Notes under the pieces: generated by a model
Databases searched by the model: none
What the model saw: the letters and a program-made list of their open reading frames with translations, nothing else
What the model was told of the DNA's origin: nothing
From: Chitinophaga caeni
GTDB lineage: Bacteria > Bacteroidota > Bacteroidia > Chitinophagales > Chitinophagaceae
NCBI RefSeq assembly: GCF_002557795.1
Contig: NZ_CP023777.1
Coordinates: 5,215,922 to 5,279,921, forward strand
Direction of reading: 5' to 3'
Length of the DNA: 64,000 nucleotides
Shown here: positions 1-64,000 of the stretch, piece after piece
How the letters are laid out: every line of letters starts with the position of its first letter
Numbering within the stretch: position 1 is the stretch's first letter
Position numbers and translations under genes: made by a program

Positions 1-2083
1 GCTCCGCAGCCTGTGTATTACTAGCCTGGTCATTCCAAACATACAGCGAATATAAAATTTCAGGTTTACGCGGATGTTCCGGGAATTTGATCAACAAGGT
101 ATCGTAAGCCTTGATCGCTTCGGGCAAATTCTCCAATTTATCATGGTATAATTTACCCAGGTCGAACCCGGCATTCATCTGCTTCTGTTTCGATTGCTGG
201 AGTAATTCCGGGGTCAATGGTAAGTTCTTGGACAATAATTCCACCGTGATGCTATCCGCAGGCAGCGCTTCCATGTTGCGAGATAGCAATTGCGCTTCAA
301 CACTATCCAACGCTGACAGGTCACCGGGCATCCTGGCATTCGTACCGATGCCCGCCGCCGCGGATCTTCTCCAATTATCCACCAGGGGACGGTTTCCCCA
401 TCTCCTTTTAAATTCTTGTAAACCGGAAGATTTCGTCACCGGGTTATAAAAATACCAATCTCCCATGGAGCCGTTCACATTCCCTTGCCCGCCGTTCTGT
501 TGTGCATAGAGAGGGTTGCTGTTCATCAATCTTTGCTGCGTTACTTCAGCTGAAGGCGGCACGTAAAAGGAATTATTTTCCCTGCCGAACAAAGCGGCCT
601 TCCGCTTGGCTTCCGCTTTCATTTCACTGGCTCTCTTTTCGAGGAAAATATTCCTGGACGAGGGATCCATCGCGGCGATAGCCTGCAAGCTATCTTCCTG
701 GTGGATCAATGCGATATTGGCATCCACCTCATTGAGCACGTCTTTACGGGCATTGATTATTTCTGCAGCGGAAAAATCGTTTGGCATAACGGCCGCGGCG
801 CTATCGTAATATTTTTTTGCAGCGGCATAGTTCCTATCATCATAACGCATGTTTGCCAATGTATAATAGGTAACGGCTTTCTGCACTGTATTGTCACTTG
901 GTTCCTTGAGCGATCGTTGCAAAAACTCCTCTGCCCTAGCTTCGTCCTCGGGCATGGCGATTTCTGCCATCGTAAAATAAATCACGTCGCGGTAAGGGAT
1001 GAAATTTTCCTTTTTGAGCATCTTTTCCAAGGCGGCTAAACTCTCTTCTAAACTTCCCCCTTCGGCCAAGATATTATTCTTGGCAATTTCTAACCTGGCG
1101 TGGAAATCCATCAGCGGGTCGGGATGGAAGCTCAATACATCGCGGAAAGCGACCAAGGCCGAATCCGGCTGCTTGTTATAATCATATATCTGCCCAAGGA
1201 TATACTGCATCCGGGCACGTTGAATTTTATCGTCCGTGTCCTTGATAGCAACTTTGAGCGGCTCGATAGATTCGAGGTAACGTTCCTGTTTATACAAGCG
1301 GAAAGCTTGCATCTCGGCAAGGCTGCCATGTAACCTCTTGGGGTAATATGGATCTTCGCTCAGGATATTCAGTAATGATTGGGCATCATCATATTTACCC
1401 TGTTCCAAATAAGATTTGGCCTGCCAGAGGAAAGCGTCATTCCTTGCAGATTTATGCTTCATCTTGCCCACTACACCTTTCCTCTTTTCGCGGGTAGCTA
1501 TAGAAAGTTGACTATTTTTTGATTGCCCCACCACGGTTTTATACTCATCCTTCTTCTTAGGCGCAAAGTTCATGTTAATGAAAGCGAAGGTTTTATCCGC
1601 ATTTTCCCAATCAGCTTTATAATAATAAGCCTTCCCGATGAGCAAATAGCAATCATCGATCCATTTACCGCGGGCATCGTGGATTTGAATCGCGATAGAG
1701 GCCCTGGTAATTACGGAATCGAGGTCACTTTGATTGAGGTTGAGGCTTTCGGCAGAATACGGGTAAAAAGGTAAAAACTCGCTGTAGTTCTCCTGCCTTT
1801 CGCGGTTCACGCCGGCCAAGATACCTTGCAACTGGAGATTAGCATGAAAATAATAGTTATAACGTGTAGTCATATTCTGGAAAAACTGTCTTTTCCAGTT
1901 CCAGGGTTTGCTTTTCATCTTTTCGGCCGGGGTCTTTTGATTAGCCGGCCTGGTATGCTGTTGCTGTACCTGGGTGGGAGATTTCTGCGCTTGTACCGGC
2001 TGTTGAGCCATGGCTGCAAGATTACAGAACATCAATCCACATATAAAAGCTAGATAAATATTTAACAGTCGGGAGCAATTCAT
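1..2083 (-). CDS. porW: PorW/SprE-like T9SS TPR protein, C-terminus outside window
   Basis: Envelope TPR protein needed for type IX secretion and gliding in Bacteroidota. The frame is open from the ATG at 2083 to the left edge (694 codons), so the C-terminus is not seen. The N-terminus is a signal peptide (hydrophobic residues about 8-24, then AMA before QQ). Known PorW/SprE proteins are lipoproteins, but the Cys at residue 20 follows LMF, so no clean lipobox is visible. The body is helical TPR-type sequence, for example FLWQAKSYLEQGKYDDA and the following KRLHGSLAEMQAFRLYKQ stretch, which matches the pattern I know from PorW/SprE. It is divergent from the bactofilin/AtpZ cluster at 2237, a neighbourhood I recall for sprE in other Bacteroidota. 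The assignment rests on pattern and context; a generic TPR protein is the alternative. Confidence 0.75.
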   Translation of the reverse strand, partial: MNCSRLLNIYLAFICGLMFCNLAAMAQQPVQAQKSPTQVQQQHTRPANQKTPAEKMKSKPWNWKRQFFQNMTTRYNYYFHANLQLQGILAGVNRERQENYSEFLPFYPYSAESLNLNQSDLDSVITRASIAIQIHDARGKWIDDCYLLIGKAYYYKADWENADKTFAFINMNFAPKKKDEYKTVVGQSKNSQLSIATREKRKGVVGKMKHKSARNDAFLWQAKSYLEQGKYDDAQSLLNILSEDPYYPKRLHGSLAEMQAFRLYKQERYLESIEPLKVAIKDTDDKIQRARMQYILGQIYDYNKQPDSALVAFRDVLSFHPDPLMDFHARLEIAKNNILAEGGSLEESLAALEKMLKKENFIPYRDVIYFTMAEIAMPEDEARAEEFLQRSLKEPSDNTVQKAVTYYTLANMRYDDRNYAAAKKYYDSAAAVMPNDFSAAEIINARKDVLNEVDANIALIHQEDSLQAIAAMDPSSRNIFLEKRASEMKAEAKRKAALFGRENNSFYVPPSAEVTQQRLMNSNPLYAQQNGGQGNVNGSMGDWYFYNPVTKSSGLQEFKRRWGNRPLVDNWRRSAAAGIGTNARMPGDLSALDSVEAQLLSRNMEALPADSITVELLSKNLPLTPELLQQSKQKQMNAGFDLGKLYHDKLENLPEAIKAYDTLLIKFPEHPRKPEILYSLYVWNDQASNTQAAE

Positions 2084-2236
2084 GTATGCTTGGGAATATA
2101 GGCGAATATATATAACTCGGTAGATAAAAAAATATTTTAAAGATAGGATAATTTTTTTCTTTGGTTAGGAGACAAGGATTATTTGATTAACTTTAGCCCT
2201 CTGAAAACTTGTTTTTTGAATTAACCGACTGAGTTC

Positions 2237-2650
2237 ATGCCTTTGGAAAGTAATAAGAAGAAAAAAAGTAAAGTGAATCGTATGGATCGACTCAAGCATA
2301 AATACCGCTTGGTAATTATGAATGACGATACGTACGAAGAAGTTACTTCTTTCCGTTTATCACGCATGAGTGTGTATGTAGCGATGAGTACCTTGTTCGT
2401 GTTGCTGGTTGCCATAACGGTTGCCACGGTAGTATTTACGCCGTTGCGCTATTATATTCCGGGCTATGGCGACCTCAATCAACGCAAGGAATTTCTATCC
2501 TTAAAAATGAAAGCCGATTCGATGCAGAAAGCCATCAATCAACGCGACCAGTATCTTGAAAACGTAAAACAGGTGATCAGCGGCAATTTTACAGGCCAGC
2601 TCGATACCACCATGTTAAAAGTACCTAAACACGATAACAGTACTTATTAA
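2237..2650 (+). CDS. Small single-pass membrane protein, anchor-like, no peptidase domain
   Basis: A 137-residue protein: a basic N-terminus (KKKKSKVNRMDRLKHKYRLV), one transmembrane helix at about residues 50-72, a short periplasmic segment containing YYIPGYGDLNQ, then a coiled-coil-like stretch (about 85-115). The HKYRLVIMNDDTYEEVTSFRLSR pattern resembles the N-terminal anchor of longer Bacteroidota M23-type envelope proteins; the LytM/M23 domain itself is absent. It lies just upstream of the bactofilin gene on the same strand, which fits a role at a bactofilin-organised envelope site, but that is inference. A weak promoter-like pair (TTTGG near 2160, TAACTTTA near 2188) precedes it. No function can be assigned from sequence alone. 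Confidence 0.7.
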   Translation: MPLESNKKKKSKVNRMDRLKHKYRLVIMNDDTYEEVTSFRLSRMSVYVAMSTLFVLLVAITVATVVFTPLRYYIPGYGDLNQRKEFLSLKMKADSMQKAINQRDQYLENVKQVISGNFTGQLDTTMLKVPKHDNSTY

Positions 2651-2779
2651 ACAAGAAAATATAAGTCATACTTGCATGTCATGTTAGATTATTACAATAA
2701 ATAGTAATATAAAAAACATTACATGTTATAAATAATTATTATCTTACGCAAATTTTAAACCAGAAAAACCTGTAGACCT

Positions 2780-3226
2780 ATGTTTAACCGAGGTAATACA
2801 AAGAGCGAGGGCAAAAGCATTTTGCCGACTTCCAATATCAACATTATTGGAGCTGGAACAAGTATCAAGGGGGATATCGTATGTGAAGGCGATATCAGGA
2901 TCGATGGTTCAGTAGAAGGATTGGTCAGCACTAAGTCTAAAGTAGTAGTAGGACCAGAAGGGAGTGTTTCCGGTGATATTCAATGCGATAGCGCGGATAT
3001 CCTGGGCCAGGTAACCGGTATCATCAAGGTCGACGATTTATTATTCCTGAAAGGGAATGCAGTAGTAAAAGGAGATGTTTACACCAAGCATTTCGAAATG
3101 GAGCCTTCTGCGAACTTCAACGGCCGTTGCCATATGGAAGCTTCCGAAGGAAAGCCTGAAAATAAACATGGAAGAGCGAAAAGAGAGCAAGCACAAGAAG
3201 AACAGCCAGCAGAAACCATCGCTTAG
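2780..3226 (+). CDS. Bactofilin (polymer-forming cytoskeletal protein)
   Basis: 148 residues with the bactofilin (DUF583) core at about residues 20-115: repeated short beta-strands with regularly spaced Gly and hydrophobics (GTSIKGDIVCEGDIRIDGSV, then VVVGPEGSVSGDIQCDSADI), the pattern that forms the right-handed beta-helix of bactofilin filaments. The termini are disordered; the C-terminal 30 residues are rich in Lys, Glu and Gln. Bactofilins polymerise without nucleotide at the inner face of the membrane and position wall enzymes or motility machinery. The 3' end overlaps the next gene by 59 bases in another frame, so the two are translationally linked. The position between an anchor-like membrane protein and AtpZ/AtpI genes is typical of Bacteroidota. 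Confidence 0.92.
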   Translation: MFNRGNTKSEGKSILPTSNINIIGAGTSIKGDIVCEGDIRIDGSVEGLVSTKSKVVVGPEGSVSGDIQCDSADILGQVTGIIKVDDLLFLKGNAVVKGDVYTKHFEMEPSANFNGRCHMEASEGKPENKHGRAKREQAQEEQPAETIA

Positions 3227-3431
3227 TAATAAGCAGTTGCTGCTGAAATACTCCGGGCTGGCATTTCAAATGCTGGTCGCGATCGGTATGGCTCTTTTCT
3301 TAGGTTATAAAGTTGATCAGTGGGTTGGTTTAGGCTTCCCACTGTTCATCATCATTTTTTCTTTATTGGCATTAGCACTACTTTTGTGGCAAATTATAAA
3401 AGACACTAATAAACCAAATGAAGAAAACTGA
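3168..3431 (+). CDS. AtpZ/AtpI-family small membrane protein
   Basis: 87 residues: a basic/polar N-terminus followed by two transmembrane helices (about 27-47 and 54-76) separated by a short loop GYKVDQWVG. This matches AtpZ/AtpI (F0F1 ATPase gene-1-like) proteins, proposed to assist c-ring assembly or Mg2+ transport for ATP synthase. I chose the ATG at 3168 because it gives MEERKES followed by the expected family length and has AAGGAAAG about 14 bases upstream; a longer start at 3075 would lie deep within the bactofilin gene. It overlaps bactofilin by 59 bases and the next gene by 14. The ATP synthase genes that often follow in related genomes are not here. Confidence 0.85.
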   Translation: MEERKESKHKKNSQQKPSLSNKQLLLKYSGLAFQMLVAIGMALFLGYKVDQWVGLGFPLFIIIFSLLALALLLWQIIKDTNKPNEEN

Positions 3432-3810
3432 TAAATTCGTAGTACGGCTGATCGCCTATTTCTTACTGATTTCCGCGGCTTTGTTCGTCCTCAAACCCCA
3501 ATTACTGGAGCAACAAGCCCATTTTGAAGTATTACTCGCGGGAAATTTCATCATGGCCTGTATCACGGCCTTATCTTACCACCTGAATATCAAGGGGATG
3601 CATGCCGAAAATAACCATGCCTTCGTCCGCTTGGTATATGCATCGACCTTTAGTAAACTCTTCCTCTGCCTGATCGGTATTACCATTTACGTATTACTGA
3701 CCAAGGATCATATCAGTAAACTCAGTATCTTTATCTTGCTTGGTTTTTACCTGGTTTACACCGTCGTGGAAACCATTAGCCTATACGCTTTAGGGAAGAA
3801 AAAAAATTGA
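3418..3810 (+). CDS. Four-helix membrane protein next to AtpZ (AtpI-like)
   Basis: 130 residues with four predicted transmembrane helices (about 9-26, 38-55, 71-93, 101-122), ending in a basic tail (GKKKN). It overlaps the AtpZ/AtpI-like gene by 14 bases, so translational coupling is likely. Membrane proteins of this size and topology commonly sit between atpZ and atpB in Bacteroidota, and an AtpI-like accessory role is plausible. I see no diagnostic catalytic motif. Here the synteny ends with a SprT-like gene four bases downstream instead of atpB, so the ATP-synthase connection is contextual only. Confidence 0.75.
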   Translation: MKKTDKFVVRLIAYFLLISAALFVLKPQLLEQQAHFEVLLAGNFIMACITALSYHLNIKGMHAENNHAFVRLVYASTFSKLFLCLIGITIYVLLTKDHISKLSIFILLGFYLVYTVVETISLYALGKKKN

Positions 3811-3814
3811 GAAT

Positions 3815-4438
3815 TTGAAAAAAGAACATCCTTTATCAGCATTAGCCGCCTATTTGCCCAAAGGATCTTTCGATCTAATCTTACCATTCTTAACGGATTA
3901 TAAAGTTCACCTTACCGTTACGCGGGAAAGACAAAGCGTACTGGGTGATTACCGCCACCCCGTTGCCGGGAAAGGCGGTCATAGGATCAGCGTGAACAGC
4001 ACCCTGAACCGGTACTCTTTTCTCGTGACCTTGCTGCACGAGTTCGCACATATGATCACGTTCGAATTGTACGGGCATTCAGTAGCTGCCCATGGCAAAG
4101 AATGGAAACATGAATATTCCAAGATTTTGAAATCCTTCGTCGGGAAATCCCTTTTTCCCCCGGATGTTGAATTAGCTATCCGGCAAAGCATGCAGAACCC
4201 CGGGGCGAGCTCCTGCTCTGATGAGCAATTGATGCGCGTGCTACGTCAATATGATGATAAGAAGGAAAATCATTACCTCGTGGAGCAATTACCGTTGCAC
4301 CAGCTTTTTAAAACGAAAGATGGCAGGATATTCCGCCGCGGTGAAAGGATCAGGAAAAGATTTCGCTGTGAAGAGGTGGGAACGAGTAAGGTGTATTTAT
4401 TTAGCCCGGTGTACGAGGTGGAATTAGTCGAAAACTAG
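3815..4438 (+). CDS. SprT-like zinc metallopeptidase-fold protein
   Basis: 207 residues. The zinc-binding motif HEFAH is at residues 75-79 and a further His occurs in AAHGKEWKHEY (H93), the HExxH...HG-x-x-W arrangement of SprT/Spartan-like domains. The start is a TTG at 3815, four bases after the stop of the preceding gene; no in-frame ATG lies close enough to keep the N-terminus. The C-terminal third (about 150-207) has the beta-rich, basic pattern usual in SprT-like proteins but lacks a clear four-Cys zinc ribbon. SprT-like proteins are linked to DNA-protein crosslink repair in eukaryotes; the bacterial role is poorly defined. It is the last gene of the rightward cluster. Confidence 0.85.
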   Translation: MKKEHPLSALAAYLPKGSFDLILPFLTDYKVHLTVTRERQSVLGDYRHPVAGKGGHRISVNSTLNRYSFLVTLLHEFAHMITFELYGHSVAAHGKEWKHEYSKILKSFVGKSLFPPDVELAIRQSMQNPGASSCSDEQLMRVLRQYDDKKENHYLVEQLPLHQLFKTKDGRIFRRGERIRKRFRCEEVGTSKVYLFSPVYEVELVEN

Positions 4439-4610
4439 GTTGTTATAACATTCATGGAAAGCTATACCCAGGAATTCCAATTGATGTTCCTTGAACTCGA
4501 AATTTGGATAAAAAATGGGTGGATATACCGAATTTTGCCACTCATTTTCGTTAAAAACCTCAATACTTAGTTATTACCCCCAACTCAATGTGCAAATAAT
4601 GCAATTATTC

Positions 4611-4690
4611 CGCCCCCCGACCCCAAGATTCAATATAGCACTTCTAAAAAGGCATAGGCTATATCGGGATTGTAAGGACTTGAAGAATGT
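4611..4690 (-). pseudogene. Fragment of a second AlbA_2/HATPase-type gene
   Basis: On the minus strand this stretch aligns by eye with 5082-5155 inside the intact neighbour, the region encoding HSSRPFNPDIANAFFRSGYIESWGRG. Shared runs include ATTGAATCTTGGGG and the CCCGATAT core. The copy here carries substitutions, at least one indel and in-frame stops, so only CYIESWGRG remains readable. It is a relic of a related gene, not an intact domain. Confidence 0.7.
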
Positions 4691-4691
4691 T

Positions 4692-4765
4692 TTGCCAACA
4701 ATGTTCCAACCGTTGCCCTACTATTGCTCCATCATTGCCCCATTTGCCCCACTATTGCCCGACTA
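4692..4765 (-). repeat. Degenerate ~11-bp tandem array
   Basis: Read on the minus strand the segment is a run of about six imperfect units of 10-12 bases resembling GGGGCAATAGT (GGGCAATAG, GGGGCAAATG, GGGCAATGATG, AGCAATAGTA, GGGCAACGGT). The stop codon of the AlbA_2 gene at 4752 falls within the first unit. Proteins of this type often carry short repeated linkers near the C-terminus, so the array may be a decayed linker from the same gene family. Confidence 0.6.
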
Positions 4766-6104
4766 TCTTATAGTAAATACCTGCTCCCGAAGTTCCTATT
4801 TTCGTTAAAACTTTTAATTTGTCTGCTAATTCAGTCAGTTCCGTTGTTGCTGTACGTTTCGATATGTCGTTTAACGCTTGGTAATCGCTGTTCGTGATTT
4901 TACCTTTTTCTTTCACAAACAAAACCGCTTTTACCTGCCTGTCGTTAAGTCCAAGTGATTGTAAGTGTTCGGCATAATAAATATCTTTTCTGAATACTAC
5001 CCAAAAGTCCGAACCTTCAACAAGGTAAGACGGCTTGGGAAGTCCTATAGCTACACATAATTCCGTCATTTTACTGATTCCTCGTCCCCAAGATTCAATG
5101 TAACCACTTCGGAAAAAAGCGTTAGCAATATCGGGGTTGAACGGTCTTGAGGAATGCTCTTTCAGAAGATTGTTTATTGTCCAATCTTCCGGCAAATGTC
5201 CCTCATTCCAGATCATTATACGATCTTTGTAAACACGAATTTGAATTGGCGTTAAACCTGAATAATCTTTGTGAGCAATGGCATTCAACAAGGCTTCCCT
5301 AACGGCTTCTCTCGGATATTCATACGTTTCAATACGATTAATTCCATTTTCATAACTGATAATTGCCTTAATGTATTTTGTGAATAGTATATCAAGCGTT
5401 TTTTCAATTTGCTCAAACAGATTCCCGTGAATTTCATCTTGGAAAATTAAGTCTGCACTGTTTTCAAAATATCCGATTTTGATATAAGCTCCCGTTACAA
5501 ATTTTTCGGGGTCGGGGTGGAACAACAAAATTGCAGCTCGTTTCAGATAACTGCCTGACTGTCCGGCAGGCAGGTTTTCAGTAAGTTTTAGGTTTTCAAG
5601 CAAACGTTCGTTGTTGTCGGTAAGGTTGTTTTCATCAAGGCGCTTGCTTCTTACTCCACGCTTTTTGAAAAACTCAAAAGTTTCTTGTTTTAAATCACTT
5701 ACTAAAACTTTAGGTATCGGCACGCTATCCCAGCGCTTTCCCTTTTTATGCAACAAGAACTTTTCCAACGCAACGCCCTTCAATTCTTGTTTGGTACTTC
5801 CACTTCGGTAATGGTATTGTCCTTTGTAGCTGATTGCGTTTGAATAAGGTTCAACAATAATTTCCAGATAGTCGCCCTCTTTGGTTTCGTACAAATTCAC
5901 ATCAACCAGAATACCCAAAACATCACGCACTTTATTGGGAATTTCTTCCAGCATTTTTTTAGCATCAGTGATACCCACGACCTTCCCGTTATCGTCTTTA
6001 CCGATATAAATAGTACCGCCATTTGCATTCGCAAAACCGCAAATCCATTTGAGATATTCGTCTCTCCAACTACTTTTATACTCTGTGCTTTGAGATTCTG
6101 ACAT
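4752..6104 (-). CDS. AlbA_2 (Schlafen-like) / HATPase DNA-binding protein
   Basis: 450 residues. The N-terminal AlbA_2/Schlafen-like domain (about 5-120) contains TEYKSSW and GFANANGGTIYIGKDDNGKV. The middle (about 165-385) is the RecG-like HATPase_c_4 region with YPREAVREALLNAIAHKDY and NEGHLPEDW, and NPDIANAFFRSGYIESWGRG closes it. The C-terminus (about 390-450) is a winged-helix domain. Such proteins are often mislabelled ATP-dependent helicase RecG; they lack helicase motifs and are taken as putative transcription regulators, often on mobile islands. Residues NLPAGQSGS (about 178-186) are encoded by a palindromic insertion. The last residues KIVGQ run into a tandem repeat, so the C-terminus may be slightly truncated. 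Downstream lies a relic of a similar gene. Confidence 0.85.
   Translation of the reverse strand: MSESQSTEYKSSWRDEYLKWICGFANANGGTIYIGKDDNGKVVGITDAKKMLEEIPNKVRDVLGILVDVNLYETKEGDYLEIIVEPYSNAISYKGQYHYRSGSTKQELKGVALEKFLLHKKGKRWDSVPIPKVLVSDLKQETFEFFKKRGVRSKRLDENNLTDNNERLLENLKLTENLPAGQSGSYLKRAAILLFHPDPEKFVTGAYIKIGYFENSADLIFQDEIHGNLFEQIEKTLDILFTKYIKAIISYENGINRIETYEYPREAVREALLNAIAHKDYSGLTPIQIRVYKDRIMIWNEGHLPEDWTINNLLKEHSSRPFNPDIANAFFRSGYIESWGRGISKMTELCVAIGLPKPSYLVEGSDFWVVFRKDIYYAEHLQSLGLNDRQVKAVLFVKEKGKITNSDYQALNDISKRTATTELTELADKLKVLTKIGTSGAGIYYKIVGQ
5551..5574. repeat. Intragenic palindromic mini-element
   Basis: An imperfect palindrome with CTGCCTG / CAGGCAG arms around a GC-rich centre, lying in frame within the AlbA_2 gene and encoding part of NLPAGQSGS. 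The family motif normally passes from KLTEN directly to LKRAA, so these residues look inserted. The arrangement resembles the coding palindromes (RPE type) of Rickettsia in principle only. Confidence 0.6.
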
Positions 6105-6301
6105 AATACAAATTTACATTTTATACAGATGAGAATAAAATGCTATTGGGAAAGGAGAAAGCCATGCATGGCATGAAAGAAATTCATCGTAAATGCCCAA
6201 ATCGAGAACAGCGTAAGGCAAGAGTGGTGGGGTTTCGCAGGCCACAAATGAGCGGGGGGATGGATTTGAAAATTAAACGTCTTTTTTTCATCAATCTTTC
6301 A

Positions 6302-7288
6302 CTATATAGCCACAGTGACTTCGTTCTTTGCGTAATAATCCATCCAAGCTTTTATTCTTCCGACAAACATTTTAAGATAGTTTTCTGTCAAAAATATGTT
6401 GGACCAATCAAATCTTTGTGCTTGTACTCCAAGATAAAAAATAAAAATAGAAGCACCCGCTTTTGGTATTAACTGGAGCTCTTTTTCAGATAAAAATCTA
6501 TTGTTATGGTATCCACGTAGGAAGCTTTGAATTTTTAATTCATACTGCTCTTTATCTGATTCTATGAAAAATAGTTGTTTGCAGAAATATCCAACATCTA
6601 AAATTTGCCATCCATTTCCGCAATTGTCGAAATCAAAGATTGTGATTCCCTTGTCATCAGTTACAGCCATATTATCATACCAAATATCCAAATGTATAAT
6701 TCCGTTTCGAGTATTATCAAAATCTGAGTTTTGAAAACTTCGTCCAAATTCCTTAATGAATTCCATTTCTGGCAACTTGTCTGAAAAATATTGCTTTAAA
6801 TATTCATAAGGTAATTCTATAAGAGACTTCTTATTATATGATACTCGGTTAATGTTCTTGTTTACGGTAAAGTTGTGGATTTTTGCCATTAGAGAACCTA
6901 TTCGAAAGCAAGTTTCGTTGTCCATAAGTCGAATTTTTCCACCTTGAGCAAAGGAAAAAAGTACAACGTACCTGGTTCCTTCGGGCGCGCTTATTTCTTG
7001 AATGAACGCTCCGTCTTTATCTTCAATTGGAAAAGAAACACTTAAATTTTTGTCCTGCAATGATTTCAAAAGTTCAAGCTCTTCAATAATTTCGGCTTTT
7101 GACCTCCAATTATGACTATAAACTCGTAAAACGTATTTCGTTTCGGTGTTGGAAAGAAAATACGTGTGATTCATTCCTGTTCTGAATAAAGTACAATTGT
7201 ATTTATCGTCTAGGCCATATCTTTCTTTCACAAATTCTCCTAATTCTTTGGCAGAAAGAGTAGAGGCTATAACGGGGAATGTTGTCAT
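6302..7288 (-). CDS. APH-family phosphotransferase (homoserine-kinase/aminoglycoside type)
   Basis: 328 residues with the protein-kinase-like APH fold. An N-lobe signature occurs at YVLRVYSHNW (about 52-61, putative ATP-binding Arg/Lys strand). The catalytic loop is HLDIWYDNMAV (about 199-209), the HxDxxxxN Brenner motif with Asp as base, and the metal-binding Asp lies in IFDFDNCGNGW. The overall pattern is that of the homoserine kinase II/choline kinase-like branch (small-molecule kinases), and not clearly an aminoglycoside-resistance enzyme. It stands alone in the island with an AT-rich composition unlike the yidC/pyrG region. A GrpB-family relic lies just upstream. The substrate cannot be predicted. 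Confidence 0.85.
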   Translation of the reverse strand: MTTFPVIASTLSAKELGEFVKERYGLDDKYNCTLFRTGMNHTYFLSNTETKYVLRVYSHNWRSKAEIIEELELLKSLQDKNLSVSFPIEDKDGAFIQEISAPEGTRYVVLFSFAQGGKIRLMDNETCFRIGSLMAKIHNFTVNKNINRVSYNKKSLIELPYEYLKQYFSDKLPEMEFIKEFGRSFQNSDFDNTRNGIIHLDIWYDNMAVTDDKGITIFDFDNCGNGWQILDVGYFCKQLFFIESDKEQYELKIQSFLRGYHNNRFLSEKELQLIPKAGASIFIFYLGVQAQRFDWSNIFLTENYLKMFVGRIKAWMDYYAKNEVTVAI

Positions 7289-7305
7289 TGTTTTAGTCGC
7301 TAAAT

Positions 7306-7452
7306 TTATGGTTTCGTTGACGAAGGCGTTTTTTCAAGTACATACGAACCTCGGATCTTTCTGAATTTGAATGCTAATTCAAGTTTTAAATCTTCGTATT
7401 CCTTTGCTCGTTTATTATTGGAATTTAGATAATCCCGAAAGTCAATTTGCCC
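7306..7452 (-). pseudogene. C-terminal remnant of a GrpB/UPF0157-family gene
   Basis: The minus-strand frame ending at the TAA at 7306-7308 reads FRDYLNSNNKRAKEYEDLK, then LELAFKFRK and SYVLEKT, closely matching the C-terminal helix region of GrpB (UPF0157) nucleotidyltransferase-like proteins (FRDYL...A-EYE-LK-LA...R-AY---K). There is no start codon or N-terminal domain upstream; the sequence before GQIDF is unrelated spacer. It therefore appears to be a truncated relic. Confidence 0.6.
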
Positions 7453-7558
7453 AATTTATAAAGCCCTGCCCGGGCTACAGATGATTGACAAGTGAAGCTA
7501 GGGCGGCGTTGTCTGTTCGCCAACATAACAAAAATGCGCATGTCGGCGGCTCGTTGTT

Positions 7559-8317
7559 TCAGTTATTTAGAAATGTCATAATAAAATCCCTTATTTCTTT
7601 CCTTTGTCTTTTATTCGCATGGTCGTCCATGTCATTGTGAATTGTATTTGGCAACTTTATGATAGTAATCCCATACTTTTTCTGTTCTTCTTCTGTCGGC
7701 AAGACTCCTTCGTCAGCAGGTTGGTCAGTCGAACGCAATGAATAAACTTTAGGTTCAATTGTTCTCGGTAAAGGCATTCGTCTATTGTCTAACGTAATTA
7801 TTTTGTCAACTATGCCCGGATATTTTTGAGGAAAAAGTGCACACATATCCGCACCATTGGAATGTCCGATTAGAGTAATATGCTTAAAGTCTAACTCAGG
7901 ATTTGATTTTTTCAGTTCATTTATAACGAATAGAATATTGTCCACTCCCCGTTCCCAAAAAGGTCGTCTGACAATTTGAGGAATTCCGGTTGAAGGAATT
8001 AGGCTGTCTGTGGGAAGTTCGTGCTGAATGCTAACTACAAAGTATCCTTTAGCAGCCAAATACGTTGTTAAATAAGAGTAGTATAAATAATTTCCCCCTT
8101 CATTTTGTCCATACCCGTGACTAAAGATTACAATTTTAGGGCTGTCAATGTGAGGCTTATAGAATGCTACTGGGATTTCTCTGCTCCTTGATTGGTCAAA
8201 TAATGTCAAGGTGTCCAATCCCAAGGTATGAGTCTGGCTTTTGGCTATCTTACTATTTGTCAAACAAGCAGTAAAAAGTAAATATGTCAATAAAACCAGG
8301 CAAGTATTTTTGTTCAT
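7559..8317 (-). CDS. Alpha/beta-hydrolase lipoprotein
   Basis: 252 residues. The N-terminus MNKNTCLVLLTYLLFTAC ends in a lipobox (LFTAC), so it is probably a lipid-anchored periplasmic protein. The alpha/beta-hydrolase core follows: the oxyanion-region strand VIFSHGYGQNEGGNY (about 63-77), the nucleophile elbow IGHSNGADM with catalytic Ser at about 154, and a late His in IKLPNTIHNDMDDH (about 225-238). The sequence resembles PET hydrolase/chlorophyllase-like or dienelactone-type esterases; the substrate is unknown. It is flanked on both sides by GC-rich structured spacers without recognisable promoters, and belongs to the same-strand island series. Confidence 0.82.
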   Translation of the reverse strand: MNKNTCLVLLTYLLFTACLTNSKIAKSQTHTLGLDTLTLFDQSRSREIPVAFYKPHIDSPKIVIFSHGYGQNEGGNYLYYSYLTTYLAAKGYFVVSIQHELPTDSLIPSTGIPQIVRRPFWERGVDNILFVINELKKSNPELDFKHITLIGHSNGADMCALFPQKYPGIVDKIITLDNRRMPLPRTIEPKVYSLRSTDQPADEGVLPTEEEQKKYGITIIKLPNTIHNDMDDHANKRQRKEIRDFIMTFLNN

Positions 8318-8553
8318 TTTAAAGTTTTTGGAGTGTAACTTGGCAATGACGGCTTACGGTTTGGGTTTTGCGGAAGGGCTAGAAATAGCGAACCAAAAGT
8401 TCAACCTTTGCACTTCTGCAAGCCGAAGCCATTTTTGTTGTCTAATTTACGTTTTTCTGCCAAGAAAAACGGCGAAGGCGAAATAGTAGTACGAAAGTTG
8501 ATGATTTGACTTTCGGCCCGCCTTCATAAGTGCCTTGTTGGCCGTAGTTTTTT
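8318..8553. other. Structured spacer between island genes
   Basis: No gene seen. In the minus reading it starts with CGGCCAACAAGGCACTTATG and ends with GTAAGCCGTCATTGCCAAG, and contains paired GCTTCGGCTTGC-type segments. Its ends resemble those of the spacer at 9268-9395, where the corresponding end reads CAGACCGTTGGCAG. A cassette-type recombination site or a terminator region are both possible. Confidence 0.4.
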
Positions 8554-9258
8554 TTAATGGTTCCACAATTTTGCAAATAGTTTTGGACAAATCTTTTTCA
8601 TACTTTCTGGATTTTCTTCTTGCCAAGTAAATTCAAACTGTGGATATTGTCCTTCTTTGGTTTTGAAATTTTCGTCGTCAATATAGTCATACAAACTCTT
8701 TCCTGTTCTTTGTTTAAATGCTTCAAGTGCAACATACCAAAAACTTTCAAAGTCATACATTTCTGCATTTTCATCAACTTCAGTTATCAAGTTGTCCGGA
8801 TTTTTCTTTGCATTGTAGTAAGCGTCTTTTCCTCTCGATATTACCCAATTTCTGAAATATTCAAATCCATCATCAGAACAACCGCCATTCATTATGTAAC
8901 CTGCACACCACATTTCAGAATTATAAGTGTCATATAAAAGTTTGTCCGTTCGTAAGCGAAAGCCAATCATTTCTTTTGGTGTCAGTTTGCCAATTTCTTT
9001 TATTAAAAATTGCTCTTGTTCGTCTTGGTTTCTTGTGCTTTTTAAAGATTTGTCAATTATTGACCAATACAAATCTTCGTCAAGCATTTCAGCAGTTTTG
9101 GTCAATTGAGTTGTGTCTATGTTTGTGTTATTAATTTGTCCACTTTCAGAATTTTCTTTTTTCCCGAAAAGTTTGTCAAATAGTCCCATAAAATTGTCTT
9201 TTGAGTTTACACAACTAAATAATGTCAAGGAAATCAATGTTAGTATGAGGGTCTTCAT
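8554..9258 (-). CDS. DUF4240-domain lipoprotein
   Basis: 234 residues. The signal peptide MKTLILTLISLTLFSC ends in a lipobox (LFSC). After a low-complexity linker the DUF4240 domain spans about residues 55-190: MLDEDLYWSIIDKSLK, LTPKEMIGFRLRTDKLLYD, NGGCSDDGFEYFRNWVISRG and YDFESFWYVALEAFKQRTG, the Trp/Phe-rich helical pattern of this family. DUF4240 has no established function; members are scattered in variable regions of diverse bacteria, which agrees with the island setting. Most relatives I know are cytoplasmic, so the lipoprotein signal is a variation worth noting. Confidence 0.85.
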   Translation of the reverse strand: MKTLILTLISLTLFSCVNSKDNFMGLFDKLFGKKENSESGQINNTNIDTTQLTKTAEMLDEDLYWSIIDKSLKSTRNQDEQEQFLIKEIGKLTPKEMIGFRLRTDKLLYDTYNSEMWCAGYIMNGGCSDDGFEYFRNWVISRGKDAYYNAKKNPDNLITEVDENAEMYDFESFWYVALEAFKQRTGKSLYDYIDDENFKTKEGQYPQFEFTWQEENPESMKKICPKLFAKLWNH

Positions 9259-9267
9259 AATATTACT

Positions 9268-9395
9268 GCCAACGGTCTGCGGCTTTGCGCTCGGGCGGGC
9301 TTTTTAGCACTAACCTTGATACGAAGCCGAAAGCTCAAATTTAGCACAAATGTTCATACGAAGCACTTCACCCCGACTCACGCAAAACCGCTGTT
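9268..9395. repeat. Imperfect inverted-repeat spacer (cassette-like)
   Basis: The left end carries CTGCGGCTTTGCGC and the right end GCAAAACCGCTGTTATG, which pair through GCGGYTTTGC with one mismatch about 115 bases apart; the interior has further short pairings (AAGCCGAAAGCT). It separates the PH-domain gene from the DUF4240 gene. The layout, two outer boxes in inverted orientation around a variable middle, recalls integron attC-type sites, but the canonical GTTRRRY core is not seen. Confidence 0.4.
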
Positions 9396-9401
9396 ATGAG
9401 C

Positions 9402-9444
9402 AGGTTTGTTGTCCGACTGTCAGCAAGACAGTCAGACGACAAAC
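9402..9444. repeat. Strong 19-bp-stem hairpin
   Basis: Arms GGTTTGTTGTCCGACTGTC and GACAGTCAGACGACAAACC pair over 19 bases with two mismatches around a 5-base loop, directly after the stop of the PH-domain gene. It could end that transcript, although no T-run follows. The left arm shares TTGTTGTCCGACT with the end of the MITE at 23348. Confidence 0.7.
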
Positions 9445-9458
9445 CAACTTTACAACTT

Positions 9459-9830
9459 CTAATGTGATAACTCTTGGAATTTTTTTCTGAACTCAATAGG
9501 GTATTGAATTTTTGGAAAAACTTCCTTTGTTCCTCCCGAACCAACAATTCTGATTGTTCCGTAACCAAGTATTCTTCCTAATATTCCTTGGTCAACATTC
9601 ACACTCTCAATTTTTGAATGGTTCATTTCAAAAGTCTTTCTACTGATTAAACCCGTCTTGATAATGACACGTTTATTTGTGATTGCAAACTCGTCTGTGT
9701 ATTTGTCAATAAGCGGTGCAATAAAAAGTGTTAAGACTGCTCTTAAATTGCAGAAAATTATCCAATGATAAGTTGTTTCTAATTCAACTTGTTCATCTTT
9801 GATTAAATTGTTGTCAACGTATTTTCCCAT
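9459..9830 (-). CDS. Bacterial PH-domain membrane protein (bPH2/YdbT-like)
   Basis: 123 residues. An N-terminal hydrophobic segment (about 22-43, WIIFCNLRAVLTLFIAPLID) precedes a bacterial PH (DUF304) domain: DEFAITNKRVIIKTGLISR, then FEMNHSKIESVNVDQGILGR and YGTIRIVGSGGTKEVFP, the typical strand series of this family. Such proteins are small membrane-associated modules of unknown biochemical role. It is the first of the five same-strand island genes in transcription order and is followed by a strong hairpin. The N-terminal KYVDNNLIKDEQV is usual for the family, supporting the start used. Confidence 0.85.
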   Translation of the reverse strand: MGKYVDNNLIKDEQVELETTYHWIIFCNLRAVLTLFIAPLIDKYTDEFAITNKRVIIKTGLISRKTFEMNHSKIESVNVDQGILGRILGYGTIRIVGSGGTKEVFPKIQYPIEFRKKFQELSH

Positions 9831-10360
9831 TTTGTTTTTCCTTTTATGTCCTACTCGTTTGGCTTTTCGGTGTCGCCCTATTTTTTTAATGGTCGCTGGT
9901 CTCCATTTTTAAAAATAAAGGATTGTTGTCAGTCGTGAATGACTGTCAAGACGTGTCAAAATGAAAAGTCGGTGGCTCTCTTGTCTGCCACTTTCCGTTG
10001 TAGCGTGTCGTTTTAAACTTGCCCATGACTCTCAAATATACGCTATAATCTTCTACCTGGAAACATACCAAGTACCTTTCTACCAACCTCTATAAACAGT
10101 TGTTTTTAAGTGTGTTGCTTTGGTATTGCGAGACTTTTTATATTGCCTATTTTGTATAACTTCCTTAGATTTTTTTTGCAAGTAATACAAAATGCGCAAT
10201 ATAGAAGTTGTTGATTTTTCTGGTTTTGACTTTCGGGACGGCTGGCACAATGATGCTCCAATCATTTGGATGGATTTCAAATACCTAGAGCTTTTTGTAA
10301 CTTGGTAAAGGCAGGGATTTTACATAATTCGTAACTTATTAAATAAAAGATGTCCCTACT
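9831..10360. other. Island edge, no convincing gene
   Basis: AT-rich sequence with short GC-rich inverted segments. The only candidate is a 38-codon frame at 10192-10308 on the plus strand (MRNIEVVDFSGFDFRDGWHN at its start); it has coding-like residues but no known relative or clear ribosome-binding site. A minus-strand frame over the same bases (10080-10280) is Lys/Arg-rich and unconvincing. Confidence 0.4.
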
Positions 10361-10774
10361 TTACCGGCTTTTCAACAGCTCCCAATCATTTAATTTAACC
10401 GGTATCCCTTGCCTTAAGCTGTTATGTACAGCGGCTACTTTATCCGTATGTTTCAACAATTCTTCCACCGTCTCGCGGGGACTAGCTGTTTTAATTTTCA
10501 CGTCGAAACGGACATTCTTCGCTTGCAGGGGTTCACCTCCCCAATCGGCATTGACAATAATCTCCACTTCGGAAATCTCAACGCCAAAACCTGGCGCTTC
10601 CTTATACAGTACATTACAATAAGATGCCCCGATGGACATCAACAATAATTCCTCCCCGCTGAAGCCTATCCCGAGCCCCCCGGCCCTGGGAGTTCTATCA
10701 ATAGTTACAGCCCTCGGCCCTGCCCAGATGGTAGCGGCGCTGGTGTCATGAATCGTTTTGAGATGTACTTGCAT
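10361..10774 (-). CDS. OsmC/Ohr-family protein with a single cysteine
   Basis: 137 residues with the OsmC fold: FSGEELLLMSIGASYCNVLY carries the first redox Cys at residue 53 on the central helix, and the C-terminal part reads VAAVHNSLRQGIPVKL. Family members reduce organic hydroperoxides with two cysteines; the second, normally in a CPV/CPIS motif just before the NSLRQG-like segment, is absent, and C53 is the only Cys in the protein. It therefore may be a one-Cys peroxidase or a non-enzymatic relative (YhfA/OsmC-like). Genes on both sides belong to other transcripts: the accessory island is downstream, and yidC with its terminator is upstream. Confidence 0.85.
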   Translation of the reverse strand: MQVHLKTIHDTSAATIWAGPRAVTIDRTPRAGGLGIGFSGEELLLMSIGASYCNVLYKEAPGFGVEISEVEIIVNADWGGEPLQAKNVRFDVKIKTASPRETVEELLKHTDKVAAVHNSLRQGIPVKLNDWELLKSR

Positions 10775-10847
10775 AAGCCAACCTTTTTCTACTCAAAATT
10801 TACAAAATTGCCGGGAGAAAAACTAGGCTAATTCATTTCTAAAAATA

Positions 10848-10877
10848 AAGGCCGGTCCTTAAAAAAGAACCGGCCTT
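10848..10877 (-). terminator. yidC terminator
   Basis: AAGGCCGGT and ACCGGCCTT pair perfectly around a 12-base loop and are followed on the minus strand by TATTTTT. It lies 30 bases beyond the yidC stop. Confidence 0.85.
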
Positions 10878-10906
10878 CAAAATATCTGGATTCCGTTGCA
10901 GGAATA

Positions 10907-12736
10907 CTATTTTTTACGCTGTTGTTGTTGTGTTTTTTGAATTTCTGCCTGGCGTTTCTGCATTTCTTCTAATTTCTCTGCCCACTTCGATTTCTGCTTC
11001 GGCTTCTTCTTATTTTCCTGTATCTGTGCATGGATTTTATCATGGTTGATGATAAATTTCTGGATCACCCATTGCAGCAGGATACTGATCACGTTCGATA
11101 AGAAGTAATAGAAGGTCAAGGCTGCTGCCAAACGGTTGAAGATACCGAGTAACATTACCGGGAACACGTAAGGCATAAACTTCATTACCGGGTTGCTCTG
11201 ATCGGTCATACCACGGTTGTAGAATGCCAAGAACAAGCTGGAAACCGTCATCAAGATCGTGAACAAACTGACGTGGTTACCATAAAAAGGAATGTTAAAC
11301 CCGAGGTGCAGGATGGAATCGTAAGTCGACAAATCCGCTGCCCACAAGAAACTTTCCTGGCGCAACTCGATAGAGGACGGGAAGAAACTATACATTGCCA
11401 CGAGGATCGGCAATTGCAATAACGCGGGGAGACAACCACCCAAAGGATTCACCCCTGCGCTACGGTACAGCTTCATCTGCTCCATGCCGAAAGCCTGCTG
11501 ATCATCTTTTAACTTCACCCTGAGCTCATCTAACTCCGGTTTCAGTACCTTCATTTTAGCGGCAGAAACATACGATTGGTATGTAAATGGCGCGATCAGC
11601 AAACGGATGAAGATCGTCAGCAAGATGATGATGATCCCGTAGTTGTGAATAAAGCCGCTTAAGAAGTTAAATACAGGGATGATAATCCACTTGTTGATAT
11701 ATTTCACGAAGAAGAAGATACCGCTACCCAAGGGGATGATACTTTCCAAATCGATATCATAGCTTTTAAGGGTCTTGTAATGGTTCGGCCCGTAATACAC
11801 TTCCATCGGGAAGCTATAATTGCCGGAGTGATTATAGGGTAAAGTCAATGTTGTTAAAGATTGACCAACGATATTAGCACTTTCCGGAATTTTGGTGGAA
11901 ATATATGCAGAATCAAAGTTGTTGTTTTTCGCGATGAAAGTCACGTTGAAAAACTGCTGTTTGAAGCTAACCCATTGCACTTTTTCATCTAGCTTCAGCT
12001 CACTTTTGCGGCTCAAGGTAAAATAATCGTGTTCATGTGCACCGGTACGGTAATGCACCTGGTTATTCATCCTTTCATTCTGCATGTCTTGCTCTTGCTT
12101 ATCAAATTGAGCATTCCATTGCAGCGCGAGATTTCCCTTGATAATATCTTGCATCCCAACTACCCTTACATCGAAATTCATCATGTAGCTACCGGTAGAT
12201 AGCGTATATACGTATTCGATATATTTATTAGGATCCAGGGTGTTCAAGCGGTAAGTGATGGTTTGGGAATTATCGCCCTTGGTAACTTGCCCGCCGGTAA
12301 AATATAAATCGGAAGTATTAAGATCCTTATCATTCACGGGAATTTTCAGCCCGATCCTGTTAAATGAACCTTTTTTCAGGTATAGTGGTTTCTTGTCGAA
12401 AGTCTTGAACAATTTCAATTCCACCTCCTTGGGTGTTCCTCCCTTGTTGGAGAAAGTGAACTTAGCCACTTCGTTTTCCAACACTACATCTTGCTCAGTA
12501 CCGGTGGAGGCAGGTAAGAATACGCCGTATTCGGTATTAAGTTTCGCGGAATCTACCTGGCCGGATGGCAGGGTAGCAACAGGAGCAAGCTCTTCTTTTG
12601 GCTTATTGGCTAGAGCGATAGAATCTTGACGCTGCTTCTCCTTGACGGCTTCGACTTGTTGCTTTTGATTGAATACGAAGTACCCTATCAACAAAGCACC
12701 TAACAAGACGAACCCGATTATCGAATTTCTATCCAT
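10907..12736 (-). CDS. yidC: Membrane protein insertase YidC
   Basis: 609 residues. YidC inserts and folds inner-membrane proteins, with SecYEG or alone. The N-terminal transmembrane helix (about 5-20, SIIGFVLLGALLIGYFVFNQ) is followed by a large periplasmic beta-sandwich domain (about 75-345), then the conserved 60KD_IMP region with five helices. The hydrophilic-groove region contains TYQSYVSAAKMKVLKPELDE and MKLYRSAGVNPLGGCLPALL, followed by QLPILVAMYSFFPSSIELR. The C-terminal tail is very basic (KKKPKQKSKWAEK), as in Bacteroidota YidC, and may contact ribosomes. A -7 element lies upstream at 12761. pyrG lies upstream on the same strand, a familiar Bacteroidota order, here interrupted by a small plus-strand gene. 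Confidence 0.97.
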   Translation of the reverse strand: MDRNSIIGFVLLGALLIGYFVFNQKQQVEAVKEKQRQDSIALANKPKEELAPVATLPSGQVDSAKLNTEYGVFLPASTGTEQDVVLENEVAKFTFSNKGGTPKEVELKLFKTFDKKPLYLKKGSFNRIGLKIPVNDKDLNTSDLYFTGGQVTKGDNSQTITYRLNTLDPNKYIEYVYTLSTGSYMMNFDVRVVGMQDIIKGNLALQWNAQFDKQEQDMQNERMNNQVHYRTGAHEHDYFTLSRKSELKLDEKVQWVSFKQQFFNVTFIAKNNNFDSAYISTKIPESANIVGQSLTTLTLPYNHSGNYSFPMEVYYGPNHYKTLKSYDIDLESIIPLGSGIFFFVKYINKWIIIPVFNFLSGFIHNYGIIIILLTIFIRLLIAPFTYQSYVSAAKMKVLKPELDELRVKLKDDQQAFGMEQMKLYRSAGVNPLGGCLPALLQLPILVAMYSFFPSSIELRQESFLWAADLSTYDSILHLGFNIPFYGNHVSLFTILMTVSSLFLAFYNRGMTDQSNPVMKFMPYVFPVMLLGIFNRLAAALTFYYFLSNVISILLQWVIQKFIINHDKIHAQIQENKKKPKQKSKWAEKLEEMQKRQAEIQKTQQQQRKK

Positions 12737-12760
12737 GTAATGAAATTAAAATTTGAGGAG

Positions 12761-12768
12761 CAAAGGTA
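12761..12768 (-). promoter_or_regulatory. -7 element upstream of yidC
   Basis: TACCTTTG on the minus strand matches TAnnTTTG and lies 25 bases before the yidC ATG. The -33 region is a weaker match (TTTCCGG about 20 bases further upstream). Confidence 0.6.
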
Positions 12769-12938
12769 AGCATGATTCGGCAAAACCGGAAATAGGAATC
12801 CACTCCTTAAGGCTAGTTTAATGTTATTTATGTTAAAAATATATGAAAACGCTGTTTTTAACTACCATTTCCTGGGTATTTTTCATCTATTTATAGGTAT
12901 ATAGGTAGTATTTATATTAATTCACTTATAAATAAATA

Positions 12939-12946
12939 TATATTTG
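12939..12946 (+). promoter_or_regulatory. -7 element of the small gene at 12973
   Basis: TATATTTG matches TAnnTTTG and sits 26 bases before the ATG. The sequence further upstream is too AT-rich to place a -33 element with confidence. Confidence 0.5.
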
Positions 12947-12972
12947 TAGAAATTAATCTAGCAGTTCGAGTA

Positions 12973-13377
12973 ATGTTTAGCTTTTTTAAAAGAAGGAAGC
13001 AATCGCCAGAGCACCCCAAAACTTTTCAAATTGAGGATTTCCCATGGAGAGATCAATATTTCTACCGGCTCAAACCTTGGTTTTGGTATTCGGATCGTAT
13101 CATCGCTATCGCTGATACCCCGGTATATACCACTTTGGAAGGTTGGTCGCACCAGGTTTACCTTGATGCCAGGGGGCAAACTACGGTATCGGGGTACCTT
13201 CAATTTTTATCGGCGCAATATGAAAGCGCTTCCTTATCCCCTTTATATTCCTTGGTATTATCCCAATTGGATCAATTGCACCGCAATGATTTAATCGCTT
13301 TTTCCGAGGTCCCGGTGGTATTATCTCCCGGTATCGAGCATCCCAATCAATTCTTGGGCAGCTCCAGCTTACAATAA
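12973..13377 (+). CDS. Hypothetical protein between pyrG and yidC
   Basis: 134 residues; I do not recognise the family. The N-terminus MFSFFKRRKQSPEHPKTF is basic with no signal peptide, suggesting a cytosolic or membrane-surface protein. The middle is rich in Trp, Tyr and Phe (FPWRDQYFYRLKPWFWYSDR), and the C-terminal half is helical. It is convergent with pyrG, and the bidirectional terminator at 13427 separates them. A TAnnTTTG element at 12939 and normal codon use support it as a real gene. Insertion between two genes that are often adjacent in relatives makes it a candidate lineage-specific addition. Confidence 0.7.
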   Translation: MFSFFKRRKQSPEHPKTFQIEDFPWRDQYFYRLKPWFWYSDRIIAIADTPVYTTLEGWSHQVYLDARGQTTVSGYLQFLSAQYESASLSPLYSLVLSQLDQLHRNDLIAFSEVPVVLSPGIEHPNQFLGSSSLQ

Positions 13378-13426
13378 AATGTATACAACACGGTCAATTA
13401 CTACAGCGAGGTGTAATAAAAAAGGT

Positions 13427-13452
13427 AAAGGCCGACCGCTTGGTCGACCTTT
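13427..13452. terminator. Bidirectional terminator between the 12973 gene and pyrG
   Basis: The AAAGGCCGACC arm pairs with GGTCGACCTTT (one mismatch) around a short loop, with A/T runs on both sides. It serves the convergent pair. Confidence 0.85.
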
Positions 13453-13480
13453 ATTCTTATTATGTCAGACAAAAAGTTAA

Positions 13481-15255
<1,775 letters not shown>

Positions 15256-15322
15256 CATTTTATGGAGCTCCCGGGCTAGGATTTTTCAAAACCAGCCACG
15301 GTAAAAGGTTTTAAGATCAGTT

Positions 15323-15354
15323 CTTTGCAGTTACCTTTCCTTAACGTAAGTTTG
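15323..15354 (+). promoter_or_regulatory. Thioesterase promoter
   Basis: TTTG, 19 bases, then TAAGTTTG (15347-15354): an exact TTTG-N19-TAnnTTTG match. The predicted start of transcription near 15361 leaves a leader of about 18 bases before the ATG at 15379. Confidence 0.85.
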
Positions 15355-15378
15355 CGTCCTGAAAACAAGAACAAAAAA

Positions 15379-15903
15379 ATGACTCTGACGCCGAAAAAAG
15401 CACAAGATTCCCTGATCCAGATGACGGAACTCGTACTTCCCAATGATACCAACACCTTCGGAAACCTGATGGGTGGCCGGTTGATGTACTGGATGGATAT
15501 TGCTGCGGCCCTCTCCTGCATGAAACATTGTGCAGCCCCCGTTGTAACAGCTTCGGTAGATAATATCTCCTTCGAAACCCCGATCAAACTCGGAAACGTG
15601 GTGCATATTGAAGCCAAGGTTACCCGTGCCTTTAATACTTCGATGGAAGTTCATATGAAAGTTTGGGGCGAGGACCCGGTGATGCAATACCGCTACAAGT
15701 CCAACGAGGCATTCATGACTTTCGTAGCATTAGATCCTAACGGCAATTCAAGACCCGTTCCGCCGATTACCCCCAGTTCCGATGATGAAATCAAGTTATT
15801 TGAAGGAGCCCTCAGGCGCCGCCAGCTACGCTTGATCCTGGGCGGTAAAATGAAACCTGCGGATGCGAACGAATTGAGGGCGCTGTTCTTCGAACAATCT
15901 TAA
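15379..15903 (+). CDS. Acyl-CoA thioesterase (hotdog fold, YciA/BACH-like)
   Basis: 174 residues. Hydrolyses acyl-CoA to free acid and CoA in the cytoplasm. The single hotdog domain spans about residues 10-130: LPNDTNTFGNLMGGRLMYWM holds the catalytic Asn/Asp-region motif and the start of the long helix, and ASVDNISFETPIKLGNVVHI is the central strand pair. The C-terminal helix (about 140-174) is basic. The ATG at 15379 is chosen because the upstream frame includes the promoter's -7 box. The gene is divergent from pyrG and followed by a strong terminator. The chain length of the substrate cannot be read from the sequence. Confidence 0.9.
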   Translation: MTLTPKKAQDSLIQMTELVLPNDTNTFGNLMGGRLMYWMDIAAALSCMKHCAAPVVTASVDNISFETPIKLGNVVHIEAKVTRAFNTSMEVHMKVWGEDPVMQYRYKSNEAFMTFVALDPNGNSRPVPPITPSSDDEIKLFEGALRRRQLRLILGGKMKPADANELRALFFEQS

Positions 15904-15932
15904 TTCCGGCTATTTTTCTAATCAAATATATT

Positions 15933-15967
15933 CGGGTTAGCAGTATCCCCTGCTAGCCCGTTTTTTA
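15933..15967 (+). terminator. Thioesterase terminator
   Basis: CGGGTTAGCAG pairs with CTGCTAGCCCG (one G-T) around TATCCC and is followed by TTTTTTATT. Confidence 0.9.
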
Positions 15968-16258
15968 TTATTACAAATTAGTTTTATATTAATATTTTTA
16001 TAATATATAAATAAAGTCAATATAACTGGCATTTTATAATAATTAGTGCCTTACATTTAAGTTATTTATATAGATAATTATAAAATATATATCGACTTAA
16101 CTTAAAAAGGTATATTTTTTACAATCATAACCATATTAATATATTTTTTCAAGCCTATTTACTATCTTCATATTGTTATTACGGACGCCAACTAACAACG
16201 ATCTAAACGATTGCCAACAGGAACTCCGTTACTATAACCCTATTTGACTAAACTCACC
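15968..16258. other. AT-rich intergenic stretch
   Basis: Nearly 300 bases of very AT-rich sequence with no open frame or RNA signal that I can support. It presumably contains the promoter for the gene at 16259; TATCTTCA near 16157 is a weak -7 candidate. Confidence 0.5.
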
Positions 16259-16813
16259 ATGGTAACCTTTAAAAAATTCTTAGACAAGGAAGTCGTTCGC
16301 TTGTTCTTGATAGTGCGACCTCCATGCGGCGAAGAAAAGATGACAGACATAGACATTTCCGTAGGATTAGTGTTACTGGACGATACAGATTCCCTCCAGG
16401 TTATTTCTACTAACAAGGCCGATAAATGGACGCCTTGTACCTTTACAGACAACATACCTTCGGAAACTTTTTCATGGGGCGATTATCCTAGCCGGATGAA
16501 AAAATGGATGAAGCATGATGAAGATGAAGAATATGATCACGAGCTGTATGAAATCACGGCGGTGCCTGAATTTAGCCATATCGTAGGCCAGAGCATCCAG
16601 GACGTGGAAATATTGCATATCGATGAGCAATCTCCTTTCGGGGTGAAGTTGATGTTCGAGAAAGATTATATTGTTTCCAGTCCTATCCCGGCCGGCAATA
16701 CGATTGAAACCAAGCAGTTTAACCAAGGCAATAAGATTCACCATTTCGCTAAAGTATGGAAAGCGCGTTTCGCGAGCTTGAAATATAAACTGGAAAACGG
16801 TTATATCGAATAA
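16259..16813 (+). CDS. Hypothetical cytoplasmic protein
   Basis: 184 residues; not recognised. No signal peptide or membrane helix. The sequence is mixed alpha/beta with an acidic surface patch (KKWMKHDEDEEYDHELYEI at about 75-93) and a C-terminal segment FAKVWKARFASLKYKLENGY. I use the ATG at 16259; a TTG five codons upstream (16244) is possible, with AGGAA about 20 bases ahead. The gene is transcribed towards the HD hydrolase and shares a bidirectional terminator with it. Codon use looks native. Confidence 0.65.
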   Translation: MVTFKKFLDKEVVRLFLIVRPPCGEEKMTDIDISVGLVLLDDTDSLQVISTNKADKWTPCTFTDNIPSETFSWGDYPSRMKKWMKHDEDEEYDHELYEITAVPEFSHIVGQSIQDVEILHIDEQSPFGVKLMFEKDYIVSSPIPAGNTIETKQFNQGNKIHHFAKVWKARFASLKYKLENGYIE

Positions 16814-16830
16814 GATAATTTTCTTCTCAT

Positions 16831-16852
16831 ATCCCGGCTTTCAAACCGGGAT
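16831..16852. terminator. Bidirectional terminator
   Basis: ATCCCGG and CCGGGAT form a perfect stem around CTTTCAAA between two convergent genes; A/T-rich runs lie on both sides. Confidence 0.75.
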
Positions 16853-16862
16853 ATGAATTTTC

Positions 16863-17513
16863 CTACCGGGCTTCCCATTCCTTATAAAACTGGTCGAGGT
16901 ATAACTCCATGAATTGATGGCGTTCGATCGCCATTTGCCTGCCTGTAGCGGTATTCATCAAGTCTTTTAGTTTCAATAATTTTTCGTAGAAGTGGTTGAT
17001 GGTAGGACTTGTTGCCCGCTTATATTCTTCTTTACCCAGGTTCATTTCCGGGGAAATAGCAGGATCGTAAAGGGGCCTATTTTTGAATCCCCCGAAATTA
17101 AATGCTCTCGCGATACCGATAGCTCCGAGGGCATCCAACCTGTCGGCATCTTGCACGACCATCAGTGCGGGTGTTTTTTCAACCCCTTCATTGTGGCCAC
17201 CTTTAAAAGAAATATGCCGGATGATAAAAATAACTTCATCGATGACCGCTTGATCTACGCCGGTGCGGGTTAAAAATTCCTTGGCTTTCATCGGCCCGAT
17301 TTCTTCATCGCCGCCGTGAAATTTTGAATCGGCAATATCGTGCAGCAAAGCGCCTAGTTCTACGGCAAACGTGGGGACAGATTCTTTACCCGCAATGTAT
17401 TTCGAAGTTCTCCACACCCTTTCGATATGAAACCAATCATGGCCACCCTCGGCATGTTTAAGTTCTTCTTGTACGAATGAAACGGTTTGTTGAATAATGG
17501 ATTCTTGATGCAT
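16863..17513 (-). CDS. HD-domain phosphohydrolase
   Basis: 216 residues with the HD metal-binding set: HDWFHIERVW (first His/Asp, about 25-34), LGALLHDIADSKF (HD pair at about 56-57) and QDADRLDALGAIGIAR (late Asp at about 120). This matches the YedJ/YpgQ-like HD hydrolases, small metal-dependent phosphohydrolases acting on nucleotides or related phosphates. It follows the siroheme gene by 38 bases on the same strand, so it may be read through from the sulfite-reductase operon, though no functional link is evident. A bidirectional terminator follows its stop. Confidence 0.88.
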   Translation of the reverse strand: MHQESIIQQTVSFVQEELKHAEGGHDWFHIERVWRTSKYIAGKESVPTFAVELGALLHDIADSKFHGGDEEIGPMKAKEFLTRTGVDQAVIDEVIFIIRHISFKGGHNEGVEKTPALMVVQDADRLDALGAIGIARAFNFGGFKNRPLYDPAISPEMNLGKEEYKRATSPTINHFYEKLLKLKDLMNTATGRQMAIERHQFMELYLDQFYKEWEAR

Positions 17514-17551
17514 GGAGCGAAAATAGGTTGATTTTCCGCATCGATCAATTT

Positions 17552-18139
17552 TCAGGATGATTTCTTCTCTACGAGGGGCGCGGTAATTTTATTCAATTGC
17601 TTTACTTTTTCAGCAAAATCGCCCTTCAACCGCTCCCTTAACTGGTTTAAATTATGTAATAATTCATTGATGCCATCGGGCAGGGAATCTTGCAATACTT
17701 CCTTGATCCTTTTGGCAATGGTAGGCGACTTACCATTAGTTGATATAGCAATTTTTAAATTTCCCTTTGTAACGACGGAGCCAAGGTAAAAATCGCATAG
17801 CTCCGGTGTATCGGCTACATTGATCAGCACTTTGCTTGCCTTGGCTTTTTCCCAAACGCATTGATTTAATTCACGATCATTTGTTGCGGCAATAACCAGT
17901 TGTTTTCCGAAAACATCTCCACAACTGAATGGCTTTTGTACCAATTCCACCCCGGAAGAGCGTTGGGCCAAGGCTTCCAGCTCCGGTTTGAAAAAAGTAG
18001 CCACCACGGTAATCCTGGCAGCAGGAGCATTTTGCAGCATGGCATTGACTTTCTCGAAGCCAATATTCCCCCCACCAACTACCAATACCTGGAGTTGTTC
18101 CAATTTGAAAAATACCGGGAACAAATGATTTTCATCCAT
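17552..18139 (-). CDS. Precorrin-2 dehydrogenase / sirohydrochlorin ferrochelatase domain
   Basis: 195 residues. The Rossmann domain (about 10-115) starts with VLVVGGGNIGFEKVNAML (NAD-binding GGGNIG), followed by VIAATNDRELNQCVWEKAK and VNVADTPELCDFYLGSVV-type sequence, the CysG N-terminal/Met8p pattern; the helical C-terminal part continues to EKVKQLNKI. It oxidises precorrin-2 and can insert iron to make sirohaem. The start codon shares one base with the stop of the upstream methyltransferase gene (TAATG), so the two are translationally coupled. Together they supply sirohaem for the reductase encoded upstream. The fused CysG form of enterobacteria is split here into two proteins. Confidence 0.9.
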   Translation of the reverse strand: MDENHLFPVFFKLEQLQVLVVGGGNIGFEKVNAMLQNAPAARITVVATFFKPELEALAQRSSGVELVQKPFSCGDVFGKQLVIAATNDRELNQCVWEKAKASKVLINVADTPELCDFYLGSVVTKGNLKIAISTNGKSPTIAKRIKEVLQDSLPDGINELLHNLNQLRERLKGDFAEKVKQLNKITAPLVEKKSS

Positions 18140-18915
18140 TAGACAGCAATTTTATAATCAGTTGCCAACTTGGCCTGTAGCGATTGAAATGCTTCATGAA
18201 ACCGAACAACCTCACCTACGATAATAATCGCGGGGTTTGATAAATTTTTCTCTTGGGCAATCTTCTGTAAATCTGATGCGATACCGACACCGACTTGCTG
18301 GTTATCTAAAGAACCGTTCTGTATGATTGCGGCGGGTGTATGACCTGCTCCCAAGTTACTATAAATTTGACCAATTTCCGCCAGTTTATTCATTCCCATC
18401 AGGATGACAACAGTCGTGTTGGCTTGGACAGCAAATTCTAAATCGCGGGATAATTTTCCATCCTTTGTAGTTCCGGTGATCACCCAAAATCCTTCGCTCA
18501 CATTCCTGGCCGTAACTGGTATCTGGTTAAGCCCCGGTACGGAAATAGCGCTGCTGATACCCGGTACTACTTCGGTTTGAATATTAAACTGTTGCGCGAA
18601 AGCAACCTCTTCTTGCCCGCGACCAAAAACGAAGGGATCACCGCCTTTCAGGCGCACCACGTTTCCGAAGCTCAAAGCATATTGAACGATCATCCTGTTG
18701 ATTTCGTCCTGGGAATATACATGTGTACCGGCCCTTTTGCCAACGAAACGTTTCAGGCAATTTTGCGGTGCATGTTCTAATAACTCGTTATTCGCCAACG
18801 CATCATATAAAATAACGCGGGCTTCTTGTATGGCCTTCAATCCTTTCAAGGTGATTAATTCCGGATCGCCCGGACCGGCACCTACCAAGGTTAATTTCGG
18901 TTGTATTCTTTGCAT
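18139..18915 (-). CDS. cobA: Uroporphyrinogen-III C-methyltransferase
   Basis: 258 residues. Transfers two methyl groups from SAM to uroporphyrinogen III, giving precorrin-2. The signature LTLVGAGPGDPELITLKG is at about residues 9-26, and VRLKGGDPFVFGRGQEE at about 84-100 is the second conserved box; VVPGISSAISVPGLNQIPVT at about 117-136 is the third. Typical length for a stand-alone SUMT. It lies 47 bases downstream of the sulfite reductase gene on the same strand and overlaps the next gene by one base. With its neighbours it provides the sirohaem cofactor, so it is likely under the same cysteine attenuator. Confidence 0.95.
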   Translation of the reverse strand: MQRIQPKLTLVGAGPGDPELITLKGLKAIQEARVILYDALANNELLEHAPQNCLKRFVGKRAGTHVYSQDEINRMIVQYALSFGNVVRLKGGDPFVFGRGQEEVAFAQQFNIQTEVVPGISSAISVPGLNQIPVTARNVSEGFWVITGTTKDGKLSRDLEFAVQANTTVVILMGMNKLAEIGQIYSNLGAGHTPAAIIQNGSLDNQQVGVGIASDLQKIAQEKNLSNPAIIIVGEVVRFHEAFQSLQAKLATDYKIAV

Positions 18916-18962
18916 GGCGCTTGAATTAATAAGTTTAAAGGTTGGTTTTCGATCTTACTGCT

Positions 18963-21077
18963 TTAAGCATTTACGGTTTGTGCTGTTTTATTAGCGCGGT
19001 ACTGTTGAGATGCTTTATAAAATTCCTTGGCTTGTTGAAAATATTGTTCTGCAAATGCAGCTGATGGTTCTTGTTTGTTGATCTCCAAAACCATATCCTT
19101 GAAATTTGAAACGGGGAATCGCCTGGTTTCTTCGAAATGTTTTTCAAAATCATTGATGATGCTGATCTGTGTATTGCAGCTAACACCATCATCCAGCAAT
19201 AAAGCTTTTGCCGATTGTACGAAACAGGAATATGCATGATAAATCGCATCGGCGTAAGCCCCGGCGGTAATCGATTCGGTTGCCAAAAGCAACTTTTCTT
19301 CCGCCTCGTATAGCAAGGTTGCAATCAGGTCAATCACGACGCCCGCACATTCCCCAACGCCAATAGCGGTTGCAAAATCATTCGCTTGTCCCCAATCGAT
19401 GAAGTCTTCATCCTGTAAAGTGGTTAAATCAGCCAACGGTTTTAACAGGTCATAAAAATATCTTTCGCCACGACGATCGTAATAATCGTTGAACAGCTCA
19501 CCTTCCTGCAAATTGGTAGCATAATCATTCAAAACACTTCTCAATACATCCGGTCCGCGTTTGCTTGGCACTTTCAACACTTTATCTGCCACCCTTCCGG
19601 CGCCGTTTCCCATGGTTCCACCGCCCAGCAAAACCTGCAATGCCGGCAACACTTTACCCTTGCTCTTCATCGATGAACCGTGGAAACCGATATTAGCCAT
19701 TCCATGTTGACCGCATGAGTTCATACATCCCGAAATCTTGATCTTGATATCGGTGTTATAAATTAATCCCGGGTATTCTTCCTGGATCACCTGCTCCAAC
19801 GCCACCGCGATGCCTGTACTGCTGGAAATACCGAGGTTACAAGTATCGGTACCGGGACAAGCCGTGATATCGGCTACACTGTTAAAGCCGGGTGCTGCCA
19901 AGCCGACAGCTTCCAATTGACTGTATACATAAGCCAGGTGTTCCCCGCGGATGAATTTCAACAACAATCCTTGGTTCACGGTTACCCGGACATCATCGGC
20001 AATTACGGGTTGTAATTTCTCAATTAGGAGACGGGAAATATCGGAAGAAATATTCCCCAGCAAAACGCGCACGTAAGCACCGAAGAAACCCGCTTGTTTT
20101 TGCTCGAAAACATTGGTCTTTTTCCACTGCTCGAATTGTTGGGGATTTTCTATTGTGTATGCAGGTAAAGCACCGGGCGTTTCACTCGGTTCCGTAGCAA
20201 TCCATGCATCAGCATCGATGGGTACCACCTTATTTTTTACTGCTGTAAACTCTTCTTTTACCAATTCCTCGAATGCTTCCATCCCGATTTTCTGTACCAA
20301 GAATTTCATCCTGGCCTTATGGCGGCTAGAACGTTCGCCATGACGGTCAAAAACACGCAACACACTTTCGATATAAGGAATCAGTTGATCAGCCGGTAAA
20401 AACTCGAAGGCCACCTTTGCCAATTGTGGTTGGGCGCCCAATCCCCCGGCAATCATTACTTTGAATCCCCTCACTTCCTTGCCGTCAATAAGCTGGATTT
20501 TAGGAATCACACCAACATCATGCATATATGCAAACGCGGTATCCTTATCAGAAGAAGAGAAAGACATTTTGAATTTACGACCCATATCTTGGCAGATTGG
20601 GTTCCTCAAGAAATAACGGAAAGCTGCATCCGCGTATGGAGTTACATCAAATGGCTCATCCGGATCGATGCCCGCAGCATCCGAAGCCGTAATATTTCTC
20701 ACGGTATTACCGCAAGCTTCGCGGATCGTGATATCATCTTGCTCCAGTTGGCTCCACAATTCGGGCGTTCTATCCAGGCTCACGAAATGCACCTGTATGT
20801 CTTGGCGGGTAGTTAAATGCAAATTCCCGGTAGAAAACTCATCCGAAATATCCGAGATCCTTTTCCATTGCGCGAGGGTCATTTTACCGTAGGGCAACTT
20901 AATGCGCACCATTTGAACACCTGGTTGACGTTGACCGTAAACGCCGCGTGCCAGGCGTAGGCTGCGGAATTTCTCATCAGGGATTTTCCCTTCGCGGAAC
21001 AGGCGTATTTTCTGTTCCAATTCGATAATATCTCTTTCGACGATCGGATTTTCGAGTTCTGTTCTGAAGCTTTGCAT
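18963..21077 (-). CDS. Sirohaem 4Fe-4S nitrite/sulfite reductase with C-terminal HEPN-like domain
   Basis: 704 residues. Two ferredoxin-like/sirohaem half-domains occur at about 45-300 and 320-560. The iron-sulfur/sirohaem cysteines are C407, C413 (CPGTDTC) and C451, C455 (CMNSC), in exact C-x5-C...C-x3-C spacing. Sirohaem-contact arginines lie in STGNLHLTTRQDIQVHF and EACGNTVRNI. About residues 585-700 form an all-helical extension (EEKLLLATESITAGAYADAI, YHAYSCFVQSAKALLL) like HEPN domains, lacking the RxxxxH nuclease motif. It reduces sulfite to sulfide for cysteine synthesis, or nitrite. The cysteine-codon leader upstream and the absence of nitrate genes favour sulfite. It is first of an operon with cobA and the precorrin-2 dehydrogenase. 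Confidence 0.92.
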   Translation of the reverse strand: MQSFRTELENPIVERDIIELEQKIRLFREGKIPDEKFRSLRLARGVYGQRQPGVQMVRIKLPYGKMTLAQWKRISDISDEFSTGNLHLTTRQDIQVHFVSLDRTPELWSQLEQDDITIREACGNTVRNITASDAAGIDPDEPFDVTPYADAAFRYFLRNPICQDMGRKFKMSFSSSDKDTAFAYMHDVGVIPKIQLIDGKEVRGFKVMIAGGLGAQPQLAKVAFEFLPADQLIPYIESVLRVFDRHGERSSRHKARMKFLVQKIGMEAFEELVKEEFTAVKNKVVPIDADAWIATEPSETPGALPAYTIENPQQFEQWKKTNVFEQKQAGFFGAYVRVLLGNISSDISRLLIEKLQPVIADDVRVTVNQGLLLKFIRGEHLAYVYSQLEAVGLAAPGFNSVADITACPGTDTCNLGISSSTGIAVALEQVIQEEYPGLIYNTDIKIKISGCMNSCGQHGMANIGFHGSSMKSKGKVLPALQVLLGGGTMGNGAGRVADKVLKVPSKRGPDVLRSVLNDYATNLQEGELFNDYYDRRGERYFYDLLKPLADLTTLQDEDFIDWGQANDFATAIGVGECAGVVIDLIATLLYEAEEKLLLATESITAGAYADAIYHAYSCFVQSAKALLLDDGVSCNTQISIINDFEKHFEETRRFPVSNFKDMVLEINKQEPSAAFAEQYFQQAKEFYKASQQYRANKTAQTVNA

Positions 21078-21121
21078 TGTATTAATAAGTTGATGAAAGC
21101 GAATAATTAATAATTGAGCAT

Positions 21122-21147
21122 AAAAAAACCCCTGGCTATTGCCGGGG
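21122..21147 (-). terminator. Attenuator terminator of the sulfite-reductase operon
   Basis: On the minus strand CCCCGGC-AATA-GCCAGGGG forms a 7-bp GC stem with one bulged A, followed by seven Ts. It lies 45 bases before the reductase ATG and 51 bases after the leader peptide stop, so it can only act on the operon's own leader RNA. Confidence 0.85.
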
Positions 21148-21197
21148 GCCCCATCGCGAGGAACGTTGTCAACCGTCCATCTAATACATAAGGTCCC

Positions 21198-21230
21198 CTA
21201 TTCTGTTGACATACAACAGCACATCTTCAT
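21198..21230 (-). CDS. Cys-rich attenuator leader peptide (MKMCCCMSTE)
   Basis: Ten codons and a TAG stop: Met-Lys-Met-Cys-Cys-Cys-Met-Ser-Thr-Glu. The three Cys codons (TGC TGT TGT, 21221-21213) form the 5' arm of a hairpin whose other arm is CAACAG later in the same frame. The segment GTCAAC (21210-21205) can instead pair with GTTGAC at 21173-21168, giving the alternative fold needed for attenuation, and the terminator follows at 21147. A ribosome stalled on Cys codons under cysteine shortage would break the first stem. TAGGAT lies about ten bases before the ATG. The mechanism is inferred from layout, which parallels amino-acid attenuators; the product itself probably has no function. Confidence 0.75.
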   Translation of the reverse strand: MKMCCCMSTE

Positions 21231-21280
21231 GCAAATATTGATCCTATTACCCATAATCCTATAGATTTTGTAGAGTAATA

Positions 21281-21312
21281 CAAAGGTAGGCATCGAGATG
21301 ATAATTCCAAAA
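21281..21312 (-). promoter_or_regulatory. Promoter of the sulfite-reductase operon
   Basis: TTTTGG (near 21307-21312) and TACCTTTG (21281-21288) on the minus strand with about 18 bases between them match the Bacteroidota -33/-7 pattern. Transcription starting near 21274 would give a leader of about 200 bases holding the Cys peptide and terminator. Confidence 0.75.
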
Positions 21313-21546
21313 CTTTTTTGAAGAATTTTTACAGGCTGTAGATAGAAATGTGAAATGATTTTGCCAAGGCTTATTGGCGCTGGGGTTCAGGTTGTTATTA
21401 GAGGTTGAGTTAACTGAACGCGGGTTGCAGTTGAAAGGGTTAACTTCAGCTATCAATACTTATATATAGTATAAAGCATAATTTTTTGGTTTAAATCAGC
21501 TCTTTAGCTAGGGTTGCCATCTATTGGCGGGTAGATGGCAACTTTT

Positions 21547-22401
21547 TTATGCTGTTTCCGTCATCAAAGTAGACCTCGACAGCTCACAACCTAACAGTGC
21601 GTATTTTCTCGTTAACCCCCAATGATAACCACCAAGGCCACCTTCCTTGCGGATAACACGGTGACAAGGAATTAAGAAAGCCACCGGGTTGTTTCCCACG
21701 GCATTCCCTACTGCCCGCTCCGCACCCGGCCGACCGATTTCTTGTGCAATTTGGCTATAGGTTGCCAAACTACCACCGGGGATCCTCAATAATGCCTCCC
21801 ACACTTTAACCTGGAAGTTAGTTCCCTTAACGAGAAGGTGGATTTTATTAGCCCTATTGCCATGAAAAATTTGATGGATAATATTAGCCGTTGCGATCTT
21901 GTCTTCTTGGAAATCCGCGGCGGGCCAATTATTCTTGGCTTCTTCCAAGGCCCCGGTTTCATCCAATTCCCCGAGAAAAGCCATCGAACATACTCCCCGC
22001 TTAGTGATCGCTATAAAACATTGCCCGAAAGGTGTTTCATGTACTCCATATAATATGCTTAACCCTTTACCACCCAGCTTATATTCTGCCGGGGTCATCG
22101 CTTCGAGCGTAACGAAATGATCATATACCCGGGATTGCGTTGACAACCCGGCCAACTCCGCCGCTTCCGGTAGATTTTGCACATCGCGGATCTTCGATTT
22201 GAGGTATTGTGTCGTGATGAATTGTAAAAACTTCTTAGGGCTAACCCCTGCCCATTCTGTAAACAGGCGTTGAAAATGGAAATCGCTCATGTTTACATGC
22301 GCCGCCACTTCTTCCAAGCCCGGTTGAGATTTGAAATTTTCCACGATATAAGCAATCGCGGCAGACATTTTATCGTAATGATATTGCATTTCCTTCATCA
22401 T
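21547..22401 (-). CDS. AraC-type HTH / methylated-DNA-protein cysteine methyltransferase (Ada-like)
   Basis: 284 residues from the ATG at 22401. An AraC-family helix-turn-helix (about 8-105: LEEVAAHVNMSDFHFQRLF, PAEAAELAGLSTQ-type second half) is fused to an O6-alkylguanine transferase domain (about 120-270). The transferase has VKVWEALLRIPGGSLATYS and the suicide cysteine in IPCHRVIRKEGGLGGYHWG. The Ada N-terminal zinc/phosphotriester domain is missing, the usual layout for this bifunctional form in Bacteroidota. The frame extends to a TTG at 22434, but that codon lies within the -7 box, so the ATG is used. It repairs O6-methylguanine and probably regulates alkylation genes. A tandem ATG (22398) is an equally good start. 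Confidence 0.93.
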   Translation of the reverse strand: MMKEMQYHYDKMSAAIAYIVENFKSQPGLEEVAAHVNMSDFHFQRLFTEWAGVSPKKFLQFITTQYLKSKIRDVQNLPEAAELAGLSTQSRVYDHFVTLEAMTPAEYKLGGKGLSILYGVHETPFGQCFIAITKRGVCSMAFLGELDETGALEEAKNNWPAADFQEDKIATANIIHQIFHGNRANKIHLLVKGTNFQVKVWEALLRIPGGSLATYSQIAQEIGRPGAERAVGNAVGNNPVAFLIPCHRVIRKEGGLGGYHWGLTRKYALLGCELSRSTLMTETA

Positions 22402-22431
22402 AAAATTACATTTTATTTTCTCGCTACGGTA

Positions 22432-22463
22432 CAAATATAGCTACTGTTACCAGGCACCCACAA
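22432..22463 (-). promoter_or_regulatory. Promoter of the Ada-like gene
   Basis: TATATTTG (22432-22439) with a TTG about 21 bases upstream in GGGTTGTGGG. The position excludes the upstream TTG start. Confidence 0.65.
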
Positions 22464-22485
22464 CCCGAAATTTGCGAATTTGGTT

Positions 22486-22515
22486 TCATTCCCGGCTCTA
22501 AATGAAGTATCTTTG
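22486..22515 (+). promoter_or_regulatory. Promoter of the HAD phosphatase gene
   Basis: TTTGG near 22482-22486 and TATCTTTG (22508-22515) are about 21 bases apart. The -7 box overlaps the codons after an upstream ATG at 22502, which argues for the ATG at 22535. Confidence 0.7.
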
Positions 22516-22534
22516 CGGCGCAAAAAGTAGGATT

Positions 22535-23197
22535 ATGCTTAATACGGTGATTTTCGACATGGATGGTTTGCTCGTTGACTCGGAACCCTTATGGGGCCTT
22601 GCGATGCGGGAAGTTTTAGATGGCTTGGGCGTTACGCTTACCCCAGCTTTAACCTCGCACACAACGGGTTTAAGGACAAAAGAAGTAGTGAGCTACTGGC
22701 ATGACTATTTCAAATGGGACAGTAAAAGTCCTGAAGTTGTAACGGACGAAATCGTTGAAAACGTGACACAAAGGATCTTGCAGGAAGGCAGGGCCATGGA
22801 AGGGCTGGATTACATTTTACGATTTTTTACAGAGCAGCAATTCAAGATCGGCCTGGCTTCCTCATCGCCGGAAAGTTTAATTCAAGCAGTAGTTGAACAT
22901 CTAGATATTAAGAAATACTTCCAGGCGGTTGTTTCCGCTGAATTTGAAGCATACGGTAAACCGCACCCGGCTGTTTACCTGGCCTGTGCAGAAAAATTGG
23001 GTAGCAGCCCCTTAGATTGTATCGCTTTTGAAGATTCAGTAACCGGGATGACAGCCGCGAAAGCCGCCCGGATGAGGACAGTTGTTGTACCGGAGGCGCA
23101 TAATTTTCAGGATCCTAGGTATGCTTTGGCTGATTTGAAAATATCATCTTTATTATCCTTCGATGAAAAAGCTTTGAAGGCTTTACAACCGAAATAA
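22535..23197 (+). CDS. HAD-superfamily sugar-phosphate phosphatase (HxpB-like)
   Basis: 220 residues. HAD motif I is VIFDMDGLLVDSEPLW (nucleophile Asp at about residue 8), motif II is the Ser in IGLASSSPESL, motif III the Lys in YGKPHPAVYL, and motif IV IAFEDSVTGMTAAKAA. The cap between motifs I and II is helical, giving subclass I, the beta-phosphoglucomutase/2-deoxyglucose-6-phosphatase group; sequence pattern is closest to hexitol phosphatase HxpB. It probably dephosphorylates small sugar phosphates. I use the ATG at 22535 because the earlier ATG (22502) would lie within the promoter. It is divergent from the Ada-like gene. Confidence 0.9.
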   Translation: MLNTVIFDMDGLLVDSEPLWGLAMREVLDGLGVTLTPALTSHTTGLRTKEVVSYWHDYFKWDSKSPEVVTDEIVENVTQRILQEGRAMEGLDYILRFFTEQQFKIGLASSSPESLIQAVVEHLDIKKYFQAVVSAEFEAYGKPHPAVYLACAEKLGSSPLDCIAFEDSVTGMTAAKAARMRTVVVPEAHNFQDPRYALADLKISSLLSFDEKALKALQPK

Positions 23198-23347
23198 GAA
23201 GCGATCGAACGGCCCGCTGGTAATGCCCCATTTATCCACTAGCAGTTTTCCCTTTCATAATATAGGAAGCTACGCTTGTGTTCTAAAAATTGACACCTAT
23301 TCCAGGAAGTAAGTTTTTTTAAGTCTTAGGCTTTGATCATATTAAAT

Positions 23348-23679
23348 CATTGTTGTCCGACTAAATTTTAACCGGGGAGCAATTTGACCCCTCAATAGTT
23401 CGATTCAATGTTCATCTGCTCGTTTCTTGTACTTTTTTGCTTGCCCAAAAAAGGTACCAAAAAAGGGCACAAATTGGCCATTACGGCCACCAATTTGATC
23501 GCTCGATCCGGCCTTTCTACTACTGTATGGCCAAGCGACCCTTCGCTATCAACAGTGCGAAGTTCCACGGTTTTGTTGGTGGGGCTACCCGGGATTTTGA
23601 ATGTATCACCCTTCGCTTATGTCCTTGACCTGGTAAGGAATTCAAGTACCTTTAAAGCATTTTTAGTCGGACGACAATG
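23348..23679. mobile_element. MITE copy 1 (332 bp)
   Basis: Ends CATTGTTGTCCGACTAAA and, inverted, CATTGTCGTCCGACTAAA: 18-bp terminal inverted repeats with one mismatch. The 9-bp target duplication ATATTAAAT is perfect on both sides (23339-23347 and 23680-23688). The interior holds hairpins CAAATTGG/CCAATTTG and CTTCGC/GCGAAG and no transposase. A 90-codon frame inside (23408-23680) persists in copies 1 and 2 but is truncated in copy 3, and is taken as incidental. Copies 2 and 3 are at 50397 and 57328. Confidence 0.9.
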
Positions 23680-23700
23680 ATATTAAATCTACAAAATAAA

Positions 23701-23730
23701 AAGGGCGCTCCAAAATGCGGAGCGCCCTTT
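23701..23730 (-). terminator. rpsA terminator
   Basis: AAGGGCGCTCC and GGAGCGCCCTT form an 11-bp perfect stem followed on the minus strand by TTTATTTTG. Confidence 0.92.
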
Positions 23731-23787
23731 CGTATCTTACAACACAAGGATTAAGCCTTGTATTAGTTGTTGCGAAAATTTGAAAGA

Positions 23788-25677
23788 TTATTCACCTTTC
23801 TTTTCTTCACCACCTTCGTTTTGTTTCAATTTCTCTCTCAATTCAGCCAAAGCACCCAAGTCACCTAAAGTAGCTTTTTCTACTTTACCTTGAATGTTTT
23901 TCACTGCTTTGCGAGTTTTGTCAGCCTCAACACGTTTTTCTTTCGCTACGGCTTCTTTCTCTTCGGCTTTAGATTGTTCCCAAACTTTGGTGTGAGAAAC
24001 CAAGATACGTTTTTCGTTGCGATCGAATTCGATGATCATGAATTCTTTCACATCGTCAACGTTGATTGGTTTTTCGTCTTCCGTTTTCAGGTGACGAGCA
24101 GGAGCGTAAGCTTCTAAACCGTATTGTAATTGAACAGTAGCACCTTTTTCATCTTTCTTCACCACGGTACCTTCATGGATGGAACCAATTGGGAACACGG
24201 TTTCGAAAGTATTCCAAGGATCTTCTTCAATTTGTTTGTGGCCGAGGCTCAGCTTGCGGTTTTCCTTGTCAATACCTAAGATTACTACATCGATTTCGTT
24301 ACCTACTTTCGTGTATTCACTTGGGTGGTTGAAACGTTTGATCCAGCTCAGGTCAGAGATGTGGATCATACCGCCGATACCGGTTTCCAATTCAACGAAC
24401 ACGCCGTAAGGTGTGATGTTTTTAACGATGCCTTTGTGACGGCTATCTAATGGGAACTTAGTTTCGATTGTAGACCATGGATCTTCTGTCAATTGCTTGA
24501 TAGAAAGGCTCATCTTACGTTCTTCTTTGCTCAGGGTAACTACCACTGCTTCGTATTCTTCGCCTAATTTGAAGAATTCTTTAGCGTTGATAGGGGTAGA
24601 AGCCCAAGAGATTTCAGATACGTGAACTAAACCTTCCACACCTGGTAAGATTTCCAAGAAAGCACCGTAATCTTCGATGTTCACCACTTTACCTTTTACT
24701 TTAGCACCTTCGGTGATGTTAGCAGGTAAAGTATCCCATGGATGTGGAGTTAATTGTTTGTAACCGAGGCTGATACGTTTTTTCTCGTCGTCGAAGTCCA
24801 ATACCACAACGTTGATCTTTTGATCCATTTGCAATACTTCGCTCGGATGAGAGATACGTCCCCAGCTGATATCAGTGATGTACAACAAACCGTCTAAGCC
24901 GCCCAAGTCAATGAACGCACCGAAGTCGGTGATGTTTTTGATAGTACCTTCCAATACTTGACCTTTTTCAAGTTTGGAGATGATATCCACCCTTTGTTGC
25001 TCGATATCGCTTTCGATAAGCGCTTTGTGAGAAACCACCGCGTTACGGATTGCTTCATTGATTTTAACCACTTTAAATTCCATGGTTTTACCAACGAATT
25101 GATCGTAGTCGGTAACTGGTTTCACATCGATTTGAGAACCCGGCAAGAAAGTTTCCATACCGTAAACGTCCACGATCAAACCACCTTTAGTTTTGCTGGT
25201 AACAGTACCAGTAACCACTTCGCCAGTTTTGTAAACGTCCACGATTTTTTCCCATGCGCGTTGCATACGAGCTTGTTTACGGCTCAGGTGCAAGTTACCG
25301 GAACGGTCTTCTTTCTCAACTACCAAAACCTCAACTTCGTCACCGATTTTCAGGCCCGGCATGTCGCGGAACTCGTTCAAGGAGATCAAACCATCAGATT
25401 TGAAGCCGATGTTGATTACCGCATCCGTGTGAGTCAAACCTACGATTGTACCCGTAAGTAAGCTGTTTTCGTCAAATACTTTGAAAGTACTGTCGTACGT
25501 AGCATCATATTTGGCTTTTTCTTCTTCTGAGTAAGAAGAAACGTTACGTTTGTCTACGCTCCAATCGAAATCGTCGTGAGCAGTAGCAACAGGCGCATTT
25601 GTTGTTGCTGTTTCGGCCGCTGCTTGCGGAGCCTGTTGTTCAGCATTTTGTTCGTTAATAATGTTGTTTTCTTCCAT
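23788..25677 (-). CDS. rpsA: 30S ribosomal protein S1
   Basis: 629 residues. S1 binds mRNA and helps unfold it on the 30S subunit. After a Gln/Ala/Glu-rich N-terminal tail (about 1-50) come six S1/OB-fold repeats. Clear examples are [20 protein letters not shown] (repeat 2), [20 protein letters not shown] (repeat 3), [20 protein letters not shown] (repeat 4) and [20 protein letters not shown] (repeat 5); the sixth is divergent. The C-terminus is charged (EEKKGE), as in Bacteroidota S1. The gene is monocistronic: its own -7 box lies upstream and a strong terminator follows. Bacteroidota depend little on Shine-Dalgarno pairing, so S1 is likely important for initiation. Confidence 0.97.
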
Positions 25678-25697
25678 TTAAAAATTTTTAAGAGGAG

Positions 25698-25705
25698 CAA
25701 AGATA
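25698..25705 (-). promoter_or_regulatory. -7 element of rpsA
   Basis: TATCTTTG on the minus strand, 20 bases before the ATG. The -33 region (GATTTTAC) is only a partial match. Confidence 0.6.
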
Positions 25706-25958
25706 CTAATAAATGCTGTAAAATCGGGCTGTTGGCGGAAGTTTCTGGCCATTGATCACATTATTTTAACCAGGCTTGAACAAATAGTTGTAAAAATTAT
25801 TATTATATAAAAATAATTGTATTGATAATGAGTTCAACTTGACTTGGATAGCTTGAAATGCCTGTTCAGTACGGCCTTGGAAAGCCAGGCCCTTTTTTTA
25901 CATTTTTTTATATGAAATTTGTAAGACCAGGTTGAATATTTTGCTTTAATTTACCATT

Positions 25959-26864
25959 ATGAACGGGACTTCTTTTAGATCTGAAATTCGCTTTTGGTTA
26001 AGGCAGGGCAATATGGTGAATTATCTGCTGTTTGCCAACGTGATCGTATTCTTGGTGCTTGGTATTTTGTATGTCCTGGCTCATTTGACACCGGCTGCCG
26101 TGGCTCCTATTTACGGCTTCCTCAACGATAACCTCTCCCTGCATAGCAACCCCAAGGTGTTCATCACTAAACCCTGGGGGATCATTACATACATGTTCGT
26201 GCAGCTCAACGTGTTACATATCTTGTTTAACATGTTGGTCTTCTATTGGTATGGAAATTTATTCCGCACGGAGCTGGGCAACAGGCGTGTACTGCCGGTT
26301 TATATACTTGGCGGGATCGTAGGCGGGTTATTTTTTATGTTGTTGTACCAAGTATTGCCGGGATATTCGGCGGTAGACGTTCCCTTGATCGGTGCTTCCG
26401 CTGCCGTCATGGCTTTTTTACTCGCGAGCGCTACCGTTTTACCAAACTTGGAGTTGAACCTGTTCATCTTCGGTTATGTCAAGTTGAAATATATCGCTGC
26501 TGCTTTCCTGGTCATCGACCTGGTCATGATTCCCTTCGGTAACTGGGGCGGTATTGCTTCGCATCTCGGTGGCGCATTATTCGGGTATTTGTATGTCAGC
26601 TACCTCCGCCGCGGCGTGGATATGGCGCAACCCCTGATTTGGTTGTTTACAAAGTTGGCCAACATGGGTTCGGGTGCCGGCCCCGGGGAAAGAAGGGCAT
26701 TCAGGCCCAAAAAATCACCTTTAAAGGTCGTTAAAACCAAGAACGAGGAAAATGTGCAGCAAAAACTCGATATCCTGCTCGATAAAATCAATGAAAAGGG
26801 TTACAATAGCCTTAGCAGCGAAGAGAAAAAGTGGTTGAAAAAATATAGCGACAGCAAGGATTAA
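25959..26864 (+). CDS. Rhomboid-family intramembrane serine protease
   Basis: 301 residues, six transmembrane helices in the first 220. The catalytic Ser is in LIGASAAVMAFLLA (GASA, about residue 147) and the partner His in IASHLGGALFGYLY (about 202); HILFNMLVFYW carries the conserved His/Asn of helix 2. Rhomboids cleave membrane proteins within or next to the bilayer. The cytoplasmic C-terminal tail (about 240-301) ends in a small helical domain (LDILLDKINEKGYNSLSSEE) typical of Bacteroidota rhomboids (DUF6576-like). The gene stands alone, divergent from rpsA. Confidence 0.93.
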   Translation: MNGTSFRSEIRFWLRQGNMVNYLLFANVIVFLVLGILYVLAHLTPAAVAPIYGFLNDNLSLHSNPKVFITKPWGIITYMFVQLNVLHILFNMLVFYWYGNLFRTELGNRRVLPVYILGGIVGGLFFMLLYQVLPGYSAVDVPLIGASAAVMAFLLASATVLPNLELNLFIFGYVKLKYIAAAFLVIDLVMIPFGNWGGIASHLGGALFGYLYVSYLRRGVDMAQPLIWLFTKLANMGSGAGPGERRAFRPKKSPLKVVKTKNEENVQQKLDILLDKINEKGYNSLSSEEKKWLKKYSDSKD

Positions 26865-26925
26865 ATTCTAATTAGAGCCTGCAAAGAGCCACCATTAACC
26901 ACGTATTTAGCACTCAAATTCAAAA

Positions 26926-26983
26926 AACAACCGGTTGATAGGAAAACAACCAAAACATACTGTTTCCCAGCAACCGGTTTTAT
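26926..26983. terminator. Bidirectional terminator
   Basis: CAACCGGTTGATAGGAAAAC pairs imperfectly with GTTTCCCAGCAACCGGTTTT across a 14-base loop between two convergent genes; the tips CCGGTT are perfect and A/T runs flank the structure. Confidence 0.75.
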
Positions 26984-26999
26984 TATTGTTCGATAAAAA

Positions 27000-28283
27000 T
27001 TATTGCTTCGGAAGATGCTCCAGGTCGATTGCAGGGGGCACTTTCGTAGCAGGGCGTTCAATCATACTGCCCTTGTACTGGTTTCCAACTTCGCGGAAAC
27101 CGCCAGAAAACATGTAGAACATCCCCTTCTCAAGCCCACCGCCAACATCGAACCGCTGGTGTACTTTCGGGTTTGCCGTGGTGGAAAAACGGGCTTTTGT
27201 TAATTCGATCCATTCACCCTTGGCGGTTCTCACCCATTGGTTGCCATAGCGAGCTTTGAAGAAATCTTCACCGTTGTCACTAAAATTTTCAACGAACGAA
27301 TAAAGTCCGCCCAGGTATTTACCGCCGGATTTGGCTTTATCCCAGGTGGCGATCAGCTTCCATTTCCCAACGGCAGGATCGAAGAAATAGCCGCTATACA
27401 CGGTATGATCCCCGTTCGGTTTGGCATGAACCAATAGCTTGTAAGTAGTTTCGGCTTTCCAGTTAAATTTCCAGAAGCTCTGTCCCCCGCTACCTTCGTT
27501 TCCGAATTCATTGATCGTCACATCTTTACCTTTGCGAACTAATTTCACGGCATACTCTTCAGGAATCTGCTTGGGATCTTGGGTATCGTAAGCGCTCCAG
27601 ATTGAGAAAAGCACCCTTCTTTCCGTTTTACTGTTAATCTGTATCCCGAAATAACCGCCGCTGAAACCATTTACCATGTAATAAGAATGCAATGGCTGCG
27701 CGTCGGCAGGTACATTAATTTCATTATAAAACCACTCAACATCGCCGCTGTTAGGAGGTACGGGGTAAGATAAATGGGTGGCGGGAGCGCCGCGGTAACG
27801 GCTGGCGTTGTACTGGATGCTCTCCGCGTTGGGTCCTGAGAACAATACATCCTCGATCATCGGTAAGCTGCTTCCTTCCAGTGCATGAATTTCTACGGCA
27901 TGGTAGCCTTTCGCGGTAACATTATATTCGCCAACGGGCAAAGTAATGCTAGCGGAACCGGCAGGTACGTTCAAAGCTTTCTTTTCATTACCCAACTGCA
28001 CAGACAATTTGCTGGCGGCACTGCCCGGTTGCAATTTTAAAGATAGCGCCAGGGGCCCCGGTTGATTTACCAGGAAGAAGGTTTTTGTATACCCTTCCTT
28101 GCTTTTCCAAGCCCTTAAACCGCCACGGCCAATTTCACCGTTGCCTGCATCCCTGCTAGGATACACGTAAGCGTTACTGAAAAGTGGTACGGCGGTCGTA
28201 TCCGGGGCATTTGACGCTGCTATCGATTGTTCACTGTACAAAAAGCTACAGGCAAAAGCAGTAGCTATAAATAATTTAGTCAT
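27000..28283 (-). CDS. Secreted DUF3472 / DUF5077 protein
   Basis: 427 residues with a signal peptide (MTKLFIATAFACSFLYSEQS, cleavage probably after SIAA). The N-terminal DUF5077 region (about 35-150, carbohydrate-binding-like beta-sandwich) has FFLVNQPGPLALSLKLQ and ITLPVGEYNVTAKGYHAVEI. The DUF3472 region (about 185-410) contains DVEWFYNEINVPADA, FSGGYFGIQINS and LGGLYSFVENFSDNGEDFFK, with repeated Trp/Tyr residues. Such two-domain proteins are frequent in polysaccharide-degrading Bacteroidota and are presumed to act on or bind glycans, but no activity is established. The gene is solitary, convergent with the rhomboid gene. Confidence 0.88.
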   Translation of the reverse strand: MTKLFIATAFACSFLYSEQSIAASNAPDTTAVPLFSNAYVYPSRDAGNGEIGRGGLRAWKSKEGYTKTFFLVNQPGPLALSLKLQPGSAASKLSVQLGNEKKALNVPAGSASITLPVGEYNVTAKGYHAVEIHALEGSSLPMIEDVLFSGPNAESIQYNASRYRGAPATHLSYPVPPNSGDVEWFYNEINVPADAQPLHSYYMVNGFSGGYFGIQINSKTERRVLFSIWSAYDTQDPKQIPEEYAVKLVRKGKDVTINEFGNEGSGGQSFWKFNWKAETTYKLLVHAKPNGDHTVYSGYFFDPAVGKWKLIATWDKAKSGGKYLGGLYSFVENFSDNGEDFFKARYGNQWVRTAKGEWIELTKARFSTTANPKVHQRFDVGGGLEKGMFYMFSGGFREVGNQYKGSMIERPATKVPPAIDLEHLPKQ

Positions 28284-28472
28284 AGTTTGGCTGATTTGTA
28301 TTACATCTTTGCGAACTCAAGATACTGAATGATTCCCTGGGTTTGTTACCTTTCAAATAGAAATACATGTATTTTGTACACTTATTTTACCATAGGTGTT
28401 CAAAACAGGCTTCCGGGGAGATGAAAATGTGGTTGCGGGAGTAGAAAAATAGCTGTGTCGATAATTTCTTGT

Positions 28473-28480
28473 TAACTTTG
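28473..28480 (+). promoter_or_regulatory. -7 element of ispH
   Basis: TAACTTTG, 58 bases before the ATG at 28539; the -33 region is weak. Confidence 0.5.
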
Positions 28481-28538
28481 TAAAAGGATTACAACCTGGT
28501 CAACTGGCTTCAATTGCAGATAAATATTAACAGAACGA

Positions 28539-29762
28539 ATGAAAACTTTCAACGTACCCGTAATTTACCGTAGCCCGCTCATTACCGCGATCAAGCAAAA
28601 GCGCAAACAGCAAGATAAGATGAAGAAGGATTTCAGCCCGACTCATTTAGATTTCGGGCCGGTAAAAATATTGCTGGCCAGGCATTTCGGTTTTTGTTAC
28701 GGGGTGGAGAACGCGATAGAAATAGCATTTAAAACCGTGGAAGAAAACGAAGGTAAAAGGATATTTCTCCTCAGCGAGATGATTCATAACCCGCAAGTAA
28801 ACCAGGACCTGCTTTCGAGGGGTGTACAATTTATCATGGACACGCAGGGAAAACAGCTGATTCCTTGGGATGAACTACATGCGGAAGACATCGTGATCAT
28901 TCCCGCATTCGGAACGACACTTGAAATTGAAGGTATACTGAAAGCCAAGGGTATCCAACCTTTGCAATATAACACTACCTGCCCATTCGTAGAAAGGGTT
29001 TGGAATAAGGCCGAGCAGATTGCAGGTAAGTCCTACAGCGTCATCGTGCATGGCAAGCCCAAACACGAAGAAACGCGCGCTACCTTTTCGCACAGCCGTT
29101 TACATACCCCGACCGTGGTTGTTAAAGATATGGCGGAAGCGGTCCGGTTGGCAGATTATATCCTCGGTAAAAAAGAACCTTCTCAATTCTATGAAGAATT
29201 TAAAGGTCAATATTCTGAAGGTTTCAACGTGGAGAAAGATCTGCAACGTGTAGGCGTGGTCAATCAAACAACCATGTTGGCCTCGGAAACACAGGCGATT
29301 GCCGATTTCATCAAGCAAAGCATCAAGGAACGTTATCAACTCGATGATGCTAATATTGGCGACCGTTTTGCAGATACGAGGGATACCCTTTGTTATGCCA
29401 CCAATGACAACCAATCTGCTGTCATCGGGATGTTACAAGAACCCGCAGATTTGGCCATCGTTGTCGGCGGTTACAACAGCTCCAACACCTCGCATTTGGT
29501 AGAGCTGTGCGAAGAACATTTACCGACCTTTTTTATATCCTCCGCCGATAAGATTATCAATAAACAGGAAGTACTACATTACGATTTCCATCGCCATGAA
29601 GAATTGCATTCCCTTCAATTCCTGCCGGAAAAAGATACCGTTACTATATTGCTTACGAGCGGCGCATCTTGCCCGGACGCTATCGTGGAAAACGTGATTG
29701 AAAAAATCCTCGAACTTCACGGAATACATGATGGGATTACACAGATTTCACGGAGTCTTTAA
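28539..29762 (+). CDS. ispH: 4-Hydroxy-3-methylbut-2-enyl diphosphate reductase (IspH/LytB)
   Basis: 407 residues. Last step of the methylerythritol phosphate pathway, making IPP and DMAPP with an iron-sulfur cluster. Cluster cysteines are C53 (HFGFCYGVENA), C148 (NTTCPFVERVW) and C378 (SGASCPDAIVEN). The fold is preserved, with active-site histidines in EMIHNPQVNQ and VIVHGKPKHEE. It is about 90 residues longer than the Escherichia coli enzyme: an N-terminal extension (1-40) and an insert around 190-225, both usual in Bacteroidota. A start at residue 28 (MKKDFS) is possible, but the promoter position allows the longer form. Monocistronic, with its own terminator. Confidence 0.95.
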   Translation: MKTFNVPVIYRSPLITAIKQKRKQQDKMKKDFSPTHLDFGPVKILLARHFGFCYGVENAIEIAFKTVEENEGKRIFLLSEMIHNPQVNQDLLSRGVQFIMDTQGKQLIPWDELHAEDIVIIPAFGTTLEIEGILKAKGIQPLQYNTTCPFVERVWNKAEQIAGKSYSVIVHGKPKHEETRATFSHSRLHTPTVVVKDMAEAVRLADYILGKKEPSQFYEEFKGQYSEGFNVEKDLQRVGVVNQTTMLASETQAIADFIKQSIKERYQLDDANIGDRFADTRDTLCYATNDNQSAVIGMLQEPADLAIVVGGYNSSNTSHLVELCEEHLPTFFISSADKIINKQEVLHYDFHRHEELHSLQFLPEKDTVTILLTSGASCPDAIVENVIEKILELHGIHDGITQISRSL

Positions 29763-29824
29763 AATATCTATCGAGATATTTTGCAAGCAGCTTCTATTTA
29801 TTGTATCAATTGCTATGTAAATGG

Positions 29825-29878
29825 GTATAGCGTTATGAGCTAACAAATATATTATTTGTTACCAATCTTGGGCTATAC
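29825..29878. repeat. Nested inverted repeat
   Basis: Outer arms GTATAGC/GCTATAC (29825-29831, 29872-29878) enclose a perfect inner hairpin AACAAATA-TAT-TATTTGTT (29842-29860). Confidence 0.6.
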
Positions 29879-29948
29879 TTCCATATGCTTGTCATATTAA
29901 TCTGTGATCCGTGAAACCCGGTAAATCTTCCTAAAAATGCATGAACGC

Positions 29949-29977
29949 AAAAAAGACACCGGGAGGTGCCTTTTTTC
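29949..29977 (+). terminator. ispH terminator
   Basis: CACC/GGTG core with flanking G-C and A/T pairs (AAAAAG...CTTTTTT), followed by TTTTTTCTTT. Confidence 0.65.
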
Positions 29978-30151
29978 TTTGGGGCTAATCAAACGCTAGT
30001 AATGCAGAGAAAAAATTTTTATAACAAACAGTTAAATATTCGTCGTTGTTGATACAAATGTAGTTCAGCAGCCATTTTTGCGCAACCAGTAATTAATACA
30101 TGGTATGTTATTGGAGATAACTGGTATAAAAAAACGCAAAACTGGAATGAA

Positions 30152-30913
30152 TTAAAACTGCATAGCTTTCTTTAAAAACTCGGCTTTCCTTCTGCGGGAA
30201 ACTTCCACTTGGGTTCCATCAGACATTAAGGCGTAGCCCCCTTCACCTTGGATATAGGAACTCATTTGTTGCAAATTGATCAGGTGGGAATTATGAATCC
30301 TGAAGAAATCGATTTCAGAAAGCAATTCTTCAAATTCTTTCAGCGGTTTTGATACCAGCAAATGCTTTTTATCGATAAAAAATATCTTGGTATAATTCCC
30401 GGTAGATTCACAGCGTACGATATTTTGAACGGGCATAAATATCAGCCCATTGAAGGTAGGTAAGGCTATTTTCCGGTTCGTTTGTTGAAGCGTTTTCATG
30501 TTTTGCAAGAACATTTCCAGCGGCGCCATACCAGGAGCGTATTTTATACCCTTCTTCTCCATATGTTTCTTTATAGCTTCTTGCAAATCTGCCACGCTAA
30601 AGGGTTTTAATAAATAATCAAGGGCGTTAAACTTAATAGCCTTCAGCGCGTATTGTTCATACGCGGTCGTAAAGATCACGTCAAATTGAATCTTGCCGAA
30701 AAGGTTCAACAGTTCGAAACCATTCTGGTGCGGCATTTCCACGTCCAGGAATACTAATTCGGGTTGATAAGTATCAATTACAGTTTTAGCCTCAGCTACG
30801 CTCCGGGCTGTTGCTAGTACTTTTACATCGGGGCACTTTTTCTCCAGCATCGTGATTAAGGCCTCGATACAATGCTGTTCATCGTCCACGATAATAGTCT
30901 TGATCTCGCTCAT
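30152..30913 (-). CDS. LytTR-family response regulator
   Basis: 253 residues from the ATG at 30913 (MSEIKTIIVDDE). Receiver domain at about 5-120: acidic pocket VDDEQH, phospho-acceptor Asp in LVFLDVEMPHQNG (about 56), Thr in IIFTTAY-like VIFTTAYEQYA, Lys in DYLLKPFSV. The LytTR DNA-binding domain (about 150-250) carries MPVQNIVRCESTGNYTKIFF and FFRIHNSHLINLQQM. It lies 74 bases downstream of a TPR sensor kinase gene on the same strand and is presumably its partner. The longer frame to 30934 adds only seven residues. Confidence 0.93.
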   Translation of the reverse strand: MSEIKTIIVDDEQHCIEALITMLEKKCPDVKVLATARSVAEAKTVIDTYQPELVFLDVEMPHQNGFELLNLFGKIQFDVIFTTAYEQYALKAIKFNALDYLLKPFSVADLQEAIKKHMEKKGIKYAPGMAPLEMFLQNMKTLQQTNRKIALPTFNGLIFMPVQNIVRCESTGNYTKIFFIDKKHLLVSKPLKEFEELLSEIDFFRIHNSHLINLQQMSSYIQGEGGYALMSDGTQVEVSRRRKAEFLKKAMQF

Positions 30914-30987
30914 GTTTAATATGGTTGATATCAAATCAATATAAATAGGCTAGAATTATTGCCCGGTATCTTCTTCCCTGCCATTAG

Positions 30988-32943
30988 TTAAAATACGAAT
31001 TCGACCGGCAACACGATAATTACTTCTGTTCCGGCCGCTTCGCCGGAACTGTCATATAAATCTATGATTTTAACGTTCGTCTCTTTAACGTTATTCGTTT
31101 TCTTAATTAAATCCACCCTACTTTCCGTCACGGTCATTCCCATGGAATGGTGCGTCCTTGCTTTTTGGGCCTTGATTTCCATGGCCCGTTTCCTCCCGAT
31201 TCCATTATCCCTTACCTTGCAATACAATAATTTACCTTCTAGGCTTATATCAATTTCTAGCTGTCCCTGTCCATCGAGGTGTACCAAACCATGCCATATG
31301 GCATTTTCTACGTACGGTTGAATAATCAACGGTGGCACCAGGATATCTTCCGGGTGAATATTATTGGATAAACGAATGGAATACTCAAATTTATGGTTAC
31401 ATCTCAAGGCTTCCAAATCCAGGTATAATTCCAAGGAATCCAATTCGTTGTTTAGTTGAACGAAGGTATGCTGACTATTTTCCAAGATCATACGCATCAG
31501 CTTTGAAAACTTGGTAAGGTAATCGCTGGCTTGCTCCTGGTTGTTACTCCAAATATAACGGTGAATAGAGCTTAATGAATTAAATATAAAATGCGGGTTC
31601 ATTTGCGAGCGGAGCGCTTTCAACTCCAGTTGCAGGGCTAAGCGTTTGGCTTGGGAATTACGGTGCCGCAAGTAAAAAAATCCAAGGATGATCAACATTA
31701 CTAAGAAGCCGCCCAGGGATATGATCCAGGCCAAGTTGCGTTTCATACGTAGTTGGCTTACTTCCTGTTCGTGCTGTAAAATCTTGATCTGGTTATCTTT
31801 TCTATCAACCTCGTATATTGCTTGCATTTGCGCAAAAGCTGTCGTTGACTTTTCATTGACCAAGCTATCTTTATATAAAAGGGATTTATTAAGATTATCT
31901 AGCGATGCCTGGTAGTTACCCGAGGCCTTATAATTATCGGCCAGGACTTTAAATGCATCTTCCAGTACAGATTTAAAATGATATTGCTCACCGAGATCCA
32001 ATGCTTGCTTGATGTACTCCCTGGCGCTTTCAAATTTTCTTTGTTCCGTCAACAACTTCCCGATCTCCAGGTAGTTTTCAGCCGTATGTATTTTATCATC
32101 TACTTTATGGTTTACGGCCAAAGATTGGGACAAATATTTCATTGCCGTGTTATAATCCTTTTTCTCCTGGTAGGCAGAGCCAAGCGCCGTGTAACAAATA
32201 GACATACCAGTAGGATTCTCCAATTCGATGTTTACCGCTAATGAACGCTTATAAAAATCGATGGCTTTATCGAGTTGCCCCAGGTATTGGTAACCGTAAC
32301 CGATATTTCCCAAGTTAATAGCCATCCCTAGTTTGTTGCCGCTTTTGGTTTCCAATGCAAGGGCTTCCTCGAAATGCTTGATAGCCTCCTTGTATTTACC
32401 GGCTGTTAACTGGATATTACCAATACTATTAGTAGCTACGCAAATGTTTCGCGTATCATGTATCTTTTCAGCGACCTGCAATGCTTTCAGGTGGCAATTA
32501 AATGCATTTTCAAGATCATCGAGGCGACGGTAATCGACCCCCATATTATTTAAACTGAAGGATATAGTTTTAAGATCCTTCGATTCTTCGGCATTTTTAT
32601 AAGCCCTGGTATGAAGATCGAGGGCGAGGATATATTCCGATTTATTTCTTTTAGCTGTCCCGATATCATTATACGCTTCGGCTAGAGCTTTGGGGTAATG
32701 AATCTTTTGAGCAATAATGATAGCTTCTTGGAAGAAAGGATTTTCCCCGTCCTTATTGAAATAATACTTATTGTTATTCCTGCCTTCGCGCATCAGCGCG
32801 TTAACCTTGGCTGTATCGTCCTTTAAAGATTTAAGTTGGGTAAAGCGGTTGGCAATTACAGTCGAATCCTGCGCGTAAATATTTACGCTGATCGAGATAA
32901 GGCATACGATCAAAAAGTGGCGAAAAACAGTCACAGCTTGCAT
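30988..32943 (-). CDS. TPR-containing LytS-type sensor histidine kinase
   Basis: 651 residues. Signal peptide (about 1-24), then six or seven TPR units in the periplasm (about 70-370), such as AEAYNDIGTAKRNKSEYILA and YKEAIKHFEEALALETKSG. One transmembrane helix follows at about 404-426, then a short coiled coil. The His-kinase domain (PF06580) has the phospho-acceptor His in LRSQMNPHFIFNSLSSIHRY, and the ATPase domain has the N-box VENAIWHGL and G-box VRDNGIGRKRA. Kinases of this layout respond to envelope or nutrient signals through the TPR sensor, but the ligand is unknown. Its response regulator is encoded immediately downstream. Confidence 0.93.
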   Translation of the reverse strand: MQAVTVFRHFLIVCLISISVNIYAQDSTVIANRFTQLKSLKDDTAKVNALMREGRNNNKYYFNKDGENPFFQEAIIIAQKIHYPKALAEAYNDIGTAKRNKSEYILALDLHTRAYKNAEESKDLKTISFSLNNMGVDYRRLDDLENAFNCHLKALQVAEKIHDTRNICVATNSIGNIQLTAGKYKEAIKHFEEALALETKSGNKLGMAINLGNIGYGYQYLGQLDKAIDFYKRSLAVNIELENPTGMSICYTALGSAYQEKKDYNTAMKYLSQSLAVNHKVDDKIHTAENYLEIGKLLTEQRKFESAREYIKQALDLGEQYHFKSVLEDAFKVLADNYKASGNYQASLDNLNKSLLYKDSLVNEKSTTAFAQMQAIYEVDRKDNQIKILQHEQEVSQLRMKRNLAWIISLGGFLVMLIILGFFYLRHRNSQAKRLALQLELKALRSQMNPHFIFNSLSSIHRYIWSNNQEQASDYLTKFSKLMRMILENSQHTFVQLNNELDSLELYLDLEALRCNHKFEYSIRLSNNIHPEDILVPPLIIQPYVENAIWHGLVHLDGQGQLEIDISLEGKLLYCKVRDNGIGRKRAMEIKAQKARTHHSMGMTVTESRVDLIKKTNNVKETNVKIIDLYDSSGEAAGTEVIIVLPVEFVF

Positions 32944-33576
32944 ACAATTCGATTTTCAGCGTAGGTGTAGCACAAGTTAAATAAATCTTGGAAGAAACTA
33001 AGGGGTGTATTCACCGGAAAAATGAAGGGGCGAAAGAATTCGCCCCTTTCCTATTAACCGAATACACCTACTGAAAATATGGACGCTACACTTGCGTGTA
33101 TGCGGATCCACATTGTCACAACGGGATAGCGAGGTGTTAGCCTCCCGTTTAATTTATTGGTAGATTTTATATTACGGTTAATAGCCGGGTTTTCTTTAGG
33201 GATCAAATCCGGATATGGCCTTCAAAAGCGTAGGGCATTTTCCGATTGCCCGGATGATAACAGGATGACGATTCGAGATCGCTGTTAACACCAGTCAACC
33301 ATAACTACGCAATTTACTTGCAGGCTATAATCCAAGCAACTTCAGTATCCAACAATGTTGTTACGCGTGTATACAACATCTTCCTAAAAGCCGGGGCCTT
33401 TCGTAAAAAATGGGATAGGTAAAAAATCATTACTGGAGGAGTGAAGGGTATTCATTCACATCCGTTGGTTGAGGAATTTCTGAGGATTTGGCAAAAAAAG
33501 ATACCCTGTGGGTCGTCTTTATAAGAACAAATTTAATAACACTTTTTAAATATAAAAAAAATATTTAAGGAGAATG
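32944..33576. other. Long gene-free region with hairpins
   Basis: 633 bases without a supportable frame. A perfect 8-bp hairpin GGGGCGAA-AGAA-TTCGCCCC lies at 33027-33046 and a second at about 33119-33154 (AACGGGA ... GAGG/CCTC ... CCCGTT). GATAACAG/CTGTTAAC near 33255-33290 gives a third. These could terminate an unannotated small RNA or be relics; I cannot identify a known RNA family. Confidence 0.5.
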
Positions 33577-34266
33577 CTAATTTGTTGCATCTTTTACCCA
33601 TTGCATAACTAATTCGAATTGTTCTTCCAAAGTTAACTGGCTGTTATCCAGCACGATAGCATCATCAGCTTTTTTCAGGGGACTAATTTCCCTATTGGTA
33701 TCAATATAATCTCTTAATTCCAGGTTTTTGCGGACTTCTTCGATGGTGATATGTTGATCTTTCTCGTAAAGCTCCTTGAAACGCCTTTGCACCCTAACAT
33801 CGGGGTCGGCCGTCATGAAGATCTTGAGCTCCGCAGCCGGGAAAACGACGGTTCCGATATCCCTTCCATCCATCACGATACCCTTTTGGATACCCATCTC
33901 TTGTTGCTGGGCTACGGCAAACTCCCTCACGGCGCCAATTGCCGCCACTTCGCTAACTTTTTCCGCAACGATTAAGTCCCGGATATATGGTTCTACGTTT
34001 TCTTCATTTAAATAGATGTCAGCTTTGCCGGTGGCTTCGTTGAATATAAAACTCAACTTAATATTTTGCAAGGCCGCCGCCACGGCATCTTCATCATTCC
34101 AATCGACACGGTTTTGCAGGAAATAAAAAGTGATAGCCCGGTACATAGCGCCGCTATCGATAAACAAATAGCCCAATTGTTTGGCCAATTGTTTGGCTAG
34201 GGTACTTTTCCCGCAGGAAGAGTATCCGTCTATCGTGATAATAATTTTTTTTCCATTACCGCCCAT
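33577..34266 (-). CDS. cmk: Cytidylate kinase
   Basis: 229 residues from the ATG at 34266 (MGGNGKKIIITIDG). Phosphorylates CMP and dCMP. The P-loop GYSSCGKST lies at residues 14-22, DSGAMYRAITFYFLQ at about 36-50 is the CMP-binding helix, and MDGRDIGTVVFPAAELKIFM (about 126-145) carries the conserved Asp/Arg signature. The lid segment is RRFKELYEKDQHI, and RDYIDTNREISPLKKADDA is the C-terminal motif. The frame extends 45 codons further upstream, but those codons run through a terminator and lack family resemblance. Length is normal for the bacterial enzyme. Confidence 0.95.
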   Translation of the reverse strand: MGGNGKKIIITIDGYSSCGKSTLAKQLAKQLGYLFIDSGAMYRAITFYFLQNRVDWNDEDAVAAALQNIKLSFIFNEATGKADIYLNEENVEPYIRDLIVAEKVSEVAAIGAVREFAVAQQQEMGIQKGIVMDGRDIGTVVFPAAELKIFMTADPDVRVQRRFKELYEKDQHITIEEVRKNLELRDYIDTNREISPLKKADDAIVLDNSQLTLEEQFELVMQWVKDATN

Positions 34267-34350
34267 ATGCAATATTTTCTGCTGTTGATCTATACTCCTG
34301 CAAAAATGCTGCAATTCGAGTTTAAAAACAAATCCGTTCCCGGTTTGCGT

Positions 34351-34384
34351 ATAAAAAGATAGCCCGCCACGCGGGCGAGCTATC
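34351..34384 (-). terminator. Terminator of the T9SS-protein gene
   Basis: GATAGCTCGC and GCGGGCTATC pair with a two-base offset around a GC-rich loop and are followed on the minus strand by TTTTTATA. Confidence 0.85.
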
Positions 34385-34417
34385 ATTACCAATATCAACA
34401 TTTAGAATTATTAATAA

Positions 34418-36019
34418 TTAATACCTGTCTATTACCACGATCTTATGCGTGCGGATCAATTTGCCCGAGTTCTTATCGTAGAATGCTAAGACGTACATGC
34501 CTCTCGCGATATCATTCACCTGGATATTCGTTTCGCCGGTGATGTCGTAAGTCCGAACCGTTTGTCCTAATACGTTCACAATCCTCATAATCATGCTAGA
34601 GTTTTCACCCTTGATCCTAACAGTAAACTGGCCGTAGTTCGGGTTTGGCCAAACTTCTACCCTGAGGAATGGCGGAACAGCCCTGGTTTCCGTGTAAGAG
34701 ACCCGGTCGTTCTTCGATACCGATTTAATCCGGTAATACGTCCAGCCCTCGTAATCATTCGGATCATCGTACATGTATTGACGGAAAATCTCGCTGTTAC
34801 CGTTAATCGAGGACGACAGTACGGAGCCGACCGTTGTAAAGGCAGTATCTTTATCGTAGCGCCGTTCGATTTCGAAATGGTCATTATTTAACTCGCGGGA
34901 AGTAGCCCATTCCAACCTGGCGAGGTAAGGCGAATTCCTGTATGCATTGAAATACATGAATATGGCCGGCGAGTAAGGTCCCGCGATAAACGAAGACTTA
35001 GTGAAATATTCGTTGATATCTAAACCTTCATTAAATAATCTTTGGTGTAAAGTTGAACTAGTGAGCGGTCCTCCCGTTGTCAGGTTGCCGGTTATCGGGT
35101 TAAATTGTAAAGCGCTGATATAGTCCCAAGATGTATCTGTATAACGGCTAATAAAACTCAGGGACCTGAAGGCAGCATAGTTAGCGCCTTCATCTTTATC
35201 CATGTGTTGTAAATAAAGGACTACTTCGGCGCTGGACTCGTTCAGATGCCCGATATTCCAAGTTTTATTAGCATATTCCAATTTATTGATCACACCGTCA
35301 ATTGCCTGGCTATAAACGCTGTCAAATACACGGGCTTTAAAATCGTCAGGGGTATCACTTTTATATTCGATAGCAGCAGGTGAATAATTGCTAATAGAAG
35401 TACCGATAGGGAAAACAACCTTGCCGCTAGTCCTAGAGATTGCTTCACGGTATAAGAATCCGCCGGCAATATTGGTTCCCGTTACTACGAAAGCCTTATC
35501 GTTATAGCCCGTAATAGTTCCGGGTTGTTTATCACCCACTACCAGGTTCCAACCGTTCAGGAATATGAATCCATTACTGAAGTGCAAATTATTTCTGACT
35601 TTGAGATCACTGAGATCATCCAAGATAAGCCCTAATTTATTATCAATGGCAAGGTTAGGAAAGCTGATACCCTTGTTCGCGCTCACACTGAAGCCGCAGT
35701 AAACAGTTTGGGCGCCCAAGTTACCATTGACGGGGTTATTTCCGGAAAACCTGAAAATACCACCTTTGCCAGTATAACCATCCTCACTTTCATCGATCAA
35801 TTTTGCCGTGATCGCGTTTTTCCAAGACTTGCCGAAGAAGTTCAACTCGGCATCAGGGTTTGAGCCGATCGTACCTTCATTAATGATGCTTCCGTAAATT
35901 GAAACCGGCTTCCCTTTGAAAATCCAAATTTTTCCATTCGGGGGGATATAGGTATTCAATTGGCAGTAAGCATAATTACATGCAAGTATGAAGAAAATTA
36001 TGGTTATAAGTTTTTTCAT
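34418..36019 (-). CDS. Secreted protein with T9SS type A sorting domain
   Basis: 533 residues. Signal peptide MKKLITIIFFILACNYAYC (cleavage before QLNTYIPP). The long N-terminal part (about 20-440) is beta-rich and Gly/Asn/Asp-rich without a recognised catalytic motif. The C-terminal type A sorting domain (about 450-533) has VEVWPNPNYGQFTVRI, IVNVLGQTVRTYDI and GMYVLAFYDKNSG, the standard signals for export through the T9SS and attachment to the surface. It is downstream of two fibre-like genes on the same strand, with a gap of only 15 bases to the nearest, so co-transcription is likely. Probably a cell-surface component; the precise function is unknown. Confidence 0.9.
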   Translation of the reverse strand: MKKLITIIFFILACNYAYCQLNTYIPPNGKIWIFKGKPVSIYGSIINEGTIGSNPDAELNFFGKSWKNAITAKLIDESEDGYTGKGGIFRFSGNNPVNGNLGAQTVYCGFSVSANKGISFPNLAIDNKLGLILDDLSDLKVRNNLHFSNGFIFLNGWNLVVGDKQPGTITGYNDKAFVVTGTNIAGGFLYREAISRTSGKVVFPIGTSISNYSPAAIEYKSDTPDDFKARVFDSVYSQAIDGVINKLEYANKTWNIGHLNESSAEVVLYLQHMDKDEGANYAAFRSLSFISRYTDTSWDYISALQFNPITGNLTTGGPLTSSTLHQRLFNEGLDINEYFTKSSFIAGPYSPAIFMYFNAYRNSPYLARLEWATSRELNNDHFEIERRYDKDTAFTTVGSVLSSSINGNSEIFRQYMYDDPNDYEGWTYYRIKSVSKNDRVSYTETRAVPPFLRVEVWPNPNYGQFTVRIKGENSSMIMRIVNVLGQTVRTYDITGETNIQVNDIARGMYVLAFYDKNSGKLIRTHKIVVIDRY

Positions 36020-36034
36020 CCGCCTGGGATAAGA

Positions 36035-37558
36035 TTAAAATTGCATGATAGTTACGTTAAAAGAAGTATTAAAGTTAATCCTCCATGTAACACTTGTTAG
36101 TCTTACAATTACGTAACCGTTATAAGCTCTAGCATGTGCAATACTTGTTTCTTCTCCAATCTCGCCCCTGGGGTTTATAATCACCGTAGCATTTGAAGTT
36201 ATACGGCTATCTGTACCCGAGGTTGGATACCTAAATTCATAGGTATTGGAATATGTATTCACATTATAATTTCCTGTAGTCAGCCTGTAAATCTTTTCAA
36301 CAGGTGTACCGTCGCTTCCCACTTTCACAGAACCGTTTACATCCAGTTTCGCATTCGGACTCGTTGTACCGATCCCCACATCGCCATCACCCTGGATGGT
36401 TACACGCTTATTACTGTTGGTGCTGAAAAACAAATCACGGTTATCTTTCAAATTGAAATTCACATCGTAATTCCCTTCCGTTTCAGCGCTGAAGTTTGCA
36501 TTTACGGGCAAGGTTAAAAACTTACGCCAAGACATGTTCGCAAAAGTATCCACGGAACCGCCCCTGAAATAGGCTTCATGATCCGTTAAATCAAACTGCC
36601 CGACATATAGACCGTTATCACTTTTTGCTACGATCGAAGTATGGAACCAAGCTGTTTCATTAGGTATTTGGTTGGCTGGATTCCCCTCGACATCGGTCAG
36701 ATACAAGCCCGTTCCATTCGTTGCCATCGCATTCAGATCCCGGCTGATATCAAACTCCCCCGAACCACTGTTAGCGTTATATTTTAACAAGGCCGGCCTT
36801 TGCTTATTCATCACTACCCAAGCCGTTCCATCGCTAACCAGTTTAACCGTATAACCGCTTAAAAGCGATGTTTGTGTAGTGCCGTTCGTAGCTTTTACCG
36901 TGGCTCCAGCGTAATTTACATTCCCCGTATTGTAAGCTACCAACTCGATACTTCTACCGGTTCTTCCCACTGGCGACTGTAAAGTAACCGTGGCATCGCT
37001 GGCATTGTTCATTATAACGACCGAATTAGAATCAACTAAGGTTATATTCCCGGTAGCAGTAATGGTACTGGTAGCGATAGCGCCGTTCACATGCAGCATA
37101 GACGTGGGATTACTTCTCCCCACTCCCCAGAAACCGTTTCCGGCAACCCTGCCCCTCTCCACGGCATCCACCTTAAAGACGATCGGCTGATGATCAAGCG
37201 TTCCAATAAAATGTACACTGGAATCATTTCCCGTATTACCTGCGGTCGACCAAGAACCGATCGCGGATAAATCAGCTAAAGGTTGCCAAGTACCTTTTTT
37301 CAGATAAATTTGCTTGTCTTCTTTCACGTAAACGATCATCCCGTCTGGAGCGCTATTTAAAGGAGCTGTGTTCAGTGCGGCTTTAGGCACCCTGTTGAGT
37401 AATAATCCACGGGCTTCCCCACTCAATTCTAATGAAGCGTCCGTTCTGACAGTATAAGGATTATCCCCTATTTTAAGTTGCGCATTTGAATGTTTTCCAA
37501 GTATCATGAACACGCAAAAAATGATACAAGGAATACCCATCTTTCCGAAAAGACTCAT
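36035..37558 (-). CDS. Secreted fibre-like surface protein, paralogue A
   Basis: 507 residues from the ATG at 37558 (MSLFGKMG), which gives a signal peptide ending HSNA before QLKIGDNPYTV. The mature N-terminus (about 25-120) is shared with the next gene: QLKIG-NPYT, LELSGEARGLLLNR, PDGMIVYVKEDKQIYLKKG, then NTGNDSSVHFIGTLDHQPIV. The rest resembles tail-fibre/adhesin sequence, including the GDVGIGTTSPNAKLDVNGSV motif seen near trimeric fibre tips. There is no sorting domain. I would expect an elongated beta-rich fibre on the cell surface; this is by analogy. No S74 chaperone domain is seen at the C-terminus. The alternative start at 37624 would destroy the signal peptide. Confidence 0.75.
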   Translation of the reverse strand: MSLFGKMGIPCIIFCVFMILGKHSNAQLKIGDNPYTVRTDASLELSGEARGLLLNRVPKAALNTAPLNSAPDGMIVYVKEDKQIYLKKGTWQPLADLSAIGSWSTAGNTGNDSSVHFIGTLDHQPIVFKVDAVERGRVAGNGFWGVGRSNPTSMLHVNGAIATSTITATGNITLVDSNSVVIMNNASDATVTLQSPVGRTGRSIELVAYNTGNVNYAGATVKATNGTTQTSLLSGYTVKLVSDGTAWVVMNKQRPALLKYNANSGSGEFDISRDLNAMATNGTGLYLTDVEGNPANQIPNETAWFHTSIVAKSDNGLYVGQFDLTDHEAYFRGGSVDTFANMSWRKFLTLPVNANFSAETEGNYDVNFNLKDNRDLFFSTNSNKRVTIQGDGDVGIGTTSPNAKLDVNGSVKVGSDGTPVEKIYRLTTGNYNVNTYSNTYEFRYPTSGTDSRITSNATVIINPRGEIGEETSIAHARAYNGYVIVRLTSVTWRINFNTSFNVTIMQF

Positions 37559-37598
37559 GGTATAATATTTTACCCGATAATGGATTGAATAATAAGAT

Positions 37599-37638
37599 AA
37601 AACGATCCGGTTTTTGAGACACATGTACCGGATCGTTT
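37599..37638 (-). terminator. Terminator after fibre paralogue B
   Basis: AAACGATCCGG and CCGGATCGTTT pair perfectly over 11 bp around a 17-base loop, with TTTTATC following on the minus strand. It would separate paralogue B from the genes below it, at least partly. Confidence 0.85.
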
Positions 37639-37658
37639 CATCCAGTTATTATCGATTA

Positions 37659-39305
37659 TTAGTTGACTTTGTACCAGTTGGTACCATCGCTTTGGAATAC
37701 ATAATTTGTATTGTTAGGCGCAGTAATAGATGCAGCCGCACCATCGATATCGCCACCCGCGGTATCAATTGTAACTACGAAAGCATCCGCAGATAAATCC
37801 GGGTTACCGGATAACCTTTTTACATTAATTACGCGACCGATATTAGTAGTTGCATCCGGCAAAGTAATCGTTGCATCAGCAGTTGGTTTCACCAAGATAG
37901 TATAATCCGTAGCCGCCACTGTGTAAGTACCCGTTGCAGTCCTGATAGACATTGCCACGGAACCCGTAACAGTGAAAGTGGAAGTTTGAGTACTTACCGG
38001 GGCACCGACAACGAACCCTGCATTAGCAGAAGATTTATCTTTAAATTGTTTAGCACCAGCAATTTCTTGAGCGCCGGTTGTAATAACACCGCGCGCGGTA
38101 GCACTCGCATCAGGGACATCTAAAGTTACCGTTCCTGTAGCAGCAGAGAAAGCCAAATCATTACCGGCAGTTCCTAAAGCTAAGGTAATTGCATTATCAG
38201 TCAAACCGTTTACCGAGGTAATAGCACCATCAAATGCAGACGCAGCAAGAGTTCTGTATTTGAAAGAACTGGACCCGTCTAATACAAGTACATTATTGTC
38301 CGTAGTAGTACCGGCGCCTAAACCAGTTGCATAAATATTGGTACCATCCAAATAAACATCACCACTTAAAGTAGTAGCACCGCTGAATGTTTTATCACCA
38401 GCAAAAGTTTGAGTAGTGGTTGTCACGATACCTGGATAAGTAGCATCGGCAGCATGCAATTTCAATTGATATTTCCCGGTTACGTTATCGAAGGAAATCG
38501 TAGCACCGTGATCATCGGTAGCTGCTACGTATGTTAAAGTTTCGAACGCAGTTCCCCCGGTTAAGTTTTGCAACTTATCATAATCACCCTTTGACATGAA
38601 ACCGTAAGTTTTGGTACCGGTTCCATCCATGATCGGGGCTTTGATAGTCAACGCGGAAGTACCATCGTCGGTAATTTCTAAAGTTTCGTTGGTAGTAGCC
38701 ACATCGGTATTGATCGTAAGATCACCGTTCAAGCTATTCAACGATTTTACAGCTGCGCCGAAAGCGGAAGGATCCAAGCTTCTTTTTTCGATGGTACTAA
38801 CACCGGAACCATCGGTATTCAACACCAACACTTCCACGCTGGAAGTATTAGCTGTCATATCAGCATACTGGATTTTCAATTTACCATCACTCGTGATACG
38901 GAATCTTTCCGAAGCGTTAGATTTGAAGATAACATCAGCCGCATTGATAGAACCGATGAAGTGAGCCGGGGTAACGGCGTCATTACCAGTTAATCCCCAG
39001 TTGGCGGCAGATTCGGCAGAAGAAGCTAACTTTTCCCAACCGGAAGCCGTTTTCAGGTAGATACCCGGGTTAGTGCCGGTATAATACACCATCATACCAT
39101 TCGGAGGTGTTAAGGCATCAATTTGGGTAAAACTGGATAAGCGAGGCAGCAATAGACCTTGGCGATCTGATTCCAATTCCAAGATGGAAGCCGGGGAGAT
39201 CGTGTAAGGGTTACCACCTATTTTAAGCTGTGCTTTCAGGCTGTTGAAGGATAAAGCCAACAGCGATACCAGTACAAGACTGGCAATACGAAACGATTGT
39301 CTCAT
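37659..39305 (-). CDS. Secreted fibre-like surface protein, paralogue B
   Basis: 548 residues. Signal peptide MRQSFRIASLVLVSLLALSF, with cleavage likely before QLKIGGNPYTI. The head (about 26-150) is homologous to paralogue A: LELESDRQGLLLPR, PNGMMVYYTGTNPGIYLKT, NWGLTGNDAVTPAHFIG. The rest is rich in Thr, Ala, Gly, Asp with short repeats (GNDLAFSAATGTVTLDVPDA, TFSGATTLSGDVYLDGTNIY), as in phage tail fibres and trimeric adhesins. It ends in FQSDGTNWYKVN, a short terminal motif often seen in tail-fibre-like proteins. The gene is followed by a strong terminator. No enzymatic motif is visible; surface filament or adhesion is inferred. Confidence 0.75.
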   Translation of the reverse strand: MRQSFRIASLVLVSLLALSFNSLKAQLKIGGNPYTISPASILELESDRQGLLLPRLSSFTQIDALTPPNGMMVYYTGTNPGIYLKTASGWEKLASSAESAANWGLTGNDAVTPAHFIGSINAADVIFKSNASERFRITSDGKLKIQYADMTANTSSVEVLVLNTDGSGVSTIEKRSLDPSAFGAAVKSLNSLNGDLTINTDVATTNETLEITDDGTSALTIKAPIMDGTGTKTYGFMSKGDYDKLQNLTGGTAFETLTYVAATDDHGATISFDNVTGKYQLKLHAADATYPGIVTTTTQTFAGDKTFSGATTLSGDVYLDGTNIYATGLGAGTTTDNNVLVLDGSSSFKYRTLAASAFDGAITSVNGLTDNAITLALGTAGNDLAFSAATGTVTLDVPDASATARGVITTGAQEIAGAKQFKDKSSANAGFVVGAPVSTQTSTFTVTGSVAMSIRTATGTYTVAATDYTILVKPTADATITLPDATTNIGRVINVKRLSGNPDLSADAFVVTIDTAGGDIDGAAASITAPNNTNYVFQSDGTNWYKVN

Positions 39306-39910
39306 AGGTACAAGGTTAAATAAAAGCGTTAAAGTATAATTTATTAAATATTGATTGGTGACATAGTCTGTATCAGTTGCAACTGGCCCTACTCTTTAAT
39401 TCATGCAACAAATCTGGATACAATATTACATATATAAACTGATTTAATACATATTTTTTTATATATTTTTTATTTAACCTTTAATAAATTTCTTTTATAT
39501 AAAAAGTCTTTATTTCCCTAATTATAGGTCGTTTTAGCTGTTTTTCAAGCCTATGGCGGACTATTCATATTATAATATTTTATATATATAAATAATTATA
39601 ATAATTATTGATTATCAAATACCCATAAATAGAAAATTTCTTAATACGTATTATCCTTAGTAGTAATGTTGGATCGTGACGAATATTACCCCCGGGGGAA
39701 GGTTTTAGAAACTGGATACGATGTACCGGGAGATACTGTAACTCTTGTTTAGCCCGGGATATTAAAATGGAAACGGGGATGGCGTAATAATGATTCCGGG
39801 GCACACGTGTGAATACGAATCCCCTTATTTGACCACCTGGACCGCGGCTGCAAATATTCCCCGCAGACTAGCGCGGCTACACCACGATGGCCGTATATTT
39901 AATTATTATA
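39306..39910. other. AT-rich gene-free region
   Basis: About 600 bases with long A/T tracts near 39420-39620. No gene or RNA is supported; a 74-codon minus-strand frame at 39580-39804 has no recognisable features. The promoter of fibre paralogue B must lie here, but no TAnnTTTG match is clear. Confidence 0.5.
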
Positions 39911-40819
39911 TTATACCAAAAAAGTAGTTCCCTCTGTGGCCAAGTATGATTCTTCGAATACCGGCCGTGCTTCCTCAAGAAATCCGCCTAACTCCGTGTA
40001 TTTAGAGCTAAAATGTCCTAGCAACAACCTGCCAACACCTGCATCCTTAGCTAAGCTAGCTGCCTGGAAAGCGGTGGAATGGAACCTGTCGGCAGCTCTT
40101 TGTTCAAGGTCATGTAAATAGGTGCTTTCATGGTAGACCAGGTTGGCCCCGGCCAAGTAAGGAATGATGCCGGGATCGTATTTCGTATCGGCGCAATAAA
40201 CGTAAGCCTGGGCAGGTGGCGGTGGCAATGTAACCCAATCATTTTTTACCAGGACGCCATCCTTACGTTGATAATCTTCCCCGGCTTGCAACCTCGAATA
40301 AAACGCGGCAGGGATCTCGTAGGCCTTTGCCTGTTCCGGGATCAATTTCCGCTTTGTCCTTTCCCTTTTCACCCTGAAACCGTAGCAAGGAATCCTATGC
40401 TGAACGGGAAAATAACTTACTTCTACCTCCTTATCTTTCATGATGATGCCGCCATTCCCGGGAACCAGCGGTACGAATATCAATTTAAACAGCAAACGCG
40501 TATCGGCAACTTTTAGCTGGATATCAATTATTTCCTGTAGCTCCGGTGGACCGTAAACCGTAAGATCTTCGGAGCGGCCCAGTAGGCTCAAGCTATTGAT
40601 GAGCCCAATTAAGCCGAAATAATGGTCGCCATGAAGATGGCTGATGAAAATATGGTTCAGTTTACCCCGCTTGATATGGTAGCGTTGCATTTGCATTTGG
40701 GAGCCTTCCCCGCAATCGATCAATAATAATTGGTTATCAACCGTCACAACCTGGGCCGTAGGATGCCTTTCCAATGTGGGTATCGCTGAATTATTTCCTA
40801 GTATCGTAACTGCAAACAT
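39911..40819 (-). CDS. rnz: Ribonuclease Z
   Basis: 302 residues. Removes the 3' trailer of tRNA precursors. The metallo-beta-lactamase motif is FISHLHGDHYFGL (HxHxDH at about 60-67). Further zinc ligands are the His in YFPVQHRIPCYGF (about 139), Asp in YVYCADTKYD (about 211) and the late His in LLLGHFSSKYTEL (about 270). The domain order is that of the bacterial short form ElaC. It is followed on its own strand by a gene-poor region, and lies next to a STAS gene with a 49-base gap, an arrangement found in other Bacteroidota. Confidence 0.95.
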   Translation of the reverse strand: MFAVTILGNNSAIPTLERHPTAQVVTVDNQLLLIDCGEGSQMQMQRYHIKRGKLNHIFISHLHGDHYFGLIGLINSLSLLGRSEDLTVYGPPELQEIIDIQLKVADTRLLFKLIFVPLVPGNGGIIMKDKEVEVSYFPVQHRIPCYGFRVKRERTKRKLIPEQAKAYEIPAAFYSRLQAGEDYQRKDGVLVKNDWVTLPPPPAQAYVYCADTKYDPGIIPYLAGANLVYHESTYLHDLEQRAADRFHSTAFQAASLAKDAGVGRLLLGHFSSKYTELGGFLEEARPVFEESYLATEGTTFLV

Positions 40820-40868
40820 CCTTATCGGGGCTTATCTAAATAATTGTAAATCAATCTCAATATAGCAA

Positions 40869-41255
40869 TTACATGCCTTCATCGATATCCAGTCCCAACT
40901 CCCTTTCAATCTCCTCCATCATCACGATGTCCATGGCTTCCGAAACGGTCGGTACGATATTGATAAACTGGTCGCCCGCTGCATCATTTACTTGCGCTGT
41001 TAAAGCGCTGTTAAGATTTGCAAGGCAACATGATAAGTTTTTAGCATATATTTCTTGGTAGACTGCTAAAATGGCTTCTATTCCTGGATGGTCAATAGAT
41101 TGAACGTCAGCCATATCTAGCACGAGGCTGCGGCCATCGAGATCCTTCAGATTATGGATCGCTGTAATAAAATCTTCTGCCAAATTAGCATTAAAAGCAG
41201 GTTCTTCCAGTCTAAATACCACTAATTTTTCTTTGGTATCATATTTGAAAATCAT
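40869..41255 (-). CDS. STAS-domain protein (anti-sigma-antagonist-like)
   Basis: 128 residues from the ATG at 41255 (MIFKYDTKEK); the 19 codons upstream lie outside the family pattern. A single STAS domain (about 5-105): VVFRLEEPAFNANLAEDFIT, SLVLDMADVQSIDHPGIEAI and AVYQEIYAKNLSCCLANLN. In phosphorylatable SpoIIAA-like members the segment reads D-S-S/T-G; here it is IDHPGI, so the acceptor Ser is replaced and regulation by anti-sigma kinase phosphorylation is unlikely. The C-terminus is acidic (EEIERELGLDIDEG). It precedes rnz on the same strand, a combination seen elsewhere, possibly a transcriptional unit. Confidence 0.85.
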   Translation of the reverse strand: MIFKYDTKEKLVVFRLEEPAFNANLAEDFITAIHNLKDLDGRSLVLDMADVQSIDHPGIEAILAVYQEIYAKNLSCCLANLNSALTAQVNDAAGDQFINIVPTVSEAMDIVMMEEIERELGLDIDEGM

Positions 41256-41510
41256 ATCACCGGGTGTTATATTTAAAACAATAAAAAAAAGGATCTTCAA
41301 TAATAGGATCATCTCCCGATAAATCTACTTCCGATGAATCTTATACCTAACATCCAATTATTTCGTAAGTATATTTAGAAAAAGGATCTCCTATACACAA
41401 AAGTAAATCTTAAGTATAAAAGAGCAAGTATAAAAAGTAAATCAAAATTATTTGCTAATATTGTATAGACCGCACCCGAGAGGGGTTTTAATCATCTAAT
41501 AACTAACACA

Positions 41511-44048
41511 ATGGACCAGAATTTTTCACCACAAGTAAAGGAAATCATTACGTTCAGCAGGGAGGAAGCTTTACGGTTGGGCAATGATTTCATCGGTACG
41601 GAGCACTTGCTCCTGGGTATTATTCGCGAGGGTGAAGGTACGGCTGTGAAAATTCTACAGGCACTTAATGTAGATTTGTATGAGCTGCGCAAAGAGGTTG
41701 AATTGGCTATAAAAGACAAGACTGGAAAAAATATTGGCAACATGAACAGCTTGCCCTTAACAAGGCAGGCGGAAAAAGTAATTCGTGTTACCGTATTGGA
41801 AGCAAAAGCTCTGAAGAGTCCGACCGTGGAAACGGAACACCTGATGCTTTCTATCCTCAAGAATAAAGAAAACGTTTGTACTCAAATTTTACAACAGTTC
41901 GACGTGGATTACGATACCTTTAAAAATGAACTCGGATTTGTTAAATCCGCAGACCCGAAATCTGAATTTGATGATCCTGGCGAGGAAGAATTTGAAGATG
42001 AAAGAAAAAGTTACGCCTCGAAATCAAAACAAGCGAACGCGAAATCTAAAACACCCGTTTTGGACAACTTCGGTAGGGATATTACCAAGCTGGCCGAAAG
42101 CGGCAGCCTCGACCCCATCGTGGGCCGCGAGCAAGAGATAGAACGCGTTTCACAGATATTATCAAGACGTAAAAAGAACAACCCGATCCTCATCGGGGAA
42201 CCCGGCGTTGGTAAAACAGCCATCGTGGAAGGCCTCGCCCTCAGGATCGTGCAACGCAAAGTTTCCCGCGTATTGTTCGACAAGCGCGTAGTAAGCCTCG
42301 ACCTTGCAGCATTGGTAGCCGGTACCAAGTACCGCGGCCAATTCGAAGAAAGGATGAAGGCAATCATGAACGAATTGGAAAAAAATAGGGACGTGATCTT
42401 GTTTATCGACGAGATTCACACCATCGTGGGCGCGGGTGGCGCTTCCGGTTCACTGGACGCTTCCAATATCTTCAAGCCGGCTTTAGCGCGCGGCGAATTA
42501 CAATGTATCGGCGCTTCCACCCTCGATGAATACAGGATGTACATCGAGAAAGACGGCGCTTTAGATCGCCGCTTCCAAAAAGTAATGGTAGAACCACCTA
42601 GTGTAGAAGAAACCATTCAAATTCTTAATAACATCAAACCCCGTTACGAGGAGTACCATAACGTAAGTTATTCTGATGATGCAATCGAAGCCTGCGTGAA
42701 ATTGAGCGATCGTTATATGACGGATCGCCTGTTGCCCGACAAAGCCATCGACGTATTGGATGAAGTGGGTGCCAGGGTTCACTTGAAAAATATCAACGTC
42801 CCTCAAAATATCCTCGACCTCGAAAAACAGATCGAAGATATCAAGCAGGAAAAAAATAAAGTAGTGAAGAGCCAACGCTTTGAAGAAGCCGCCGCACTCC
42901 GTGATACGGAGAAAAAACTCGGCGAGGATCTCGAAAAAGCGAAAGCAGTATGGGAAGAAGAAGTGAAACACAAACGCTACCCGATCGATGAAGAAGCCAT
43001 CGCGGAAGTTGTCAGTATGATGACCGGTATCCCTGTGAAACGCATGGTACAGGCTGAAACTGAGAAATTACGCCGCATGAGTGAAGATCTGAAAGGCGCC
43101 GTTGTGGGACAAGAAGAGGCAATCAGCAAAGTAACCAAGGCCATCCAGAGAAACCGTGTAGGTTTGAAGGATCCGAAGAAACCAATCGGTACTTTCATCT
43201 TCCTGGGTCCTACAGGAGTGGGTAAAACAGAGTTGGCCAAATCATTGGCCCGCTACATGTTCGATTCGGAAGATGCTTTAATACGCATCGATATGTCTGA
43301 ATACATGGAGAAATTCTCTGTAAGCCGTTTGATCGGTGCGCCTCCGGGATATGTTGGTTACGAAGAAGGTGGACAGTTGACTGAAAAAGTTCGCCGTAAA
43401 CCTTATTCCGTAATCCTGCTGGATGAAATCGAGAAAGCTCACCCGGACATCTACAACCTGTTGTTGCAAGTGCTGGATGACGGTATCTTGACAGACGGAT
43501 TGGGTCGTAAAGTAGACTTCAAAAATACCTTGATCATTATGACTTCAAACATCGGTGTACGCCAGTTGAAAGATTTTGGCGCCGGTGTAGGGTTCAGCAC
43601 ATCCGCGAAATCTAACAGCGAAGAAGATAATACCAAGGCAGTGATTGAGAAAGCGCTCAAACGTACCTTCTCCCCCGAGTTCTTGAACCGTATCGACGAT
43701 GTGATCATCTTCAATGCCCTGAACAAAGAACACATCTACACGATCATCGATATCACGATGAAAGGCGTGTTGAAACGTCTTCAAAACCTGGGCTTCAGCT
43801 TAGAGTTAACGGAAGAAGCGAAAGGTTTCTTGGCAGAGAAAGGATATGACCAACAATTTGGTGCGCGTCCATTACACAGGGCGATCCAAAAATACTTGGA
43901 AGATCCGTTAGCCGAAGAAATCCTCAACATGAATATTCACAATGGTGACGTGTTGGTGGCTGATCTTGACAAGGAAAATCAGAAATTGATTTTCAGTTTG
44001 AAGAAAGATTCATCTAAAAGCAAGTCTGAGAAATCATCTGAGGCGTAA
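41511..44048 (+). CDS. clpC: ATP-dependent Clp protease ATP-binding subunit ClpC
   Basis: 845 residues. HSP100 unfoldase that feeds ClpP. The N-terminal Clp_N repeat pair (about 1-145) starts [20 protein letters not shown]. The first AAA+ module has Walker [16 protein letters not shown] (about 224-238) and Walker [17 protein letters not shown]-domain follows (about 425-460, [20 protein letters not shown]), which distinguishes ClpC from ClpA/B. The second AAA+ module has [15 protein letters not shown] and [13 protein letters not shown], and a ClpP-contact loop (IGVR/LGxx type) is nearby. The C-terminus is Ser/Lys-rich. Monocistronic with a terminator; no CtsR box is visible. Confidence 0.96.
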
Positions 44049-44080
44049 AAGTTCAGCGTGATTTTAATCGATAAACATTG

Positions 44081-44111
44081 ATAGGCATCCTTTCCAGGGT
44101 GCCTATTTTTT
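44081..44111 (+). terminator. clpC terminator
   Basis: ATAGGCATCC pairs with GGGTGCCTAT around TTTCCA and is followed by TTTTTTG. Confidence 0.88.
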
Positions 44112-44324
44112 GTAACAGCTCTTCGTTTAATTGATTTCGCATCTGACCAACGCGACTTAGAATTTCAATAAATCATTGCATACAGAACAAAAGGAGGAAC
44201 AGATCTCCTATTGGAACTCCATGGTTAATTATGGATAGGTATAAGGGACTGTTTAGTTGAAAGTCGGGATCAGGTCGAGATAACTTCTGAAATCACTTCA
44301 AAAACCTTATACAAAAAGCAGTAA

Positions 44325-44385
44325 GCCTAATTAAATTATCGCAACCCAGGTTACTGTAATGGCCATTGCGATAATTTAATTAGGC
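44325..44385. repeat. Perfect 20-bp inverted repeat
   Basis: GCCTAATTAAATTATCGCAA at 44325-44344 is repeated exactly in inverted orientation at 44366-44385, with a 21-base loop. It lies between the convergent clpC and DUF4920 genes, each of which has its own terminator. No T-run follows either arm. Confidence 0.9.
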
Positions 44386-44402
44386 TATAAAATAATCGAT
44401 AT

Positions 44403-44434
44403 CAAAACGCCACGATCATAATAAGATCGCGGCG
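44403..44434 (-). terminator. Terminator of the DUF4920 gene
   Basis: CGCC-A-CGATC pairs with GATCG-C-GGCG around ATAATAA; on the minus strand TTTTGA follows. Confidence 0.75.
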
Positions 44435-44457
44435 CCCTAACTTTATATTAATAAAAA

Positions 44458-44937
44458 TTATTCTACAACCAGTATTCCATCTGCCGTAATGCGTATCTGG
44501 CGTTTAGGTTGGGTGATGGCATCGATTTCTGACTGCGGTTTCTTAGCATCTTCCGCGTAATGGCGAAGCTCTTCCACGCTGGTCACTTCGGTATATGCTA
44601 AACCATCCAATACGATTGTTTTTCCTTTGATAGCCAGGGGAACAAAGAAGCTATAATCCTTCATCTTTACAAAAGCCGTAGTAGAATCATTGATCGCTAA
44701 TTTCATCCAGCAACCTTTTTTCGGACAAACATCCAATACCTTAGCTTTTACTTTAACATTTACTTCTGCTTCATCATTGGGCAATTTAGAAGGCAATTCA
44801 GCGATAGCAATAGCATTATCGGCTTTAGCTCCTGCTCCATAGGTACTGCCGGCTTTGGCATTTCCCTTGGGGGGTTGCGCATTTACTATAAACGCACTAC
44901 AAACGAGCAAGCAACAGATCGCAATAAACTTGTTCAT
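44458..44937 (-). CDS. Periplasmic DUF4920 protein
   Basis: 159 residues from the ATG at 44937 (MNKFIAICCLLVC), giving a signal peptide with cleavage after VNA before QPPKG. The DUF4920 core contains VKVKAKVLDVCPKKGCWMKL (two cysteines, CPKKGC, a possible metal or redox site) and FVKMKDYSFFVPLAIKGKTI. The domain is a small beta-barrel of unknown function found in Bacteroidota periplasmic proteins, often next to cytochromes. It follows the di-haem peroxidase gene after 34 bases, so the two are likely co-transcribed and may act together in oxidative-stress defence. An upstream start (45024) would overlap the peroxidase stop and remove the signal peptide. Confidence 0.88.
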   Translation of the reverse strand: MNKFIAICCLLVCSAFIVNAQPPKGNAKAGSTYGAGAKADNAIAIAELPSKLPNDEAEVNVKVKAKVLDVCPKKGCWMKLAINDSTTAFVKMKDYSFFVPLAIKGKTIVLDGLAYTEVTSVEELRHYAEDAKKPQSEIDAITQPKRQIRITADGILVVE

Positions 44938-44971
44938 GGCAATTGAATTTATTTTTGATACAGATAGATTT

Positions 44972-46111
44972 CTATTTGGGCAACTCCGGCCTGGGCATTT
45001 TATAAGGCGTACCCGTAATTGCATTTAAAAATGCCAGGAGCGCTTCTTTGTCTTCCGAAGTTAAGTTTAATTTCTTCAATAAGGGGTCAGTTTTTGGAAA
45101 TAAAGGATCCTTTACCTGGTCACCCTTCGGCTTGATGAGATCTGCCCCCATACCACTATTGTAAATGTTTAGGATGCCCTCCATGTTATCAAATAATCCG
45201 TTGTGCATCCATGGACGTGTATGCATCACATCCCGCAGGGATGGAGTACGGAATTTGCCTACATCGGTAGCTTCACGGGTCACATTGTACAATCCCAGGT
45301 CTTCATATTTCCGGCCGTAATACGTAAGACCGATATTATGGAACTCCCGGTCCGTAAAATAGGTTCCGTTATGGCAATTCATACAGCGTGCCTTCGTCCT
45401 GAAAAGGTGCAGGCCCCTGATTTCCAAATCGGTCATACGGTTGAACTTCCCTTCCACGAAATAATCGAAGCGACTTTTCTTACTACGGATGGTTCTTTCA
45501 AATTCAGAGATGGCCGTCACGATGCGATCTACCGTGATTCTATCATCGCCGTAAGCTTTTTCGAACAGCTTCACGTAGCCGGGAATTTTTGACAATTTAT
45601 ATGGCAACTTCGGAGGTTCCATATTCATCTCGTGATGGGTCGCTATGGGGTTGATTGCCTGGCTTTCCAAGCTCTCTGCCCGACCATCCCAGAAGAGTGA
45701 TTTTTGGATAAATACGTTTAATAAAGAAAGCGTATTGCGTGTTCCCTGTAGGTGGTCATGCCCCAAAGAAACCTTGCGACCATCTGTCCAGGTGAGATCG
45801 GGGTCATGGCAACTGCTGCAGGAAATCTGGTTAGAGCTGGACAACCTGGGGTCGAAGAACAACATTTTCCCCAACTGCACTACAGGGTTCCGTTCTCCCA
45901 GGATATAGCTGGAATCCTTGGGCAAAGCCGCGAGCTCTTCATATATGACACCGCTGTCGATGTCAGGTTTGGGCCATTCCGACACTGGTTTTTCATATAA
46001 AGCCCTCAGGCTATCATTATGATTGATAGTTGGCAAAGAGACACTATTTACAAGCGAAGATGCAAAAACGATCACTGCTAAAGCCGACAATATCCAGAAA
46101 ATCCTTTTCAT
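44972..46111 (-). CDS. Di-haem cytochrome-c peroxidase
   Basis: 379 residues from the ATG at 46111 (MKRIFWILSALAVIVFASSL). Signal peptide or anchor at the N-terminus, then two haem c domains: CSSCHDPDLTWTDGRKVS (first CxxCH, about 104-108) and CMNCHNGTYFTDREFHNIGL (second, about 240-244). FFDPRLSSSNQISC matches the calcium/haem region of MauG/CcpA-type enzymes, and the Met/His axial candidates follow. It reduces hydrogen peroxide in the periplasm with electrons from small c-type cytochromes or acts as a MauG-like oxidase. It is first of a two-gene unit with the DUF4920 gene. Confidence 0.93.
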   Translation of the reverse strand: MKRIFWILSALAVIVFASSLVNSVSLPTINHNDSLRALYEKPVSEWPKPDIDSGVIYEELAALPKDSSYILGERNPVVQLGKMLFFDPRLSSSNQISCSSCHDPDLTWTDGRKVSLGHDHLQGTRNTLSLLNVFIQKSLFWDGRAESLESQAINPIATHHEMNMEPPKLPYKLSKIPGYVKLFEKAYGDDRITVDRIVTAISEFERTIRSKKSRFDYFVEGKFNRMTDLEIRGLHLFRTKARCMNCHNGTYFTDREFHNIGLTYYGRKYEDLGLYNVTREATDVGKFRTPSLRDVMHTRPWMHNGLFDNMEGILNIYNSGMGADLIKPKGDQVKDPLFPKTDPLLKKLNLTSEDKEALLAFLNAITGTPYKMPRPELPK

Positions 46112-46211
46112 ATAGGCCGCAAAATTAATAAAAATATGCGCTTTAATATGAGCGCGCAACAAGCAAAGCAGAAGATTTACATTGGCTGAAAAATTTTTTT
46201 TTGAGGGGCAC

Positions 46212-46243
46212 TTGTTTTTTTGAAATAAATGTTGCTATATTTG
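46212..46243 (+). promoter_or_regulatory. Promoter of tRNA-Asp
   Basis: TTG at 46213 and TATATTTG (46236-46243) with about 21 bases between them, 50 bases before the tRNA. Confidence 0.75.
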
Positions 46244-46293
46244 CATCCCATTCAACGGAGAATCAATGAATTATAGATTTAAAAGTTGAAGAA

Positions 46294-46367
46294 GGATCGG
46301 TAGTTCAGTTGGTTAGAATGCCGCCCTGTCACGGCGGAGGTCGCGGGTTCGAGTCCCGTCCGGTCCG
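46294..46367 (+). tRNA. tRNA-Asp (anticodon GTC)
   Basis: Acceptor GGATCGG/CCGGTCC, D-arm TAGTTCAGTTGGTTAG, anticodon stem GCCGCC/GGCGGA-type around CTGTCAC (anticodon GTC), and T-arm GCGGGTTCGAGTCCCGT. 74 nt without encoded CCA. A decayed second copy is found at 46686. Confidence 0.95.
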
Positions 46368-46374
46368 CAAGGAA

Positions 46375-46399
46375 GCGTCTCAAACGAGGCGCTTTTTTT
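46375..46399 (+). terminator. tRNA-Asp terminator
   Basis: GCGTCTC-AAAC-GAGGCGC (one G-T) followed by seven Ts. Confidence 0.88.
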
Positions 46400-46422
46400 G
46401 TTGACCTAAAAGTGAGTTTTAT

Positions 46423-46680
46423 ATGAACTGGTACGTTCATGTGATAGTAAGCCTTCAAGATGGAACATTCTACAAGGGCATCACTCAAGACTTTCACCGC
46501 AGGTTAGAAGAATATAATTCCAAGCAATCGACCGTCTTCAAAAGTACCGTGGAAATTATGCTATGTTGAAGTTCAAGCAAATAAAAAATCAGCGGTAATA
46601 CGGGAAAGAAAGCTTAAATGTACAAGCGGGAATATTTCTATGGGTTGTTTCAACAGCCCGGCAACCTCATGAATCAATAA
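46423..46680 (+). pseudogene. Frameshifted GIY-YIG nuclease gene
   Basis: Read in three frames, the segment gives MNWYVHVIVSLQDGTFYKGI and TQDFHRRLEEYNSKQS, then PWKLCYVEVQANKKSAVIRE and RKLK, then YKREYFYGLFQQPGN. Together these are the full GIY-YIG (UvrC/YhbQ-type) family pattern: the GIY motif region, the RR-LxxHN segment, PWKL-YVE and ExxLK. Two frameshifts (near 46540 and 46617) interrupt it, so it is a pseudogene. It lies between tRNA-Asp and its decayed copy. Confidence 0.75.
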
Positions 46681-46685
46681 CCAAG

Positions 46686-46765
46686 GTTGGAATGCTGCCC
46701 TTGTCACGGTCCCAGCCTAGCAGGGCAGGTTCGAGTCCGCAAGGGAGCGTCTCAAACGAGGCGCT
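46686..46765 (+). pseudogene. Decayed tRNA-Asp copy with its flank
   Basis: Contains GGAATGCTGCCCTTGTCACGG (anticodon-arm relic, 21st base omitted from comparison), GGTTCGAGTCC (T-arm relic) and the terminator relic GCGTCTCAAACGAGGCGCT. The 27-base downstream flank differs from that of the intact tRNA (46367-46393) by one base, making direct repeats 46367-46393 and 46739-46765. It cannot fold into a tRNA. Confidence 0.7.
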
Positions 46766-46904
46766 GGAACCAGTAGCAAATTATGAGTGTAACATCAACC
46801 TTAACGGTTTGGCAAAAAACTATTGGCGGACAATTTATCGAGCAACATTTAAAATTAAGTCAAGTAACAATTTTTCATTATTTTACAACTAATATAAACC
46901 CACT

Positions 46905-47099
46905 ATGGAAGTTCTCGTAAAGAACCAGGTTGAAACAGTAGACCTTACCCCGGAGGACTTTCTCCTAACCCTTTTGGAATGTGTTGTGAACCCCATCATC
47001 AGTTTACAGCAATCAACACTTCCGAAGTCACAAAGAAAGATTCAAATGCCGGGAGGGGCTACAATGGAATTTTTATTTCATCCTCCGTGCATTTTATAA
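46905..47099 (+). CDS. Hypothetical small protein
   Basis: 64 residues, not recognised. The N-terminal half (VDLTPEDFLLTLLECVVNPI) looks helical. No promoter or ribosome-binding site is evident. It ends directly before the next reading frame and may be a truncated gene in a region rich in relics, or not a gene. Confidence 0.3.
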   Translation: MEVLVKNQVETVDLTPEDFLLTLLECVVNPIISLQQSTLPKSQRKIQMPGGATMEFLFHPPCIL

Positions 47100-47198
47100 A
47101 TGGAAGGTGTTATATACATTTTGGAGTTTCCTGCAATTTTGTACACGCGCTCAAATAATGGCAGCATTAATAAAAAGGACCATAAAATCATACGATAT

Positions 47199-47792
47199 AT
47201 GAAAATTATTTTGACAATTTTGTTTCTTTTGGGAAGTGCACAGTTCATTTTTGCTCAAGACACGGCAAAAACATCACCGAAACAACATGAGACGATTAAA
47301 AAAGCAGACAATTACACCATTCAACGACTTATCATTTATAAGAACAAACAAATTTTGTTAGAAAAAGGATGGAACGGTTGGATGACCCCGGCTTTACGCT
47401 CAAACGAAAATCAGTCATTAAAAGAAGGCTTGGATAGTTTAGCGAAAGCTATTGGGCTTACCGTTAAAATAGTAAAACTCTCGGGGGTTTATTCGTATAA
47501 GTTTAAGAACTTACCGGACCATAAAGAAGTTTCTTACAGAACACATTACACGGCAAAATATGTTAGTGGAGAAGTGATTCAGCCCAAAGAACCCGGGAGA
47601 GAATATAAATGGTTTGACATAAGCGATGTTGTTGATAAGATTAGCAATGAAGCGCTAAAAAAAGAAACTGAACAAATTTTAAAGTATCCAGAAACACTTT
47701 GGGGAGGTTCATTTTTGCATACTTTCAAAGATGGAGAATTTGAAAGCGTTATCATGACAGAAGACTTTTATCCACTCAGCGACAATAAATAA
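47199..47792 (+). CDS. Secreted Nudix-like protein without a Nudix box
   Basis: 197 residues from the ATG at 47199 (MKIILTILFLLGSAQFIFAQ), which gives a signal peptide; the 33 codons upstream of it in frame are not family-like. The body follows the Nudix pattern (IIYKNKQILLEKGWNGWMTP, then GLTVKIVKLSGVYSYKF, KYVSGEV, and YKWFDISDV). At the position of the catalytic box the sequence is PALRSNENQSLKEGLDSLAK, without the required G-x5-E and REUXEE residues. It is therefore unlikely to hydrolyse nucleotides; a binding role is possible. It sits in an accessory stretch near the tRNA-Asp duplication. Confidence 0.7.
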   Translation: MKIILTILFLLGSAQFIFAQDTAKTSPKQHETIKKADNYTIQRLIIYKNKQILLEKGWNGWMTPALRSNENQSLKEGLDSLAKAIGLTVKIVKLSGVYSYKFKNLPDHKEVSYRTHYTAKYVSGEVIQPKEPGREYKWFDISDVVDKISNEALKKETEQILKYPETLWGGSFLHTFKDGEFESVIMTEDFYPLSDNK

Positions 47793-47942
47793 TCGGATAC
47801 CTAGCTTTTAATACAAAAGCTATACTAACAATTGTAACAACGTTAGAAATTGCTTCATTGAGCAAATCTATTACTGCCATTGGCATTTCTCTCAATGTAG
47901 AAAAAGGCCTTCTTTCATTTGAAGAAAATAAATTTCCGGCTT

Positions 47943-49043
47943 TTATAAATAGTATTTCGCAATAGTATCTGCCATTTCTTCGGGGGCGCAACCACTTAAA
48001 TTGGTCAGGATAATTATGGCGATATCATCCTTGGGATAAACGACAACTGCTGCCCGGCCACCACCGATGCCGACCACCCCTGGATGTTCTCTCCGTCCAA
48101 TGACCGACCATCCCAAAGAAAAGCCTGTGAAAATCCCCCCGAATCCTTCCGTTTTCCCATTATTCAGTTTTACAGGTGCCCATAGGGTCTCAAGACTTTC
48201 GGGATTTTTTAGCAACCGCCCTTCCCTCAAAGCTATCACCCAACGGGCCATCTCTTCGACCGTACTGAAGATGCCCGCATCAGTGCGCATCATAAGTGGA
48301 AAATCTTCGTGGAGTTGCAGTAGTTTCTCGCCTAGATGATACTCTCCACTTACCGGGTCCAGGAAATAATAGCAGTAACTGGGAGCTTTATTACTCACCA
48401 CTTCTTCTGAATTGGCAAAAATGGTATGTTTCATATCTACAGGCTGAAATTGATTTTGATGAATCCACTTTTCATAAGGAAGCCTGCTATATTTTTCGAT
48501 CACCTTCTGGATCAGAAGATAGTTCGTTGCCATGTAGTTGAATGTTTCCCCCGGTTTAGCCAAGAGCGGCAAGCGTTGTACCAGTTTCCAGGCGCTATCT
48601 TCGCCACGACCGCCTATTAGCCCACCAGTGCGATCATCTTCTACATCTGGCAGACCGGATACATGCCCCATCAGTTGTTTAAGTGTAATACTCCGCCAGC
48701 TTTGAGGCAGGCTGTCTACGTGGCGCCCTATAGGATCATCAAGCTGAACTTTGCCCTCCTCGACCAGTTGCATTAATGCCACGCCAGCAAAGATCTTTGA
48801 AATGGAATTAATCGAAAAAATGGTGCTATCGCTTACTGGAATATTGAAAGCCACATCAGCAACTCCTTTTGAAGCTGAGAAAACCACGCGGGTTCCTTTT
48901 ATTACTGCAATTTGTAAACCGGGAATCTGCCGCTGTTTCATCTGTGTTATCAGGTAGCGATCAGTCTTTTCATTTGGAGTCTGAGCAATGCAGGTTGCGC
49001 ACAAAAGTGTTTGGACAATGCAGAGAACAAATATTTTTTTCAT
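47943..49043 (-). CDS. Serine hydrolase, beta-lactamase/PBP4-like fold
   Basis: 366 residues. Signal peptide MKKIFVLCIVQTLLCATCIA. The SxxK motif is S80-I-S-K83 (FSINSISKIFAGVAL). The second motif, usually YSN, appears as YMA in GETFNYMATNYLLIQ, and the HTSGLPD-type segment occurs as GHVSGLPDVEDD. The third motif is GIGGG in GVVGIGGGRAAVVV in place of KTG/HTG. The core fits class C beta-lactamase-like esterases/peptidases of family S12; loss of the Tyr/Asn pair suggests altered or reduced activity. Secreted to the periplasm; substrate unknown. The gene stands alone on its strand. Confidence 0.85.
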   Translation of the reverse strand: MKKIFVLCIVQTLLCATCIAQTPNEKTDRYLITQMKQRQIPGLQIAVIKGTRVVFSASKGVADVAFNIPVSDSTIFSINSISKIFAGVALMQLVEEGKVQLDDPIGRHVDSLPQSWRSITLKQLMGHVSGLPDVEDDRTGGLIGGRGEDSAWKLVQRLPLLAKPGETFNYMATNYLLIQKVIEKYSRLPYEKWIHQNQFQPVDMKHTIFANSEEVVSNKAPSYCYYFLDPVSGEYHLGEKLLQLHEDFPLMMRTDAGIFSTVEEMARWVIALREGRLLKNPESLETLWAPVKLNNGKTEGFGGIFTGFSLGWSVIGRREHPGVVGIGGGRAAVVVYPKDDIAIIILTNLSGCAPEEMADTIAKYYL

Positions 49044-49371
49044 ACATAAAAAATAATAAAATCTAGGATGCGGTATTCTCTCATAAATCAGGAAGCCCGT
49101 TTAGATTGTAATTATAACTTGATGAATCATTTTTCCTATATTGCTCCACCGGGTACTACTGCCTGTCTAATTATTTATGTTAAGTTTATTTCCTGTCATT
49201 TTCATTATTAGCTCACACTGAGGTTCCACGATGACACCCAACTACTGGGTATAGATACAGGTGGGGATTAATATTTCGTCAAGCTGGAACCTGTTGCTAT
49301 AGCAGCGCTATAGCTGATTTTACGAATATTCCTCCTTACACACTGCAATTCTTTTAATGGATACAGCCTAG
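49044..49371. other. Gene-free region
   Basis: About 330 bases with no supportable gene. GCTATAGC-AGC-GCTATAGC at 49296-49314 is a short perfect inverted repeat. Confidence 0.5.
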
Positions 49372-50298
49372 TTAAATTGAGGAATAGTTTGTGTTAAAAT
49401 GACTATTGGGTTTCAAGTAAATAAATTCCCTATTTGCATCAACAATCCAATTAAACCTCTTTAGAACGTCTCCGCCAATAATACTAATCTTTTGTCTGCC
49501 TATTGCTCCATCAAAAAACCCAACAGGCACATTTGATAATTGCAGGTTGCCAATTATAAATAACGGCAAAATCCCTTTCTTAGAAGTCAAAACATTGCCA
49601 AAAGCATCCTGAAGCTTTCTTTCACCCGTGATGTCTATTTGGCCTGCGAGTTCATTTTCACTTACAAAATTATCATCTAGTAAAATGTCGCCTCCATAAC
49701 CTGAATGTATTAAAAAATCATTTTCATATTTGCCTTTTTGTGTCTGGCAAATTGCTTTAATGTACATGTTCCCGTTTTCGAAAAACAAGGGAAATTTATG
49801 ATATGTATTAAGTTCTTGGGGAAGTTTTGTTTCAATTACTAATAAATTTTTGTCAAAGTCGAAATCCAGGATTTTATTTTCAAAAAGGTCTAACCCGAAC
49901 TTTCCATAAGTTTTCTGTCCTGAATGCTTGTCTTTCCAAATCGTGATGCTGTCCCAATTCAAATCTGCAATTGTCAACAGATTATTTTTACTGACATCGG
50001 AAGTATTATTACTTCCACCCCAACTTTTTACACTGTCAACAAAGCCATCAAATTTTATGGTTTTAAGTTTTGGTAAAATACTTTCAATGAGAGTAACATC
50101 ATGTGAACCGGTATGAAGCATTAAATCAACGGTGTCCAAATGATTTATAACCGCACTTATTACAATATTATTGTACGAGGTAACATGAAAAGGTATTGAA
50201 TGTTTTTCTTTTATGCCTGTATCCTGTATTAAATTCTGAGTAAACGATGTCTTGGTTAAAAATGAAAAAAGTCCAATAATGTAAATAAACTTACGCAT
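49372..50298 (-). CDS. Retropepsin-like protein with His in place of both catalytic Asp
   Basis: 308 residues with a signal peptide (MRKFIYIIGLFSFLTKTSFT). Two lobes of an aspartyl-protease (PDZ-less, retropepsin-type) fold: VDLMLHTGSHDVTLIES (about 56-72) where active enzymes have L-D-T-G, and NDFLIHSGYGGDILLDDNF (about 189-207) where they have D-T/S-G. The C-terminal ILPLFIIGNLQLSNVPVGFF and KISIIGGDVLKRFNWIVD strands match the family's closing pattern. Both catalytic Asp are His, so a classic aspartic protease mechanism is impossible. It may be a non-catalytic or metal-binding relative. The gene lies downstream of a MITE copy (50397). Confidence 0.75.
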   Translation of the reverse strand: MRKFIYIIGLFSFLTKTSFTQNLIQDTGIKEKHSIPFHVTSYNNIVISAVINHLDTVDLMLHTGSHDVTLIESILPKLKTIKFDGFVDSVKSWGGSNNTSDVSKNNLLTIADLNWDSITIWKDKHSGQKTYGKFGLDLFENKILDFDFDKNLLVIETKLPQELNTYHKFPLFFENGNMYIKAICQTQKGKYENDFLIHSGYGGDILLDDNFVSENELAGQIDITGERKLQDAFGNVLTSKKGILPLFIIGNLQLSNVPVGFFDGAIGRQKISIIGGDVLKRFNWIVDANREFIYLKPNSHFNTNYSSI

Positions 50299-50396
50299 AA
50301 CGAGTTCTTTTGTTTGCCGCTAACTCTTAAATATACGCAATTACCCAATTTCAAAATATTCAATATTTATCTAGTAAAGTTTAATTGTTAATAAAT

Positions 50397-50716
50397 CATT
50401 ATTGTCCGACTAAATTTTAACCAGGGAGCAATTTGATCCCTCAATAGTTCGATTCAATGTTTATCTGCTCGTTTTTTGTACTTTTTTGCTTGCCCAAAAA
50501 AGGTACCAAAAAAGGGCACAAATTGGCCATTACGGCCGCCAATTTGATCACTCGATCCAGCATTTGTACTACTGTATTGCCCAGCTACCCTTCGCTATCA
50601 ACGGTGCGAAGTTCCGCGGTTCTCTTGGCGGGGGTGAATGTATCATCCTTCGCATATATCCTTGAACAGGTAAGGAATTCAAGTACCTTTAAAGCATTTT
50701 TTGTCGGACAGCAATG
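50397..50716. mobile_element. MITE copy 2 (320 bp)
   Basis: Starts CATTATTGTCCGACTAAA and ends with the inverted CATTGCTGTCCGAC. Flanks TTAATAAAT (50388-50396) and GTAATAAAT (50717-50725) form a 9-bp target duplication with one mismatch. It keeps the same internal hairpins as copy 1 and lacks a transposase. Confidence 0.9.
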
Positions 50717-51016
50717 GTAATAAATTGTAAAAATAATTCCCAATGCGTATTGGGTAAACATTCTCCGTTCTTAATGATAATTCAATTTTTTTTACGATAT
50801 GTGCATTCAGTATATTAAAAGTTCTATCCGTGGCGGATATGTTTTTCTCTTAACGCTCACATTGCCATTACCCAAAAGTTAAGTAGGTACAATGCTGCTA
50901 TGATTAAGTGGTTCTAGTTCAAAACTTGGGTAATTTGCGCGCTCAAGCAATAATTTTAGATAGCTTAAATTGGATAGATTGCCTAAAGAAGCTTCAATTT
51001 TATGTAATCAAGTATA
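50717..51016. other. Gene-free region with TTGGGTAA motifs
   Basis: TTGGGTAA occurs at 50750-50757 and 50926-50933 and in inverted form (TTACCCAA) at 50868-50875; the latter two pair as TTACCCAAAAGTT/AACTTGGGTAA. CCCAAT/ATTGGG also forms a hairpin at 50739-50754. No gene is supported. Confidence 0.5.
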
Positions 51017-51709
51017 TCAAAGATTTTCAACAACATCCCTATAGGCTCTTCCGATGGGAATAGATACGCCATTTATTTCCACTGATTCTGCCGTATAGGA
51101 TTCCAGTTTATCGATTGAAATGATAAATGAACGGTGGATGCGTTTAAAAATATGAGCTGGCAGAAGATCTTCTATTTCATGCGTACTCATCCTAGATATA
51201 AATGGCTTTTTTGTAGTAACAATTTTTATATACTCCCTTTGACTTTCTACATACAAAATTTCCGAAAAGAAAATTTTTACTTTCTTCTTTTGCACGGTGA
51301 GGAACAAGTAGTCTTTAAATTCAGTCGCTCCATGTATCGGCTGCCCATTGTTATTGTTGACCCTTACTTTATTTACGGCAACTAAAAAGCGCTCAAATTC
51401 TATAGGCTTCAGCAGGTAATCAGTCACATTCTGGTCAAAGCCTTCCACGGCATATTGATGATAAGCAGTGGTAATAATAATTTCCGGTCTATTTGTAAGC
51501 GTCTTTAAAAAGGACATTCCTTTTAGTTTTGGCAAATGGATATCCAAGAATATTAATTGCACTTCATTTGTACGTAACCATCCTGTTGCGAGTATAGCAT
51601 CCTTAAAGCTGCCCTCTAATTGTAAAAAAGGCACCTGTGCAATATAGTCGGCTAATACCTTAACCGCGAGAGGTTCGTCTTCTATAATTATGCATTTTAT
51701 TTTAGACAT
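51017..51709 (-). CDS. LytTR-family response regulator
   Basis: 230 residues. Receiver domain with acidic pair in IIIEDEPLAVKVL, phospho-acceptor Asp in LIFLDIHLPKLKG (about 56), Thr in IIITTAYHQYA and Lys in VTDYLLKPIEF. The LytTR DNA-binding domain (about 125-230) has SEILYVESQREYIKIV and HIFKRIHRSFIISIDKL. The start overlaps the stop of the kinase gene by eight bases, so the pair is translationally coupled. It is separate from the pair at 30152-32943. The downstream region is gene-free. Targets are unknown; the divergent gene cluster at 53120 is the nearest candidate. Confidence 0.93.
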   Translation of the reverse strand: MSKIKCIIIEDEPLAVKVLADYIAQVPFLQLEGSFKDAILATGWLRTNEVQLIFLDIHLPKLKGMSFLKTLTNRPEIIITTAYHQYAVEGFDQNVTDYLLKPIEFERFLVAVNKVRVNNNNGQPIHGATEFKDYLFLTVQKKKVKIFFSEILYVESQREYIKIVTTKKPFISRMSTHEIEDLLPAHIFKRIHRSFIISIDKLESYTAESVEINGVSIPIGRAYRDVVENL

Positions 51710-52745
51710 TACTTGCCAAATTAATTCTCAATGTTGACGCAAAAACCGACTTATCCTGTCCCACGGATAAGTCATAATCATTATAAAGCAGCGCCAGTTG
51801 CTTTCGCAGATTAGAAAGTCCTATATTCTCCTTTAATTCTTGTACCGGTGTAGTATCTTCTACCGAATTTTTCACAGTAAACAACAATTGCATTTGCTTT
51901 ACATTGAGATTAATATCTACAAAGGGGTCGTTTCTTGTTTCGGAAGCTCCATGTTTAAAGGCATTTTCCACTAATGGAATTAGTAGTAAAGGCGGCAAAG
52001 GTTGTTTTGAGTTTTCTATATCGGTATTCAAGGTAACCAGCAAGGAATCATCATAACGGAGTTTTTCTAGCGCTATATAGTCAGTAATTATTTTCAGCTC
52101 ATCGCCTATTGCGATTGAAACGCCACCGGCTTCGTACAGCATGAAACGCAATATCTTCGATAACCGTAAAATTGACTCCGGGGCAAGCTCGCTTTTATCC
52201 CTTGCTAATGAATAAATATTATTTAGCGTATTAAATAGGAAATGCGGATTCGTTTGCGATTTTAAATAGTTAAGCTCCGCTTCCTTCTTTTCTATTCTCA
52301 ATTTATGGTATTTCTCCCTAAGCTGAATATTATTGTAAACATTCCGCACTATAGCGAAAAAAATGATGGTTGCAATACTAAATTGAGCATGGATGACCAC
52401 TCCTTTTAAAAATGATAGATTGGGTGTATAATCTATATAAACGCCCAATTGTATCCATAGCTGCCGCCAACCATACAGTCCAAATGTATAAAATAGGATA
52501 ATGACGAATAGGAAAAAAAATGGCCGTTGGTTATTTTTACACGGCCACCTGAACAAGGGCAATATCTGTTCAAATAACATGTAGTGAAGCGCGGTAAGGT
52601 AGCTAACTAGAAAAATGCTATTGATAACCCTACGTACTATGGTTTCCCTATATTCAAAAAATTCACCGAAAGAATACAACAATATAAAGCCTAAACCCGT
52701 GTACAGGTAAAACTTAATTAGTTTGTTATGTGCTTCCCTACTCAT
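51702..52745 (-). CDS. LytS-type sensor histidine kinase
   Basis: 347 residues. Four transmembrane helices (about 10-28, 38-60, 74-92, 112-135), then a coiled coil (REKYHKLRIEKKEAELNYLK). The His-kinase motif LKSQTNPHFLFNTLNNIYSL contains the acceptor His, the N-box is LVENAFKHGAS and the ATP-lid region NIGLSNLRKQLALLY. It lacks a separate periplasmic domain, so sensing is likely intramembrane. The response regulator gene overlaps its 3' end by eight bases. This is the common Bacteroidota YehU/LytS architecture. Confidence 0.92.
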   Translation of the reverse strand: MSREAHNKLIKFYLYTGLGFILLYSFGEFFEYRETIVRRVINSIFLVSYLTALHYMLFEQILPLFRWPCKNNQRPFFFLFVIILFYTFGLYGWRQLWIQLGVYIDYTPNLSFLKGVVIHAQFSIATIIFFAIVRNVYNNIQLREKYHKLRIEKKEAELNYLKSQTNPHFLFNTLNNIYSLARDKSELAPESILRLSKILRFMLYEAGGVSIAIGDELKIITDYIALEKLRYDDSLLVTLNTDIENSKQPLPPLLLIPLVENAFKHGASETRNDPFVDINLNVKQMQLLFTVKNSVEDTTPVQELKENIGLSNLRKQLALLYNDYDLSVGQDKSVFASTLRINLASNV

Positions 52746-53119
52746 TCCCGGATTTGTTTATAAAAATACCCAAAACTTGATTATTAGCTTATAAAATCAA
52801 TGAAAGTGGCTTTAACGTCAACGAACTACCGGATTGTAACAAGCAACCTCCCCGGAAATACCAAGAACCCGCTTCACATTTTACATCCCAGCCCAAATCT
52901 TGTCTTCTGTTTACAAGAAAGCGCTTTTCATTGACAAAACTTTTTTCGAATGACTATTTATTTAAACTTGCATCTAATTTACTATTTGTTGATGCAATTA
53001 TTTCAAATAAGTATTAAAAAACACAAATATGTTAAGCGCTATTTGTATACCGTTATCGGCCCTGATAAGATAGTTAATAACAAATCGAATTTCAATGAAA
53101 AATCCCGGGATACCTTTTT
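52746..53119. other. Divergent intergenic region
   Basis: About 370 bases between the kinase gene and the DUF4386 gene; it must hold promoters for both. TACTATTTG near 52980 is a weak -7 candidate for the rightward gene. No gene seen. Confidence 0.45.
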
Positions 53120-53827
53120 ATGAAAGAAAATATGAATGCATATAAAAAAAGGGCAAGGGTTGCAGGTTTTATCTATTTGGTCGTGATAATTACAGGAATG
53201 TTTAGCCTAGCTTACGTGCCCCGAAAACTTATTGATTGGAATAATAGCAGCTTAACATTCCATAATATAAATGCCGATGCTTCCCTATTTAGATTCGGTA
53301 TTTACAGCAGCGTAGTATGCTACGTGGCATTTACATTTTTGTCGCTGGCTTTATACCGGTTGTTAAGAACCGTTAATGAATCACGGGCAAAAGTAATGGT
53401 GATATTAGCATTACTAAGCGTGCCTTTGTCATTTGCCAATTTGCAATATAAATATGCCGCGCTAACACTCATAGGGAAAGCATCTTTCCTGGAAAATGTT
53501 TCTATGAAAGATTTAGAGAATCAACTGATGCTTAGCCTTCATCAATATAACGATGGACTGCTACTTGCATCCGTATTTTGGGGCCTTTGGCTTTTCCCGC
53601 TCGGATGGCTTGTTTACAGGTCGGGATTTATGCCGAGATTTTTAGGCGCTTTATTGATGTTGGGTTGCGCCGGCTATTTGATAAATTTCTCCGGCAATAC
53701 GTTATTTGATGATTATTCCAAAATCGGGATAGGAAAATATATGCGGATACTTCCTGCAATTGCAGAGTTCGGCACCTGCATTTGGCTGCTATTTTTTGGT
53801 TTAACAACAAGGAAAAATGGACAATAA
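53120..53827 (+). CDS. DUF4386 membrane protein
   Basis: 235 residues, six predicted transmembrane helices. The DUF4386 pattern is clear: KKRARVAGFIYLVVIITGMF at the start, SSVVCYVAFTFLSLALYRLL, and LFPLGWLVYRSGFMPRFLGA with a conserved Arg-Ser/Phe loop, then GCAGYLINF. The function is unknown; such proteins often lie near two-component or stress genes in Bacteroidota and Bacillota. ATG at 53120 is used, but one at 53132 (MNAYKKR) matches the family start as well. It overlaps the next gene by 11 bases, so the two are co-translated. Confidence 0.88.
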   Translation: MKENMNAYKKRARVAGFIYLVVIITGMFSLAYVPRKLIDWNNSSLTFHNINADASLFRFGIYSSVVCYVAFTFLSLALYRLLRTVNESRAKVMVILALLSVPLSFANLQYKYAALTLIGKASFLENVSMKDLENQLMLSLHQYNDGLLLASVFWGLWLFPLGWLVYRSGFMPRFLGALLMLGCAGYLINFSGNTLFDDYSKIGIGKYMRILPAIAEFGTCIWLLFFGLTTRKNGQ

Positions 53828-54236
53828 AAAACCGGGATCCAAAGATTTTCAAATCAATGTCAAACTGGTACTTTCAGCGCTTTGGTGTTCGGTCATGTTT
53901 CTATACATCTATGGCGACTATTTTGAATTATACGTTCCTGGGAAAGTGGATGGCCTGCTGAACGGGCAAAATATGTTGAATACCCCTTATAAATTACTTT
54001 TTGCAACAATTACTTTGACAGTTCCTTCACTTATGATTTCCCTTTCACTGATGATGCAAGCAAAATGGAATAGGCGCTTGAATATTTCTATGGGTGCCTT
54101 CCTGACCTTGTTTACTTTGCTCATAGGATTTTTCTCCTTTAGTGAATGGAGAATATTTTATGTGATGTTGTCCTTTATAGAAAGCATTATTACAACAATT
54201 ATAGTTTGGAAAGCTTGGCAATGGACGGAAAACTAG
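53817..54236 (+). CDS. DUF6326-like small membrane protein
   Basis: 139 residues with four transmembrane helices (about 14-32, 54-76, 84-103, 110-132). DFQINVKLVLSALWCSVMFL and YIYGDYFELYVPGKVDGL match the DUF6326 pattern I know, with a conserved Tyr-x-Asp-x-x-Glu segment after helix 1. Function unknown. It overlaps the DUF4386 gene by 11 bases, which suggests joint expression, perhaps as a membrane pair. Confidence 0.8.
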   Translation: MDNKKPGSKDFQINVKLVLSALWCSVMFLYIYGDYFELYVPGKVDGLLNGQNMLNTPYKLLFATITLTVPSLMISLSLMMQAKWNRRLNISMGAFLTLFTLLIGFFSFSEWRIFYVMLSFIESIITTIIVWKAWQWTEN

Positions 54237-54332
54237 TCCCGTAGGTTGAGAAACCTGTTACTACATACCGTGAAACAGGGCATGAATAATAAGATAATTA
54301 TCCTTTTACATGACATATCTAAAATTTAAAAA

Positions 54333-54710
54333 ATGAAACAATTCAAAACAGCTCTTTTCGTCGGATGCATCATGCTTCTTGCGGCATCTTGCAAAAAATC
54401 AGGTTCAGATCCCCAGGATGGATATCCCAAACAAGTTAGTATCACCTACAGGGTTAGCAGCACGGCAGCGGGCAACCTCGTATCCATAACCTATGATAAC
54501 GAAACGGGCGGTCAAAGCACTGTTGATAACCCTTCATTACCATTCACGAAAACCATCACTAAAACGGTCGACAAGTATAACATTGTTACTTTTGGTTATT
54601 TTGTCAATCCAGCTCAAAACGTGAAATTGGAAATATTGGTCAATGATAAGGTCGTAAAATCCCAGTCATATACCTCTGTGAACGCTGCTATGTCATATAC
54701 TTTTCAATAG
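54333..54710 (+). CDS. Small lipoprotein, MmpS-like
   Basis: 125 residues. The lipobox LLAASC (about 15-20) ends the signal peptide; the Cys is followed by KKSGSDPQD. The mature part is a beta-sandwich pattern: QVSITYRVSSTAAGNLVSIT, then TKTITKTVDKYNIVTFGYF and NVKLEILVNDKVVKSQSY. This resembles MmpS-like/periplasmic lipoproteins of Bacteroidota; I assign no function. It lies on the same strand as the membrane protein pair upstream (96-base gap). Confidence 0.75.
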   Translation: MKQFKTALFVGCIMLLAASCKKSGSDPQDGYPKQVSITYRVSSTAAGNLVSITYDNETGGQSTVDNPSLPFTKTITKTVDKYNIVTFGYFVNPAQNVKLEILVNDKVVKSQSYTSVNAAMSYTFQ

Positions 54711-55115
54711 CAAAAGAAATGGGGATTTAGCATCAAAACGAATAGTGTAATTTCATTTGGATAAGATCAGATGAAGAATTTGCACTTAGCCCTGGAAAAT
54801 TTGCCAGTCCTTAATATTTTTCCTGTGCTCAATTTTCAACTTCGGGGAATGCCTCCCTTTCTAGCATTATATAGTAAGGTCCGCCTCAAAAACTTTATAA
54901 AAGAGCACAGATAGCAAGCAACCCAGTATTGAACTGGTCCAAACTTTGATATCTCCTTCCGTCAAAAGGGAATCGATGATCGCTGATGATTTTCGGTTCC
55001 CTTTAGCAATTCAATTAACCAAATCTTCATTTTAGCCCGATCGGCGCCATTTTACATGCAAATAGAAAATATTAAAAATGGGGTAATCCCGTATATCAAC
55101 TACCTAATACCTTTA
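54711..55115. other. Gene-free region
   Basis: About 400 bases without a supported gene. AAAGGGAA and TTCCCTTT (54965-55000) form a hairpin with a 25-base loop, possibly terminating one neighbour. Confidence 0.5.
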
Positions 55116-56231
55116 TCAACTACCGCTAGCGCGTAACTTACGCAACCGCTGCGCCCGCTTCTTGCCTAAGTACTTCCTCACAGGGATATCATACAATACC
55201 ATTACCAAGTACGCCGCGCCTACCAGTAAAACCAAACTAACTATGATTATGAATGTCAATTGCGTAGTGCCCGGTTTGTGACTCGTATAATAATTACCGA
55301 ACATCCATAACACGGCGTAATGTGTCATATATAACGGGTAAGAGATCTTTCCGAAAAAGACACAAACACTTTTCAAACCCGGTTGTAAAGTAGCGCCTGC
55401 TCCCAAGGAGATCAACAAGGGAAAATAAAATAATACGATGAGGGGCTCGGATAGCCAGTTCCATTGATCGGAGAACGGCATCACGAACGCCAGTGACAAC
55501 AATATAGCGATACCAACGAATCCCAACTTGTTTTTAATGATCCAATCGGAACGGTAAATAAGCAGTCCTGCCATGAATGAATAGGATATCCTGGCGCCAC
55601 CATCCCAAAAGCTTGGGCCGCTCCAGCCACCTAATAAATTTCCTGATCGGTAACCCACCAGGCACAAAGCAGCCGCTGCAATTACCGTTAACAATAGCAA
55701 ATATCGACGGTGGATCTTCGAAAGCACAAATGCATAAACAATATTGGCGATGTATTCCCAAAATAAGGACCATGCGGGGGCATTAAAACTAAACAGGTTA
55801 TAGCCACGATCTGCCATGACCGGAAAAGGGATCAGCAGCATGGAGCATACAAATACCAGGATAATCTTGCCGGCGCTGTACAACTCGGGATGTCCGCCAA
55901 ACGGATCAAATAAAAATGCTAACAATCCTAATACCGATCCAGCTATAACCAAGGGATGCAACCGTATGAGCCTGGATTTGAAAAACTCCCGTGTCCCCAT
56001 CTTGTTGATGCGATCATCATAGGCATAACCGATCACGAAGCCCGAAAGACAAAAGAAGAAATCAACCGCTAAAAAGCCATGTGCAATAAAATTTGTACTG
56101 AAATCCGTGTAGGCCCATTCCATGAAATGAAAAATCACGATAGCTATGGCCGCTATACCCCGCAGCCCGTCGAGAATATTAAAGTGTTGCTTTGTTTGAA
56201 GAATTGTTGCGCTATTATTGTTCGTATTCAT
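55116..56231 (-). CDS. OafA/YrhL-type membrane acyltransferase
   Basis: 371 residues with ten transmembrane helices (acyltransferase 3 family). The N-terminal signature NILDGLRGIAAIAIVIFHFM (about 17-36) carries the conserved Arg and His, and HGFLAVDFFFCLSGFVIGYA follows with the Phe-rich motif. The basic C-terminus ends KKRAQRLRKLRASG. These enzymes O-acetylate or acylate sugars of envelope polysaccharides or antibiotics; the substrate cannot be read. It stands alone between two gene-free stretches. Confidence 0.93.
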   Translation of the reverse strand: MNTNNNSATILQTKQHFNILDGLRGIAAIAIVIFHFMEWAYTDFSTNFIAHGFLAVDFFFCLSGFVIGYAYDDRINKMGTREFFKSRLIRLHPLVIAGSVLGLLAFLFDPFGGHPELYSAGKIILVFVCSMLLIPFPVMADRGYNLFSFNAPAWSLFWEYIANIVYAFVLSKIHRRYLLLLTVIAAAALCLVGYRSGNLLGGWSGPSFWDGGARISYSFMAGLLIYRSDWIIKNKLGFVGIAILLSLAFVMPFSDQWNWLSEPLIVLFYFPLLISLGAGATLQPGLKSVCVFFGKISYPLYMTHYAVLWMFGNYYTSHKPGTTQLTFIIIVSLVLLVGAAYLVMVLYDIPVRKYLGKKRAQRLRKLRASGS

Positions 56232-56461
56232 TTTCTTGTAAACCCTGTTAGATTATTTTAAAGTGTCGATTTCATCTGCTTTGCTGGCTACAAGATATCT
56301 AATTAACAGGAAGTTTGCTAGCTGAAAATATGGAAGAAAAATTGCATACTGTTATATAACAACATAAGAAAGGTCGCGGACCATTTAGCTTTGTCCACGA
56401 CCCATCTCGTAAATTATGCGTTATACTCCATGACAAGCGTACAGCTTTAGTCATGATGCAT

Positions 56462-57235
56462 TTACTTCTGATTACTTAAATGTTCCACGTAGTAATCCGT
56501 GGCTTCTTTAATAAAGAGGGCCAATTCCATGCTCGGCATTCCATTGACGGTTGTATAGCGATTATCGGCCACGTACAATTCCCCTAACTTCCTGAAGTAT
56601 TGCAATTTATCCATCGCCACCTTCCCACCGGTTAGCTTGATGATAATATCATATCGACGCGCTATACACTGTTGGACTTCCGCGCTTCCCGGCTCCTTAT
56701 CCATCCATGCGGTTAACTGTTCGTTGATACTGCCCAGTTCTGCCTTCATGTCATCCATTTCCGTTTTGGACAAAGCACGAAGATTTTGTTCAGCTTCCAA
56801 CACCGTATCTTTACCCCATTTGGCCATAGCTTCTTCCCTCCAAGCTTTCATCTTGTCTTGCGGGATTCCTTGGTATAAATCTTCTACATTTAACATAGTT
56901 TCATTTTTTAATGTTAATAATGTTTTGTCAATAGTACCAATCAATGTGTCTATTCTTTCCTTCTTGGCGATGAGCGCCCGGCGGTGATTTTCAAGAGCCT
57001 GGCTGAGATCGAAATCCGGATCATCCAGGATCGTGCAAATGTCCTTTAACGGGAAATCCAGTTCCCTGTAAAAGAGGATCTGCTGCAAACGCAACAATTC
57101 CCTTTCACCGTAAAGGCGGTAGCCGGCATCTGTACGTTTGGAAGGCTTCAGTAATCCCATCTTATCATAAAGATGTAAGGTGCGCACGCTTACACCTGCT
57201 AAGCGGGAAAGCTTTTTTACAGAATAATTGTCCAT
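56462..57235 (-). CDS. MerR-family regulator with TipAS-like domain
   Basis: 257 residues. The N-terminal MerR winged helix (about 3-70) reads YSVKKLSRLAGVSVRTLHLY and GYRLYGERELLRLQQILFYR, followed by a coiled-coil dimer helix (RALIAKKERIDTLIGTI). The C-terminal TipAS antibiotic/small-ligand-recognition domain spans about 120-255 (GIPQDKMKAWREEAMAKWG, LINKLTGGK-like stretch and FIKEATDYYVEHLSN). TipA-type regulators sense thiopeptides or other lipophilic ligands and autoregulate. A MerR-like inverted repeat overlaps its promoter, consistent with autoregulation. No target genes other than itself are evident nearby. Confidence 0.93.
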   Translation of the reverse strand: MDNYSVKKLSRLAGVSVRTLHLYDKMGLLKPSKRTDAGYRLYGERELLRLQQILFYRELDFPLKDICTILDDPDFDLSQALENHRRALIAKKERIDTLIGTIDKTLLTLKNETMLNVEDLYQGIPQDKMKAWREEAMAKWGKDTVLEAEQNLRALSKTEMDDMKAELGSINEQLTAWMDKEPGSAEVQQCIARRYDIIIKLTGGKVAMDKLQYFRKLGELYVADNRYTTVNGMPSMELALFIKEATDYYVEHLSNQK

Positions 57236-57246
57236 CGTTTGGATTT

Positions 57247-57290
57247 ATACCTTGAAGTACAAATGTAAGGTATGACCTAGGGTTAGAGTC
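57247..57290 (-). promoter_or_regulatory. MerR-type operator/promoter
   Basis: ATACCTT (57267-57273 on the minus strand) and AAGGTAT form a perfect 7-bp inverted repeat with a 13-base spacer, enclosing the -7 box TACATTTG (57260-57267). TTGAC lies about 20 bases upstream as -33. TAACC-CTAG-GTCA between the elements is a second dyad. This is the spaced-promoter layout expected for MerR autoregulation. Confidence 0.65.
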
Positions 57291-57327
57291 AAGCGAAAAT
57301 TTGTTTTTTTAAATTTATATTGAAAAT

Positions 57328-57656
57328 CATTATTGTCCGACTAAATTTTAATTGGGGAGCAATTTGATCCCTCAATAGTTCGATTCAATGTTCATCTGCT
57401 CCTTTCTTGTACTTTTTTGCTTACCCAAAAAAGTGCCAAAAAAGGGCACAAATTGGCCATTACGGCCACCAATTTGATCGCTCGATCTGGCCTTTCTACT
57501 ACTGTATGGCCAAGCTACCCTTCGCTATCAACGGTGCGAAGTTCCAAGGTTTTGTTAGCGGAGGGGCCGGATTCTGAATAGATCATCCATCGCTTATGTG
57601 CTTGACCAGGTAAGGAATCCAAGTAAATTTTATGCAATTTTAGTCGGACAACAATG
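57328..57656. mobile_element. MITE copy 3 (329 bp)
   Basis: Starts CATTATTGTCCGACTAAA and ends with inverted CATTGTTGTCCGACTAAA. Flanks ATTGAAAAT (57319-57327) and ATTAAAAAT (57657-57665) form a 9-bp target duplication with one mismatch. Internal hairpins match copies 1 and 2. The 90-codon frame of copies 1 and 2 is cut short here, so it is not a conserved gene. Confidence 0.9.
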
Positions 57657-57806
57657 ATTAAAAATGTACTAATTGACCGCTATAAATAGGGAAAAATGAA
57701 CTCAAAAACATCTTTGGATGTTTCTATATAAAAGGAGATTGAAGTCTTTACCAGACGGGATCGTTATATTTACGATAGCATTTTCATATCCATAAACGCT
57801 CATTAT

Positions 57807-58130
57807 ATGCAATACGAAAAAATCACCCATCCTATCGCCAAAGCTGCTATTGAGGCATGGCAAAAAGCTGATCATGCCATTTGGAAGTCCCTTTGCACGG
57901 AAAAAGTCATTTTACTGGATGATGGTAAGGCAAGGGATTTTAATAAATTTTGCAACGAAGCCATGGGGCATGAACGTTTTACAAGTATCGACAAGGTTGA
58001 AAATAACGGCTTAACTGTCTACGGGAAATTCCACAGCGATACCTGGGGCGATTTTAAGACGTATTTCAAATTTAAGTTGGACAGCAACGATAAGATTGTT
58101 CAGTTGGAAATTGGTCAAGCCGATTATTGA
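57807..58130 (+). CDS. NTF2-like (SnoaL-type) protein
   Basis: 107 residues. The alpha+beta cone pattern of NTF2-like domains: a helix with AIEAWQKADHAIWKSLCTE, then KVILLDDGKARDFNKFCNEA, HERFTSIDKVENNGLTVYGK and a closing strand pair DTWGDFKTYFKFKLDSNDKI. Such domains are small-molecule binding or enzymatic (SnoaL, ketosteroid isomerase-like); no catalytic pair is certain. It lies after a MITE copy and before a polysaccharide locus, with a strong terminator downstream. Confidence 0.75.
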   Translation: MQYEKITHPIAKAAIEAWQKADHAIWKSLCTEKVILLDDGKARDFNKFCNEAMGHERFTSIDKVENNGLTVYGKFHSDTWGDFKTYFKFKLDSNDKIVQLEIGQADY

Positions 58131-58157
58131 CAACCCCAGTATTAATTTATAAAAAAT

Positions 58158-58183
58158 GGCTGCCCGTTGCAAGGCAGCCTTTT
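58158..58183 (+). terminator. Terminator of the NTF2-like gene
   Basis: GGCTGCC and GGCAGCC form a perfect 7-bp stem followed by TTTT. It is also suitably placed for the GH16 gene on the other strand (AAAA in front). Confidence 0.85.
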
Positions 58184-58226
58184 GGGGGAACTCTTCATTA
58201 TATATTATATCAAACCAAAAAGGATA

Positions 58227-59825
58227 TTATCGTTGCATGATAGTAATATCATCTAAAACGATGTCATCTTTACTGTTATTCTTGAACAGGATGCGAACCG
58301 TTTTCTTATGATGATCGTATTCCGCCCCTGTTTTAAAATCGATTATTTGTTGCTGGTATTTCTTATTGATGGTTGCATCACCTGCATCAATTCCAGATAA
58401 TTTACCTGTAACCATTTCAACATTATTTAGCTCCATACTAAGTGTGCCGCTGCCTTTTGCCCAATATTGCAAGCGGTAATCCCGCGCGTTTTCCAGGTAC
58501 ACGTATTGCTCGATTGAATCTCCAGGTTGCAATAGCAGCGCACTTCTCCCGGATTTTACATCTTTCGACACCAATTTACCATTCCCTTCCCAGGGCATCA
58601 TTTGTTGACTGTATTCGAAGCCGGGATTCGGCAGCTCGTTACCATCCTTTAACGGCCATTGATAGCCGCGGATATAATCTACTTCCATATGCACACTTCC
58701 ACCGGCGCCATAACTCCCAAGAAACACGTTCATAAAGTGATTGGGTGAATATATTTGATGTTTATCACTGTACTCGCCTATCAGTTTTCCGTTGATATAA
58801 TGTTTAATGCTGGTAGGCGTCCACAAGATACCGTGGGTAACCCATTGACCGATGTGCCGGTAGCCTTTCGCGATATGGGTATTCAAGTTATGTATGAACT
58901 TCCCAGTTTTATCTACATTTCCATGAAGCACGAATTGCGCATCCAGGTATTCAAAAACATCGATCTCGAAGACCTGCCCATGTGGCCGGATGCCTTTTAC
59001 TCCATTCAAGGTAGTACCCTGCTCCAGGTAGTATTTAAGGTCCGGTCCGGGCGAATCGAACCAATAGGCAGTATTCAGCCCCCCGGGCTTACCGGTACTC
59101 CAACGCTTGACCCTCACTTCAAAATAGCCACCCCTGCTATTATCCAAATGATTTTCATCCGTTCTCCAATCATATGTTTGAATAGATGATATTTTCTTTC
59201 CACTTTTTTTATCATAAGCTTCCTTGGGCAAGGAATCATTGACATATAAATGAATATATGATCCGTTTAATTCGTATGCAGGTTGCGGTAGCCGATCATT
59301 TCTCATATCTTCTTCGAAGACGCCCCGTAAATGATCGATGGAAGAATAATAGTTTGTCGACCATTTGTTCCGGTTTAATAACGAATCATTAAATTCATCC
59401 TGCCAGAATATTTCCATTCCCTGCGGAACGGCGGTCGAACTGGGATTACGCTTCAGTTCTTCTGCATCACCGGGTTCCAACACCCATTCTTTTACCGTCC
59501 TTACCGTGTCTTTTATAACCAGTCGCTCCTCACCGAATCCTTCCACTTCCAACCACACACGGTATGTTATACCGGGTTTCACATTCTTGATATAATACTC
59601 CCCCGCGGTAGATTTCAAACCCGCGACAGCTTTCGCAGGTCGAACATCATTCTCGGCATAAAATACTTTGTATCCTTTTACCTGTTGACCACTATGATTC
59701 CAGGACACCTTGATCCAGCTCCTGGTTCCCAGCAAATGAAAATGCATGTTCCCGGGGGCAGGAGCCTGGGAATAGGCTCCTGTTGACATAATAACAAGTA
59801 TGAAAAAAAGAATCCTGCTCATCAT
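58227..59825 (-). CDS. GH16 glycoside hydrolase with N-terminal Fn3 and C-terminal beta domain
   Basis: 532 residues. Signal peptide MMSRILFFILVIMSTGAYSQ, then an Fn3-like domain (about 22-110), a GH16 catalytic domain (about 135-390) and a C-terminal carbohydrate-binding-like beta-sandwich (about 395-532). The catalytic motif is VFEIDVFEYL: E-I-D-V-F-E, the five-step ExDxxE form that includes a beta-bulge, as in laminarinases, agarases, porphyranases and kappa-carrageenases and not in lichenases. It is the last of a susC-susD-GH16 operon, with no gap from susD, so it degrades the polysaccharide that the pair imports. The substrate cannot be fixed from the sequence. A second Met (residue 2) could be the start. 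Confidence 0.93.
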   Translation of the reverse strand: MMSRILFFILVIMSTGAYSQAPAPGNMHFHLLGTRSWIKVSWNHSGQQVKGYKVFYAENDVRPAKAVAGLKSTAGEYYIKNVKPGITYRVWLEVEGFGEERLVIKDTVRTVKEWVLEPGDAEELKRNPSSTAVPQGMEIFWQDEFNDSLLNRNKWSTNYYSSIDHLRGVFEEDMRNDRLPQPAYELNGSYIHLYVNDSLPKEAYDKKSGKKISSIQTYDWRTDENHLDNSRGGYFEVRVKRWSTGKPGGLNTAYWFDSPGPDLKYYLEQGTTLNGVKGIRPHGQVFEIDVFEYLDAQFVLHGNVDKTGKFIHNLNTHIAKGYRHIGQWVTHGILWTPTSIKHYINGKLIGEYSDKHQIYSPNHFMNVFLGSYGAGGSVHMEVDYIRGYQWPLKDGNELPNPGFEYSQQMMPWEGNGKLVSKDVKSGRSALLLQPGDSIEQYVYLENARDYRLQYWAKGSGTLSMELNNVEMVTGKLSGIDAGDATINKKYQQQIIDFKTGAEYDHHKKTVRILFKNNSKDDIVLDDITIMQR

Positions 59826-61337
59826 CTAATTATAAAATTCATTCTGTTTAATAACCCCGTTACTTTGATTCACAGCACTTCTTGGAAGCGGGTAAAGCAC
59901 TTTATAAGGCTCGGCAGTAGCTGAACCGTCATCAACAGCTCTTTGTATAAACATGTTCCAACGGATCAAATCATCCCGTCTCCATCCTTCACCCCATAAT
60001 TCAAACAGGCGTTCATCTTTAACCTTATCCAGGAACTGGGTTTTATTTAAGCCCATCGGGATTGAATCTACACCGGCACGGTGCCTTACGGCATTGATAG
60101 CATCATAAGCCTCCTGGTTAGGGCCGCCGTTCGATTCATTAATACTTTCCGCGAGCATCAACAATACATCTGCGTAGCGGTATACAGGGAAATCTACCGC
60201 GCTTTTTTGCGCGTTCGCTTTCGATGGATCCGGTGCGAATTTTACCGGCACTGCGCCAATATCTCCCGCTGTACGGGCATTTTTATAAATAGTATTTCCA
60301 GCAGGATCTTTCCCGACCGGGTATTCTTCCAATAAAACGTTCAACCTTTTATCAGCCGGATCAAACTTATCGTACGATTTCCAAGGCATTTTATAACCAC
60401 CCCAAGCTGTAAGATTAATACCTGAAGGATCCTTATAATCGGCCGGTAAGGCATGTGCCAACCACATGTTTGTATATTGATCTCCACCGGTGGCGGTACA
60501 AACAATCGGTAATATAATTTCATTAGACGCGCCACCTTTGTTCTTGATCGAAAATACATCTTCGTAATTTTCGTCTAGCGAGTAGCCCAGGGTTTTAATT
60601 TGTTGCCCTACAGTTACGGCCTTGTCCCATTGCTTATCATGCATGTACAATTTCATCAGGCCTGTTAATGCCGCGGCTTTTGAAAATCTACCGTAATCAT
60701 TCCCGGTAAACTTGTCGGGCAATACTTCCGCAGCTTCCAGGTAATCCTTTTCTATCTGTGCAGCCATCTGTTCGCTGGTTGGCCTCGGTACGGGTGCAGC
60801 ATTCGGATCAGCAGCAATAACCGGGTCGGTAATGATAGTTAAAGGGCCGTAAGCGAAGTATAATAATTCTGCATAATGCGCTCTGAGTCCTTTTAATTCC
60901 GCTATGTATCTCGACTTTAAATCCTCGTCCATGCTAAGATTCTGAATATTGTCCATCGTTATGGCGATACGGGAAATATAAGGTAGGTAACGGCCGTAAT
61001 TATGCGTAACCCAATCAAAATCGGGTGTAAAGTTCAAGGTTTGCATCTTGCTCCAATCATTTCCCCAGGCGCAAACCCCTTCGTCCGTTGTCATCATGGC
61101 TTGTGTTCTCCAGCCGTACGTTCCCGCGCACCAACCACCTTGCCAATCGGTTCCGCCAGCCAGGCCGGAATAAGCGGCGCTTAATGCCGCGTTGGCGCCT
61201 TCGGGGGTTTTAATCACCGCGTTCAAATCTCCATAGCTCACGTATTCTAAATCCTTTTCACAGGCAGTCATCATCATCATCCCGGAAATCCCCAGCACTG
61301 CCAAACATTTATATATCAATTTTTTATTCTTGTTCAT
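59826..61337 (-). CDS. SusD/RagB-family glycan-binding lipoprotein
   Basis: 503 residues. Signal peptide with lipobox (MMMTAC, about 19-26) followed by EKDLEYVSYGD. SusD TPR-like helices include IAITMDNIQNLSMDEDLKSR and YIAELKGLRAHYAELLYFAY, and the typical C-terminal segments DVLLMLAESINESNG and FELWGEGWRRDDLIRW are present. It caps the SusC barrel and binds oligosaccharide at the surface. The stop abuts the GH16 start with no spacer, and susC lies 18 bases upstream, so the three genes form one operon. Confidence 0.95.
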   Translation of the reverse strand: MNKNKKLIYKCLAVLGISGMMMMTACEKDLEYVSYGDLNAVIKTPEGANAALSAAYSGLAGGTDWQGGWCAGTYGWRTQAMMTTDEGVCAWGNDWSKMQTLNFTPDFDWVTHNYGRYLPYISRIAITMDNIQNLSMDEDLKSRYIAELKGLRAHYAELLYFAYGPLTIITDPVIAADPNAAPVPRPTSEQMAAQIEKDYLEAAEVLPDKFTGNDYGRFSKAAALTGLMKLYMHDKQWDKAVTVGQQIKTLGYSLDENYEDVFSIKNKGGASNEIILPIVCTATGGDQYTNMWLAHALPADYKDPSGINLTAWGGYKMPWKSYDKFDPADKRLNVLLEEYPVGKDPAGNTIYKNARTAGDIGAVPVKFAPDPSKANAQKSAVDFPVYRYADVLLMLAESINESNGGPNQEAYDAINAVRHRAGVDSIPMGLNKTQFLDKVKDERLFELWGEGWRRDDLIRWNMFIQRAVDDGSATAEPYKVLYPLPRSAVNQSNGVIKQNEFYN

Positions 61338-61355
61338 AATCGATTCAATTAATGG

Positions 61356-64000
61356 TTAAAAAGTAGCATTCACACCAAATACGAAACTTTTCACGAGCGG
61401 GTAAAAGTTACCGGCATTCAATTCCGGATCTAAGCCCGGGTAATTGGTGATCGTGAATAAATTCTGTGCATCGAATGAAATTCGGAATGAAGAGAATAAT
61501 TGCTGTTTCGCGATTAACTTGTTAGGCAAGGTATAACCGAGTGTTATGTTCCGCGCTCTCAGGAAAGTAGCATCTACCAACCAGTAATCCGATCCTCCTT
61601 GATACCCCGAATAAGTAGCATCATACAAGGAAGTAGGGAAATTGCCCGACGTGTTATACACGCTCCAACGGCTTGCGGAAACCGGCATCGCGTTGAAACC
61701 GAATGCATCCATTGTTGATTCTTGCGCCCTGCCGCTTGCGTATGGAGATATTTTCTGTTGTTTCATGCCGGACAAGAAAATATTCAGATCTAGGCCTTTG
61801 TACTTGAAGGTATTCCCGATCCCGAAGATGAACTTAGGATCATTATTACCGATATAAGTTCTATCGGCTTCAGAGATCATACCATCGGGCGCCACGAGGT
61901 TACCATCGCTATCGTACCCGTGAATATCACGGATGATGATGCCACCCGGAATCATTCCCGGCATTTGTGGAATTGCTTTACCGTCGCCGTATTCCCCCTT
62001 GTATAATCCATCTGATTTATAACCGAAGATCGGTGAGAACAAAGCTTTCTTTCCCGATTCGTATTCATACTTTGCCAGTACTTTTTTCGATTCTTCCGAA
62101 CGCTCTAACCAATAGTTCAGGTAATGGGAAAAATTGATCGTTGTAGACCATTCGAAGCCACCTTCTTTATACGACTGGATATTTTTGGAAGTCAGCGCTA
62201 TTTCGTACCCGGTAGAGCGGGTTTTGCCTGCATTGGCATATACGCCGCTAATGATAAATCCAGTAGGATAAGGCACTTCGCTGATCAGGTTGCGAATCGT
62301 TTTGTTGAAATAATCTACGGAACCGGAAAGCCTGTTCTTGAATAAACCGAAGTCTAGTCCCAGGTTGATTTCGCCTGCCGTTTCCCATGTCAAGTTAGGA
62401 TTGGCCGCCCTGCTGAGCGCCAAACCGGAGCTCAAACTGCCCGTTCCGAAATAAGCATTTAGGCTGCTGCCGTATAATGCGAAGGCTGCGGAACCGATAG
62501 AACTGTTGCCCGTTTCGCCGTACCCGGCACGTAGTTTCAGGAAGGAAATCGTGTTAACAGGTCTCAGCCAAGGCTCGTCAGATAATACCCAACCTGCTGA
62601 AACAGCCGGGAAATAACCCCATTTTTTATTTTCCGCGAAGATAGAAGATCCATCCCTGCGAATGGAAGCTTGCAAGGTGATATTACCATTATAAGTATAA
62701 ATGGCGCGGGCAAAATAAGAAGCCCAGGTTGTTTCACTTTTATTGGATCCTACCGTTGGCCTATCGGATTGACCGGATTGCAAAGCATAATACAGGAGCG
62801 CATCCGACAAGAAGTTTTGATTACCGGCATTAAACCCGCTCCATTCTGTTTGTTGATAGGTGTACCCGGCCACGGCATTTAAACTATGTTTTGCTGAGAA
62901 TTGCTTGGTGTAGTTCAACGTGTACTCGTACATCTTGGATTGGGACTCTGATTCATAAATCCCGGCAGAACCGTTGGCCTGCTGCCCGTATAAGAATGTT
63001 TTCGGGAAGTAGGTATTACGTTTGGAACTTGATTGATCGTAGCTAAAATTAGCCCTGGCTTTCAAACCGTCTACAATTTTCCATTCTCCATATGCACTAC
63101 TGAGAATGCGGTTGGATTTCGTAAGATCGGTAATCGTTCCGTAAGACAAGGGGTTAGGAATCGTGGGATAATAAGGACTTAAAGGATAGCTTCCGTCTTC
63201 TTCCTGCAAAGGAACATTCGGGGCCCAGTAAATAGCTGCCGTGATGATACCGCCGTTCTCAAACGATCCACCGGTAATTGTATTATTCGCTTGTGAATTA
63301 GACAAAACGATATTGGCGCCTACATTAATTTTATCAGATATTTCCTGGTCAATGTTCAACCGACCATTATATCTTTTATAATCTGTTCCGATAATCACCC
63401 CGCGTTGATCGAAGTAATTACCCGAGGCAAAGTACCTCGTTTTGCCGTTACCGCCGGAAAGAGAAATATTATGTTGTTGAGTCAGACCGTTTCTTATGAT
63501 AGCATCCGTGGCTGACTTGGAAGATGCATCGGCCTGCGCGATTTCATCCGGGGAATAAACCGGTGTATATGGATCTACCGTTGAAGCATCCACGGAACCA
63601 TAGTACGGCGCAATTTTATTGTCCCTATACCATTTTTCCTCGCGCAATAAGTTCCTTTGCATCATGTATTCCTTGGCATTAAAAACGGGATACATCTTAT
63701 CAACTTTCTGCAAACCGTAGGTCCCGGAATATTGCAAGTTTGGCTTACCGGCAGCTCCCCTTTTCGTGGTAATTAAAACGACACCCGCACCTGCCCTGGC
63801 GCCGTAGATAGAGGCGGCGCTCGCATCTTTTAAAAATTGGATGGACTCAATATCATTGGGATTGATAAAATTTAAAGGAGATTTATCCACGCCTCCAACC
63901 GCGTATTTTGATCCGACACCGCCATCCATACTAGGTTGGCCTGCCGCGTCATTAACGGGTATTCCATCGATCACGTAAAGCACGCCTGCATTGGCAAAGG
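61356..64000 (-). CDS. SusC/RagA TonB-dependent transporter, N-terminus outside window
   Basis: At least 881 residues; the frame is open to the right edge, and the N-terminal signal peptide, carboxypeptidase-like domain and part of the plug are missing. The first visible part is the SusC plug: ANAGVLYVIDGIPVNDAAGQ, then NPNDIESIQFLKDASAASIY and GARAGAGVVLITTKRGA, the diagnostic SusC/RagA signature. The remaining ~780 residues form a 22-strand beta barrel, ending FVFGVNATF with a terminal aromatic as required for outer-membrane insertion. It imports oligosaccharides with TonB energy and forms the complex with SusD. First gene of the polysaccharide locus in this window. Confidence 0.96.
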   Translation of the reverse strand, partial: FANAGVLYVIDGIPVNDAAGQPSMDGGVGSKYAVGGVDKSPLNFINPNDIESIQFLKDASAASIYGARAGAGVVLITTKRGAAGKPNLQYSGTYGLQKVDKMYPVFNAKEYMMQRNLLREEKWYRDNKIAPYYGSVDASTVDPYTPVYSPDEIAQADASSKSATDAIIRNGLTQQHNISLSGGNGKTRYFASGNYFDQRGVIIGTDYKRYNGRLNIDQEISDKINVGANIVLSNSQANNTITGGSFENGGIITAAIYWAPNVPLQEEDGSYPLSPYYPTIPNPLSYGTITDLTKSNRILSSAYGEWKIVDGLKARANFSYDQSSSKRNTYFPKTFLYGQQANGSAGIYESESQSKMYEYTLNYTKQFSAKHSLNAVAGYTYQQTEWSGFNAGNQNFLSDALLYYALQSGQSDRPTVGSNKSETTWASYFARAIYTYNGNITLQASIRRDGSSIFAENKKWGYFPAVSAGWVLSDEPWLRPVNTISFLKLRAGYGETGNSSIGSAAFALYGSSLNAYFGTGSLSSGLALSRAANPNLTWETAGEINLGLDFGLFKNRLSGSVDYFNKTIRNLISEVPYPTGFIISGVYANAGKTRSTGYEIALTSKNIQSYKEGGFEWSTTINFSHYLNYWLERSEESKKVLAKYEYESGKKALFSPIFGYKSDGLYKGEYGDGKAIPQMPGMIPGGIIIRDIHGYDSDGNLVAPDGMISEADRTYIGNNDPKFIFGIGNTFKYKGLDLNIFLSGMKQQKISPYASGRAQESTMDAFGFNAMPVSASRWSVYNTSGNFPTSLYDATYSGYQGGSDYWLVDATFLRARNITLGYTLPNKLIAKQQLFSSFRISFDAQNLFTITNYPGLDPELNAGNFYPLVKSFVFGVNATF

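Follow-up and report, generated by a model that had tools for sequence, protein, structure and literature searches.

Results

A siroheme reductase operon with a promoter and an operator-like box

The window, by which we mean the whole stretch of 64,000 nt of Chitinophaga caeni DNA that was analysed, carries on its minus strand a three-gene unit encoding a siroheme nitrite/sulfite reductase (18963..21077; Pfam PF01077, PF03460 and PF05168), a uroporphyrinogen-III C-methyltransferase of siroheme synthesis (18139..18915; TIGR01469 above cut-off, PF00590) and a precorrin-2 dehydrogenase / siroheme synthase N-terminal domain protein (17552..18139; TIGR01470 above cut-off, PF13241 and PF14824). The unit is a siroheme sulfite/nitrite reductase operon. 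Used as a query, the reductase protein has a single match in the C. caeni genome, which is this gene, and its sequence relatives in the PDB are NirA and plant-type nitrite/sulfite reductases. Its closest relatives are Chitinophaga records, most of them at 73-78% identity, and the upstream regions of some of these records are identical to those of other genus genomes that we searched. The C-terminal HEPN domain of the reductase (PF05168) scores 23.6 bits, barely above the cut-off of 22. Elsewhere in the window, also on the minus strand, the cis-regulatory RNA motif DUF805 (RF03081) is matched at 9844-9911 with 78.3 bits.

All parts of the putative attenuator lie on the minus strand. The sequence-only reading had placed a promoter of the Bacteroidota type before the leader, and we agree: TTTG (21311-21308) and TACCTTTG (21288-21281), together spanning 21281..21311, conform to what we take to be the consensus of the phylum. 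In the relatives of the genus, too, the TTTG of the -7 box is found just 5' of the leader. The inferred transcription start is overlapped by an operator-like inverted repeat, TATTACTCTACAAAATCTATAGG (21258..21280, minus strand), which matches the genome exactly. A pattern for this box, written after the loci had been seen and fitted to them, is found at 59 of 79 distinct genus loci and at 21 of 49 others compared with 2 of 343 control upstreams, and these two control matches are the target site itself and a gene resembling cysD. A different box pattern, used when the leaders were collected, missed one genus locus (L099), which was added from the leader counts.

Inverted repeats of the form AGTCTAC...GTAGGG adjoin promoters of sulfur genes, and similar boxes are present in the C. 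caeni genome before a metH-like gene (seen by eye; L108) and before cysH (L176). A gene for an Rrf2 regulator (PF02082) is directly upstream of cysH in this genome. The matches of the Rrf2 protein to curated NCBIfam models below superfamily level, CymR included, are all under their cut-offs. The inverted repeat is possibly the operator of this Rrf2-family regulator. In the 330 nt upstream of cysH in the same genome we found no ATG frame with at least two Cys codons, and one TTG frame with two.

A cysteine-rich leader frame

The leader frame runs from ATGGGTAAT to the stop codon TAG (21254-21198, minus strand) and reads MGNRINICMKMCCCMSTE, with four Cys. Three of the Cys codons, TGC TGT TGT, are consecutive at 21213..21221 and are the regulatory candidates, retained among relatives; a further TGC is at 21233-21231. 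The leader had been read from the sequence as the ten residues MKMCCCMSTE; this sequence and its three Cys codons are present, but they make up only the second half of the longer frame. As the relatives have an upstream in-frame start in common, with the first ATG after the -7 box opening Met-Gly in 60 of the 63 leader-bearing genus loci, the leader is most likely MGNRINICMKMCCCMSTE. Its ATG is 26 nt past the -7 box.

Cysteine accounts for 180 of 1426 residues (12.6%) in the 61 distinct leaders of 62 genus loci, over which TGT is used 122 times and TGC 61 times. The leader peptides share the Met-Gly start and the Cys cluster and otherwise vary strongly in sequence and length. This variation keeps the frame: a length divisible by three is found for 39 of 39 and 44 of 45 gap runs in the leader alignments (83 of 84 in total), compared with 51 of 135 and 20 of 101 (71 of 236 in total) in the RNA downstream of the leader. 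Since the gaps come in multiples of three, the leader appears to be selected as a translated frame, and sequence comparison thus argues that it is translated.

Hairpins of the leader RNA

The Cys codons form part of a 6-bp hairpin, CTGTTG/CAACAG, in which they pair with the codons that come next (21203..21219; arms 21219-21214 and 21208-21203, minus strand). A stem made from the Cys codons, as proposed from the sequence alone, is therefore present in the window fold, where this putative pause hairpin does not overlap the antiterminator strand. Further downstream is an intrinsic terminator, CCCCCGGC-AATA-GCCAGGGG followed by seven T (21122..21148, minus strand; -12.0 kcal/mol), with its hairpin at 21148-21129 and TTTTTTT at 21128-21122. 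The seven-pair stem, which had been noted from the sequence together with the seven Ts, contains one C.A mismatch, and the distance to the reductase ATG at 21077 is 44 nt (45 in the sequence-only reading). The pairing of this terminator is conserved in relatives; a simple terminator scan did not list it.

An alternative pairing of GTCAAC (21210-21205) with GTTGAC (21173-21168) had also been suggested. Both strands are present, but their pairing occurs in none of the window folds and was not seen as a common feature when we looked for it by eye in relatives; we rejected it as the working antiterminator. The antiterminator that relatives support is formed instead by GGGGACCTTAT (21188..21198, minus strand), whose first nucleotide is also the final one of the stop codon and which has equivalents in relatives, and ATGGGGCCCCC (21144..21154), which overlaps the 5' arm of the terminator; in the window fold, 21198-21188 pairs with 21154-21144.

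In single-sequence folding the energy of the attenuator stretch is unremarkable (z of -1.28 on the plus strand and -0.78 on the minus strand). No Rfam family matches the window leader at its gathering score, and at E up to 1 there are only two chance-level matches, one of 18.0 bits where the gathering score is 72 and one of 12.4 bits where it is 50. The case that the element is more than chance comes from sequence comparison and not from fold energy.

Cys codons and terminator among Chitinophaga genomes

Conservation of the Cys codons and of the terminator in relatives had been named beforehand as a test of the attenuator reading. The reductase was found in all 79 genus genomes searched, and 78 upstream regions were analysed, leaving out one genome (G434) in which the reductase gene is broken into three pieces. 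Of these 78 loci, 63 keep both a leader of two or more Cys codons and a terminator after it. An automated test for leader plus terminator passes 62 of the 78, of which 61 are true and one is a chance frame (L102); two of the 63 counted loci, L105 and L116, do not pass it, so that the two sets overlap in 61. On control genes the test passes 2 of 181, one of them being this site itself under an alternative start in another genome. The 181 control genes come from 20 loci (one of Flavihumibacter, the rest of Chitinophaga) and from the window, and are not independent because neighbouring genes recur between loci. Ten of 165 loci, which had no recognisable reductase start, were left out (L021, L071, L074, L075, L162, L166, L167, L170, L171 and L173).

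The remaining 15 of the 78 genus loci have no usable leader. Eight of them also lack, by the criterion used, a terminator after the box (L006, L097, L098, L100, L103, L104, L119 and L144). In the other seven (L008, L102, L130, L141, L143, L146 and L148) the terminator is kept and the leader is damaged, Cys-poor or read-through.

Three RNA subtypes with one pairing logic

The leader RNAs fall into three subtypes that follow one logic, in which a strand near the stop codon pairs with the 5' arm of the terminator. In the subtype of the window this strand starts at the stop codon, in the second subtype it spans the stop codon, and in the third it lies in the last codons, as in GCG-GAA-CGC-GTG-TAG against TATACG...CCTCCGC.

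Pairing is well kept across the alignments. In A1, 92.2% of cells are paired in the terminator and 76.0% in the pause hairpin and antiterminator, compared with at most 71.8% and 45.1% in slid versions; in A2 the corresponding values are 98.7% and 84.4% against at most 74.2% and 54.3%, and in A3 the pause hairpin and antiterminator have 94.0% against at most 47.3%. The structures scored came from alignment members, which by itself favours them over the slid versions in all these comparisons. Helix 1 of A1, which corresponds to the hairpin of the Cys codons, has 86.6% of its cells paired and two-sided changes in 3 of 10 pairs.

Covarying stems, which the sequence-only reading had suggested looking for, were found in part. 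For A1, both the terminator and the pause/antiterminator set have covariation scores above all 500 shuffles. For the pause/antiterminator of A2, two-sided cells number 16 against 7.4 in shuffles, but two-sided pairs, 4 against 3.5, are close to the shuffled value. In A3 the antiterminator pairs have no change between standard pairs, and the covariation score of 0.077 does not exceed the values of up to 0.090 in slid versions. As judged from these alignments, covariation in the leader RNA is real but limited.

A covariance model was built from one subtype (A2, 23 sequences, which match by construction) and used to search the genus. The 41 strongest matches listed (E up to 4.5e-5) are all at the reductase, and the window's own match has an E of 0.0015. 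Eight weaker matches elsewhere, which we inspected, look like plain terminators at gene ends.

Predicted dependence of folding on ribosome position

In the minimum free energy (MFE) fold of the window with a ribosome placed at the Cys codons (footprints of 9 and 12 nt), the antiterminator forms and disrupts the stem of the terminator. Placing the ribosome at the stop codon gives the terminator at footprints of 9 and 12 nt, and at 15 nt the terminator in a bulged register. The MFE fold of the window RNA without a ribosome also contains the antiterminator, and therefore read-through would be expected in the absence of translation, in contrast to the classical default.

Equilibrium folding was applied to 63 full leaders, one per distinct genus sequence and without L099, a set that differs from the 63 counted loci. 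For this folding the terminators of L001, L014, L105 and L116 were set by hand, as the search had found no terminator at L105 and an incorrect one at L116. Without a ribosome the probability of the terminator is 0.44 in the window, compared with a median of 0.96 over the 63 leaders. A switch with ribosome position is predicted in 11 of the 63, and mostly the terminator wins wherever the ribosome is. This outcome speaks against a switch that is purely thermodynamic, and most relatives therefore need co-transcriptional kinetics in the model.

We then folded transcripts ending in the terminator loop, the point at which the classical model has the choice fall, and asked with what probability the 5' arm of the terminator is paired upstream; this end point was chosen after the equilibrium result was known. 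Wilcoxon values for this comparison ignore relatedness and were set aside. The median is 0.77 with the ribosome at the Cys codons and 0.075 with the ribosome at the stop codon, compared with 0.49 for shuffled upstream sequence. The pairing differs by more than 0.3 between the Cys-stalled and the stop-codon ribosome in 56 of the 63 leaders, and 36 of the 63 clearly beat their shuffles, with no more than 3 of 60 shuffles reaching the same value. At this end point the window is one of the poorest leaders, with 0.52 when stalled and 0.48 at the stop codon, and 50 of its 60 shuffles are as high. Taking the MFE folds of the window and these transcripts over the genus together, a mutually exclusive antiterminator set by ribosome position is predicted in the folding models.

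Occurrence beyond the genus Chitinophaga

In a sample of the phylum, a reductase was found at E up to 1e-60 in 59 of 395 genomes, and 49 of the 58 non-own loci were read. Two lengths and two Cys thresholds were used (29 loci with 700 nt and at least two Cys; 20 loci with about 1.1-1.3 kb and at least three Cys), so that the tally is not one uniform count. By these criteria a Cys frame with a terminator is present in 6 of 10 loci of family f3, in 2 of 4 of f2, and in all four of f26, f27, f42 and f45, each of which is represented by one genome. It was found in none of the loci read of f1 outside the genus (0 of 2), f5 (0 of 20), f8 (0 of 4), f10 (0 of 3) and f17 (0 of 2). Frames at -607 in L201 and at -638 in L206 passed the Cys threshold; we set them aside as probable chance frames.

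Picked by eye, Cys leaders with their own terminators are found in other Chitinophagaceae (L013, L014, L015, L016 and L022) and at two Mucilaginibacter loci (L065 and L070). The leaders of other families are unlike that of the window in sequence and length, and the order of Cys run, stop codon, terminator and reductase is unchanged. At one such locus (L234) a bulged helix of about 12 pairs joins the stop region to the 5' side of the terminator. A locus of f2 (L229) has, ahead of a cysH-like gene, a frame whose last codons are seven Cys codons; it lies roughly 1050 to 850 nt from the end of the region analysed there and has no terminator by the criterion.

In Pontibacter, a SAM-I riboswitch (RF00162) stands directly before a frame of 35-39 residues upstream of the sulfite reductase gene at 6 of 6 loci (SAM-I plus Cys frame at L055:4373-4474, L056:4425-4526, L058:4380-4482, L060:4320-4424, L062:4400-4502 and L063:4390-4492). 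The frame ends in a run of 5-10 Cys codons and two residues. In each of the six loci this first Cys frame has no terminator by the criterion used, and four of the six have a second frame with at least three Cys before the reductase gene. It is possible that the arrangement is a tandem sensor of SAM and cysteine.

Discussion

Here, we have described a conserved leader before the siroheme reductase operon of C. caeni, and sequence comparison together with folding models makes us confident that it is a ribosome-mediated, cysteine-specific transcription attenuator. The earlier proposal of such attenuation is supported by the conserved Cys codons and terminator, by a leader that keeps its frame, and by the pairing of the stop region with the 5' arm of the terminator. 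The operon genes fit sulfite reduction and so would serve the amino acid that would be sensed. That sulfite rather than nitrite is the substrate is what we infer from the Cys leader and from the box that the operon has in common with cysteine genes.

The transcription start, translation of the leader, stalling and the response to cysteine would fit together as follows. RNA polymerase would start about 20 nt before the leader ATG, and a ribosome would follow through MGNRINICMKMCCCMSTE; the hairpin formed by the Cys codons probably makes the polymerase pause and wait for the ribosome. If Cys-tRNA is sufficient, the ribosome would reach the stop codon and cover the sequence just after it, the terminator would form, and transcription would stop short of the reductase gene. 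Under a shortage of Cys-tRNA, the ribosome would stall on the Cys codons and leave the stop-codon region free to pair with the 5' arm of the terminator, and with the antiterminator paired, transcription would continue into the genes for sulfite reductase and siroheme synthesis.

The classical ribosome-mediated attenuators of amino-acid operons are those of trp, his, leu, ilv, phe and thr in Proteobacteria. The leader described here is like them in having a short frame with codons for the product, a hairpin over those codons, an antiterminator and an intrinsic terminator. It differs from them in that cysteine would be sensed, that the host belongs to Bacteroidota, that an operator-like box lies over the inferred start, and that the antiterminator strand is on or beside the stop codon and, in the window, does not overlap the Cys-codon hairpin. 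Firmicutes T-boxes are a further form of leader-RNA control of amino-acid genes. SAM-I riboswitches (RF00162) and T-boxes share with our leader the control of sulfur or amino-acid genes by a leader RNA, whereas the leader of the window has no Rfam match and sensing is by translation in the proposed model.

Outside Proteobacteria, a trp attenuator is described for Actinobacteria (PMC1262725). It had been stated that Cys attenuators, too, are known from Actinobacteria. Cys leaders are indeed described there (PMC1262725; Canestrari 2020, as cited in later papers), and they resemble ours in being short frames ahead of cys genes with runs of Cys codons close to the stop. According to Seliverstov 2005 (PMC1262725), however, they have no conserved terminator hairpins, and those of mycobacteria, Mycobacterium smegmatis among them, are described in PMC13236596 and PMC9031893 as acting on translation. 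These precedents, and the first Cys frames of the six Pontibacter loci with no terminator by our criterion, would fit a leader that acts through translation or a Rho-type mechanism as in mycobacteria, with the hairpin being incidental. We consider this improbable, since 63 genus loci have, after the leader, a hairpin that ends in a T-rich tail and keeps its pairing, and the antiterminator strand is on or near the stop codon. In the polycysteine leaders of Actinobacteria no conserved terminator comes after the Cys frame, and here a terminator is present. The mycobacterial leaders are reported as leaderless and translational; the one studied here has a terminator/antiterminator pair, and its ATG, 26 nt past the -7 box, would not be at the very 5' end of the transcript if transcription starts where we predict.

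The Cys codons could also be a by-product of RNA structure, with a metabolite-binding RNA or a transcription factor as the sole means of control. That these codons form part of a hairpin, that the operator-like box overlaps the inferred start and that an Rrf2 gene lies beside cysH are in keeping with such control. Gaps that keep the leader in frame, the lack of an Rfam family at gathering score, and the Cys runs set in unrelated RNA sequence in the leaders of other families speak against it, and we regard it as very unlikely. Coding constraint and a promoter directly before the frame would equally be expected of a functional small Cys-rich peptide, for example a metal-binding one, with the hairpin merely its own terminator. 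The chance of this is, in our judgement, slighter still, as the peptides vary strongly beyond the Met-Gly start and the Cys cluster, the frames are just before the reductase gene, and pairing connects the stop region to the arm of the terminator.

For ribosome-mediated cysteine attenuation in Bacteroidota, a search of the literature by title and opening of the abstract found no earlier description, in agreement with what the sequence-only reading had supposed; the search covered open papers without their supplements, and Lopatovskaya 2010 may cover the phylum. A survey of 2010 reports leader-peptide systems as then demonstrated, as far as its authors knew, only in Proteobacteria and Actinobacteria, besides its own case in Firmicutes (PMC2965389). 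For Flavobacterium psychrophilum, PMC9723704 mentions clues for leader-peptide attenuation before amino-acid operons. The leader described here is well supported by comparison as a cysteine-specific, terminator-based attenuator in Bacteroidota, and it probably recurs across the phylum. We lean slightly towards a still wider view, in which cysteine-sensing attenuation over sulfite reduction is phylum-wide, with unrelated leaders in many families, an Rrf2/CymR-like operator layer in Chitinophagaceae and a tandem with SAM-I in Pontibacter.

With a conserved, terminator-based Cys attenuator, transcription-translation coupling could be put to a direct test in Bacteroidota, a phylum in which ribosomes mostly do without Shine-Dalgarno sequences, and the 15 loci of the genus that have no usable leader are a natural experiment. 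If the tandem arrangement in Pontibacter is real, one transcript would read both methionine and cysteine status. If the proposed attenuation is true, it would account for the way in which sulfur assimilation is kept off while cysteine is abundant.
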